Below, one piece after another: positions 1-42,649 of a DNA stretch of 42,649 bases. Below the pieces are notes generated by a model. The model saw nothing but the letters and a program-made list of their open reading frames with translations, was not told the origin of the DNA and searched no databases. Source of the DNA: Candidatus Yanofskyibacteriota bacterium. Its GTDB lineage: Bacteria; Patescibacteriota; Minisyncoccia; 2-02-FULL-40-12; GWA2-44-9. The position numbers and the translations under genes were made by a program. Location of the stretch: assembly GCA_016181045.1 (NCBI GenBank), contig JACPAB010000005.1:1-42649 (forward strand), given 5' to 3'. The stretch's first letter is position 1. Every line of letters begins with the position of its first letter.

Positions 1-1023
1 GTCAGAATACGAACCGACTTTAGCAACATCCAGTCGGCCGGATGAAGCGCCGGAGATAGCAAAGTTGTTGCCATTCAAAGGCGCTCCGGATACCGTCGCG
101 CCTCCTGTTGCGGTAACACCCAACAACTGGAAGTAGTTAACGTTACCGGCTCCTCCCGTAAGTATGTCGCCAACAATTGAGAGATCTTTTGAACCGCTCA
201 CGGCAAGATTCAACAAGAATGTGGCTTCGCCTGATGAAGACGAGAATGTCTTACCGGAAGTTAATCTCTTTGCTCCGTCATAGACATATGCATTGCCGAA
301 ATCGTCTACAGTACCCGGGCCTAATCTCTTAATAGTTACAGTGTTAACTGTGCCTGTACCGCTAACTCTGACTCTTAACATCTCAACTCCGGTAGCATTA
401 TTGGTGATGGTCTGCGCTGCCGGATTTCCGGGAGCCAATGTTACCGACAACGGACCGGATACAACCGGAGTCGGAACTGAACCGCCTCTTGTGTAGGCAG
501 GAACCTGCGTTACCGAAGTGTAGTCGGCGCCTGTGCTGTAGAGAGCTTTTTCGGCCGCGTTGATGACGAAGACCTTCTTGAAGAAGTTCGGGTCATCAGC
601 AACCGCCTGCGCTCCGGAGGTGTTAACCCATCGGAGGTTGGCTACGTCTTCTCCCGTTGTTTCCAATCCATAGACCTTCTGGTCTCCGTCAACTCGGAAT
701 AATCCGGAGGTCGGGAACGCGTCTCTCGTTGCCGGAGAAACATTCTTCACCGCGGAGAATCCGCCAAGGTGACCATAGAGACCGAAGATCGCGGGATTCA
801 AGAATAATCTCTTGTATCCCATCTCGTTGACGATATATACATCCGGATCGTCAGAACCGGCTGCGCTGATAGTGTCCCCTTCTTTGAGGCCATAATCAGA
901 CGGAGTTGCCGCGCCGACAAAGCCGACGAAAGCAAATCCGGATAACGACAATACGGTCGTTACCGCTGTGAGAGCCGCCACAGTCCTTACGACTGCTTTG
1001 GCTTTTTTGCTTAAATTACTCAT
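1..1023 (-). CDS. S-layer-like / secreted surface protein (3' truncated by window edge)
   Basis: Open frame on minus strand from ATG at 1023 to window start (MSNLSKKAKAVVRTVAALTAVTTVLSLSGFAFVGFVGAATPSDYGLKEGDTISAAGSDDPDVYIVNEMGYKRLFLNP...); signal peptide and CPR S-layer-like repeat style; not in ORF track because it runs off the edge. Confidence 0.75.
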   Translation of the reverse strand, partial: MSNLSKKAKAVVRTVAALTAVTTVLSLSGFAFVGFVGAATPSDYGLKEGDTISAAGSDDPDVYIVNEMGYKRLFLNPAIFGLYGHLGGFSAVKNVSPATRDAFPTSGLFRVDGDQKVYGLETTGEDVANLRWVNTSGAQAVADDPNFFKKVFVINAAEKALYSTGADYTSVTQVPAYTRGGSVPTPVVSGPLSVTLAPGNPAAQTITNNATGVEMLRVRVSGTGTVNTVTIKRLGPGTVDDFGNAYVYDGAKRLTSGKTFSSSSGEATFLLNLAVSGSKDLSIVGDILTGGAGNVNYFQLLGVTATGGATVSGAPLNGNNFAISGASSGRLDVAKVGSYSD

Positions 1024-1068
1024 TTTAATTTTTGTTTATCCCTGATCTGTAGCAGTTACCCGATATTT

Positions 1069-1086
1069 CGACATATCGATATGTCG
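1069..1086. promoter_or_regulatory. Perfect palindrome CGACATATCGATATGTCG in leader of the surface protein gene
   Basis: Read directly; 46 nt upstream of the start at 1023. Confidence 0.5.
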
Positions 1087-1499
1087 GGTTAACAAACTAG
1101 AGAAGCAGGAATTATTACTGACTTTCTTTTTAGCGTCCCTACTACCACTAATTTCGGCGCGGGCCTTATTCGACCAAACCCATTCCGAAGGTGGATACCT
1201 AAATTAAACTAAATCATTACAATCATTGCTTCATTTTTTTCTTTCGTCCTTGTTGTCAAAGTCCTTCCCTGGACTGTCCATCTTTATCCCGAATCACGGA
1301 TCTTGAATTACGAATTACGGGGCAAAGATAGAAAGTTCAGAAATCCTTTAAACTGCCGAAAAACCGCCAAATAAGCAGGTTTTCACGCTCGTCTATACTA
1401 CAAAAATCTCATGATAAAGTCAATTATTATGCGGTAGTTATTCACTACCTTACTCTGTATTATAGGATGCTCGTTTATGGCAGGCAAGAGGTCAAGTGT

Positions 1500-1618
1500 G
1501 GATATCTAATAGACACGGACTTATACGGACTGGCTCCGCAACGGAGCTACGCGGACCGTCGCGGACATTTGAATTTTGTCCGCACTTGTCCGTTCCCTGT
1601 CCGCATAGGTCTGTGTTA
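1500..1618. repeat. CGGAC/GTCCG inverted-repeat element (solo copy) abutting a stop codon
   Basis: AGACACGGACTTATACGGACT ... TTGTCCGCACTTGTCCGTTCCCTGTCCGCATAGGTCTGTGTTA; right half aligns over 40 nt with the end of the lepA insertion. Confidence 0.7.
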
Positions 1619-4600
1619 TTGAATTACCGTGATCTTACTCCCATACCCCCACACAAGACCATGCTCGGTCAGGGCCGGGGAAATAGTGGAATTTGAGCCG
1701 GCGTTAATTGGCGCCCAGAGCTGGTTTCCCAAGCTGTTCACGCCGTACAATTTGCCGTTTTGAGTGGAGAAATAGACGTTGCCGGCGTTATCTACGGCTA
1801 ACTGTTTATTGAAAAGGCCATCGGCTTGGAACGGAGCTGCCCACTTGGTTGACAAGTCGGACTTATTCAGAGCATAGAGCAACGAGCCGGAGGCCGGATT
1901 GATATTGTTAAACCCGACATATAGCGTATCGGTGCTGATAGCGACCATCGTGGCGGCGTAGTAATTCCAAGGAGCGATGTCGTGCACATTTGAATTTAGG
2001 ATTGGTCCGTCCTGCGGATTTTGCGAAATGGCAAACAATTTCGGCCCCGCGGCAGAGTACGTCTTGCCTGTTGATTTGTCGTATGATGGGTCAGCCGGAG
2101 TGCTCCCATTAGCGCCGGTATATGACACTTGCCAAAGTTGATCGCCGGCGGAGGAGTAAGCGGTAAAGAACTGATTTCCGCTTACTTTTCCGGCCGTTAT
2201 TATCGTGCCGCCATCAAGCACAACCGGCGCGAAACCGGCTAAGCCGGAGGCGCTTATCGGGAGGATTTTCTCTGAACCGTCAGGATTCAACACCGCTAAC
2301 TTATCCGTCCCGCTCGTATAGGTGAAATGCGGCTCGCCTTTTGGCGATACGGTGACTGATCTGACTGTGCTTGCGTTGTCATAGTCCCATTTCTTGGAGC
2401 CGTCTGAATTAAGCGCAGTGAAAGCCAACACGCCGCCCGCGCCAATGCGGCCAAAATATACCGTTCCATCGGAGAGGACCGTCGGCGTGCCGATACTGAC
2501 GTTGGTGCCATAATTCCAGTTTTCAACTAGGTTTTCACCTTCTTTCCTAATGCTATAAATTTTTGAGTTAACTAACGTGCCGTCCGATGCGCCAAAATAG
2601 ACATTTCCATCAGCGTCAGCCACCGGCTGGCTCACTGGAATAGTGGCTCCGGCGCTGAATTCCCAACTTATGATCGCCGTCGGGCCAGGACCGGAAATAT
2701 TGGCCGCAAAAGAAGTGTGGTATTGGTCTTTCCCGAACATCGCCCAAGCGCCATCGTCTATCGCAGACGCAAAATTCACCGTCGCCACATTCGACTGTGG
2801 ACTAACGACCTTGAAGGTCGTTATGTTGATAACTTCGGTTTTCAGAGCAAAATACAGTGTCTGGCCGTATTCGTAGGCGATATCAAAAGAGGCGCTTTGA
2901 GACGCCCCCTCCTCACCGACGGCTGGCAAGCTGGAGCTGGCCACTTGCGTGGCGGCAGACCACCAGCTCGCGCTTGCGGCATTGCTAAAACTGGTTGACG
3001 AGTAGCGCAGGTCGTAGCTCAAACTGGCTGTGTTGTAAGTGCCCGGATCGGGAGCTGACCAAGTGGCGGTGATAGTGGGCGAACCGTGTGTAGCAGCCAA
3101 ATTCGTCACCGCCTGTGGACTAACGACCTTCAAGGTCGTTGTTGATAACTGGTTTTCGGATTTTGGTGTTGGTGAGGCGGTAATCCAGCTATTTCCTATT
3201 TTTTGAGCCGTTTTTTTGGTGGTGTTATCGCCTATGACCTCGTTGTCACCATTCAATTTCCAGCCGTTTGAGCCGTCAACTTCGTCTATTATTGCGCCGG
3301 CAATATCTTTAAGTGTCAGTTTTTCACCGCTTGTGTTGTTAAGGCCACTGCCGCCAAAAGAGTCGGAATCATCGGCTTCAACCGAAGGTACTGGATCGGA
3401 ACAAGTTGGTGTCTCGCGTTCAATCAAATAATACCCGTTGGGCGTGATTTTTTTAGTTAAAGAAATAATTTCTACCGAGCTGTCCTGTTCATAGAGTTTC
3501 CAACCGGCCAAATTGATTTCTTGTGCGGTAGTATTACGAAGCTCCACCCACTCACACAGAGAATTTTCTGTAGTCCCCATCCAAGCAATTTCGTTGATAA
3601 TAACATCACCAGGATTGGCAGTGTCATCATCCGGTTCCGGCGATGGTGTCGGAGTTGAAGTTGGTGACGGAGTAGGGGTAGGTGACAGAGTTGGATTCGG
3701 TGTCGGAGTAGGTGTCGGCGATGGTGACGAACTTCCACCGCCTCCGCCGCCACCACCGCTATAGACCGGGACAGGAGATGGGGTAGGAACAATATTTCCA
3801 ACAGTAATTTGATCCTTAATATCGTTGAAGGTCGCTTGACCAATTCCGCTTACATTCATGATGTCTTCTATTTTTTGGAACTGGCCTTGGGTTTGCCGAT
3901 ATTGAATAATTGCATCTGATTTAGCATCCTTGATGCCATTGAGAGTCATCAATAGTTCTTTATTTGCTGTGTTTATATTAACTTTTTCGGTTATGGATAA
4001 TGGAGACGGTATAGGTGACACAGATGGAGACACTAATTTTGTTGGTGTCGGAGATGGTGACATCTTTGGTGACACTGATGGTCTTGGTGACAGAGTAGGT
4101 GACACTATGGGTAAAAGATTGGTGTCACCATTTGTGTCACCTCGGTTGACATCTGATGTCCCTCGGCCTTCCGGTGCCTGCCCCGTAGCTCCTGCTTCAG
4201 CAGGATGGTTCAGGGTCGTTAATGCCTGGTCTCCTATTCCCACTAAACCCAACAACTGTGCCCATAAACTCGTATTTTCCTTGGGGTTTCTCGCATATTC
4301 CTCCTTCGCCCTCTCGGCCTCGTTCAAAAACAAGTTCAACGCCCCCGCTCCGTTGAGTACCACTTCTTTTGAGAGTCGTTCCCAATAACCATTAAGAATT
4401 CTGGGGCCGATATCTTCAGTTACAAGAAATTGATTAAGTATTTTGGGTTTATTTTCAATAACTTTTGTTTCAAGAATAGCTATGGGGAATTCCTTTTGGG
4501 TTCTTGGATCTGTATTTACAATAAAATAATTATCTTTATTGGCTATTCTTAATTTTTTAATATTGTTAATCGTTGGGGCTCTATAGTCAGTGTTACTAAT

Positions 4601-5320
4601 AGTATCTTTACTAAAGAAATTGCTATTCGAATAATTGGCGACTCGGTCAAAATAACTTTCCATTGTATAAAAAGTTACCGGTTTTTCCTTATTTTTAAAC
4701 AGGTTTCCTGCTATATTAAAGTTTTTCTGGCTCCATTTCGCCATTTCGGTTTCATAGGGGCTCTCTTCTCCATGAACAAACGCCGGGTGCGCATCATTTC
4801 TGGTGTGGTCCGGAACTCCGGCGTCTTCAAGCAAATGCAAAACGTGGCCAAAAGCAAATAAGCCCCTTTTTCTGTCTCCTTTTGAGTAGTCCTCTACTGC
4901 TCTTTGGTAGGAAAAATCATGAACAGACGGAGCGTTCGATAACACGGCGAGTCCCGTCTGCTGACTATTGTAGAAGTTCTTCTGAATATTTTCTGTAAGC
5001 GCCCACTTTTTGGATGAGGCCATCGGCAAGCCCGCGGTATAGGCAGATTGAATGCCTTTGTCGTGGACAGGGTCGTAAAAATGAAAAACCGATCTTAAGT
5101 TGTTGTCCTCATCTATGGACCCCTGAATAAGCCAGGTTTTATCTTGCTCATTTAGCTTTTTATCAGGGAAATTCAGGTTATAAAAATCAACGATTTCGTC
5201 AGTCAGGGCGGGGTGAGTATTATTTTGATCGTAAGCAAAAACCGATGTACTGCCCACAATCAAAAGGGCGCCAATAAGCGCCCCTCCTTTTAGAATATTA
5301 ATTGACTTACTATAAGACAT
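1616..5320 (-). CDS. Multidomain secreted protein: Zn-dependent phospholipase C-like domain, ComEA-like HhH, Ser/Pro/Thr linkers, lamin-tail domain, Fn3-like, PQQ-like beta-propeller
   Basis: Signal peptide MSYSKSINILKGGALIGALLIVGSTSVFA; HPALTDEIVDFYN, FGHVLHLLEDAGVPDHTRNDAH; VNINTANKELLMTLNGIKDAKSDAIIQYRQ; PGDVIINEIAWMGT..CEWVELRNTT; repeated GNVYFG/GTVYFG blades; start chosen at 5320 with GGAAG upstream. Confidence 0.8.
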   Translation of the reverse strand: MSYSKSINILKGGALIGALLIVGSTSVFAYDQNNTHPALTDEIVDFYNLNFPDKKLNEQDKTWLIQGSIDEDNNLRSVFHFYDPVHDKGIQSAYTAGLPMASSKKWALTENIQKNFYNSQQTGLAVLSNAPSVHDFSYQRAVEDYSKGDRKRGLFAFGHVLHLLEDAGVPDHTRNDAHPAFVHGEESPYETEMAKWSQKNFNIAGNLFKNKEKPVTFYTMESYFDRVANYSNSNFFSKDTISNTDYRAPTINNIKKLRIANKDNYFIVNTDPRTQKEFPIAILETKVIENKPKILNQFLVTEDIGPRILNGYWERLSKEVVLNGAGALNLFLNEAERAKEEYARNPKENTSLWAQLLGLVGIGDQALTTLNHPAEAGATGQAPEGRGTSDVNRGDTNGDTNLLPIVSPTLSPRPSVSPKMSPSPTPTKLVSPSVSPIPSPLSITEKVNINTANKELLMTLNGIKDAKSDAIIQYRQTQGQFQKIEDIMNVSGIGQATFNDIKDQITVGNIVPTPSPVPVYSGGGGGGGGSSSPSPTPTPTPNPTLSPTPTPSPTSTPTPSPEPDDDTANPGDVIINEIAWMGTTENSLCEWVELRNTTAQEINLAGWKLYEQDSSVEIISLTKKITPNGYYLIERETPTCSDPVPSVEADDSDSFGGSGLNNTSGEKLTLKDIAGAIIDEVDGSNGWKLNGDNEVIGDNTTKKTAQKIGNSWITASPTPKSENQLSTTTLKVVSPQAVTNLAATHGSPTITATWSAPDPGTYNTASLSYDLRYSSTSFSNAASASWWSAATQVASSSLPAVGEEGASQSASFDIAYEYGQTLYFALKTEVINITTFKVVSPQSNVATVNFASAIDDGAWAMFGKDQYHTSFAANISGPGPTAIISWEFSAGATIPVSQPVADADGNVYFGASDGTLVNSKIYSIRKEGENLVENWNYGTNVSIGTPTVLSDGTVYFGRIGAGGVLAFTALNSDGSKKWDYDNASTVRSVTVSPKGEPHFTYTSGTDKLAVLNPDGSEKILPISASGLAGFAPVVLDGGTIITAGKVSGNQFFTAYSSAGDQLWQVSYTGANGSTPADPSYDKSTGKTYSAAGPKLFAISQNPQDGPILNSNVHDIAPWNYYAATMVAISTDTLYVGFNNINPASGSLLYALNKSDLSTKWAAPFQADGLFNKQLAVDNAGNVYFSTQNGKLYGVNSLGNQLWAPINAGSNSTISPALTEHGLVWGYGSKITVIQ
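2803..2823. repeat. RAYT-type palindrome copy 1 (in-frame in coding sequence)
   Basis: TAACGACCTTGAAGGTCGTTA perfect palindrome around a central base. Confidence 0.85.
3121..3140. repeat. RAYT-type palindrome copy 2 (in-frame in coding sequence)
   Basis: TAACGACCTTCAAGGTCGTT preceded by CTGTGGAC as in copy 1. Confidence 0.85.
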
Positions 5321-5849
5321 AAAGCTTCCAGATATTATTCGTATTTTTATGAAATTCTGTAGTATTGGTATATGTGCCAGCAGGAAAATCAAGTTTTTGT
5401 CCCTCGTATTCTAAGGTTGAATTATCGGTTAGGGCTGTTTCATATTGAAAAACTGCTATACTATCATTGTTTTTGGGGACCTTTTTCCAGACGGTCCTGG
5501 CATATTCTAATTCTCTAATTAAACTTAGGACCTCTTCGTCTCTTTTGAGCTTATTGAGGGTTTCTTTCCAATCATCTTGTGCATCTGGTTCAAAATACTT
5601 GCTCGCCAACTCAATATTTCCGGCCTTTAATGCGGAAATAAAGAGGTCATAGGTCTCCTCGGGTGTTTTGCCGCCATATTTGTCCTCTCTATATGGCCTC
5701 TCCAGCTCTTCGGCTAACTTTTTGATCTTTCTCGCCTCGGAATTAAAGAGCGGGGTCCACTGTGATACAAGCCACACACCGACCAAAACAGCCAAAATTA
5801 AAACTGGCACGCCCCGCCAGCTCCTGAAAATATTTTTCCAATTAAACAT
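5310..5849 (-). CDS. Hypothetical membrane-anchored protein
   Basis: 179 aa, N-terminal TM (VPVLILAVLVGVWLVS); 3' end overlaps start of the next gene (translational coupling). Confidence 0.6.
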   Translation of the reverse strand: MFNWKNIFRSWRGVPVLILAVLVGVWLVSQWTPLFNSEARKIKKLAEELERPYREDKYGGKTPEETYDLFISALKAGNIELASKYFEPDAQDDWKETLNKLKRDEEVLSLIRELEYARTVWKKVPKNNDSIAVFQYETALTDNSTLEYEGQKLDFPAGTYTNTTEFHKNTNNIWKLYVL

Positions 5850-6054
5850 TGGGGGATTGAGTTTTTGTAACCTGCTACGATCTAATCATATTAAAAATAT
5901 AGCGGACTACCAAATTCAGGAGGGATAGAACTCGGCATTCCTATCAAATCGCAGCAGATTATAAAAATTCAACCTGACAACTTCCTAATTTTTTATCAAA
6001 ACGACTTTCTACTGTCAACCTCATAAAGCCCCCGCCTGTGGATAACCTGTTGAC

Positions 6055-6075
6055 TAACGACCTTCAAGGTCGTTA
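6055..6075. repeat. RAYT-type palindrome copy 3 (element left end)
   Basis: TAACGACCTTCAAGGTCGTTA. Confidence 0.9.
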
Positions 6076-6085
6076 TATTAGATCA

Positions 6086-6757
6086 ATGGAAATTTATCAC
6101 GTTTTAAACAGGGGTGTCGACAAAAGGCAAGTATTCATGGATAAACAAGACCACTTAAGATTTATACATGACCTTTATGAGTTTAATGACCAGGATAGAG
6201 TTGAAACCACGTACTTTAAATTCCGCGATTTTGGCGCTTCTGGCAGAGTTGCAACAAGCCCAAACAAAAAACATAGAAAGTTGCTAGTAGACATTCTGGC
6301 CTTCTGTTTAATGCCAAATCACTACCATATTTTATTAAAACCTAAAGTGGAACGAGGTATGTCTTTATTTATGCAGAAACTAAATGCCGGATACACTAAA
6401 TATTTTAATCAAAAATATGAAAGAACTGGAGCTCTGTTTCAAGGAAGATACAAACAAGTCCCAGTAATTGACGAAACCCACTTTCTTCACTTGCCATTTT
6501 ATATACATTTTAACCCATTAGATCTATCTCACCCGGAGTGGAGAGAGAACAAGATAGCAAATCCAGAAAAAGCTCTAGAATTTTTAAAGTCCTTTCGCTG
6601 GAGTAGTCATTTGGATTATTCCGGAATTAAAAACTTCCCATCTGTTTTGAATAGTAAGGTTCTAATGGAGGTTTTCGAAAGTAACAAGGACTATGAAAAA
6701 CTAGTAGAAAGTTATCTAAAAGACATCCAAATAGACCCGGAGGTTACCCTGGAATAA
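6086..6757 (+). CDS. REP-associated tyrosine transposase (Y1_Tnp, RAYT)
   Basis: MEIYHVLNRGVDKRQVF, HUH motif FCLMPNHYHILL, AGYTKYFNQKYERTGALFQGRYK; hallmark of Y1/RAYT transposases. Confidence 0.92.
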   Translation: MEIYHVLNRGVDKRQVFMDKQDHLRFIHDLYEFNDQDRVETTYFKFRDFGASGRVATSPNKKHRKLLVDILAFCLMPNHYHILLKPKVERGMSLFMQKLNAGYTKYFNQKYERTGALFQGRYKQVPVIDETHFLHLPFYIHFNPLDLSHPEWRENKIANPEKALEFLKSFRWSSHLDYSGIKNFPSVLNSKVLMEVFESNKDYEKLVESYLKDIQIDPEVTLE

Positions 6758-6776
6758 CAGAGTTATCCACAATTTT

Positions 6777-6805
6777 AATATAACGACCTTGAAGGTCGTT
6801 ATATT
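6777..6805. repeat. RAYT-type palindrome copy 4 (element right end)
   Basis: AATATAACGACCTTGAAGGTCGTTATATT, 29-nt perfect palindrome around a central G. Confidence 0.9.
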
Positions 6806-7518
6806 TGTTTGCGGATAAGGATATTGGCGAGATGGAGGGAGTCGAATGTGCCGGCGTCGACCCAGAATTTTTTGGCTTTAAAATGATCCATGGTGCCTTC
6901 GTTTATATACCAGTTGTTCACGTCGGTGATCTCATATTCGCCCCGAGCGGACGGCTTGAGGTTTTTGATGATGTCGAAGACGCGGTTGTCGTAAAGATAA
7001 AACCCGGTTACGGCCCAGTTGGTGGCGGGCTTTTGGGGTTTTTCGACGACATTCTTGATGGTGCCGTCTTTGCGGAAAGAAGCCACGCCGAATCTTTTCG
7101 GGTCGGGAACCTGCTTCAAAATCACCATGCTTCCCTTCTCTTTTTTCGAGAATTTTTTAACAGCGCCGGATAGGTCGTCGCCGAAAATGTTATCGCCGAG
7201 AATAAGAGCAACAGGATGGCCTTCGGCAAAGGAACGTGCCAAGCCCAAGCCATGGGCAATGCCCAGCGGATCAACCTGGATTGTGTAATAAAGATTGACG
7301 CCAAGTTCTGCGCCCGAACCGAGCAGTTTCACATACTGGTCCGTATGTTCCTGCCCGCACACTATCAGGATGTCCTTAATTCCCGCCTTCTTCAGGGTCA
7401 GGATGGGGTAATGGATTATGGTTTTATCGCCGACGGGCAGAAAGTGCTTTCCGACAACTTTCGTGACCGGCCAGAGGCGCGTGCCGCGCCCGCCGGCTAA
7501 AATAACTCCTTTGATCAT
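6799..7518 (-). CDS. Sugar-phosphate nucleotidyltransferase (glucose-1-phosphate thymidylyltransferase-like)
   Basis: MIKGVILAGGRGTRLWPVTKVVGKHFLPVGDKTIIHYPI nucleotidyltransferase signature. Confidence 0.88.
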   Translation of the reverse strand: MIKGVILAGGRGTRLWPVTKVVGKHFLPVGDKTIIHYPILTLKKAGIKDILIVCGQEHTDQYVKLLGSGAELGVNLYYTIQVDPLGIAHGLGLARSFAEGHPVALILGDNIFGDDLSGAVKKFSKKEKGSMVILKQVPDPKRFGVASFRKDGTIKNVVEKPQKPATNWAVTGFYLYDNRVFDIIKNLKPSARGEYEITDVNNWYINEGTMDHFKAKKFWVDAGTFDSLHLANILIRKQI

Positions 7519-8081
7519 ATTGTATACCTATAATATACAGCATTATCCTTTGAGGACTTTTTGACCAGACCCTCGCTCACAAGCTCTTTGAGGTTTCTTT
7601 TGACCGTCCTTTCCGAAAGGATGCTGAATTCATAGATTATGTCTTTGGTGCGTGAGTCGGGAGAACGCTTTATGTAGTTGAGTATCTTCTCTTTGTTGCC
7701 GCTTAAGTTAATTTCTTTTTTTATTTTCGGCGCGGCGGGAGAAGCTGCTTTCCTCTCTTTCTCGATAATTTGCGGCTTGGGCTGGGTACGGATGAGTTGG
7801 AGCTTGAACGCGAACAAACTCCTGCGGGCATACAAAAGGGGAGTGGCGGCAACCGTTTTGCTGTGTTCGAGATAATCCAGAAGTTCCAGCAAAGAGTCAG
7901 TAGCTGTTAAAAGAGTGGGGCTATATTGTGCGACATTGTCCTTGGGGGGCGGGGAGTGGGCGGATACAAAATCCGACAGCTTGTCGTAAAGTTTGCGCGC
8001 CAGGAATTTATCCTTAAGGCCCGAAAATATCCGGGACACAAAGATAACGGTATTGATGAAATTTTTGATCCTATCCTCCAT
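7515..8081 (-). CDS. Winged-helix (DeoR-like HTH) protein
   Basis: C-terminal KILNYIKRSPDSRTKDIIYEFSILSERTVKRNLKELVSEGLVKKS. Confidence 0.6.
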   Translation of the reverse strand: MEDRIKNFINTVIFVSRIFSGLKDKFLARKLYDKLSDFVSAHSPPPKDNVAQYSPTLLTATDSLLELLDYLEHSKTVAATPLLYARRSLFAFKLQLIRTQPKPQIIEKERKAASPAAPKIKKEINLSGNKEKILNYIKRSPDSRTKDIIYEFSILSERTVKRNLKELVSEGLVKKSSKDNAVYYRYTI

Positions 8082-8518
8082 TAAAGTATCTCCATTTTAT
8101 TTATCTGTATAACAGGCACGCATTTATTGTCAAAGACAGTATAAGGATGATCGGCATCAACGCCAATCCAATCGCCTGATATTTTCAAAACGTTTTTATA
8201 CAACCAAGGACCCAGCCCACCCGGATAATATCCGGCGAAGCGGGGATATTTTTCGTCTTCAGGAACTCTGGTGAAAGAAGCGCCCTCGCAACTTACCAAA
8301 CATCCATCCATTTTTGCCGTCCAGACCACGGGAATAGGTTTTTCGAAATCCTCTACTTCGTTGAAGTTATCGCAGAGCGGCTCCGGCGTGGGTTCGACAA
8401 GCTCACCACCTTCGGTCGGCATGGCTTCTACAATGTTGGCGGTTTGATTATCAATAAAATTATGCGCGACGAATATCATTCCTAAGACCAAAAAGGTTGT
8501 CACGATGAATTCTTTCAC
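8081..8518 (-). CDS. Hypothetical secreted/membrane protein
   Basis: 145 aa, N-terminal hydrophobic segment; overlaps neighbour by 1 nt. Confidence 0.6.
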   Translation of the reverse strand: MKEFIVTTFLVLGMIFVAHNFIDNQTANIVEAMPTEGGELVEPTPEPLCDNFNEVEDFEKPIPVVWTAKMDGCLVSCEGASFTRVPEDEKYPRFAGYYPGGLGPWLYKNVLKISGDWIGVDADHPYTVFDNKCVPVIQINKMEIL

Positions 8519-8530
8519 AGAAAAAATATA

Positions 8531-9547
8531 CTATAACGAATCCGGGGTGACAAATAATTTTTTGGCTCTCTGCCAATGTTCGGGATGTCCCTGCTTGTCC
8601 AACCAGTGCCACCACTCCGCGCCCCAGAGATAAAAAGTGTCGAACCCGGTCTTGGCGGAGAACTTTATCATATTTTCAAACTTGTCCGGACCCATGCGGG
8701 CCAGTTGGATGTCCAGAGGCGTATCCACGATGGGTTGCAAAAGCCAGGGTTCGGTCTCAAGTTCGATAACCATCGCCGGCTTGGGGCCGAAAAACAAGCG
8801 GGTTAGATTATGTTTTATCCTGAAGAACGCCGGCGTTACCGGATATCGCAGAGGCCCGAGCCGCCTGTTCCAAATATACAGATACATGCTTGTCCCGAAT
8901 GCGTCGCCTCGTTTGTATGCCCCGAACCAGGTGCCGAACTCTCCGCTATCGGTAATGATTATCTTGTGAGCGGGATCCAGTTCCCGGACCAGAGCTATCT
9001 CCATATCCAAAAAGTTCTTGTCCAATTCACCGCAGGCGGAGCGTGAGAAGAATGTCAGGAACGGCTCATTCTCGACCTGCCAGTAGATCAGGTTCGGATA
9101 TTTTTTGTATCTCTGAACAACTTTTTCGATATGTTCGAGTATCTCTTTCTGTTTTTCTTCTTTGCCGAGATTAAGTGCCCAAGAGGGCTCATGGCATTCG
9201 GGCCAGCCGGGGACGCGCCGCCCGACGGCAAGAATGACATCGGCGTTCTTGTCTCTGGCCATGTCCATCTGAAAATCGAGCTCGGAGAAGTTAAACTTAT
9301 CATTCTCCGGTTCGGTCAAAGGCCAGTGAATGGAAAACCGGAAATGCCTGACGCCAAGGTCATTCAAAAGGGCAAGATAGGTTTCTTTCCAGTCGAGTTT
9401 CAGCTCATCCGCATGGAACTTGCTGAACGAAACACCGTAAGTCAGCCGTTCCGGCTTGTCCGAGAAGTTGAAAGACATCACCCAAAGAGACCCGACCAGA
9501 GCCAAGATGACTGTTAAAATTACTTTCTTCTTCGAAGTAACCATCAT
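8531..9547 (-). CDS. Glycoside hydrolase-like protein (TIM-barrel, GH5/GH39-like)
   Basis: YGVSFSKFHADELKLDWKETYLALLNDLGVRHFRFSIHWPLTEP; LIYWQVENEPFL. Confidence 0.65.
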   Translation of the reverse strand: MMVTSKKKVILTVILALVGSLWVMSFNFSDKPERLTYGVSFSKFHADELKLDWKETYLALLNDLGVRHFRFSIHWPLTEPENDKFNFSELDFQMDMARDKNADVILAVGRRVPGWPECHEPSWALNLGKEEKQKEILEHIEKVVQRYKKYPNLIYWQVENEPFLTFFSRSACGELDKNFLDMEIALVRELDPAHKIIITDSGEFGTWFGAYKRGDAFGTSMYLYIWNRRLGPLRYPVTPAFFRIKHNLTRLFFGPKPAMVIELETEPWLLQPIVDTPLDIQLARMGPDKFENMIKFSAKTGFDTFYLWGAEWWHWLDKQGHPEHWQRAKKLFVTPDSL

Positions 9548-10419
9548 TTAAATAGTAAAATAATTCCGACAACAACCAGGGCTATGCCGGAGAATTTTCT
9601 CACCAAAATTGGAAATGCGGTATCTTCGGCCAACGCCGGAACTCTGCCTCCAAGTATCAGGGAAAGAATGAGTATAAAAATGAACTGTATGCCCAGAAGA
9701 GCATTTACCAAAGCGACGTTGCCAATCTGAATGGCAAGATCAAGAAGCAGAAAGCCCAATCCGGCAATCACCTTGCCTAAAACAAAAAGGAATTTTGAAT
9801 TTATCCGAGCTTGTGCATAAGAGCCGGAAATCTCTTTTCTGGCCAAAGGAAATGGCAAAGTAAGCAGGGCGAAACAGACAAAACCAATCCTCGTCCAAAA
9901 AAATCCGTTCACAAAATCAGAAAGATCGAACGACATTTTAAGCGTCACCAGGGAAACACCGAACAACATCCCACCGACAAAAGCTTCCCACCAGACATGC
10001 TGGCCTGTCTTGCCGACCAACAAGATACCCAAGATAACTATGGCAAAAGCGACCAGGTCAACCACAAAGAAGGAACCTCCGAGCAAGAAGACGGAGAGCC
10101 CATAAGCGAAAGCTACGCTCATCACACTGACCTGTGTCGAAGCTATGGAGACATTCGTTTTGCGTATAGCCCGATATAAATATGTAAGGCCAACAAAGAA
10201 AGTGCCTCCGGAAATGAAAGCTACCGTTAAATAGGCAAGGTCTGGGATCTCGACGCCGAAAGGTATGAACACGACCACCGGCAGACTCAAGATGGCCACC
10301 CAGAATGCGTAAGCAAACGGCCGGGGAATAGCCGTGGAAAGCAGATATTTATCTATGATAAAGGCAATCGAGTTGAAGAAATAGGCAACGACAGCAAGTG
10401 AAAACCAAACGCTAATCAT
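9544..10419 (-). CDS. EamA/DMT-type membrane transporter
   Basis: About ten TM helices, EamA-like repeats; ATGA overlap with next gene. Confidence 0.65.
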   Translation of the reverse strand: MISVWFSLAVVAYFFNSIAFIIDKYLLSTAIPRPFAYAFWVAILSLPVVVFIPFGVEIPDLAYLTVAFISGGTFFVGLTYLYRAIRKTNVSIASTQVSVMSVAFAYGLSVFLLGGSFFVVDLVAFAIVILGILLVGKTGQHVWWEAFVGGMLFGVSLVTLKMSFDLSDFVNGFFWTRIGFVCFALLTLPFPLARKEISGSYAQARINSKFLFVLGKVIAGLGFLLLDLAIQIGNVALVNALLGIQFIFILILSLILGGRVPALAEDTAFPILVRKFSGIALVVVGIILLFK

Positions 10420-11552
10420 AATTTATTCTCTCTACATATTTTAGCATATTCCAGGGCCGAGGGGCGTATCTTTCTTTCAAAGGTCTTGAAATCAACCTCG
10501 ACGAGACCGAACCGCGGGCCGTAGCCGCGGGCCCACTCAAAGTTATCCAAAAGGGACCAGTACATATACCCGCGCACATCGGCGCCGTCGCGGATGGCCT
10601 GCCAGACCCACCGGAGATGTTCTTTGATGAATTTTTCTCTCAACTTATCCTTGCCGTCGGCAATGCCGTTCTCGGTCACAAAAATCGGCTTTTTTAATTT
10701 TTTAAGTTCCATCAAGCGATGGTAGATGCCTTTTGGATAGATTTCCCAGCCCATTTCCTCCATGACCAGCTGTTTGGGGAGTCCGGAAAAACTGCCCGGC
10801 AAACGGAATATGGTGTAGTACTGCAGGGCAAGGAAGTCGCAGTAGGACATAGTGTTGTTCCAAGCATAGTTATTTGTGAGGTTATTCAGCATTTTGCTTG
10901 TCCAGCCGAACATCTTACCGGCCACAAAATGGAAATTGAATTCAGAAATACCAACCTCTACATTGTGCGACGTACCCAAGGCCGGACCTTGGAGTGATTG
11001 CGGAACATTATAAATATTTTTTATCTCCTGATAGGCGAGAGTGTGGGCTTTAATTATATTCCTTCTGAACTTTAACGCGTCGAATATATTTCTTTTTTCC
11101 GGCGGCCAGATTCCCTTCAGGTACGAGTTAGATGCGACGGTTGTGGTCGCTTCATTAAAAGTTATCCACAACCCTACCCTGTCTTTTAGGAATCCACCTT
11201 TTTCCGCGAACCAAACAGGATTGGTGAAATGCCAGAGGGTTACCATCGGCTCTATCCCCCTTTCCCTCAACGCCTTGACGACATTTACATAATGATGCAT
11301 GGCTTCGTGGTCGAATCTTCCCTCTTTCGGCTCGATGCGCGACCACTCGATCGAGAAGCGATGGATGTTCTGGTTAAGTTTTTTGGCAATATCAAAATCT
11401 TCTTCGTAGCGGTTGTAACTGTCGCAGGCCTTGCCGGAACGAAATTCTTCGGGCCGGGCTTTTTCCCACTCCGACCAGTCATTATAGTTATTGCCTTCTA
11501 TCTGGTGAGCCGACGTGGCGCTCCCCCACTTAAATCCGACGGGAAATTTCAT
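10416..11552 (-). CDS. Family 1 glycoside hydrolase (beta-glucosidase)
   Basis: FPVGFKWGSATSAHQIEG, ITFNEATTT, FVTENGIADG, GYMYWSLLDNFEWARGYGPRFGLVEVD. Confidence 0.95.
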   Translation of the reverse strand: MKFPVGFKWGSATSAHQIEGNNYNDWSEWEKARPEEFRSGKACDSYNRYEEDFDIAKKLNQNIHRFSIEWSRIEPKEGRFDHEAMHHYVNVVKALRERGIEPMVTLWHFTNPVWFAEKGGFLKDRVGLWITFNEATTTVASNSYLKGIWPPEKRNIFDALKFRRNIIKAHTLAYQEIKNIYNVPQSLQGPALGTSHNVEVGISEFNFHFVAGKMFGWTSKMLNNLTNNYAWNNTMSYCDFLALQYYTIFRLPGSFSGLPKQLVMEEMGWEIYPKGIYHRLMELKKLKKPIFVTENGIADGKDKLREKFIKEHLRWVWQAIRDGADVRGYMYWSLLDNFEWARGYGPRFGLVEVDFKTFERKIRPSALEYAKICRENKL

Positions 11553-11555
11553 ATT

Positions 11556-12059
11556 CTATTTCTTGGGGTCTTGAGCCGCAAGGAGTTCAACTTCAAAAAT
11601 AAGAGTGGCGTTCGGAGGTATCGGGCCTATTCCTCTTTCACCATAGCCCAAAGAAGGAGGAATTATCAATTTGCGCTTGCCGCCGACTTTCATGCCTTGG
11701 ACACCAAGTTCCCAGCCCTGGATGACCTGTCCCGCCCCGAGCACGAACTGGAACGGCTCCCCGCGGTCGTATGAGCTGTCGAATTTTGTTCCGTTTTCAA
11801 GTGTGCCGGAATAATGCATCGTCAGTCCCTGGCCGAGACGGACTTCTGGTCCGGTCCCAACTTTCAAGTCCTGAATTTGTAATCCGTTTTCCATTTTTAT
11901 CGGTGTACTTGCCGGTCCGCCAGCTGGCGGAGGTGTCGGCGTGGCTGTTGCGGGAACCACCAGGCCTTCCGGCGCGTTGTTCCCCTTACGGGTAAAAAGC
12001 CAGACCCCGAGTCCGACAAAGATTATTATTAAAAAAAAGGCAAAAACTGTTTTAGTCAT
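11556..12059 (-). CDS. FKBP-type peptidyl-prolyl cis-trans isomerase, membrane anchored
   Basis: [71 protein letters not shown]. Confidence 0.95.
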
Positions 12060-12071
12060 TCTGAGAGTTTA

Positions 12072-13025
12072 TCAGAGAGGCCTTGGTTTTTCAATCTTGA
12101 AGAAATCCGGGTCAATAGCGCGTTCAAAGCAAGCGTGGCCCGTACTATGCTGCCATGTTTCTACCTTGCCACCTGGATAGGGATACGACATCGGGAGCGC
12201 CGGCATGGGTTTTATCCTGCCATTGTTATTTTCATTGCTTGATGTCTCAAAGGTGGCGCACAGCTGGAATTTTAAGTCGCCCATTACCCGGTATTCGTAG
12301 GCATTGCCGGTTTTCGGATCCACCGGAACGACTACGCCCAAAAGGTCGTCGGTGAGTTCACCCAGATTGCCGGGCAAAGCGCTTTTGTTCTGCCAATAAC
12401 TTATGACGTGGCTCTGGATGACCGAAAGGTCCTGAACCCTACGCTCATCGAATCTTTCCGTGCGCCGGCTTGTAGGGCTTCCGGCCACAAAGAATCCGAA
12501 TACTACGGCCGCCAACACCACAACAATAACAACCCATGGAAAAGCGCGAGGGAATTTATCCGACTTTAATTCCTTGAAGTAATAGTAGAATACCGAACCG
12601 GCGATAAAGAATATGGTCAGGACTTTCAATATGAACCGGGCCGTTATCTCGCCCTCAAGAAAAGTATTCAACAACGCCACCAGGTCCCCTATTATCGTGA
12701 GACCGGCGGCAAAAACGGTCAGATACAAAAGCCACTTCCTTATCTTCAGTTCTTTCTTTTCCGGATTGGCTTCCATGTCGCGCCTCAAAAACCTGGACGC
12801 CCAGATATAAACCGGAAAAACCACGATAACGAATGCTAAGGACTGGCGGATGGTGCCGAGATAGGCCGATGTCGGCATGTAGTAGTCGGCCAGTACGTCC
12901 GGGAAGTAAATATTTATATACTGGAAAACCAAGATACCGAAATATACCGCGCTGACCACGAGAGTGACTATCGACAAGAGATATAAAAATACGTCGCGAG
13001 GAAGGTTTTTAGTTGTTTCGGACAT
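12072..13025 (-). CDS. DUF5671-like membrane protein
   Basis: MSETTKNLPRDVFLYLLSIVTLVVSAVYFGILVFQYIN; multiple TM helices. Confidence 0.6.
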   Translation of the reverse strand: MSETTKNLPRDVFLYLLSIVTLVVSAVYFGILVFQYINIYFPDVLADYYMPTSAYLGTIRQSLAFVIVVFPVYIWASRFLRRDMEANPEKKELKIRKWLLYLTVFAAGLTIIGDLVALLNTFLEGEITARFILKVLTIFFIAGSVFYYYFKELKSDKFPRAFPWVVIVVVLAAVVFGFFVAGSPTSRRTERFDERRVQDLSVIQSHVISYWQNKSALPGNLGELTDDLLGVVVPVDPKTGNAYEYRVMGDLKFQLCATFETSSNENNNGRIKPMPALPMSYPYPGGKVETWQHSTGHACFERAIDPDFFKIEKPRPL

Positions 13026-13038
13026 AAATGTTGGGTAT

Positions 13039-13491
13039 TTATTTAAACACTTTGATTTTAACTCCGGTTTTCTTCGACAGGTCCAATACCGCCTTCGACA
13101 ACCCATAGCGGCTTGAATAAAACTGCTTATAAACAACACCTTGAATTCCGGCGTTGACCATCATCTTGAAACAATCGTAGCAGGGCGAGACGGTCAAATA
13201 TATTATAGCCCCTTCGATGGGCGCCCCGTTGCGGGCGGCCTGGGCGATAGCGTTGGCTTCGGCATGGACGGTTCGGATGCAGTGGCCATCAACAATCTCG
13301 TGGCCGACATCATCGCAATGCGGCAAGCCGCGGGGAGCGCCGTTATATCCGGTGGAAAGAATAACCTTATTCTTGGTTATGACGGCCCCGACGTGAGCCC
13401 TGTCGCAGGTCGAACGTGAGCCGACTATCTCGGCAATTTTTAAAAAATACTCGTCCCATGTCGGACGTTTGGATATAAGTTTCTTTTTCAT
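13039..13491 (-). CDS. Deoxycytidylate (dCMP) deaminase family protein
   Basis: RPTWDEYFLKIAEIVGSRSTCDRAHVGAVI, CIRTVHAEANAIAQAARNG, SPCYDCFKMMVNAG zinc motifs. Confidence 0.92.
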   Translation of the reverse strand: MKKKLISKRPTWDEYFLKIAEIVGSRSTCDRAHVGAVITKNKVILSTGYNGAPRGLPHCDDVGHEIVDGHCIRTVHAEANAIAQAARNGAPIEGAIIYLTVSPCYDCFKMMVNAGIQGVVYKQFYSSRYGLSKAVLDLSKKTGVKIKVFK

Positions 13492-13511
13492 ATGGACCGA
13501 AAATGCCCTAT

Positions 13512-13754
13512 TTATTGAGCGAGGTCAAGCGTTTCCAACTGCTGTTCAAGTTCGTCGAGTTCCGCATCAAGCTTGAGGACTTCGTTGATGTCGCGGGAGC
13601 CGTGGCCGCTTCTTACCAGCGGAGCCATTGAACTGCTTAAATATTCGTATTCACTCCCGGCTTCCTGGATCTGCAGAAAAAGAGATGCGGCCGAACCAAA
13701 AATAGCAATCATCGCTAAAGCAAAATAGAAATCGAATTTGAACCCTTCTTGCAT
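13512..13754 (-). CDS. Hypothetical small membrane protein
   Basis: MQEGFKFDFYFALAMIAIFGSAASLFLQIQ; start trimmed from the ORF track. Confidence 0.4.
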   Translation of the reverse strand: MQEGFKFDFYFALAMIAIFGSAASLFLQIQEAGSEYEYLSSSMAPLVRSGHGSRDINEVLKLDAELDELEQQLETLDLAQ

Positions 13755-13840
13755 ACATATTATTATACCACGACATCTCATTGACCCGCCTTGTAAAAAG
13801 TGTATAATTTTAGCCACATACTTTTACAAGAGGGCTTATT

Positions 13841-14572
13841 GTGGGGAGCAAAAAAGTAGAAATTTGGTCCCATCAAGGCAAAGTCGTGCCCCTGTCGCCG
13901 GGCAACCGCCTGGCTGATTTTGAAGACGCCGTCGAGGAATGCGCCGACGGTGTCGAGACCGACGTGGGTTTCGTCAAAGTCGGCTCCGATAAAGAAATTT
14001 TTATTTATCATCCCGGACAAAGGTTTTCCGCCCTCCGCTTGGGCGAATTTGTGGAATTCCTGAAAAAGCACCCCCGTCTGGAATGCTTTCTGGACATCAA
14101 ACAGAACGACCTCCAGCTGGTGAAAACGGCGATAAAGAGCATTGTCGATAACCGTCTCCAGAACAGGGTGTATTTCACTTTTTGCCAGGTCCGATTGCCG
14201 TGGTTGGGATTGGAAACATCAGGCAAACTTCTTCTTCAGGCGAAACTGTTCGAACCGCGCATCAAAACCCACTTGATGGCCACCTTCCCGTTCTCTCTGC
14301 CCCGCTTAGTAGAGAAATACCATCCGGATTTTATATCATTCGGCTGGCTCGAGGACTGGTTGAGCCGGTTCTTCTTCAAAGGAATAATCATTCCCTTCTT
14401 CAACTTTCCAAAACAAATACGAGAAACCCAAAAAATGGGTGTGCGCGTTCTGGCCGGAATATTCAACCGGGAAGAAGACATCCGCTATTTCGCCGACATG
14501 GGCATCGATGCCATTATGACCGAAAACATCGGTGCGGCATTCAAGATATTGGAAAAACCCAAAGCCCCTTAA
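13841..14572 (+). CDS. Glycerophosphodiester phosphodiesterase family protein
   Basis: IWSHQGKVVPLSPGNRLADFEDAVEECADGVETDVGFVKVG...IYHPG; GDPD pattern; GTG start. Confidence 0.8.
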   Translation: MGSKKVEIWSHQGKVVPLSPGNRLADFEDAVEECADGVETDVGFVKVGSDKEIFIYHPGQRFSALRLGEFVEFLKKHPRLECFLDIKQNDLQLVKTAIKSIVDNRLQNRVYFTFCQVRLPWLGLETSGKLLLQAKLFEPRIKTHLMATFPFSLPRLVEKYHPDFISFGWLEDWLSRFFFKGIIIPFFNFPKQIRETQKMGVRVLAGIFNREEDIRYFADMGIDAIMTENIGAAFKILEKPKAP

Positions 14573-14579
14573 CGGGGCT
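14563..14579 (+). terminator. Candidate intrinsic terminator
   Basis: AGCCCC TTAAC GGGGCT hairpin at the stop of the GDPD gene, followed by a T-rich tract. Confidence 0.45.
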
Positions 14580-14596
14580 CTTAGATTGCTTTTTGC

Positions 14597-14812
14597 TTAG
14601 AGATTATTCAGGTCTTGGTCTATCGCTTTGAACTCGGCATCGAGATCCTGGCCAGCATCAATGCTGTTAAGCTCCTCGATGTCGGCATCGGTCCGGGCGG
14701 CCGGTGGTAGGGTTGGCGCGCTTGCCGTTTCAGAACGGGACATCCACCACCAACCCATTACTGCGGCTACTGCCGCTACGACGATAACAACGGCTATGAT
14801 TATTTTATTCAT
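14597..14812 (-). CDS. Hypothetical small single-TM protein
   Basis: MNKIIIAVVIVVAAVAAVMGWWWMSRSE. Confidence 0.5.
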   Translation of the reverse strand: MNKIIIAVVIVVAAVAAVMGWWWMSRSETASAPTLPPAARTDADIEELNSIDAGQDLDAEFKAIDQDLNNL

Positions 14813-14927
14813 CCCGTTAGAAGTAGTGCAAAGCACGAATTACCACCGTGCGGTGCCATACTGTATTAATTGTTATTTTGGTGATATTCATATTCTTCGG
14901 ACCCGTCAGGGCTACTTCTAACGGGAT
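14811..14927. repeat. Element bounded by 16-nt perfect inverted repeats ATCCCGTTAGAAGTAG / CTACTTCTAACGGGAT
   Basis: Read directly; related pair at 20966-21047. Confidence 0.8.
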
Positions 14928-14951
14928 TCATGATATTTTTTTAATAATTTA

Positions 14952-15836
14952 TTACTGAACCGGTGTCGGCGACGGACTTTCGGTCGGTAATGGTGTTGGT
15001 GACGGAGAAACCTTCGGGCTCGGTGACGGCCTGATTATCTGGCCTAAGGCCACTGCCACCTTCCTTACCGCCTCATGCGCCGCCTTGACCGCATCCTGCA
15101 CAACCTTCAAATCGGCGCGGAGTGACTGCCTGGCCTCTCCCACCCTATTCTTCAAGGTTGCCTCGTCGGTCACGTTGATAGTATATGTCTTGCCGGCCTG
15201 GGCTTCTATCGCCGCGCGGGCTTCCCTGATGGCATTCACGGCCTGGTCGATTGCGGCAACCACGACCGAAACATCGGCGCCAGCGGCTTTGGCTTTCTCA
15301 GTTCTTTCGCTAACTCTGTTCAAAACCCCCTCGACCTTGTCGAGGACTTCGGTAAAGTGCTTGACCATCCTGGCGTTGAGTTCGTCCATCGATTTGTCTA
15401 TTCTCTCCACGACCTGTTTCTTCCGCTCGTCCTTTATCTTCTCCAAACGCTCTTTGAGCTCCGTTCTTTTTTCTTTTATCCTTTCCTCGAGCTGTTTCTT
15501 TTCTTCCCGGACCTTGTCCTGGAATTCCTCTTTGCGCACCTTAAGCTCTTCGGTCCTGGCCTTTATGTCTTCTTTGGCGGTTTCGGTTCTCTTTTTGATG
15601 AGTTCCCTCTCCGCTTCGATGGCGCTTTTAGCATCCCGGCGAACATCTTTGATTTCCGTCTTGGCGTTTGTCCGGATGTCCTTTATCTGCGTCTTGATAG
15701 GCGCGACCACCTTTTTTACGGCGTCACGGACACCTGAATTTGGTGTCGTGGTTGGTGTTTCTTCCGCTCTGGCCGCCGAAACCAACACCAAAGCGCCGAC
15801 CAAAATGGCTACTAATAAAAGGTATGATTTTTTCAT
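14952..15836 (-). CDS. Secreted coiled-coil protein with Pro/Ser/Thr-rich C-terminus
   Basis: Signal peptide; long Lys/Glu-rich helical region; PSPSPKVSPSPTPLPTESPSPTPVQ tail. Confidence 0.7.
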   Translation of the reverse strand: MKKSYLLLVAILVGALVLVSAARAEETPTTTPNSGVRDAVKKVVAPIKTQIKDIRTNAKTEIKDVRRDAKSAIEAERELIKKRTETAKEDIKARTEELKVRKEEFQDKVREEKKQLEERIKEKRTELKERLEKIKDERKKQVVERIDKSMDELNARMVKHFTEVLDKVEGVLNRVSERTEKAKAAGADVSVVVAAIDQAVNAIREARAAIEAQAGKTYTINVTDEATLKNRVGEARQSLRADLKVVQDAVKAAHEAVRKVAVALGQIIRPSPSPKVSPSPTPLPTESPSPTPVQ

Positions 15837-15895
15837 ATACCTAATTCTAAAACTTATAAGCGGCCGGGGTCAAGGGCATATATGAGCAATGAAAA

Positions 15896-15918
15896 AGCGG
15901 TCGCCTTTGGCGACCGCT
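15896..15918 (-). terminator. Intrinsic terminator
   Basis: AGCGGTCGCC TTT GGCGACCGCT followed by TTTTT on the minus strand. Confidence 0.75.
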
Positions 15919-16405
15919 ACAACTGCAGGTGTTCCGGCATTTTTTCCATGAGCCGGTCAAGCCCGTCGATATCACCGGCCTGCGCAAGACGATGGAATTG
16001 GTGAGCCAGTTCGGCCAGCTCCTCCTGATAGGAGATGCCGAGCATCCCGCACACCAGCTGGCTGACATCCCAGCAGACCTGTTCTTCGTCAACGCCTGTC
16101 GGATAATGCCAAATGGACGGATTATCCTTCAGGAAGTGGCACCAGCCGTGCGCTACTTCGTGGAACATGAAGGTGGCGAAGTCCTCAAAAGTTTGGACTT
16201 CCATATTGCCGGGATAACTTGCCCGCTCCCTCTTGTCGCTCCACCCCCAGATATCGGCAGTCGCCATTCTGGCGATATGCCGGAACATTCTCCATGTCCC
16301 CCGGATAGGATGTCCGAAAATCCTGCTGCCGTATTCATCCAGGGCCGGAGAATCTTGAACCCGATACATCGCTTTTACAAGACGGCGCTTGTACTTGCGG
16401 TTCAT
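15917..16405 (-). CDS. Hypothetical protein with HExxH metalloprotease-like motif
   Basis: FATFMFHEVAHGWCHFLKDN. Confidence 0.55.
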   Translation of the reverse strand: MNRKYKRRLVKAMYRVQDSPALDEYGSRIFGHPIRGTWRMFRHIARMATADIWGWSDKRERASYPGNMEVQTFEDFATFMFHEVAHGWCHFLKDNPSIWHYPTGVDEEQVCWDVSQLVCGMLGISYQEELAELAHQFHRLAQAGDIDGLDRLMEKMPEHLQL

Positions 16406-16503
16406 GGCTTTTCTCCTTTTTTGAAGACCATTAAAATTGTAAGAACTTAAGAGTAGTTATAACGGATGTGAGAGTAAATGTAAAACCGCCAAGAAAAAAA
16501 CAA

Positions 16504-16520
16504 ATCCCCTTCTTGGGGAT
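16504..16520 (-). terminator. Intrinsic terminator
   Basis: ATCCCC TTCTT GGGGAT followed by TTGTTTTTTT on the minus strand. Confidence 0.7.
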
Positions 16521-16522
16521 CG

Positions 16523-16921
16523 CTACCCTCTCTTATATTCGAAAGAAATGTGCGGATGGGCTTTGACGAGTTTGTCGAACGAGTCAACATCTCCCAGCAT
16601 TCTCAAGACCTCTCCGAATATGCGCTGATCGCTCATTTGGCCATGGTGGTATTTCACACCCTCGGGCCTCGTATCCCCGCGCAGTATTACATACAGCACG
16701 ATTCTCGGATCTAGAATATATTCCGGACCGCGTAATTCAATTCCTGAATATTTCGCTATCTCCCTGACTTGACCTACTCTGGACTGAATCGAGCCGCTGT
16801 TCTCGAACACGATGATTCGGCACATGTCGGGCATCCTACCGATGGCGCTCCGAAAATCCGTTTCATTGATAATTCCACCCAATTCCAGATAACACCGGTA
16901 ACCGACTTCGGCCCCGCTCAT
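16523..16921 (-). CDS. Hypothetical protein
   Basis: 132 aa ORF with terminator downstream. Confidence 0.45.
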   Translation of the reverse strand: MSGAEVGYRCYLELGGIINETDFRSAIGRMPDMCRIIVFENSGSIQSRVGQVREIAKYSGIELRGPEYILDPRIVLYVILRGDTRPEGVKYHHGQMSDQRIFGEVLRMLGDVDSFDKLVKAHPHISFEYKRG

Positions 16922-16994
16922 ACATATTCCTTTTTAAACAACCCTACGCACACACTATCACAACCGATTCTAATAGAAAAACAATTGTGGATAA

Positions 16995-17019
16995 CTTTCG
17001 GGTTTCTTTCGGGTATAAT
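16995..17019 (+). promoter_or_regulatory. Candidate promoter/operator of the LexA-methyltransferase gene
   Basis: Direct repeats CTTTCGGGT at 16995-17003 and 17006-17014 (11-nt phase) overlapping -10 TATAAT at 17014-17019; ATG at 17026. Confidence 0.5.
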
Positions 17020-17025
17020 AAAAGT

Positions 17026-18480
17026 ATGACATTAACACCGAAGCAAAAACAAATTCTTGATTTCATAAAAACATATTCTGACAAAAAGGGGTTCTCTCCT
17101 ATTCACGAAGAGATCGCCAAAAAGTTTAAACTCGCTATCTCTACCATTCACGAACACCTCTCTGCCCTAGAAAGAAAGGGCTACATCAAAAAAGACCCCG
17201 GCCATGCCCGAACAATTGAGGCAATCAGTCCAAATAAAAATTCCGGTCTGGTCAAAATCCCCCTCCTCGGCACCATCGCCGCCGGCCAACCCATTGAAGC
17301 CATACAAACAAATGAAACGATAGCCGTTCCCAAAAGCAAAATTAAGCCGGGTAATATTTACGCCCTAAGGGCGGTTGGTAGTAGTATGGTGGATGAAAAT
17401 ATAAATGACGGTGATGTGGTTTTAGTAAGACAACAGTCGGTGGCTGAAAACGGAGAAAAAGTCGTGGCACTTTTAGATAACTATGGGGCAACTCTTAAGA
17501 AATTTTACAAAGAACAGGGGCATATACGACTACAACCAGCCAACAAAGACATGGAGCCGCTTATTATTAGAAATGGCAAAGATATTTCGGTACAAGGAAT
17601 AGTGCTTGATGTCATAAGAGAAGAAAATTATCCAACAATTAATTTCCCGCAACCGCGAGAATATAAAGATCATAAAAAACTCCCCCTTAATAAAATAATC
17701 TGCGGTAACGCAATAGAAGTCATGGAGAAATTTCCTTCTAATTCGGTTGATATTGTGGTCACCTCGCCACCGTATGACGCAGTACGCGACTACAAGGGGT
17801 TTTCTCTTGATTTGCATGCAGCAGGAAAAGAAATACATCGCGTCCTAAAAGATGGTGGTATCGCAGCTATGGTTATCCAAGATCAGACAAAGAACTTTGG
17901 GAAAACGCTAACATCTTTCAGAACAATCGTGGACTGGTGTGACAACATTGGATTTAAACTTTTTGAAACAGTAATTTATAGAAAATATGGAGCAGAAGGT
18001 GCGTGGTGGAACAAACGTTTCCGCGTAGACCACGAGTATATCCCAGTCTTCTTAAAAGGAGACCGGCCTCGATACTTCAACAAAGAGCATTTGAAGATTC
18101 CCTCAAAACACGGGGGTAAAACAATGACAGGCGGAGGAACGCGGCTTACGAATGGGGTTCGTATAGCAACTCGCGCAATAACAATAAATCCGATGAAATG
18201 CCGTGGGACAATCTGGGAATATCTAACTGCTGGCGACGGAAGCCGACTAAAGCACCTGCATCCAGCAACATTTCCAAACCAGCTCCCCTACGACTTTATT
18301 CGGTGCTTCTGCCCAGCAAGCGGAGTTGTGCTAGACCCATTTATCGGTAGTGGGACTACTGCAGTAGCAGCAAAGAACCTCAATAGAAGCTACATCGGCA
18401 TAGACATAGCCAAGGAATATTGTGAGATTGCCGAAAAAAGAATTAAGATCGAAACGCCTTCGCAAAACAAACTAATTTAG
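17026..18480 (+). CDS. lexA-like fusion: LexA repressor/S24 autoprotease fused to a beta-class (TSPPY) DNA methyltransferase
   Basis: N-term MTLTPKQKQILDFIKTYSDKKGFSPIHEEIAKKF..STIHEHLSALERKGYI (LexA wHTH), cleavage site TIAAGQPIEA, catalytic Ser GSSMVDENINDGD and Lys ATLKKF; C-term VVTSPPYDAVRDY and DPFIGSGTTAVAAKNLNRSYIGIDI; one uninterrupted frame. Confidence 0.93.
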   Translation: MTLTPKQKQILDFIKTYSDKKGFSPIHEEIAKKFKLAISTIHEHLSALERKGYIKKDPGHARTIEAISPNKNSGLVKIPLLGTIAAGQPIEAIQTNETIAVPKSKIKPGNIYALRAVGSSMVDENINDGDVVLVRQQSVAENGEKVVALLDNYGATLKKFYKEQGHIRLQPANKDMEPLIIRNGKDISVQGIVLDVIREENYPTINFPQPREYKDHKKLPLNKIICGNAIEVMEKFPSNSVDIVVTSPPYDAVRDYKGFSLDLHAAGKEIHRVLKDGGIAAMVIQDQTKNFGKTLTSFRTIVDWCDNIGFKLFETVIYRKYGAEGAWWNKRFRVDHEYIPVFLKGDRPRYFNKEHLKIPSKHGGKTMTGGGTRLTNGVRIATRAITINPMKCRGTIWEYLTAGDGSRLKHLHPATFPNQLPYDFIRCFCPASGVVLDPFIGSGTTAVAAKNLNRSYIGIDIAKEYCEIAEKRIKIETPSQNKLI

Positions 18481-19442
18481 GGTAATTTGTCTGGACTCTC
18501 TAATGCATACTCAAATCCAGAGGCGGTTGCACTTCTAATAACAAAAGATAGTGGGTTTTGAGCTAATACAATATCGTAATTACTCTGCGTAGGACTGTCC
18601 CCTCCTTTAGTAAATTTATAGAGAGAAAAATTTTCCCAGGTCCAATCTTCATCTTTATACTCCCAGTCAGTTGAAGCCGAAAGTAGATTTATAAACTTTT
18701 TGACTTTTTCTTTTTCGGCTTGTTTTATATTGTATAGGTCCTTAGTTTTATCCAGGTTCTTGGGAATTCCGCTTGTATCTGAAATATAAAGTTTATCTCC
18801 ACCTCTTTTTCCTTTTCCTATAAGGCCTATATCAGTAAAAACTTTTTTAAGATTTAACATTAAGATTCTCAACGCGTGTTTATCTATATAAAACATCTTA
18901 TTCAAAACATTATCCTTATCACTGATCCCTAAATACTGAAACCAGTCCAAACAATTTTCTGGGTAATTAAATAGATTTTTAAAGGTTCCGTCTGTATAAA
19001 GTAAAGTGGGGACTGCTTTGTCTGGAATGGAGATCTTCAGGTCCGACCCTATTATGCTCAGTAATAAATGAATAGTTCCTAATGGATACTTCAGCTTAAA
19101 ATTGGTTTTCATGTCGTAGTTTCTCATTATATTTGGCTGAATACACTGATCATAATTACTCCAATTGGAGGGGGTCTTTGCTTTATTCAACAAAACCATA
19201 TGATGCCCGATGCTTTTTATATCTTTTCTAAAAATATCAATATCCAAGAATACACAATCTTTAGCAGACAACCCCTTCTCCAATATGAGTAATTTGCCAT
19301 CATAAAATCCTTTTATTTTCCACCCCAAATAATGAGACATCAGCAATCCACACAAAAGCCCGTCACTATCTGGACTTAAAATGCAATTCTTACCTCTCTC
19401 AAATACCCAAGGGTAGTTCTTCTTTACTTCGCTAATTTTCAT
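18477..19442 (-). CDS. Uncharacterised protein, weakly DHH-phosphoesterase-like; convergent with the LexA-methyltransferase gene
   Basis: ILSPDSDGLLCGLLMSHYLG...CVFLDIDIFRKDIKSIGHHMV; stop overlaps methyltransferase stop by 4 nt; start chosen at MKISEV. Confidence 0.5.
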   Translation of the reverse strand: MKISEVKKNYPWVFERGKNCILSPDSDGLLCGLLMSHYLGWKIKGFYDGKLLILEKGLSAKDCVFLDIDIFRKDIKSIGHHMVLLNKAKTPSNWSNYDQCIQPNIMRNYDMKTNFKLKYPLGTIHLLLSIIGSDLKISIPDKAVPTLLYTDGTFKNLFNYPENCLDWFQYLGISDKDNVLNKMFYIDKHALRILMLNLKKVFTDIGLIGKGKRGGDKLYISDTSGIPKNLDKTKDLYNIKQAEKEKVKKFINLLSASTDWEYKDEDWTWENFSLYKFTKGGDSPTQSNYDIVLAQNPLSFVIRSATASGFEYALESPDKLP

Positions 19443-19484
19443 ATTTAGAATCCTACTCTGTAATCGTTCTGAAGACAAATCGTC

Positions 19485-20501
19485 TCAAAAATGCCCATAA
19501 CAACAGTTCTCTCGGAAATTCGGCTGGCGGAGGGAGAGGAGGTTGATGATGGCGTTCGGACGCCAGTCATAGGCCAGAGCGAGAGCGGAGATGTCCTGGC
19601 CTTTTTCGTTGATGGCTTGGACCATTACCGGTTCGGCCCGGCCGATGGCGTAGGCCACAGAGACGAGGCACTGCTTGGCTTTGTCGTGAGCGACGAGCTC
19701 CTTGGCAACATGGCGGGCCATGTATGCGCCGGAGCGGTCAACTTTGGTCGCGTCTTTTCCTGAAAAGCATCCCCCGCCGTGCGGAATAAGGCCGCCGTAT
19801 GTGTCCACCATGATTTTCCTTCCCGTCAGGCCTGTGTCGGCTTCAAAACCTCCCCGCACAAACTTCCCCGTTGGATTCACAAGTATCTCGACATTCTCAT
19901 ATTCTTGAGAATATGAGAATGTCGGTTTGATAAGTTTTTCTGTGATGGCCTCGCGTATCTCACTTTGTTCGATACCTTCGGAATGCTGGGTGCTGACAAG
20001 AATCGTTTTGACTTTGCCGTCCTGAATTGTCACCTGGGTTTTACCATCGGGACGGAGCCAGGGCAAAACCGAACTCCGACGCAAGTTCTCAAGGCCTTTA
20101 GCCAGCCGATGAGCAAGCACGACTCCAAGCGGAAGGAATTCCGGCGTCTCGTCGGTAGCATAGCCATACATTATGCCCTGATCTCCCGCTCCTCCGGTAT
20201 CCACGCCTTGAGCGATATCGGGTGATTGCTTAACTATATTTACAATAACCTTGAGCTCGTCGGTGTAGCCGATGTCGGCATACACGCGCCTGGCTACGGC
20301 TTCATAGTCAACGTCGGCTTTGCTCGTAATTTCCCCGCCAACGACCAAAAGGCCATGGCTTCCGAATGTCTCCACCGCAACCCGGCTGAACGGGTCCTGC
20401 TTCAAACACTCGTCCAGGATTGCGTCCGATATTTGGTCGCAGACCTTGTCGGGATGCCCCGACGTAACACTCTCCACGGTATATGTTCTTGGTACGAACA
20501 T
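19485..20501 (-). CDS. metK: S-adenosylmethionine synthetase (C-terminus short)
   Basis: VTSGHPDKVCDQISDAILDECL, GAGDQGIMYGYATDE, GGGCFSGKDATKVDRSGAYMAR; ends at CCYGHF. Confidence 0.95.
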   Translation of the reverse strand: MFVPRTYTVESVTSGHPDKVCDQISDAILDECLKQDPFSRVAVETFGSHGLLVVGGEITSKADVDYEAVARRVYADIGYTDELKVIVNIVKQSPDIAQGVDTGGAGDQGIMYGYATDETPEFLPLGVVLAHRLAKGLENLRRSSVLPWLRPDGKTQVTIQDGKVKTILVSTQHSEGIEQSEIREAITEKLIKPTFSYSQEYENVEILVNPTGKFVRGGFEADTGLTGRKIMVDTYGGLIPHGGGCFSGKDATKVDRSGAYMARHVAKELVAHDKAKQCLVSVAYAIGRAEPVMVQAINEKGQDISALALAYDWRPNAIINLLSLRQPNFRENCCYGHF

Positions 20502-20522
20502 TTTTGTGTGTCTTGTAAAAGG

Positions 20523-20549
20523 AAAAATCTTTCCGGCGGAAAGATTTTT
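20523..20549 (-). terminator. Hairpin terminator between riboswitch and metK
   Basis: AAAAATCTTTCC GGC GGAAAGATTTTT perfect 12-bp stem. Confidence 0.7.
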
Positions 20550-20565
20550 CTTATTTAAGAAGACG

Positions 20566-20709
20566 ATTATCTTTCCCTTCTCGGAGTGGTCTCCTGACCG
20601 TGCTTTAGCCGGTCAAGGAACTCTGTCGGGCTGGAGTTGGCACCGTTTTCTTTTTTTAGAATGGTTGCCGGCGGGTCGCAGGGCCAGTCCCTCGCCGCCT
20701 CTCGATAAC
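20566..20709 (-). ncRNA. SAM-I (S-box) riboswitch aptamer upstream of metK
   Basis: Minus strand GTTATCGAGAGGCGGCGAGGGACTGGCCCTGCGACCCGCCGGCAACC...GGTGCCAACTCC...GGGAAAGATAAT; core S-box motifs; P1 GTTATC/GATAAT. Confidence 0.9.
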
Positions 20710-20741
20710 TATTTGGTTGTACTCTCAATATAACATACCGA

Positions 20742-20954
20742 CTACAAAATATCCACAATCTTCTGCCTTGAAATGCGTCCGGAAACGATTCGGACATTCG
20801 GAGTGTGGAAATATTCTGAAAGCGCTTTCACAACGGCCCGATTCGCTCGGCCTTGGACGGGAGGTTCTTTGACTGAAACAACAAAATTCTGGTCATCGAT
20901 CTTCTCGACTTTATTTTCATTCGAATTCGGCTTGGCTTTGACGTTTATTCTCAT
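20742..20954 (-). CDS. DUF167 (YggU-like) protein
   Basis: MRINVKAKPNSNENKVEK...EPPVQGRANRAVVKALSEYF..VRIVSG. Confidence 0.85.
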   Translation of the reverse strand: MRINVKAKPNSNENKVEKIDDQNFVVSVKEPPVQGRANRAVVKALSEYFHTPNVRIVSGRISRQKIVDIL

Positions 20955-20965
20955 TACTTATTCTC

Positions 20966-21047
20966 GTCCCGTTAGAAATTAATTTCGCTTCAAATATGGA
21001 GCATGGTCAAAAAATAGCTACGTTAAGCAGGATATTTCTAACGGGAC
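20966..21047. repeat. Element bounded by 14-nt perfect inverted repeats GTCCCGTTAGAAAT / ATTTCTAACGGGAC
   Basis: Read directly; same ends as the 14811-14927 element. Confidence 0.8.
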
Positions 21048-21523
21048 TCGTGGCGCCGGCTTTCCTCGTTCCGGTCAAGGGCTGTTTCCATTACCTCAAG
21101 CTCCCCTTCCAATCTTTCCCTGATCTGGCTCATCGGAGTATCCAGATCGCGGCCTTTTGTTTTCATCAATATCAGCGTGCTTGAGGCGGCTTCCAGATAG
21201 CCCAGCAACCGTTGGGCCGTTGCGGCTTCCTTTTGAGCAACATCGTGCAATTCGGCGGCGGCCTCATCCGTAGCCCGGCCTTGAGCGGTCTCTTTGGCGT
21301 ACGCGATGGTCTGCCTCAATTCCCTCTTTCGTTCTTCGATGGTCAAGATGGCTTCCGAAAGCGTTGTATCGGAATTTATCTTATTCTCTTGTTTTAACGC
21401 ATCCAAAGCCCACAAGGTTTTGCGGGTCCGCTCTTCGGGTTCTATCTTTCTGCCTTCGTCCTCTACCAACCTCCCGAACTCCTGGATCAGCTCGGAGTCA
21501 ATCTTCAGTGTTTCTTTGGGCAT
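21038..21523 (-). CDS. Hypothetical coiled-coil protein
   Basis: 161 aa; stop codon TAG lies inside the CTAACGGG repeat end. Confidence 0.5.
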   Translation of the reverse strand: MPKETLKIDSELIQEFGRLVEDEGRKIEPEERTRKTLWALDALKQENKINSDTTLSEAILTIEERKRELRQTIAYAKETAQGRATDEAAAELHDVAQKEAATAQRLLGYLEAASSTLILMKTKGRDLDTPMSQIRERLEGELEVMETALDRNEESRRHESR

Positions 21524-21562
21524 AGCTGTACTAATGTATCACTTCTCCGCGAAAAACAAAAA

Positions 21563-21577
21563 CCGCGCGAAGCGCGG
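21563..21577 (-). terminator. Intrinsic terminator
   Basis: CCGCGC GAA GCGCGG with TTTTTG on the minus strand. Confidence 0.6.
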
Positions 21578-21656
21578 CAAAATCTTTAACTCTCCTTTCG
21601 GGCCAGCCCTTGAACCCGGGAATATCCACTTCGTCGGGCATTTCCTGTTATAAAAT

Positions 21657-21995
21657 TTACAACGCTCCATCTTTCCCGTCTTCAGGCGGTCCGTCCGCGG
21701 CGATGTGGAGCGAACGAAGGAATATTCTATCGTTGGCTTCTATTTCTTCCCGGGTCTTGGTCGAACCGGACAGGAGCTTGGGATTCAGGTCCATTCCGAA
21801 CAAAGAAGCTCTTTTTCTCCACCAATATGTGGTTCTTGTTATTATCGACCTCTCTTCTTCCGAGCCGGCGATATGTTCACAAAGCAGGATGTGGTCTCTT
21901 ATCTTTCTCAAGAAATCCTGGTCTACATCTTTGTTGGCGCGAAGCTGCCAGAATTGAGTATCCAGGAGTTCGAATTCCGGCAGAAGCTTCCTCAT
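21657..21995 (-). CDS. Hypothetical protein
   Basis: 112 aa ORF, plausible gene spacing. Confidence 0.45.
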   Translation of the reverse strand: MRKLLPEFELLDTQFWQLRANKDVDQDFLRKIRDHILLCEHIAGSEEERSIITRTTYWWRKRASLFGMDLNPKLLSGSTKTREEIEANDRIFLRSLHIAADGPPEDGKDGAL

Positions 21996-22077
21996 TGGGA
22001 CCTCCTGATTGGCAAAAAGCTGATACGGTTAAAATACCACGAATTTGGGGAGAAATCAATAAAAACCCTATTCGACA

Positions 22078-22464
22078 CTATCTAGGAGACATCCTTTTTG
22101 ATATCTCTTCAAGCTTGAGAACCAGGGCCTCGATTTCTTTATGCATCTCCCGCAAAGAAATTTCTTCCGCATCCAGTTCTTCTTTGGTCTTTTCGATTAG
22201 TTTTTTCTCTTTTCTTAGGCCGCTAAGTATTTGCTGGTCTCCTATAAAGAAGGATACGAAAAGCCCGATCATTAAAAGCACGCCGGTACTTATTAGTAAC
22301 GATACCGGACCGGTCAGCCAGGGGATCATATCCGCGGTATTCCAAACCCCCCGCCAGAACAGGACAACGGCTACCCCGCCGATGAAGGTATAGACAAGCG
22401 GATGCTTGCTAAGAGTGAACCGGACCCTATCTTCCAGGCGGTCAAAAAATTTAATTATTTTCAT
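22078..22464 (-). CDS. Hypothetical membrane protein with C-terminal coiled coil
   Basis: Two TM segments then Lys/Glu-rich helix. Confidence 0.5.
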   Translation of the reverse strand: MKIIKFFDRLEDRVRFTLSKHPLVYTFIGGVAVVLFWRGVWNTADMIPWLTGPVSLLISTGVLLMIGLFVSFFIGDQQILSGLRKEKKLIEKTKEELDAEEISLREMHKEIEALVLKLEEISKRMSPR

Positions 22465-22578
22465 ACTGAAGTCACGTAATTATATCCATTTATACTAAGA
22501 TTGGCAAAATAATTAGTTTTACTCTTTATAAATGTTTATTAATCCTAACCATTATAAAGATTATTAGTTATAAACACT

Positions 22579-23235
22579 TTATAAACTTCTTCGGATCCCC
22601 TCTATCCATCCGGCCATCTGCCGGGCCAACATGGAACTGGCCTTGACCCTAACTCTCAACAGGCCTAATTCCGACTTACCTGTTTTATAAAAATAGACTC
22701 TGGTAAAATACCCCTTAGAAAAACCTGTGATAGATGCCCAGTAATTTTTTATCCTATCCAAAGAATCTTTTTTATTTTTACCCAAGAAAATATCGAACAG
22801 TATCTCTTCGTCTCCTATTCTTCCTATATCTTTACGCCATTTCAAAAATAATTTAATAAGATACGGATCGGAGCTTGTGAAATTAATACCCTTGCGCAGG
22901 TCGCTTTCGTTTCCAAATTTCCAGTAAAGAACAATGCCCATCAACCAGAGTTCCCGTTTGGTAATGTCTCCGATCTTCTTAGCGGAAGAACGTTTTATGT
23001 CTTCCGTTTCACGCAAGATCCTTGCGGTTCTTTTTTCCGAATTCGACTTTGCGACCGCCGATCGCTTCGCTTTCAGTTTTTTGGCCTGCTCGTCCGAGAG
23101 TTCGATGTCTTTTAACCAATAAGCGATGGTCGATCTCGGGATATTGATGGAATTTTGGATGTCGGAATACGAAAATCCCTTCTTCCGGAGCTCAATCGCG
23201 ATGCCTTTTTTGAACCTAACGGGTGTTTGGACCAC
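22579..23235 (-). CDS. HTH protein with LAGLIDADG-like (regulator/homing-endonuclease-like) C-terminal region
   Basis: KKGFSYSDIQNSINIPRSTIAYWLKDIELS; INFTSSDPYLIKLFLKWRKDI. Confidence 0.55.
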   Translation of the reverse strand: MVQTPVRFKKGIAIELRKKGFSYSDIQNSINIPRSTIAYWLKDIELSDEQAKKLKAKRSAVAKSNSEKRTARILRETEDIKRSSAKKIGDITKRELWLMGIVLYWKFGNESDLRKGINFTSSDPYLIKLFLKWRKDIGRIGDEEILFDIFLGKNKKDSLDRIKNYWASITGFSKGYFTRVYFYKTGKSELGLLRVRVKASSMLARQMAGWIEGIRRSL

Positions 23236-23376
23236 GGTATTTAGTTAATACTAATATACTATCAAAGTCCAATACAAATCGCAATAATAGCTGTGGATAA
23301 GCACTTTTAGGACGTTATCTTCTATCCCCCGCTGCTGGGTGTAGAGAAGCATACGTAAAGATAGAAATTATAATAC

Positions 23377-24237
23377 CTATGAGAATAAACTCTCCTCCAA
23401 AAAATCCATAAACTCTTTTTTCTTGGAAACTGGGTCACTCCAATATATTTCCTTGCCATTTGAGCCTAGGCTCATTTTACCTTTTTCATCAATGAAAACA
23501 GTTGATTTATGTAGAGTAACGAAGTCTTTGCCTATTGCAGTGGCAAATGTTAGTGGGTCGTGCATCTTTGGCCAGAAACTTGTTTTCTTATTAAATAATT
23601 CTATGTTTTGCACAAGTAATTTATGGACTGGCTCGTTGCTGTCTTTTAATTTTTTAAATATTGGGTTGTCTGGATTTACTTCATACTCTTGCTGAAATGT
23701 TGTCTGCGCCATTATCAGTGAGATATTACAATCTAAGTCATTGATAATATATCTTGCCGCCTCTTTGTCAAGCCGAATATTATGTTCTATCCAGCCCTCT
23801 CGGCGACTATAATTGATTGCGCCACCCATCATATAGATTTCAAATGTATTTACATAATCAGGATAAACCTTGAAAAACTTAGCCAAATTGGTAAAGCCGC
23901 CTATGCCGACATAAGTAATCTTGCCTACAGAGTCAGCCACTTTTTTCATTGAATTTATGTAATCACCACCTGCATCGTTTTTGTGGTCTTTTAGCAACTC
24001 ATCAACAACGAAATTTTTATGATTGCCTAAATCTATACCGCTCACCACCTCAATTCCCTGATTCCCAGTCATCTTAAGGACGTTTCTGGTAAAGGTTGTC
24101 CTTTTATTCAGAACTTCATCTGCCGTTACGATAAGCGCAATTTCTACTTCTGGTGACTTTAGCGCTAACAAAAGAGCGAATAAATCATCTGGGTCATAAC
24201 CGATATCAGTATCAAGAATTATTTTTTTCTTATCCAT
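23377..24237 (-). CDS. Inosine/uridine-preferring nucleoside hydrolase family protein
   Basis: KKIILDTDIGYDPDDLFALLLALKSPEVEI. Confidence 0.8.
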   Translation of the reverse strand: MDKKKIILDTDIGYDPDDLFALLLALKSPEVEIALIVTADEVLNKRTTFTRNVLKMTGNQGIEVVSGIDLGNHKNFVVDELLKDHKNDAGGDYINSMKKVADSVGKITYVGIGGFTNLAKFFKVYPDYVNTFEIYMMGGAINYSRREGWIEHNIRLDKEAARYIINDLDCNISLIMAQTTFQQEYEVNPDNPIFKKLKDSNEPVHKLLVQNIELFNKKTSFWPKMHDPLTFATAIGKDFVTLHKSTVFIDEKGKMSLGSNGKEIYWSDPVSKKKEFMDFLEESLFS

Positions 24238-24256
24238 TTTTATATTAGGTTCTAAC

Positions 24257-24508
24257 TTACCAACCCGCTACATTCTTAATTAAATTTAATTTCTTTTCTC
24301 TGCGCCAACTTTTTATCTGTGCCTCTCTCTTTAGAGCTTCGCTCCTTGTTGTAAATTGCTCTGTATATAAAATCTTAACAACTTGCTTTGATCGAGTGTA
24401 GTGTCCGCCAGTTCTTGTTTTATGTTCTTTAAATCGACGAGCTACATCTGTGGTAATACCAGTATAAATACTTTTATCACTACACTCGATAAGATAAATA
24501 AAATACAT
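24257..24508 (-). CDS. GIY-YIG nuclease family protein
   Basis: MYFIYLIECSDKSIYTGITTDVARRFKEHKT; start trimmed to MYFIYL. Confidence 0.92.
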   Translation of the reverse strand: MYFIYLIECSDKSIYTGITTDVARRFKEHKTRTGGHYTRSKQVVKILYTEQFTTRSEALKREAQIKSWRREKKLNLIKNVAGW

Positions 24509-24528
24509 GGGCTTCGGCAAGCTCAGCT

Positions 24529-24586
24529 CACTTCGACTCATTCAATACAGAAGGCCTGCACTGAGCGAGCGAAGCGAGTCGAAGTG
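24529..24586. repeat. Inverted repeat CACTTCGACTC ... GAGTCGAAGTG with GAGCGAGCGAAGCGAG interior
   Basis: 11-nt perfect arms. Confidence 0.7.
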
Positions 24587-24702
24587 CTGGACACCTCGGT
24601 CTCGGATTTTTGAAAACCTAGACCCCACAAGGGTTTTTGAGGCGTATTTTTAATCTTGATTTTGGCCCTCCTCGAACTGGATCAATTTAGATAAATTAAT
24701 AA

Positions 24703-25404
24703 TTATTTCTTGTATTTTTCTAACTGAAATATTGTTGCGGCTATCTTTTGGATCTTACCAGTCGAGGCAATATATCTCTGCGATTTTTGTTTTGTATTCG
24801 AGCCAAAATGATGAAAGTTTTTATTTACCAAATTAATTCTAATTTCATCTATATCATTGCCGAGACTCTTGTCATATGAGGCACCAACTACTTTTCCCGT
24901 TATGTTCCAGTGGTCACCCCCTTTAGGTCTATGGATATCAACCAACTCGCACTCTAAATGTGCTAAACACTCTTTAATCAAGGGCGGATAAATCTCATAC
25001 TTTGACAACTCAAATGGTTCAAATTTGGTCAGCTTAGCCAGTTCTATTTTATCTCTATAATCATTCCTTTGATACGGCATAGCCACAATATCCATTTTCC
25101 CCAATAAATCCTTGCCTGGTATATTTATTATGAAATAGGGAAATTGTTTGATATTAAAGTATGTATTCATCGCGCCTTTATTTATTGGCCCACCCAAAAC
25201 AGAGTGTTGTTTTATAGCAGCAGAAAAAGTTACGTAGGGCGGCTCGTAACTAGTGTCTAAACAGGTGGCAAAGGGCGCAACTCCGGTAATAAGTTGGTTC
25301 TTAACTTCCCCAATAGTAGTAATGAATACTATTGGGTGTGTGGTCATCAAATGCTTGGTCCAATAAATAGGAGCTTCGATTTTGGATGCTGATTTTTTAT
25401 ACAT
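24703..25404 (-). CDS. Flavin reductase-like domain protein
   Basis: PIVFITTIGEVKNQLITGVAPFATCLDTSYEPPYVTFSAAIKQHS; start trimmed to MYKKSASKIEAP. Confidence 0.7.
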   Translation of the reverse strand: MYKKSASKIEAPIYWTKHLMTTHPIVFITTIGEVKNQLITGVAPFATCLDTSYEPPYVTFSAAIKQHSVLGGPINKGAMNTYFNIKQFPYFIINIPGKDLLGKMDIVAMPYQRNDYRDKIELAKLTKFEPFELSKYEIYPPLIKECLAHLECELVDIHRPKGGDHWNITGKVVGASYDKSLGNDIDEIRINLVNKNFHHFGSNTKQKSQRYIASTGKIQKIAATIFQLEKYKK

Positions 25405-25496
25405 AAATATTTTATATTTTTGACCCGTCCTGGTCACTTTAATATTCCCAACCCATGCTGCGGGGCTTAGTATCTTGTTTAAGATTCCAACCAAAG

Positions 25497-25567
25497 CTGC
25501 CAGGCTTGGATTCGAACCAAGATACACGCCTCCAGAGGGCGCGGTCCTACCGTTAGACGACCTGGCA
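25497..25567 (-). tRNA. tRNA-Gln (anticodon CUG)
   Basis: Cloverleaf: TGCCAGG/CCTGGCA acceptor, GCGCC-CTCTGGA-GGCGT anticodon arm, CTTGG-TTCGAAT-CCAAG T arm. Confidence 0.9.
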
Positions 25568-25583
25568 GCTTTGGCAAGAAAAC

Positions 25584-25826
25584 TTAAATATTTATTATTT
25601 TTTTAAACCCATTTCCTCCTTTTAACTTCTTCAAATAGTTTTCTCTTTTTCTCGCCTCTCCCCTATTATCAAACATCTCTTTCCTGATCAATGTGGGCGG
25701 GGTTCTATTTCTGGTTGAATGAACTTGGCCTTTGTTATGCTTTTCTATTCTTAACTCTAAGTTATTTGTTTGACCTATATAATAACCTCTGTCTTTTAAA
25801 CTCCTCAAAATATATACAAAATACAT
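25584..25826 (-). CDS. GIY-YIG nuclease family protein
   Basis: MYFVYILRSLKDRGYYIGQTNNLELRIEKHNKG. Confidence 0.93.
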   Translation of the reverse strand: MYFVYILRSLKDRGYYIGQTNNLELRIEKHNKGQVHSTRNRTPPTLIRKEMFDNRGEARKRENYLKKLKGGNGFKKIINI

Positions 25827-25837
25827 AATTTTTCCTA

Positions 25838-25886
25838 TCCCGCCTTAGCGGGACCCCGCTGTGGCGGGGCCGTTAGATGACCCCGC
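25838..25886. repeat. Tandem hairpins plus tRNA 5'-fragment-like sequence
   Basis: TCCCGC-CTTA-GCGGGA, CCCCGC-TGTG-GCGGGG, then CCGTTAGATGACCCCGC resembling the tRNA-Gln 5' half. Confidence 0.5.
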
Positions 25887-25972
25887 AATAATAGTAAGCT
25901 TTAATTATTTTACAACAAAAAAGGCGTTTTTTCAACGTCGTTCATTCTCGAATCTTAAATCTAAACCTTAAT

Positions 25973-26881
25973 CTATACTTTGAGAAATCTACGAATCGCG
26001 ATAAAACTTGAGGCAACACCGAGAAGGATGCCGACAAAAGCGACCAGAAACACATACTGAAAACCGTTCGAGACAAAGTACCCGATCAAGCTCACACCGG
26101 GCATAAGCGATTCCACTTTTGGAGACATAAAGTACGCCACGGGATAGAAGATAACGATTGTAATTGCCGCGGCCAGGGCTCCGTACAATCCCCCTTCCAC
26201 CAGATACGGCGCTTTAATGTGCCAATTCGAGCCGCCGACCAGGCGCATTATTTCTATCTCCTGTCTCTGGTTATATATCGTGAGGCGGATGGTATTGAAA
26301 GTAACCAGCACCGCCACCACGGCCAGAATCATCGTCGCCAAAAACCCCCAGTTGCGCATGCCGTTGGAAATGCTCTGGACCCTCTTTATGACCTGCTCGT
26401 TCTCGTAGAAATTTATCTTGTCCACCAAACTCCTGAATTTGTTGGCCTCAAGGAATTCGACGATAGACGGGTATTTGGAAGAATCGGTCGCTTTGACGTT
26501 CAGCGATGCCTGAAGGGGATTATCCTCCAGTTCCGCCAATGACTCTTGGATAAGGGCGTCTCCGGCATGCCTTTGTTTGAAGTCCTCGAGGGCCTGGTCG
26601 CGCGAGATGTATTCGACTCGGGCAACAGAGCCGAAATTTTCCAGCTGCTGCCGGACCTCTCTTATTTCCCCTTCCGATGCCTCGTTCTTAAAATAGACGC
26701 TTATGTCCACCTTGTCTTCCAAGCTGCCGATAACAGTCGAGGAAAGAAAGTTGACCACCATCAAACCGGAGAAGAGCATCAGCACGAGAGCCATGACGCC
26801 GGTCGTGCCGAAGCTTAAATACGAATTCCTTTTGAAATTCGTCCACCCCACTTTAAAAACTCTGTTCAAATGCTCTCTCAT
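25973..26881 (-). CDS. ftsX: Cell division protein FtsX
   Basis: Four-TM permease, paired with ftsE; NRVFKVGWTNFKRNSYLSFGTTGVM..., IRLTIYNQRQEIEIMRLVGGSNWHI. Confidence 0.9.
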   Translation of the reverse strand: MREHLNRVFKVGWTNFKRNSYLSFGTTGVMALVLMLFSGLMVVNFLSSTVIGSLEDKVDISVYFKNEASEGEIREVRQQLENFGSVARVEYISRDQALEDFKQRHAGDALIQESLAELEDNPLQASLNVKATDSSKYPSIVEFLEANKFRSLVDKINFYENEQVIKRVQSISNGMRNWGFLATMILAVVAVLVTFNTIRLTIYNQRQEIEIMRLVGGSNWHIKAPYLVEGGLYGALAAAITIVIFYPVAYFMSPKVESLMPGVSLIGYFVSNGFQYVFLVAFVGILLGVASSFIAIRRFLKV

Positions 26882-27561
26882 AATACGTATTTGCCGTTCT
26901 CTACCTGATCCCGGACGACTTTGCCCTTTTCCATGGAAATCACTCTTTTTCCTATCGCGTTGACCACTTCTCTGTTGTGGGTGGCCAGGATAACCGTGGT
27001 TCCCAGCTCGTTTATCTTCGTCAACAACTTTACCACATCGTAGCTGTTGACCATATCCAGGTTGCCGGTCGGTTCGTCGGCCAAAATTATCCTCGGCCGG
27101 TGTATCAGGGCTCGGGCGATGGCCAGGCGCTGCTTCTCCCCTCCCGACATCTGATGAGGAAAGCTGTTAAGCTTATCGTTAAGCCCGACGATGCCCAGCA
27201 CTTTTGGAACATCGTTGCCTATCTCGTGCTCGTCCAGTCCGCAAACCTCCATGGCAAAAGCCACGTTCTCGAATGCAGTTTTATTGGAAAGCAGCTTGAA
27301 GTCCTGGTAGATGGTGCCGATCTTTCTCCTCAAAAGAGGGATGGCCTTGGACGGAAGGTCCACGATATTCACACCATCAATGACAACCTGGCCCTGATAA
27401 GGGAGTATTTCCCTGGTCATGAGGCGCAACAAAGTGGATTTACCGGCCCCCGACGGGCCGACGATAGACACGAACTCGCCGTCTTTGATATGAAGATTAA
27501 CACCGTTCAATACCTCTATCTCATCGTCGTAAATTGTATAAACGTCTTTGAGCTCTATCAA
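26878..27561 (-). CDS. ftsE: Cell division ATP-binding protein FtsE
   Basis: Walker [38 protein letters not shown]. Confidence 0.93.
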
Positions 27562-27563
27562 AA

Positions 27564-27626
27564 TAGCGATTAGCGACTAGGTATTAGCGACTAGATAAAT
27601 TCTAGTGGCTATTGGCTAGTAGCTAT
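27564..27626. repeat. Nine consecutive degenerate heptamers (TAGCGAC-like)
   Basis: TAGCGAT|TAGCGAC|TAGGTAT|TAGCGAC|TAGATAA|ATTCTAG|TGGCTAT|TGGCTAG|TAGCTAT. Confidence 0.75.
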
Positions 27627-28334
27627 AAACTTATCGAGTTCCCCATTAAGAACTCGATCGGGTTGGGATGATTTTACTCCGGTCCTATGGTCTTTAACCA
27701 TTTGATAAGGATTCAAAACATAAGATCTGATCTGGCTTCCCCATTCTATCTCGCGCTTTTCGGATTTCAATTCGGAAAGTTCTTTTATCTTGGCTTCTTC
27801 CATTTTCCGGGCAAGACGGGAAATAAGCACCTGCATGGCTTTTTCTTTATTCCGGCCTTGAGACCTTTCTGACTGGACGGCAACCGCAATGCCGGTGGGA
27901 ATATGGGTTATTCTCACGGCGGTCTCAAGTTTGTTAACATTCTGTCCGCCCGGACCCGATGAGCGAAAAGTGTCTATTCTCAAATCATTCGGATTTATCT
28001 TTAAATCCTTGCTTATTATCTCCGGCAGAACTTCGATCAAAGCAAACGAAGTGTGGCGTAATCCTTTAGCGGAAAAAGGTGAAATTCTTACCAGCCGATG
28101 GACGCCCGATTCTCCTTTCAAAATATCATATGTATTCTCGCCGGTTATTTCGCAAACCGCGTTTTTGATTCCTTTTTGTTCTCCGAATGACTCATTGAGA
28201 ACAGTAAACCCCCAGCTCTTCGACTGGGCATATCGCTGATACATTCTTAAAAGCATTGACGCCCAGTCCTGGGCATCCACGCCTCCGGCTCCCGAATACA
28301 CATATAAAAGAGCTTTGTTGCGTTCGTAATCCAC
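27609..28334 (-). CDS. prfB: Peptide chain release factor 2-like, lacking N-terminal domain 1
   Basis: GAGGVDAQDWASMLLRMYQR, SPF tripeptide in HRLVRISPFSAKG, GGQ in SSGPGGQNVNKLETAVRITHIPTG; 241 aa, GTG start. Confidence 0.9.
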   Translation of the reverse strand: MDYERNKALLYVYSGAGGVDAQDWASMLLRMYQRYAQSKSWGFTVLNESFGEQKGIKNAVCEITGENTYDILKGESGVHRLVRISPFSAKGLRHTSFALIEVLPEIISKDLKINPNDLRIDTFRSSGPGGQNVNKLETAVRITHIPTGIAVAVQSERSQGRNKEKAMQVLISRLARKMEEAKIKELSELKSEKREIEWGSQIRSYVLNPYQMVKDHRTGVKSSQPDRVLNGELDKFIATSQ

Positions 28335-28340
28335 CTGTCC

Positions 28341-28369
28341 ATTATAACAGCCACGCTTGGCTTTTTCAA
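28341..28369 (-). promoter_or_regulatory. Consensus promoter for prfB (TTGAAA-N17-TATAAT)
   Basis: Minus strand TTGAAA AAGCCAAGCGTGGCTGT TATAAT GGACAG GTG. Confidence 0.8.
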
Positions 28370-28421
28370 ATATTTATGGTTAAGTCGTTATAAAGTTGAA
28401 CCTTGATAAATAGGAGATCCT

Positions 28422-30203
28422 GTGAGAAATAACTCCGCCTTAAAAACATATGTTTGGGTATTTTTAGGTTTATTGGCTATCTTTCTACTACTTTATTTGA
28501 ACACTCCATCGCAATACGGCCAAGAGGTTGGTTTCAGCGAATTTATCCGCCAAGCAAACGGGGGTCAGATCGTTAGGGTGACTATTGCCGGAAATAGGAT
28601 CTCGGGTCAAATGGCTTCAGGCAACTGGTTCCAAACATACGCGCCAAACCAATACGAAGGGCTGGCCAATCAACTGATCGCAAAAGGCATGGTGGTCAAT
28701 GCCGAAGAGACGACGGTTAGTCCATGGATAAGTATGCTTTTTTCTTGGGGGCCTATTTTGCTTCTCGTCGGATTCTGGATATTTTTCATGAACCGTATGC
28801 AAAGCGGCGGAAAAAACATGATGTCATTTGGCAAGTCCAAAGTCAAACTTGCTCAAAGCGAAAAGAAAGCAACTTTCAAAGACGTTGCGGGAGTTGAAGA
28901 AGCGAAATCAGAGCTGCAAGAGACGGTTGAATTCTTGAGGGAGCCAGCAAAATTCCAGAAATTAGGAGGACGCCTGCCCAAAGGCGTTCTGTTGGTGGGT
29001 CCGACCGGTACAGGCAAGACCTTGCTCGCCAGAGCGGTCGCCGGCGAGGCGAACGTGCCGTTCTTTTTCATCTCCGGTTCTGACTTCATAGAGATGTTTG
29101 TCGGCGTGGGCGCCTCCAGAGTGAGAGATCTCTTCGAGCAGGGCAAGAAAAACGCGCCCTGCATCATATTCATAGACGAGATAGACGCCGTCGGCCGGCA
29201 CAGAGGCGCAGGCCTTGGCGGCGGACACGACGAAAGAGAACAGACGTTGAATCAGTTATTGATAGAAATGGACGGATTTGAAGGTAATGAAAGTGTTATC
29301 ATCATCGCTGCAACCAATAGGCCTGACATTCTGGATCCTGCCCTGTTAAGACCGGGCCGGTTCGACAGAACAGTGGTGGTAGACAGACCCGACGTAAGAG
29401 GCCGGGAAAATATCCTCAAGATACATACCAAAAAAGTGCCTTTAGCCAAGGAAGTAAATCTGTCCGACATAGCCAAAGGAACACCGGGATTCTGCGGCGC
29501 CGATCTGGCTAATCTGGCCAATGAAGCGGCCATTAATGCCGCAAGATACAATAGGCCGGCAGTTATTCAGCAGGACCTCGAGTTTGCCAAAGATAAAATA
29601 ATAATGGGAAGCGAACGTAAATCGCTTGTTGTTTCCGATGAGGAAAAAAGAACAACCGCTGTTCACGAAGCCGGCCATGCGTTGGTTTCTCTAATAGTGC
29701 CGAAAGCCGATCCGCTCCACAAAGTGACCGTGATACCCAGGGGCATGGCTCTGGGTCTGACCCAACAGCTTCCCGCGGAAGACCGGCATAATTATTCCAA
29801 AGAATACTTGGAGAGCCAACTGGCCATACTAATGGGCGGACGATGCGCCGAAGAGATCATTCTCGGCCAACAGACAACCGGCGCTAAAAATGACATTGAA
29901 AAAGCGACCGAGACCGCTTATCAGATGGTCTGTGAGTGGGGAATGTCCAAACTCGGCCTGTTAAACTTCGTATCCAAGACGGAAAACCCGTTCTTGGGCA
30001 AACAGCTTACTGAAAAATCGTATAACTGCTCTGAAGCAACGGCCCAACAAATAGACCAAGAAATAAAATCGCTGGTCGATAAGGCCTACGAAACAGCCTG
30101 GTCGGCCATTTCAGAACGCAAAGAAGCCGTTGAACGCATGGCCGCGGCGTTGATAGAAAGAGAAGTTCTTGACGGAGAAGAAGTAAAAAAGATGTTGAAT
30201 TAA
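28422..30203 (+). CDS. ftsH: ATP-dependent zinc metalloprotease FtsH
   Basis: [51 protein letters not shown] zinc motif; GTG start with AGGAG upstream. Confidence 0.97.
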
Positions 30204-30224
30204 AGAGTCGCTACGACTCTTTTT
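30202..30224 (+). terminator. Intrinsic terminator of ftsH
   Basis: AAAGAGTCG CTA CGACTCTTTTT. Confidence 0.8.
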
Positions 30225-30227
30225 AGT

Positions 30228-30301
30228 TGGAGCCGAAGGTGGGAATCGAACCCACGTTTCTGCTTTACGAAAGCAATGTTCTGCCATTGAACTACTTCGG
30301 C
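30228..30301 (-). tRNA. tRNA-Thr (anticodon CGU), CCA encoded
   Basis: GCCGAAG...TTGCT-TTCGTAA-AGCAG...TTCGATT...CTTCGGCTCCA. Confidence 0.9.
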
Positions 30302-30346
30302 ATGAGCCCTGTATTTTACCAGATTTTGACTATTAGTAAACTAAAT

Positions 30347-30850
30347 TCAGAGCTTTTTTTCTCGATACAAGGTTCTATATCCTTCCGAGTCTTCTTCCCT
30401 CACCACAGTGAAACCAAGTTTTTCATACAATATTTGCGCAGCTGCTTCGTTGGGATCGGTCGTAGTCCATAATTTTAAAACAGTGAATCCTTTTTCCTTG
30501 GCTTTATCTATCGTCCATTCTAAAATCTCCCTTCCGTAGCCTTTCCCTCTGAATTGCGGGTCCACACAGTACCATCCCAGCCAAGCAATATCTTTAGGAT
30601 CAATATCCCTTTGATAAAAACCTGTAACTCCGGCAATTTTATCCGAGGGTTCTCTTGCAATATAATATTCCAGCAAAAGCAGATTATACCCTTCCTGTTT
30701 ATAGAAATCCAAATACTTGCGGGGTTCCAAGCTTGCCCGATAAGCATCTCCGGGCTTTCTTTCTTTTTTGGCATCCTCAGGAAATACAGAATGGGCCAGT
30801 TCAGTGGCTTCTTCGATATTACGTTCGGAAAGCGGTTCGAATTTTAACAT
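30347..30850 (-). CDS. GNAT family N-acetyltransferase
   Basis: WLGWYCVDPQFRGKGYGREILEWTIDKAKEKGFTVLKLWT. Confidence 0.9.
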   Translation of the reverse strand: MLKFEPLSERNIEEATELAHSVFPEDAKKERKPGDAYRASLEPRKYLDFYKQEGYNLLLLEYYIAREPSDKIAGVTGFYQRDIDPKDIAWLGWYCVDPQFRGKGYGREILEWTIDKAKEKGFTVLKLWTTTDPNEAAAQILYEKLGFTVVREEDSEGYRTLYREKKL

Positions 30851-30851
30851 G

Positions 30852-30922
30852 AGCGGGTGAAGGGAATCGGACCCTCGTCCTTTGCTTGGGAAGCAAATGT
30901 ACTGCCACTATACTACACCCGC
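30852..30922 (-). tRNA. tRNA-Gly (anticodon CCC)
   Basis: GCGGGTG...TTTGC-TTCCCAA-GCAAA...TCCGATT...CACCCGC. Confidence 0.9.
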
Positions 30923-31020
30923 GATTTCTACCAAGCCGACGCTCCGGTCGGCTCCCCGACAGCATTGCTCGTCGGGGCTATACGAATCCCGCAATCCGCC
31001 ATATTTTACCACACTTTTCG

Positions 31021-31380
31021 CTAATAACCCAAGATATAATACCACCACCTTTTGTAATTGGGCGCCTCCAGAAGCCAACTGCCGGAGTTCGTTTTTGTTT
31101 TGTTGGAGTCGCGAAAAACGAATACCACCTCCTCGTCGGGTGACTTATAGTTGAGTTTTATCCTGGCCTGCTTCTCCAGGAACCGGGAACTTTTGAAATA
31201 TGCGATGAACTTCTCCAGATAGGTTTTACCCCTCTCGGCTTCTTGTATCTTTTGCTCCACATCCGAGACCGCCTGTTGGAATTCCGCGCGACGGACATTT
31301 AGGCCCAACAGATAAAAAACCAGGCAACCGACCAGAACAATCAGCAAAAGGGAAAACCATTTAGAGTTTAGGGGGGACAT
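31021..31380 (-). CDS. Septum formation initiator (FtsB/DivIC-like)
   Basis: N-terminal TM followed by short coiled coil; KTYLEKFIAYFKSSRFLEKQARIKLNYKSPDEEVVFV. Confidence 0.75.
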   Translation of the reverse strand: MSPLNSKWFSLLLIVLVGCLVFYLLGLNVRRAEFQQAVSDVEQKIQEAERGKTYLEKFIAYFKSSRFLEKQARIKLNYKSPDEEVVFVFRDSNKTKTNSGSWLLEAPNYKRWWYYILGY

Positions 31381-31846
31381 GATGGGTTCTGGTTTTGTTT
31401 ATTATCTCAACCACTTTTTCGGGATCCGGGATCTTATCGAAGACAATCTTGTTCTCCGATGGCGTACGGATGATCAGATCGCCGTAGTTGTTCACGATCG
31501 AAGCAAGGCCTTTTTTGTTGAATATGATCTCGTGAACATCCTGATACAGTATCTCGGTGACCGTTTTGTTGAAAAGTCCGGCCTGTTCATTCCTGATGAC
31601 ACGCTGATCCGTTATAAACAACACGTCGTTCTTCCAAACGTAAGTCCTATACAAACAGGCCAGCGCCAAAACAAAGACCAGGACGCTGAATGCTTGCCAC
31701 CCATACCCAAAAAAGTTAAATTTAAGGTAGAAAAGGACGAACAAGAACAAAAATATTAAACCCGCCGATAAGAACCAAATGCCGCCCAAGCTCGACTTGT
31801 GGCGGCGGACAACCTCGATAAGTTTCTCGTTTTCTCTTAAAGTCAT
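31361..31846 (-). CDS. Bacterial PH-domain membrane protein
   Basis: Two TM helices then FITDQRVIRNEQAGLFNKTVTEILYQDVHEI. Confidence 0.75.
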   Translation of the reverse strand: MTLRENEKLIEVVRRHKSSLGGIWFLSAGLIFLFLFVLFYLKFNFFGYGWQAFSVLVFVLALACLYRTYVWKNDVLFITDQRVIRNEQAGLFNKTVTEILYQDVHEIIFNKKGLASIVNNYGDLIIRTPSENKIVFDKIPDPEKVVEIINKTRTHHVPPKL

Positions 31847-31951
31847 ATGTTATTCCAGAATAAAAAACTTCTTCGTGTTTTTACAATAATCGTGGTTATT
31901 TTGGTCTCTTTAAGCATGGTTGCCTTTCTGCTCTTGCCCCTTCTGTATTAA
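31847..31951 (+). CDS. Candidate 34-aa single-TM microprotein
   Basis: ATG..TAA encodes MLFQNKKLLRVFTIIVVILVSLSMVAFLLLPLLY; fills the gap between two minus-strand genes. Confidence 0.5.
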   Translation: MLFQNKKLLRVFTIIVVILVSLSMVAFLLLPLLY

Positions 31952-31953
31952 TT

Positions 31954-34200
31954 CTAACGCTTCAACATCTTTAAGAAAACCTCCTGGGGCAGATTAACCT
32001 TGCCGGTTGCTTTCATTTTTTTCTTGCCTTTCTTCTGCTTTTCCAACAGCTTCATTTTTCTGGTCACGTCTCCGCCATAAAGATACCCGGTCACGTCTTT
32101 CCTCCTGGCCCTTATGGATTCTCTGGCGATGACTTTCCCGCCTATCACGGCCTGGATGGCGATTTCGAACCATTGCGGCGGCACAACTTCTTTAAGTTTC
32201 GTGACGCTTGCTCTGCCTTCGTAATATGCTTTTTCCCTCGGAATGATCTTTGAGAACGGTTCGACGATATCACCGGCAATCAATATATCGAGACGGATCA
32301 GGTCTCCCTTTCTGAACCCTGTCGGTTCGTAGCTCATGGATGCGTAGCCGGAAGATACGCTCTTGAGTTTGTCGTAAAAATCGGTGATGACTTCCGAAAG
32401 CGGCATTTCGTATTTCAAAAGAGCGGTTTCTTTTCCCAGATAGTCGGTGCCCCGGTAAACGTTCCTGAAAGCGGAGACGAGTTCCATAACATTCCCGAGA
32501 TATGAAGAGGGACACAGGATTTCCAGGTCCACTATCGGTTCGGCAATAGATTCGATCCCCGAAAAATCCGGCAGCTGGGCGGCCGACCTTATCTTTACAT
32601 CCTCTCCGTTCTTCATTGTCACCGAGTATTCGACCGAGGGCGAAGAGATTATCAACTGCAATCCGAATTCCCTTCTTAAACGCTCTGAAATTATCTCCAC
32701 ATGAAGCATACCCAAGAACCCAAGTCGAAATCCCCTACCCAAACCGACGGATGACTCCGGCTCATATACCAGCGAGGCATCGGTAAGTTTAAGTTTTCCC
32801 AAAGCATCTTTGAGCAAGTCGTAATCATCATTGCCTTCGGGAAAGAAACTGGCAAAGACCATCGGCCGTGGCTCTTTGTATCCGGCCAGCGGCACAAATG
32901 ACTCGTATTCAGTATTAAGTATTTCGTATTTAGTTATAGTATCGCCGACTTTTATTTTTCCGGGGTCCTTCAGACCGGTAGCTATGTAACCAATCCTTCC
33001 CGAAGATAAATTTTCCGAAGCAATATGACTCGGGGAGAAATAACCAACCTCCAGCGCATCAGCCGCTTCTCGTGTGGCATATGTCATTATTTTGTCTCCT
33101 CTTTTTATGGAGCCCTCAAAAACCCTGACATAAGCGATAACTCCCTTGTAAGCATCGAACGTGGAATCGAATATTAATGCTTTGACATCGGATGTCGTAG
33201 CGATATCCGATGTCGTTAATTCCGGTGCCGGGACTTCGCGGATAATTTTTTCCAGAACTTTTTCTACATTGGTCCCGTTCTTTGCCGATATTCCGATTAT
33301 TTCCTCCGTCTCAATACCAAGCAGATGCGCCAGTTCTTCTTTGACCTGTTCCGTGCGGGCATTGGGCAGGTCTATTTTATTTACAACCGGAATTATTTTA
33401 AGACGCTGATTCTGGGCTAAGTGCAGATTGGCTAAGGTCTGGGCCTGAATACCCTTAGACGCGTCCACCAACAAAATAGCCCCCTCAACGGCGGCCAGAG
33501 AACGTGAGACCTCATAAGAGAAATCCACATGTCCGGGAGTGTCAATCAAGTTAAGCACATACACTGACTCTTGCGGACTCGGAACGGACTGTAACGGAAG
33601 ATTAATAATACGTTTAATATCGGCTTCGTTTGGAGAAAAGTTAATTAATAACGCCAAGTTGTAGGGAGTACCTTTCAAGTAATGCCAAATCTGTTTTTCC
33701 TCTTTTTGGCCCATAAACGACATGGCCTTTATTTCAATGATTACTTTCTGGGCCACAAGAAAATCTGGTTGGTATGTTCCAACTTTTTCTCCGTTATATA
33801 AAACATCTAAACGTTTTTCTTTTTCAAAAGGAACGCCTCTTTTTTCAAATTCTAGCGCTAAAGCTTTTTGATACACGCTCTCTTTGTGACCTGGCCCGAC
33901 TTGCTTTCGAACCTCAAAGGCCGCACCCCTAATCTTATATGTCAAATCTTCATACAATAACTTTGTGTCCGTATTCGTCCGTTCCTTGTCCGTTATGGTC
34001 TGTGTGTAAAGCATGCGGACGGGTTGGAGCTTAATGGTTATCCCCCTCTCTCTTTCCAACTCCATCGTATCGAGATACTGCTCGTGCATTTTTCTTTTCT
34101 CGACCGTTCCGGTCAATTCCAAGAACCTGTCGGCCAGAGTCGATTTTCCATGGTCCACGTGAGCTACGATTACAAAATTTCGTATTTTAGATATATCCAT
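31954..34200 (-). CDS. lepA: Elongation factor 4 (LepA) with in-frame insertion of a GxxExxY-type domain
   Basis: NFVIVAHVDHGKSTLADR, ERERGITIKLQPVRMLY | insertion | VYVLNLIDTPGHVDFSYEVSRSLAAVEGAILLVDA; C-terminal RRKDVTGYLYGGDVTRKMKLLEKQKKGKKKMK. Confidence 0.96.
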   Translation of the reverse strand: MDISKIRNFVIVAHVDHGKSTLADRFLELTGTVEKRKMHEQYLDTMELERERGITIKLQPVRMLYTQTITDKERTNTDTKLLYEDLTYKIRGAAFEVRKQVGPGHKESVYQKALALEFEKRGVPFEKEKRLDVLYNGEKVGTYQPDFLVAQKVIIEIKAMSFMGQKEEKQIWHYLKGTPYNLALLINFSPNEADIKRIINLPLQSVPSPQESVYVLNLIDTPGHVDFSYEVSRSLAAVEGAILLVDASKGIQAQTLANLHLAQNQRLKIIPVVNKIDLPNARTEQVKEELAHLLGIETEEIIGISAKNGTNVEKVLEKIIREVPAPELTTSDIATTSDVKALIFDSTFDAYKGVIAYVRVFEGSIKRGDKIMTYATREAADALEVGYFSPSHIASENLSSGRIGYIATGLKDPGKIKVGDTITKYEILNTEYESFVPLAGYKEPRPMVFASFFPEGNDDYDLLKDALGKLKLTDASLVYEPESSVGLGRGFRLGFLGMLHVEIISERLRREFGLQLIISSPSVEYSVTMKNGEDVKIRSAAQLPDFSGIESIAEPIVDLEILCPSSYLGNVMELVSAFRNVYRGTDYLGKETALLKYEMPLSEVITDFYDKLKSVSSGYASMSYEPTGFRKGDLIRLDILIAGDIVEPFSKIIPREKAYYEGRASVTKLKEVVPPQWFEIAIQAVIGGKVIARESIRARRKDVTGYLYGGDVTRKMKLLEKQKKGKKKMKATGKVNLPQEVFLKMLKR
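33561..34005 (-). mobile_element. GxxExxY-encoding insertion element inside lepA, bounded by inverted CGGAC repeats
   Basis: Protein YEDLTYKIRGAAFEVRKQVGPGHKESVYQKALALEFEKRGVPFEKEKRLDVLYNGEKVGTYQPDFLVAQKVIIEIKA; ends ACACAGACC..CGGAC..CGGAC / GTCCG..GTCCG..GTCAGTGTA; exact borders approximate. Confidence 0.75.
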
Positions 34201-34225
34201 TTAAAAAATTAAGGGAGCGATTAAA

Positions 34226-34259
34226 TTCTACATTTCCTGCTTAAGCTTTAAATGTAGAA
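34226..34259. repeat. 34-nt palindromic element copy 1
   Basis: TTCTACATTTCCTGCTTAAGCTTTAAATGTAGAA. Confidence 0.85.
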
Positions 34260-34822
34260 AGATTAAACAACTTCCTCAACCTCATTTCTTCGTCAATAGC
34301 ATCGGCCAAAAATATGCTGACATTGCGATCAATTTCCAAATATTTCCTCAAAAACACTATCTCGTCAACACAGTCCCACGGACATATAAGCACACTTTTT
34401 TGTATTCTATAAAAACCGAGTGCTGTTAGTTTGGCACTAAACGCATCGCGCGCGATTTTCTTTTTGTCGGGTATGTCAAAAATAACAACCCGCCATTTTT
34501 GATCCCACTCCTTCATGGGTTGGATTACTAAGTTATCAACGTCAAACTTTCTTACTCTTTCAATCCCTTTACCCGTAATCCTGATTTTTATTCCCGAATT
34601 ATTTTCCTCAACAATTTCAACGTATTTTTTCTTTCTCAAGTACCATAGTGATTTTGCAAATTCCGAGCGTTTATACTTCAGGTCCTTTCTGTTTATATTC
34701 CCCCTCATTGCCTTGACCAAAACGTCACCACCCCTTGGACTTGATAAAGCAACAAGAACCATTCCTGTTAATCCGACAATTTTCAGAAAATTTATTATTT
34801 TGGAGCTCTTTTTATCTGGCAT
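34241..34822 (-). CDS. PaaX-like winged-helix protein with Cas2-fold C-terminal domain
   Basis: wHTH N-term; KWRVVIFDIPDKKKIARDAFSAKLTALGFYRIQKSVLICPWDC resembles Cas2/PaaX core. Confidence 0.75.
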   Translation of the reverse strand: MPDKKSSKIINFLKIVGLTGMVLVALSSPRGGDVLVKAMRGNINRKDLKYKRSEFAKSLWYLRKKKYVEIVEENNSGIKIRITGKGIERVRKFDVDNLVIQPMKEWDQKWRVVIFDIPDKKKIARDAFSAKLTALGFYRIQKSVLICPWDCVDEIVFLRKYLEIDRNVSIFLADAIDEEMRLRKLFNLSTFKA

Positions 34823-34867
34823 CTTGAATTTTTATTGAATTGCTAAAACTTATCACGAAAATCAATA

Positions 34868-34901
34868 TTCTACAAATCATGCTTAAGCTGAAAGTGTAGA
34901 A
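34868..34901. repeat. 34-nt palindromic element copy 2
   Basis: TTCTACAAATCATGCTTAAGCTGAAAGTGTAGAA. Confidence 0.85.
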
Positions 34902-34923
34902 AGAGTTATTTTGCCGAAATTTG

Positions 34924-36480
34924 TCAACTAACCCTGAAGGGGGCGAGTGGGCGGGAAACAAGCCAAAAAGTCAAAGCGCCGATGAGCGAAAAGGTGAGAA
35001 CCTGAAGAATGCTTCCGGCAAGGTCGGCGCCAAAATCAATAAATACATCGGCGAGGGTCAGGACCAGAACCATAATTACGGAAGCATAGACAATTTTTAA
35101 AAAATTAACGGCCAAACGGGACAAAGAAAATCCGGCCATTCTTCTTTTTAGGAACACCAACAGTATCAGGCAGTTAAGTACTCCCATGGAAGCATAGGAC
35201 AGAGGGAGAGCCAGCACTCCCCATCCGCCGATAAGCCGGAACGCCAAAAATATACTGACGCCAACAGATATGACACCGGCCAGAACCGGAATTCTCGTGT
35301 TTTGCATGGCATAAAAAGACCTGGCCAGAATCGGAATAATACTCTGGGCAAACACTCCGAGAATAAAGAATCCTAAAATGTCGGCGGTCAAACCCACGTC
35401 TTTGGGACCGAACAGTCCGGAACCAAGCAATATCCTGACCACGTCTTCCCTTAAATAGGCGAATAGAAAAGACATGGGCACGATCAACAGCAAGATGTTG
35501 TTGAGTGTTCTGGATATCCTCGCGGAAAAGACCTTGCCGTCCGACAAGGCCTCCCGGGACATTGTCGGAAACGTGGCCACCGCCACTGATATTCCGACCA
35601 GAGCGATGGGGACGAACTGAAGATTGAAAGCGAAGTTCAATGAGGCCACCGCGCCGATGCCAAGTGTTGTCGCAAGCGCGTTGAGAACGACCCAATTCAC
35701 CTGCGCCGCCGCCAGGCCGAACGACCTGGGCAGTATTAATTTTAATATCCTTCTTGTTCCTTCTTCTTTATAATCGAAAACCTTGACCCAGCGGAATCCG
35801 GTCTTTAACAAAGCCGGAAACTGGACCGCCAAGTGAAGCAGCGCCCCGAGAACGACGCCCTCAGCCAAACCCAACGGACCGAATATCGGTTCCAGAAAAA
35901 CGGCTCCGATTATAATGCCAAGGTTGTAGGCCAAAGGCGCCGCAGCAAACGCTAAAAAACGGTTGGAGGCCTGCAAAACCGAACCGGCTACAGTGCTAAC
36001 CGCGAACACTAAAGGACTGGCAAGCATTACTCTTGTAAAAAGTGTCGCCATATAGCTTTTCCCTTCATCAAATCCAGGAGCGACAATATCTATAAGCCAG
36101 GGCGTCAGAACAAACAATACAGCAATTCCGACAAACAACACCGCCAAAAGAAGGTTCAAAAAATTGCTCGCTAATTTCCAGGCGTCTTCTTTGCCCATCT
36201 TTGTTTCGTATTCGATGAACAATGGTATGAATGCGGTCGAGATGGCTCCTATGGCAAGGAGATTGAACAAAAGATCCGGTATTTGGAACGATGTGTAGTA
36301 AACATCAAGAATATCGGAGGCGCCGAAATGTGAGGCCAATACCCTGTCCCTGACCAGGCCCATCAAGCGGGAGGCCAAATTAAAAAAGGCCAGCAACGCG
36401 CTCGCCCGCCAAAGTTTTCCAACAGAAAATTTAGGCGGGCTCGCCCCAAGAAGCGTCTCGGATTGTCGGCTTAGATTCAT
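34924..36480 (-). CDS. murJ: Lipid II flippase MurJ/MviN
   Basis: NLASRLMGLVRDRVLASHFGASDILDVYYTSFQIPDLLFNLLAIGAISTAFIPLF. Confidence 0.95.
   Translation of the reverse strand: MNLSRQSETLLGASPPKFSVGKLWRASALLAFFNLASRLMGLVRDRVLASHFGASDILDVYYTSFQIPDLLFNLLAIGAISTAFIPLFIEYETKMGKEDAWKLASNFLNLLLAVLFVGIAVLFVLTPWLIDIVAPGFDEGKSYMATLFTRVMLASPLVFAVSTVAGSVLQASNRFLAFAAAPLAYNLGIIIGAVFLEPIFGPLGLAEGVVLGALLHLAVQFPALLKTGFRWVKVFDYKEEGTRRILKLILPRSFGLAAAQVNWVVLNALATTLGIGAVASLNFAFNLQFVPIALVGISVAVATFPTMSREALSDGKVFSARISRTLNNILLLIVPMSFLFAYLREDVVRILLGSGLFGPKDVGLTADILGFFILGVFAQSIIPILARSFYAMQNTRIPVLAGVISVGVSIFLAFRLIGGWGVLALPLSYASMGVLNCLILLVFLKRRMAGFSLSRLAVNFLKIVYASVIMVLVLTLADVFIDFGADLAGSILQVLTFSLIGALTFWLVSRPLAPFRVS
36405..36439. 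repeat. 35-nt palindromic element copy A (in murJ coding sequence)
   Basis: CCCGCCAAAGTTTTCCAACAGAAAATTTAGGCGGG. Confidence 0.75.
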
Positions 36481-36545
36481 CGTGGACTTAATGAATTTAT
36501 ATCACGATTTCCTGTTTTAAGTAACCGCTCCGGACCCAGCCATAA

Positions 36546-36569
36546 AACGGCTCACCCGGGTGAGCCGTT
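36546..36569. promoter_or_regulatory. 24-nt perfect palindrome AACGGCTCACCCGGGTGAGCCGTT upstream of murJ
   Basis: Read directly; may be a terminator for the minus strand (followed by TTATGG) or an operator. Confidence 0.45.
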
Positions 36570-36624
36570 GGCAAAAACAAAGCTCCTTCCTGTTTGAGAC
36601 CATTTGCCTCCGAGGGTAACATAG

Positions 36625-36758
36625 TACTCAAATTAGTTGAGAATTTGCTTATAAAATAAATTTTAGCCGGAAAACCCGCCTAAGTTTTATAAAGTAAAAT
36701 TTAGGCGGGGCAAACGGATGCTAAGATTTATTAAGCAAATTGAGACCTAATTTGAGTA
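36625..36758. repeat. Nested inverted-repeat intergenic element containing a 35-nt palindrome
   Basis: TACTCAAATTAG / CTAATTTGAGTA and AATTTGCTTA / TAAGCAAATT arms around CCCGCCTAAGTTTTATAAAGTAAAATTTAGGCGGG. Confidence 0.75.
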
Positions 36759-36829
36759 TTTTTTGAGTATTTGTCCGAAGGAGACCGAAGGCGCAGGCAA
36801 CAGGTCGAAAATGGGGAGGGGATTTGGTT

Positions 36830-39376
36830 TTACCTGAAAATCACCTTGATAGGCAAATCCCGGTCAAGCTTGCCGTTAAATGTATATCTTCCATTGCCTT
36901 TCCTTAACTCCACGGAGGATTGGCCTATTTCCGCGGCGCCGGAGATAAGATTCAAGGTAAATTTATTGAATTCCAGTCCCGGCTGTCTTTGCACATAGAA
37001 CTCGTGCTCCTTTCCGGCCGCTTTGCCGAGCACCCGGTATTCAAGTTCTACCGCTTTTGTTTCTCCCGGATTCAAGAGCATCCAGAATCCGTATTCCCTT
37101 TTCCCGGCTTCTTCGTATGTGGTCACGCCGGTTTCGCTGTCGTAGTTGCTCTTTTCTTCGAACCTGACCAGGTCCTCGTCGCGTTTGAAATCGGTTTTGG
37201 GGTAATCAAGAAGCGGTTGAAAATTGGGTTTTGAATTTCCGGAAATTCCGAGAAATTGGGCATTATCCGGGACAAGTATCCTTACATATGCGGGATTCTG
37301 CTTGTTGAAAAACCCGAATTTCGTTCCCCCGCCATTGTGTGTTCTGGTTAAGACCACCCGGTGGCGGATATCATCCCCCTCGAATATCGAATCGACTTTT
37401 AGTTCCGAATCGATGACCGTATCGGTCTTGGAGCCCTTTACATTTGTAAGAGTTACCATAAGGTAGTCACCGTTGGTCTGGTTAACCTGTCCAGAAAAAC
37501 CTTTCGTAACGGAGAAGTCCTGCAATTTAAGGTCGCGGAAATACATCAGGATACCCTTTCCATCCAAGCTCGACACCAGAATGTTGAATATTTCCATCCA
37601 GGTGTCCGAATCGGCCGAATATATTTTTTCCAGCATCAACGGCGCCAGGTCAACGAGTATCTTCTTGGGCTGGTTCCTGTCGGCCTTGTATTCGACCTCT
37701 TCCTGAATGGCTTGAGAGAAATTTTCCGAATTCAAGGTCACGCCGTATTTATCCATTCTTATCGGTCCGGTTATCTCCAGTATCTTTGAGACGATCTGGG
37801 GACTGAAGGTTATCACCCCGTCCACGTCCTCCCCGGACTCTTTCTTGTAAAATTCCGACATCTTCCTGGCCGATACCGGAAAGTCCACAAACCAATTCGC
37901 GTCCCTCATGCCCCAATTCGGGGTAATGTGTTGCAGTTGAAGCGGAGGCACATAAAGTTCTTTCAGCTGTCCGTCAAGATTATAGACATCATCAACCCGG
38001 AAGTCCTGGAGACGCCCGTCTTTGAAAACAACTACTCCATAGCTGCCGGGAAATCCGCCCGTCGGCCTTAGTTCGGCGGGGTTTTGGAACAAGAGAAGAT
38101 ATTTCCTGGTTCCGGCGGTTCCGATAAAGTCCTCGAGGAACTTGGAATAGTCCGCCGCGTCGGTTATCATTTGTTCGAACTCGGGGAGTTTTGAATTGAA
38201 TTCCTCGAAACTCGCCCGCTTGTCTTCCGGAAGAGAGCCGGCATCCACGTCTTCCAGCAGCTCCCCGGCTTCTTTGATGTTCTTCTGGGAAAGCGTCAGG
38301 GCCTGCCTCAAGTTCTTCGATATTCCGCCGGCGGAAACGTTCGAGCCGGCCGGATTAAAAATACCCCCGGTTTTGGCCAGCTCCGCCATCGCCTGCGACA
38401 TCGCCTGTCCGGCATCGGCCATCAATTTCCCGGCCTCAACCAATTTCTTTGCCGATCTTAGTTTAGCGCCGCCGGGCAAGTCGGCTATCAAAGAGCTCAT
38501 GGTTGCTCCCATGAAATTCAGATTATCACCCGCTTCGGCAAAGTCGGAATAGGCCTGGGAGAAATTTGTGGAAGCGGCATCAAAATCAAGATTCTTGATA
38601 TTCTCTCCGGCGCTCTCGAGGTTCGCCACCGCCGAGTTTCCGTTGAGAACAATTTCATTCTTCATCGAAAACCCGTATTCAGTCAAAAGCCCCATGAATA
38701 TCAATAATAGACCGGTGAGAATAACTTTTTTTGAAGATAACTTTACTGAAGGAACCTTTCTACAAACCCTACTTAAGCTGGAGATGTAGAATGAAGGTAA
38801 AATAATTTTTGGTATCTGTATTCTCGGTTTTGAATGTATCGGCCTGACCTCCGGTTCCATAACTTTGATCTTTTCATTTTGATTTTTTAATTTCTGGTGC
38901 CACCAATCTGTAAATTCAATCCTCTTCGGCTCACCCATCGAGATACCGCTGTCAGCTGGCGAAAATTTTTCATTTATCTGCCTAAGCGCGGCCTCGTAAT
39001 TTTCGGCGGGTTCTTCGTGTTTAGCCACCACCTCGGCGCCAACGGCTGCCAACTCTACCGTCGGATTCAAGTCCTCGTTAAGATATCGCTCCAACTCTTC
39101 TTTGGGGTCAGTATTGTGTATTACGTATTTAGTATTTAGTATTTCTGATTTATCGATAACGGATTTCGGTTTTTTATACTTAATACTTGATACTTGATTC
39201 TTAATATTATTTCTCAATGACGGCTGGCCGGATTTTCCTATCCTCAACTTCCTACCCAGGTTCAAAACCGCCTCAACATTCGAAAGTTTTTCAAAATTAA
39301 TTTCCCCGTTCTCGTTGACGGGTTTGATGTCGAATATAGCTGATATGACCTGATATTTAGTTCTAGGCATCTCCAT
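36830..39376 (-). CDS. DUF4012 domain-containing membrane protein
   Basis: KYLLLFQNPAELRPTGGFPGSYGVVVFKDGRLQDFRVDDVYNLDGQL; TM near KVILTGLLLIFMGLLTEYGF. Confidence 0.9.
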   Translation of the reverse strand: MEMPRTKYQVISAIFDIKPVNENGEINFEKLSNVEAVLNLGRKLRIGKSGQPSLRNNIKNQVSSIKYKKPKSVIDKSEILNTKYVIHNTDPKEELERYLNEDLNPTVELAAVGAEVVAKHEEPAENYEAALRQINEKFSPADSGISMGEPKRIEFTDWWHQKLKNQNEKIKVMEPEVRPIHSKPRIQIPKIILPSFYISSLSRVCRKVPSVKLSSKKVILTGLLLIFMGLLTEYGFSMKNEIVLNGNSAVANLESAGENIKNLDFDAASTNFSQAYSDFAEAGDNLNFMGATMSSLIADLPGGAKLRSAKKLVEAGKLMADAGQAMSQAMAELAKTGGIFNPAGSNVSAGGISKNLRQALTLSQKNIKEAGELLEDVDAGSLPEDKRASFEEFNSKLPEFEQMITDAADYSKFLEDFIGTAGTRKYLLLFQNPAELRPTGGFPGSYGVVVFKDGRLQDFRVDDVYNLDGQLKELYVPPLQLQHITPNWGMRDANWFVDFPVSARKMSEFYKKESGEDVDGVITFSPQIVSKILEITGPIRMDKYGVTLNSENFSQAIQEEVEYKADRNQPKKILVDLAPLMLEKIYSADSDTWMEIFNILVSSLDGKGILMYFRDLKLQDFSVTKGFSGQVNQTNGDYLMVTLTNVKGSKTDTVIDSELKVDSIFEGDDIRHRVVLTRTHNGGGTKFGFFNKQNPAYVRILVPDNAQFLGISGNSKPNFQPLLDYPKTDFKRDEDLVRFEEKSNYDSETGVTTYEEAGKREYGFWMLLNPGETKAVELEYRVLGKAAGKEHEFYVQRQPGLEFNKFTLNLISGAAEIGQSSVELRKGNGRYTFNGKLDRDLPIKVIFR
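38758..38791. repeat. 34-nt palindromic element copy 3 (in-frame in DUF4012 gene)
   Basis: TTCTACAAACCCTACTTAAGCTGGAGATGTAGAA. Confidence 0.8.
39111..39209. repeat. Two heptamer arrays inside the DUF4012 gene
   Basis: GTATTGT|GTATTAC|GTATTTA|GTATTTA|GTATTTC and TATACTT|AATACTT|GATACTT|GATTCTT|AATATTA. Confidence 0.7.
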
Positions 39377-39455
39377 GTATTATAGTATGGATTGCCTATT
39401 GTATGTTGTGGACTAATCAAGAAAATCTATTATTAAACCCTCATAAAGAATCATA

Positions 39456-40595
39456 TTATTTGCCTAAAATAGCTCCCATGGTCTGCTCGGCGCATTTTTT
39501 CCAATCAAACATATTCACCCTTTCGTAGCCCCTTTTTATAAAAGCGGTTCGAAGGTTTGGGTCTTCCATGACCGCCCTGACCCCGTTTGAGATATCCACA
39601 GCATTGTATGGATCGACGAGTATTCCGGCATCCCCCACCACCTCCGGCAAAGAGGAGTTATTGGACGCTACAACCGGCGTGCCGCACGCCATGGCTTCCA
39701 GCGGCGGAAAGCCGAACCCTTCGAAAAAAGATGTGTAAACAAAAGCCGACGCCAAAGAATAATAAAACTTTTTGTCTTCATCCTCGATATAATCTTTGAA
39801 TATTATTTTACTTTTATGAGAAGATGTTTCGGCTTCTCTGAAAATATCTTCGAACAGCCATCCTTTTGCTCCGACGATGACTAAATGCAGATCGGGAAAT
39901 TTACCAGAATCTTTCAAGTGATCGAAGGCCTTGATCAGTGTCGGGATATTTTTTCTTGGTTCAAGTTTGCCAAGAAATAGAATAAATTTTCCAGAAAGGT
40001 CATTTCTCTTTCTGAACTCTTCCAACTTTTCCCCGTCCGGCCTGGCCGTCATAACCGGTATTCCCGAATAAATTTTTTCTATCCTGTCCGGTTCAATGCC
40101 GTACTTTTCTATGAGATCGTTTTTTGTCGATTCCGACACTGCGATTATTTTATCGGGAAGATTTTTTTTACCAAACGACTTGATCTGAAACCGGTGCCAT
40201 AGATCCCGCCGCAAAGAAAAAAACTCTTTGAATCGCAGGTATGAAAGGTCGTGAAATGTCATCACTCTCCGGCAATAGGGATTTAGCGGAGCGATAAGAA
40301 AGTGCGGAGAAAAAAATACTTCCACTCCCCCGACCAGGTCATCAATCCTTGGATAATTAAACAGCCAAGAAGACGCAAAAATTAATTTGTTAGAAACCGA
40401 ACTTTGAACAATTTTTACGTTGTCCAAGCTGACCCATTCATATTTTCCCAACAGCAACGGATCTCCTGCGTAAAAAAGTTTGAACTCAATGTCCGGATTT
40501 TCCGGAAGCATGTGGGCCAGGAGGTTCTCGGTATATTCCTCCACGCCGCTTTTGTGTTGGGACCCCAAAACTCTGATATCTATCCCGACTCTCAT
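39456..40595 (-). CDS. Glycosyltransferase (GT4-like)
   Basis: MRVGIDIRVLGSQHKSGVEEYTENL; ILFLGKLEPRKNIPTLIKAF; FEGFGFPPLEAMACGTPVVASNNSSLPEVVGDAG. Confidence 0.92.
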   Translation of the reverse strand: MRVGIDIRVLGSQHKSGVEEYTENLLAHMLPENPDIEFKLFYAGDPLLLGKYEWVSLDNVKIVQSSVSNKLIFASSWLFNYPRIDDLVGGVEVFFSPHFLIAPLNPYCRRVMTFHDLSYLRFKEFFSLRRDLWHRFQIKSFGKKNLPDKIIAVSESTKNDLIEKYGIEPDRIEKIYSGIPVMTARPDGEKLEEFRKRNDLSGKFILFLGKLEPRKNIPTLIKAFDHLKDSGKFPDLHLVIVGAKGWLFEDIFREAETSSHKSKIIFKDYIEDEDKKFYYSLASAFVYTSFFEGFGFPPLEAMACGTPVVASNNSSLPEVVGDAGILVDPYNAVDISNGVRAVMEDPNLRTAFIKRGYERVNMFDWKKCAEQTMGAILGK

Positions 40596-41698
40596 GGCTT
40601 AATATGTTTTAAAATATTTTCTTTAAATACTGCGACGTCGAATTTCTCGGCTTGAATACGGCAAATTTTCGGATCGAAACTCATTTTTTCGAATCTCCTG
40701 ACCGCGTCCATCAACGAATCCTCGGTAAGCTGGTCGAAGAATATACCGGTCTTGCCTTCTTCTACTGTCTCAAGCGCGCCTCCGGCGCGGTAAGCAATAA
40801 CCGGTTTGCCGGAAGCCATGGATTCCAACGGAACAATACCGAAATCCTCTTCCTGGGGAAATATGAGAGCTCTCGAGCCGGCATATAGATCAACTAAGCG
40901 ATCATCGGAAACCTGACCAAGAAACTCGATCCCCGAAGCCTTGCTTCTGGAACCTCCCGAAGCAAGGCTTCGAAGTTTCTTAAACTCCGGACCGATGCCC
41001 ACGATCTTCAGAGGCAAACCAAGTCGACTGAACACCCTAACAGCCAAATCGAATCTTTTATAAGACACCAAGCGGCCGACCATCAAATAATAATTTCCAA
41101 TTTCCAATTTCCAATTTCCAATTTTAAACTTGTTGATATTAACCGGAGGGTAAATGACTGTTGAGGGACGGCGGTAATACTTATCGATCCTATCTTTGAT
41201 AAAATCGGATATGGCCCAAAAATCATCAACTCTTCGAGAGGCCTCCTGGTCCCACATCCTCAAATAAGTAATAAAGGGGGGCAGGAACTTTTTGACCAGC
41301 CGTGAATAGCCGAATTCTTCGACAAACTTCTGGCTGTCGTCCCAAAGGAACCTCGGGGGGGTTAAGCAATAACAAATGTGTTTTGTACCCGGCTTGGTCA
41401 GAATACCCTTGGCGAAAGAGGCGGATACGGAAACCACCGAATCATATCCGGAGAAATCGAACTGCTCCATAGCCAAAGGCATCAACAACGGAAACGCCCG
41501 GTGGTATTTCTTTGCCAAAGGCATTTTCTGTAAAAATGAAGTATGGATAATCTTGTCGTCAAAGACCCCTCCAGTGGCATTACGGTCATATATCAATGTG
41601 TAGATTGGGGCCTCCGGAAAGAGGGCGCACAAAACCTGAAGCATTCTTTCGGCTCCCCCGAACTGATTCAGGTATTCATGGACAAAAGCGATTTTCAA
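40592..41698 (-). CDS. Glycosyltransferase (GT4-like)
   Basis: MKIAFVHEYLNQFGGAERMLQVLCALFPEAPIYTL; EEDFGIVPLESMASGKPVIAYRAGGALETV. Confidence 0.92.
   Translation of the reverse strand: MKIAFVHEYLNQFGGAERMLQVLCALFPEAPIYTLIYDRNATGGVFDDKIIHTSFLQKMPLAKKYHRAFPLLMPLAMEQFDFSGYDSVVSVSASFAKGILTKPGTKHICYCLTPPRFLWDDSQKFVEEFGYSRLVKKFLPPFITYLRMWDQEASRRVDDFWAISDFIKDRIDKYYRRPSTVIYPPVNINKFKIGNWKLEIGNYYLMVGRLVSYKRFDLAVRVFSRLGLPLKIVGIGPEFKKLRSLASGGSRSKASGIEFLGQVSDDRLVDLYAGSRALIFPQEEDFGIVPLESMASGKPVIAYRAGGALETVEEGKTGIFFDQLTEDSLMDAVRRFEKMSFDPKICRIQAEKFDVAVFKENILKHIKP
41093..41120. repeat. Four perfect tandem heptamers ATTTCCA in a glycosyltransferase gene
   Basis: Read directly; encodes part of KFKIGNWKLEIGNYYL. 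Confidence 0.9.
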
Positions 41699-41705
41699 TC
41701 AAAGA

Positions 41706-41775
41706 GATTTATGATTTATGATTTATGAATTATGAATTATGAATATTCGTAAATCTTTAATCGTTAATCTTAAAT
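41706..41775. repeat. Intergenic heptamer array (GATTTAT/GAATTAT/CTTAAAT-like, ten units)
   Basis: GATTTAT x3, GAATTAT x2, GAATATT, CGTAAAT, CTTTAAT, CGTTAAT, CTTAAAT. Confidence 0.85.
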
Positions 41776-41778
41776 CAT

Positions 41779-42649
41779 TTAAACGGCCGATTTATCCGTA
41801 AGCATCTTGAATATGGTCTTGAGCATTATCTTTATATCCATCCACAGCGACCAGTGTTCGATGTAATAAGTATCCAGGGCAACCTCCTGCTCGAACGCCA
41901 GATCCGAACTGCCGGAAACCTGGGCTATGCCTGTTGCTCCGGCTTTAACGGACAATACTCTCTTGTGATGTTTCTCGTATCTCTCGACCTCGTCCGGCTG
42001 GTGCGGCCGCGGGCCGATCAAACTCATATCGCCTTTTAGAATATTCCAGAATTGGGGAAGTTCATCTATCCTGTATCTTCTTATCAAGCGTCCCACTCGC
42101 GTAACACGCGGGTCATTCTTCATTTTAAACAAAGGCCCGTCCTGCCTTTCGTTGAATACGGCCAGAGAGGCCTTGATGTCTTCGGCGTTCTTTACCATTG
42201 AACGGAATTTTATAAGATCGAATTCCCTGTTCCGGCTTACGCGCTTTAACCTCACAAAAACCGGACCGGCGGTCTCCCACTTTATGGCAAAAGCCACTAC
42301 GGCAAAGACGGGAAACAATATAACCAGCCCCGCCGACGCGCCCACGACATCCAAAACCCTCTTGGCAACCTTGCCCCATCCGTCCAGGGCTGTCCGTTTC
42401 AATTCTATAAGAGGCAGGCCGTTGATGCTGTCCACGTCGAAATTGGTGGTAAGCGTTTGATAAATATTGGGAATGAATTTGAAAATCAAGTGATTCTCGT
42501 TGCAAAAATCAACCAGCTGGACGACTTTTTCCGCGGGGTAGTTCGTATTAGTCAAAAGAACCTCATCAATGCCGGGATTTTCTACGGCAGCCCGAACTTC
42601 GGCAAGTTCCGGATCGGTCAGGTGCTTGGCCACGCGATAGCCGGCATGA
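41779..42649 (-). CDS. Undecaprenyl-phosphate sugar transferase (bacterial sugar transferase), 5' truncated by window end
   Basis: KRVLDVVGASAGLVILFPVFAVVAFAIKWETAGPVF...LIKFRSMVKNAE...RRYRIDELPQFWNILKGDMSLIGPRPHQPDEV; frame continues upstream of 42633 (HAGYR). Confidence 0.93.
   Translation of the reverse strand, partial: HAGYRVAKHLTDPELAEVRAAVENPGIDEVLLTNTNYPAEKVVQLVDFCNENHLIFKFIPNIYQTLTTNFDVDSINGLPLIELKRTALDGWGKVAKRVLDVVGASAGLVILFPVFAVVAFAIKWETAGPVFVRLKRVSRNREFDLIKFRSMVKNAEDIKASLAVFNERQDGPLFKMKNDPRVTRVGRLIRRYRIDELPQFWNILKGDMSLIGPRPHQPDEVERYEKHHKRVLSVKAGATGIAQVSGSSDLAFEQEVALDTYYIEHWSLWMDIKIMLKTIFKMLTDKSAV

What the first reader, a model, noticed from the sequence alone, without database searches (positions are those of the whole stretch)
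17026..18480. LexA repressor/autoprotease fused in one ORF to a TSPPY-class DNA methyltransferase
Seen: a single uninterrupted frame has the LexA wHTH, an Ala-Gly cleavage site (TIAAGQPIEA), the Ser (GSSM) and Lys (ATLKKF) dyad, then motif IV TSPPY and motif I DPFIGSGTT of a beta-class amino-methyltransferase. Known: LexA cleaves itself at Ala-Gly when stimulated by RecA filaments, and dimerises through its C-terminal domain. Inference: DNA damage could cut the wHTH away from the S24-methyltransferase part, giving damage-gated DNA methylation or operator-tethered methylation that relocates after SOS. I am not aware of a described LexA-methyltransferase system, but I could not search.
Basis: partly seen in the sequence, partly recalled or inferred. 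Interest (0 to 1): 0.88.

Follow-up and report, generated by a model that had tools for sequence, protein, structure and literature searches.

The report
LexA-fused methyltransferase of a restriction-modification system
In a large class of tiny uncultured bacteria, the DNA-damage repressor LexA, self-cutting part included, has been welded onto the protective enzymes of many different DNA-cutting defence systems, where it most likely represses its own gene and could release extra protection when the cell's DNA is being cut.

Summary
One 484-aa ORF (17026-18480) is a complete LexA (TIGR00498) joined to a beta-class N6/N4 DNA methyltransferase. It is not an assembly join: 16 other genomes carry it full length, in one frame. 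(1) The convergent 333-aa neighbour, whose end overlaps this gene's end, accompanies fused and unfused relatives of this methyltransferase across many phyla. It is the probable restriction enzyme, so this is a type II R-M system. (2) In Paceibacteria LexA is fused to methyltransferases of every main type, and the convergent partners include recognised restriction enzymes (TaqI, MvaI/BcnI, Bsp6I, BglII, BsaWI, HNH). (3) The promoter carries a direct repeat of period 11 (TTTCGG-N5-TTTCGG). Such repeats precede 75 of 96 fused genes (chance about 2), and their sequence follows LexA recognition-helix residue 43 in 93 of 94 cases. Here the operator occurs once in the genome, in this promoter. Best reading: an autorepressing methyltransferase, not a global SOS regulator. 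The cleavage site and Ser/Lys dyad are invariant in 92 of 92 fusions, so RecA-triggered derepression (an R-M homeostat) is likely but unproven. A 2017 paper on the Patescibacterial SOS network could not be read.

The parts
16986..16995 (+). TGTGGATAAC element (DnaA-box-like), just upstream of the operator
   Evidence: Sequence. 4 exact copies in the window, 11 with up to one mismatch against 1.96 expected; recurs upstream of many LexA fusions. Role unknown.
16996..17012 (+). Predicted operator: direct repeat TTTCGG-N5-TTTCGG, period 11 bp
   Evidence: Only exact match in the 457-kb genome. Period-11 repeats precede 75/96 fused genes against 1.9 in shuffles. Unit covaries with LexA residue 43.
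17014..17019 (+). -10 box TATAAT abutting the operator
   Evidence: Sequence. In 77 of 90 forward-oriented operators a -10-like box lies within -2 to +6 bp of the repeat, chance 14%.
17026..18480 (+). LexA-methyltransferase fusion gene, 484 aa
17029..17214 (+). LexA winged helix-turn-helix (residues 2-63); recognition-helix residue Glu43 at 17152-17154
   Evidence: PF01726 64 bits. Residue 43 has the highest mutual information with the operator of 67 columns.
17281..17286 (+). Ala86-Gly87, predicted self-cleavage site
   Evidence: A-G invariant in 92/92 fused and 19/19 free LexA proteins.
17260..17604 (+). S24 peptidase / dimerisation domain with Ser120 (17383-17385) and Lys158 (17497-17499)
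   Evidence: PF00717 98.3 bits; dyad invariant in 92/92.
17674..18477 (+). Beta-class N6/N4 amino-methyltransferase domain (residues 217-484); TSPPY 17761-17775, DPFIGSGTT 18334-18360
   Evidence: PF01555 138 bits; PADLOC MTase_II 151.5 bits; solved relatives include CcrM, PvuII and N4-cytosine methyltransferases.
18477..19478 (-). Convergent probable restriction endonuclease, 333 aa from TTG (321 aa from ATG at 19442); ends overlap
   Evidence: Homologs lie next to nearly all fused and unfused relatives of this methyltransferase, in more than 60 loci. No Pfam, NCBIfam or PADLOC match. Model pLDDT 95.4; weak resemblance to RecJ/Cdc45.

Best explanation
The protein is the modification enzyme and the transcriptional regulator of a type II restriction-modification system. 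Through its LexA domain it dimerises and binds a period-11 direct repeat overlapping its own promoter, so it represses its own gene and holds the methyltransferase at a set level (strongly supported by sequence). When RecA filaments form, most pertinently when the partner endonuclease cuts under-methylated host DNA, the S24 domain cuts Ala86-Gly87. That frees the wHTH and derepresses the gene. The released S24-methyltransferase part plus newly made protein then re-methylates the chromosome (inferred). It would be a negative-feedback homeostat, with self-cutting as the signal and methyltransferase as the response. Because the endonuclease gene is convergent and overlaps end to end, a derepressed methyltransferase transcript may also run antisense into it and lower its expression (speculative).
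For: R-M system: the convergent neighbour follows this methyltransferase family across phyla. Convergent neighbours of other LexA-methyltransferase fusions are recognised restriction enzymes; 83 of 94 downstream neighbours are convergent, most ends within a few bp. Autorepression: period-11 repeat upstream of 75/96 fused genes against 1.9 in shuffles, no other period comparably enriched; only 1/45 upstream of unfused homologs of the same methyltransferase; -10-like box beside it in 77/90. Residue 43 E/Q goes with GG and F/Y/H with TA/GA in 93/94. Operator unique in this genome and at fusion promoters elsewhere, other hits at about control level. Autocleavage: A-G, Ser and Lys in 92/92, among only 15 invariant S24 columns. 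recA present. Literature: imbalance or loss of type II R-M induces SOS, and modification enzymes with an N-terminal HTH repress their own genes (PMC3874152).
Against: Cleavage and its RecA dependence are untested. At least four variants (L017/L048, two in L043, L046) have lost the S24 domain but keep the wHTH, and most keep the repeat, so autorepression does not need cleavage. The endonuclease role of the neighbour is inferred from linkage only. On supported tree branches only 3 independent pairs test the covariation (all 3 agree). The AF2 model of the fusion is poor (pLDDT 67.6) and says nothing on domain arrangement.
Confidence: 0.6

Rival explanations
1. Plain autorepressor: the S24 domain only dimerises the wHTH, cleavage is irrelevant, and the protein works like M.SsoII or M.EcoRII with a borrowed LexA DNA-binding module.
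For: S24-less versions keep the wHTH, mostly with a repeat. Autorepressing modification enzymes are known (PMC3874152).
Against: The cleavage Ala-Gly, Ser and Lys are invariant in 92/92 diverse fusions; dimerisation alone would not require that.
Confidence: 0.25
2. The fusion is this genome's SOS master repressor, and the methyltransferase is a passenger or is deployed at SOS promoters.
For: It is the only LexA found, and recA is present.
Against: The operator occurs once in the genome, at its own promoter; one-mismatch hits are at control level. The recA upstream region has no such repeat. Even stand-alone Paceibacteria LexA genes often sit directly upstream of methyltransferase genes or next to DpnI.
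Confidence: 0.07
3. One reading: damage-gated or operator-tethered methylation, where cutting the wHTH away changes where or how well the enzyme methylates rather than how much is made.
For: The cleavage machinery is intact. In M.SsoII, DNA bearing the regulatory site inhibits methylation (abstract of PMC6100179), so tethering could matter.
Against: With a single recognisable operator, tethering can affect very few molecules; the conserved operator-promoter overlap points to transcription.
Confidence: 0.08

Closest known systems
Autoregulatory type II methyltransferases with an N-terminal HTH (M.SsoII, M.EcoRII, Ecl18kI type)
   Same: One polypeptide is both modification enzyme and repressor of its own promoter (PMC3874152).
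   Different: Here the regulator is a whole LexA with an autoprotease; the repressor can in principle be cut by RecA filaments; and the same LexA module is fused to C5, D12, Eco57I-like, MT-A70 and N4/N6 methyltransferases.
LexA SOS repressor (TIGR00498)
   Same: wHTH, Ala-Gly site, Ser-Lys dyad, operator over the promoter; the period-11 repeat resembles the alphaproteobacterial GTTCN7GTTC box (PMC3091678).
   Different: A C-terminal methyltransferase, a single operator, no detectable regulon.
C-protein controlled R-M systems
   Same: A dedicated repressor/activator within the R-M locus that binds its own promoter.
   Different: C proteins are small separate proteins that time endonuclease expression; here no operator was found before the endonuclease gene (0 of 60 loci).
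LexA network of Patescibacteria (Sanchez-Osuna, Barbe and Erill 2017, doi 10.1111/1462-2920.13826; not readable here)
   Same: Cited elsewhere among works in which LexA has evolved direct-repeat recognition (PMC7739468).
   Different: Unknown whether it reports methyltransferase fusions; this is the main novelty caveat.

Membership tests
LexA (TIGR00498) | LexA wHTH plus S24 domain over the full model length | tested here: met
   180.7 bits against cut-off 110.95.
LexA (TIGR00498) | Ala-Gly cleavage site with Ser/Lys dyad | tested here: met
   Present here and in 92/92 fusions.
LexA (TIGR00498) | RecA-filament-stimulated self-cleavage | not testable with these tools
   Needs protein; recA gene present.
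LexA as global SOS repressor | Operators at recA and other SOS genes | tested here: not met
   Exact operator once in the genome, at its own promoter; none before recA. Assembly 84.6% complete.
Type II restriction-modification system | Amino-methyltransferase with motifs IV and I | tested here: met
Type II restriction-modification system | Cognate endonuclease gene linked to the methyltransferase | tested here: inconclusive
   The 333-aa neighbour co-occurs in more than 60 loci, but that it is an endonuclease is inferred from linkage.
Type II restriction-modification system | Linked gene belongs to a known endonuclease family | tested here: not met
   No Pfam, NCBIfam or PADLOC match; partners of other fusions do match. 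Many real restriction enzymes are also family-less, so this does not exclude membership.
Autoregulatory methyltransferase (M.SsoII-like) | N-terminal HTH with an operator overlapping its own promoter | tested here: met
   By sequence.
Autoregulatory methyltransferase (M.SsoII-like) | Measured binding and repression | not testable with these tools
   Needs EMSA and reporter assays.
C-protein controlled R-M | Separate small regulator with operator at the endonuclease gene | tested here: not met
   The regulator is fused to the methyltransferase; no operator-type repeat before 60 endonuclease genes.

The most novel reading that the evidence does not exclude
In Paceibacteria the SOS repressor LexA has largely left SOS control and become a detachable, swappable controller of restriction-modification systems. 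Each copy has its own covarying operator. RecA-triggered self-cleavage makes self-inflicted DNA breaks raise the protective methyltransferase and, through convergent overlapping transcription, lower the endonuclease.
Probability: 0.4. Interest if true: 0.92.

Novelty: new variant of a known kind. Interest (0 to 1): 0.82.

Why it matters
R-M systems must match protection to cutting, and how they sense an imbalance is open. Here the natural sensor of DNA breaks (LexA with RecA) is built into the protective enzyme, which would be a direct closed-loop answer. It also shows a textbook global regulator turned into a local, modular one, with a simple specificity code (residue 43 to operator bases) that can be tested by swapping HTH modules.

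Tried and rejected
Assembly chimaera: rejected, as the same fusion occurs in independent genomes. Phage or plasmid origin of the fusion: no record covers at least 80% of the query. Operator before recA or before the endonuclease: none. Reading TGTGGATAAC as the LexA operator: rejected, because it recurs across the window. Identifying the 333-aa neighbour by Pfam, NCBIfam, PADLOC or PDB sequence failed; Foldseek gave only weak RecJ/Cdc45 (DHH) matches, best E 4.5e-3 and TM-scores at most about 0.31, so no fold family is claimed. Structure prediction of the whole fusion was too poor to use. Paper searches found no LexA-methyltransferase fusion; a 2025 R-M review does not mention LexA.

Full report
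What is there. The window lies on contig C8 of a 457-kb, 84.6%-complete assembly. Named relatives of the fusion are Parcubacteria, so I call the class Paceibacteria. The ORF 17026-18480 encodes a full LexA (TIGR00498, 180.7 bits, residues 2-199) joined by a linker of about 17 residues to an N6/N4 amino-methyltransferase (PF01555, 138 bits). It is the only N6_N4 methyltransferase in the assembly and the only LexA found; the second S24 hit is a 34.6-bit partial match in a 194-aa frame. recA is present.

It is real and widespread. A search of 384 genomes of the class found the same fusion full length in 16 other genomes at 44-76% identity, without internal stops; GTDB contigs from named Parcubacteria add more. 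Many more genomes have the same LexA continued by another C-terminal part. Of 122 distinct LexA-like ORFs collected, about 96 are fused. The C-terminal parts are DNA methyltransferases of nearly every kind: N6_N4, C5, D12, Eco57I/N6_Mtase and MT-A70; two carry an HTH_17 domain instead (L103, L124). Several genomes hold more than one fusion (G219 has four). On the LexA tree the methyltransferase class changes at least 44 times for 20 classes, for example L004/L176 and L028/L166, whose LexA parts are near-identical but whose methyltransferases differ. The LexA module is shuffled between methyltransferases. In a 287-genome sample of the phylum most matches outside this class are stand-alone LexA. 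Phage and plasmid collections hold no full-length fusion.

It belongs to a restriction-modification system. The 333-aa gene 18477-19478, convergent and overlapping the end of the fusion, has homologs beside nearly all relatives of this methyltransferase, fused or not, in bacteria and archaea of many phyla. It has no known family. For other LexA-methyltransferase classes the convergent neighbour is often a recognised restriction enzyme: TaqI, MvaI/BcnI, Endonuclease_7/His-Me, BsaWI, Bsp6I, BglII, HNH and a weak PvuII match. Of 94 fusions with sequence downstream, 83 have a convergent neighbour, mostly with ends overlapping or within a few bp.

The promoter. The sequence TTTCGGGTTTCTTTCGGGTATAAT (16996-17019) lies 6 bp before the ATG. 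A perfect 6-bp direct repeat of period 11 occurs within 110 bp upstream of 75 of 96 fused genes, against 1.9 in dinucleotide shuffles, and no other period is comparably enriched. It is found before only 1 of 45 unfused homologs of this same methyltransferase. In 785 other upstream regions from these loci period 11 scored 56 against 21-29 for neighbouring periods; I did not trace this excess, and shared intergenic regions next to the LexA genes are one possible cause. A -10-like box lies within -2 to +6 bp of the repeat in 77 of 90 cases, chance 14%. Of 67 LexA columns, residue 43 of the recognition helix has the highest mutual information with the repeat (z 22.8): E or Q goes with TTCGG/TTAGG, F, Y or H with TTCTA/TTCGA, K with TTCGC. 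Agreement is 93 of 94; the one exception, L097, appears to be a mis-called site, since its upstream DNA also holds a CCGAA-type repeat. On supported tree branches only three independent pairs exist, all agreeing; the unrestricted tree has about 20. The spacing matches the alphaproteobacterial LexA box GTTCN7GTTC (PMC3091678).

The operator is local. In this genome the exact repeat occurs once, at its own promoter; with one mismatch there are 5 hits against 8 for the control pattern. In 16 genomes, exact hits include the fusion promoters; the rest are at about control level, although G057 has 7 against 1. The recA upstream region and 60 endonuclease upstream regions have none. In Paceibacteria even several stand-alone LexA genes lie directly upstream of methyltransferase genes (L151, L153, L154, L156-L158, L180, L181) or next to DpnI (L152).

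The autoprotease. Ala-Gly, Ser and Lys are unchanged in 92 of 92 fused proteins and 19 of 19 free ones, and are among only 15 invariant columns of the 126 aligned S24 positions. The wHTH is more variable. Exceptions have lost S24 altogether but keep the wHTH: L017/L048, L043 (two genes) and L046.

Mechanism. Shown by sequence: fusion, R-M context, operator, operator-helix covariation, conserved cleavage residues. Inferred: repression of its own promoter; RecA-stimulated cleavage; derepression. Known from the literature: autorepressing modification enzymes, and SOS induction by R-M imbalance (PMC3874152). Together these give an R-M homeostat. Convergent overlap with the endonuclease gene leaves no intergenic room for a terminator, so antisense interference is possible but speculative.

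Novelty. A 2025 R-M review does not mention LexA, and no paper found describes LexA-methyltransferase fusions. The one likely relevant paper, on the Patescibacterial SOS network (2017), is not held; a later paper cites it among works on LexA direct-repeat recognition. I therefore rate this a new variant of the autoregulatory-methyltransferase kind.

Noticed in passing
window 18477-19478 (-): The probable endonuclease has no known family. Its invariant motifs (SPDSDG, FLD.EIFR, S.G.HM) look DHH-phosphoesterase-like, and the best Foldseek hits are RecJ/Cdc45, but weakly (E 4.5e-3, TM-scores at most about 0.31). It may be a new kind of restriction nuclease.
   Followed up: partly
window 19485-20501 (-): The only metK (SAM synthetase) match in the assembly lies directly upstream of, and in line with, the endonuclease gene; no other fetched locus has metK there.
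   Followed up: partly
window 6037, 6762, 11161, 16986: TGTGGATAAC (DnaA-box-like) is over-represented in the window and recurs upstream of LexA fusions: a possible general promoter or replication-linked element.
   Followed up: no
window 17014-17026: The -10 box ends 6 bp before the ATG, so the mRNA is probably leaderless.
   Followed up: no
L217 and L228 (genome G082, beside the L014 fusion): A second, inverted copy of the operator about 43 bp from the first, pointing towards the divergent side.
   Followed up: no
L152, L120, L103, L124: Other LexA associations in Paceibacteria: next to DpnI (L152), next to RhuM (L120), fused to HTH_17 (L103, L124).
   Followed up: no
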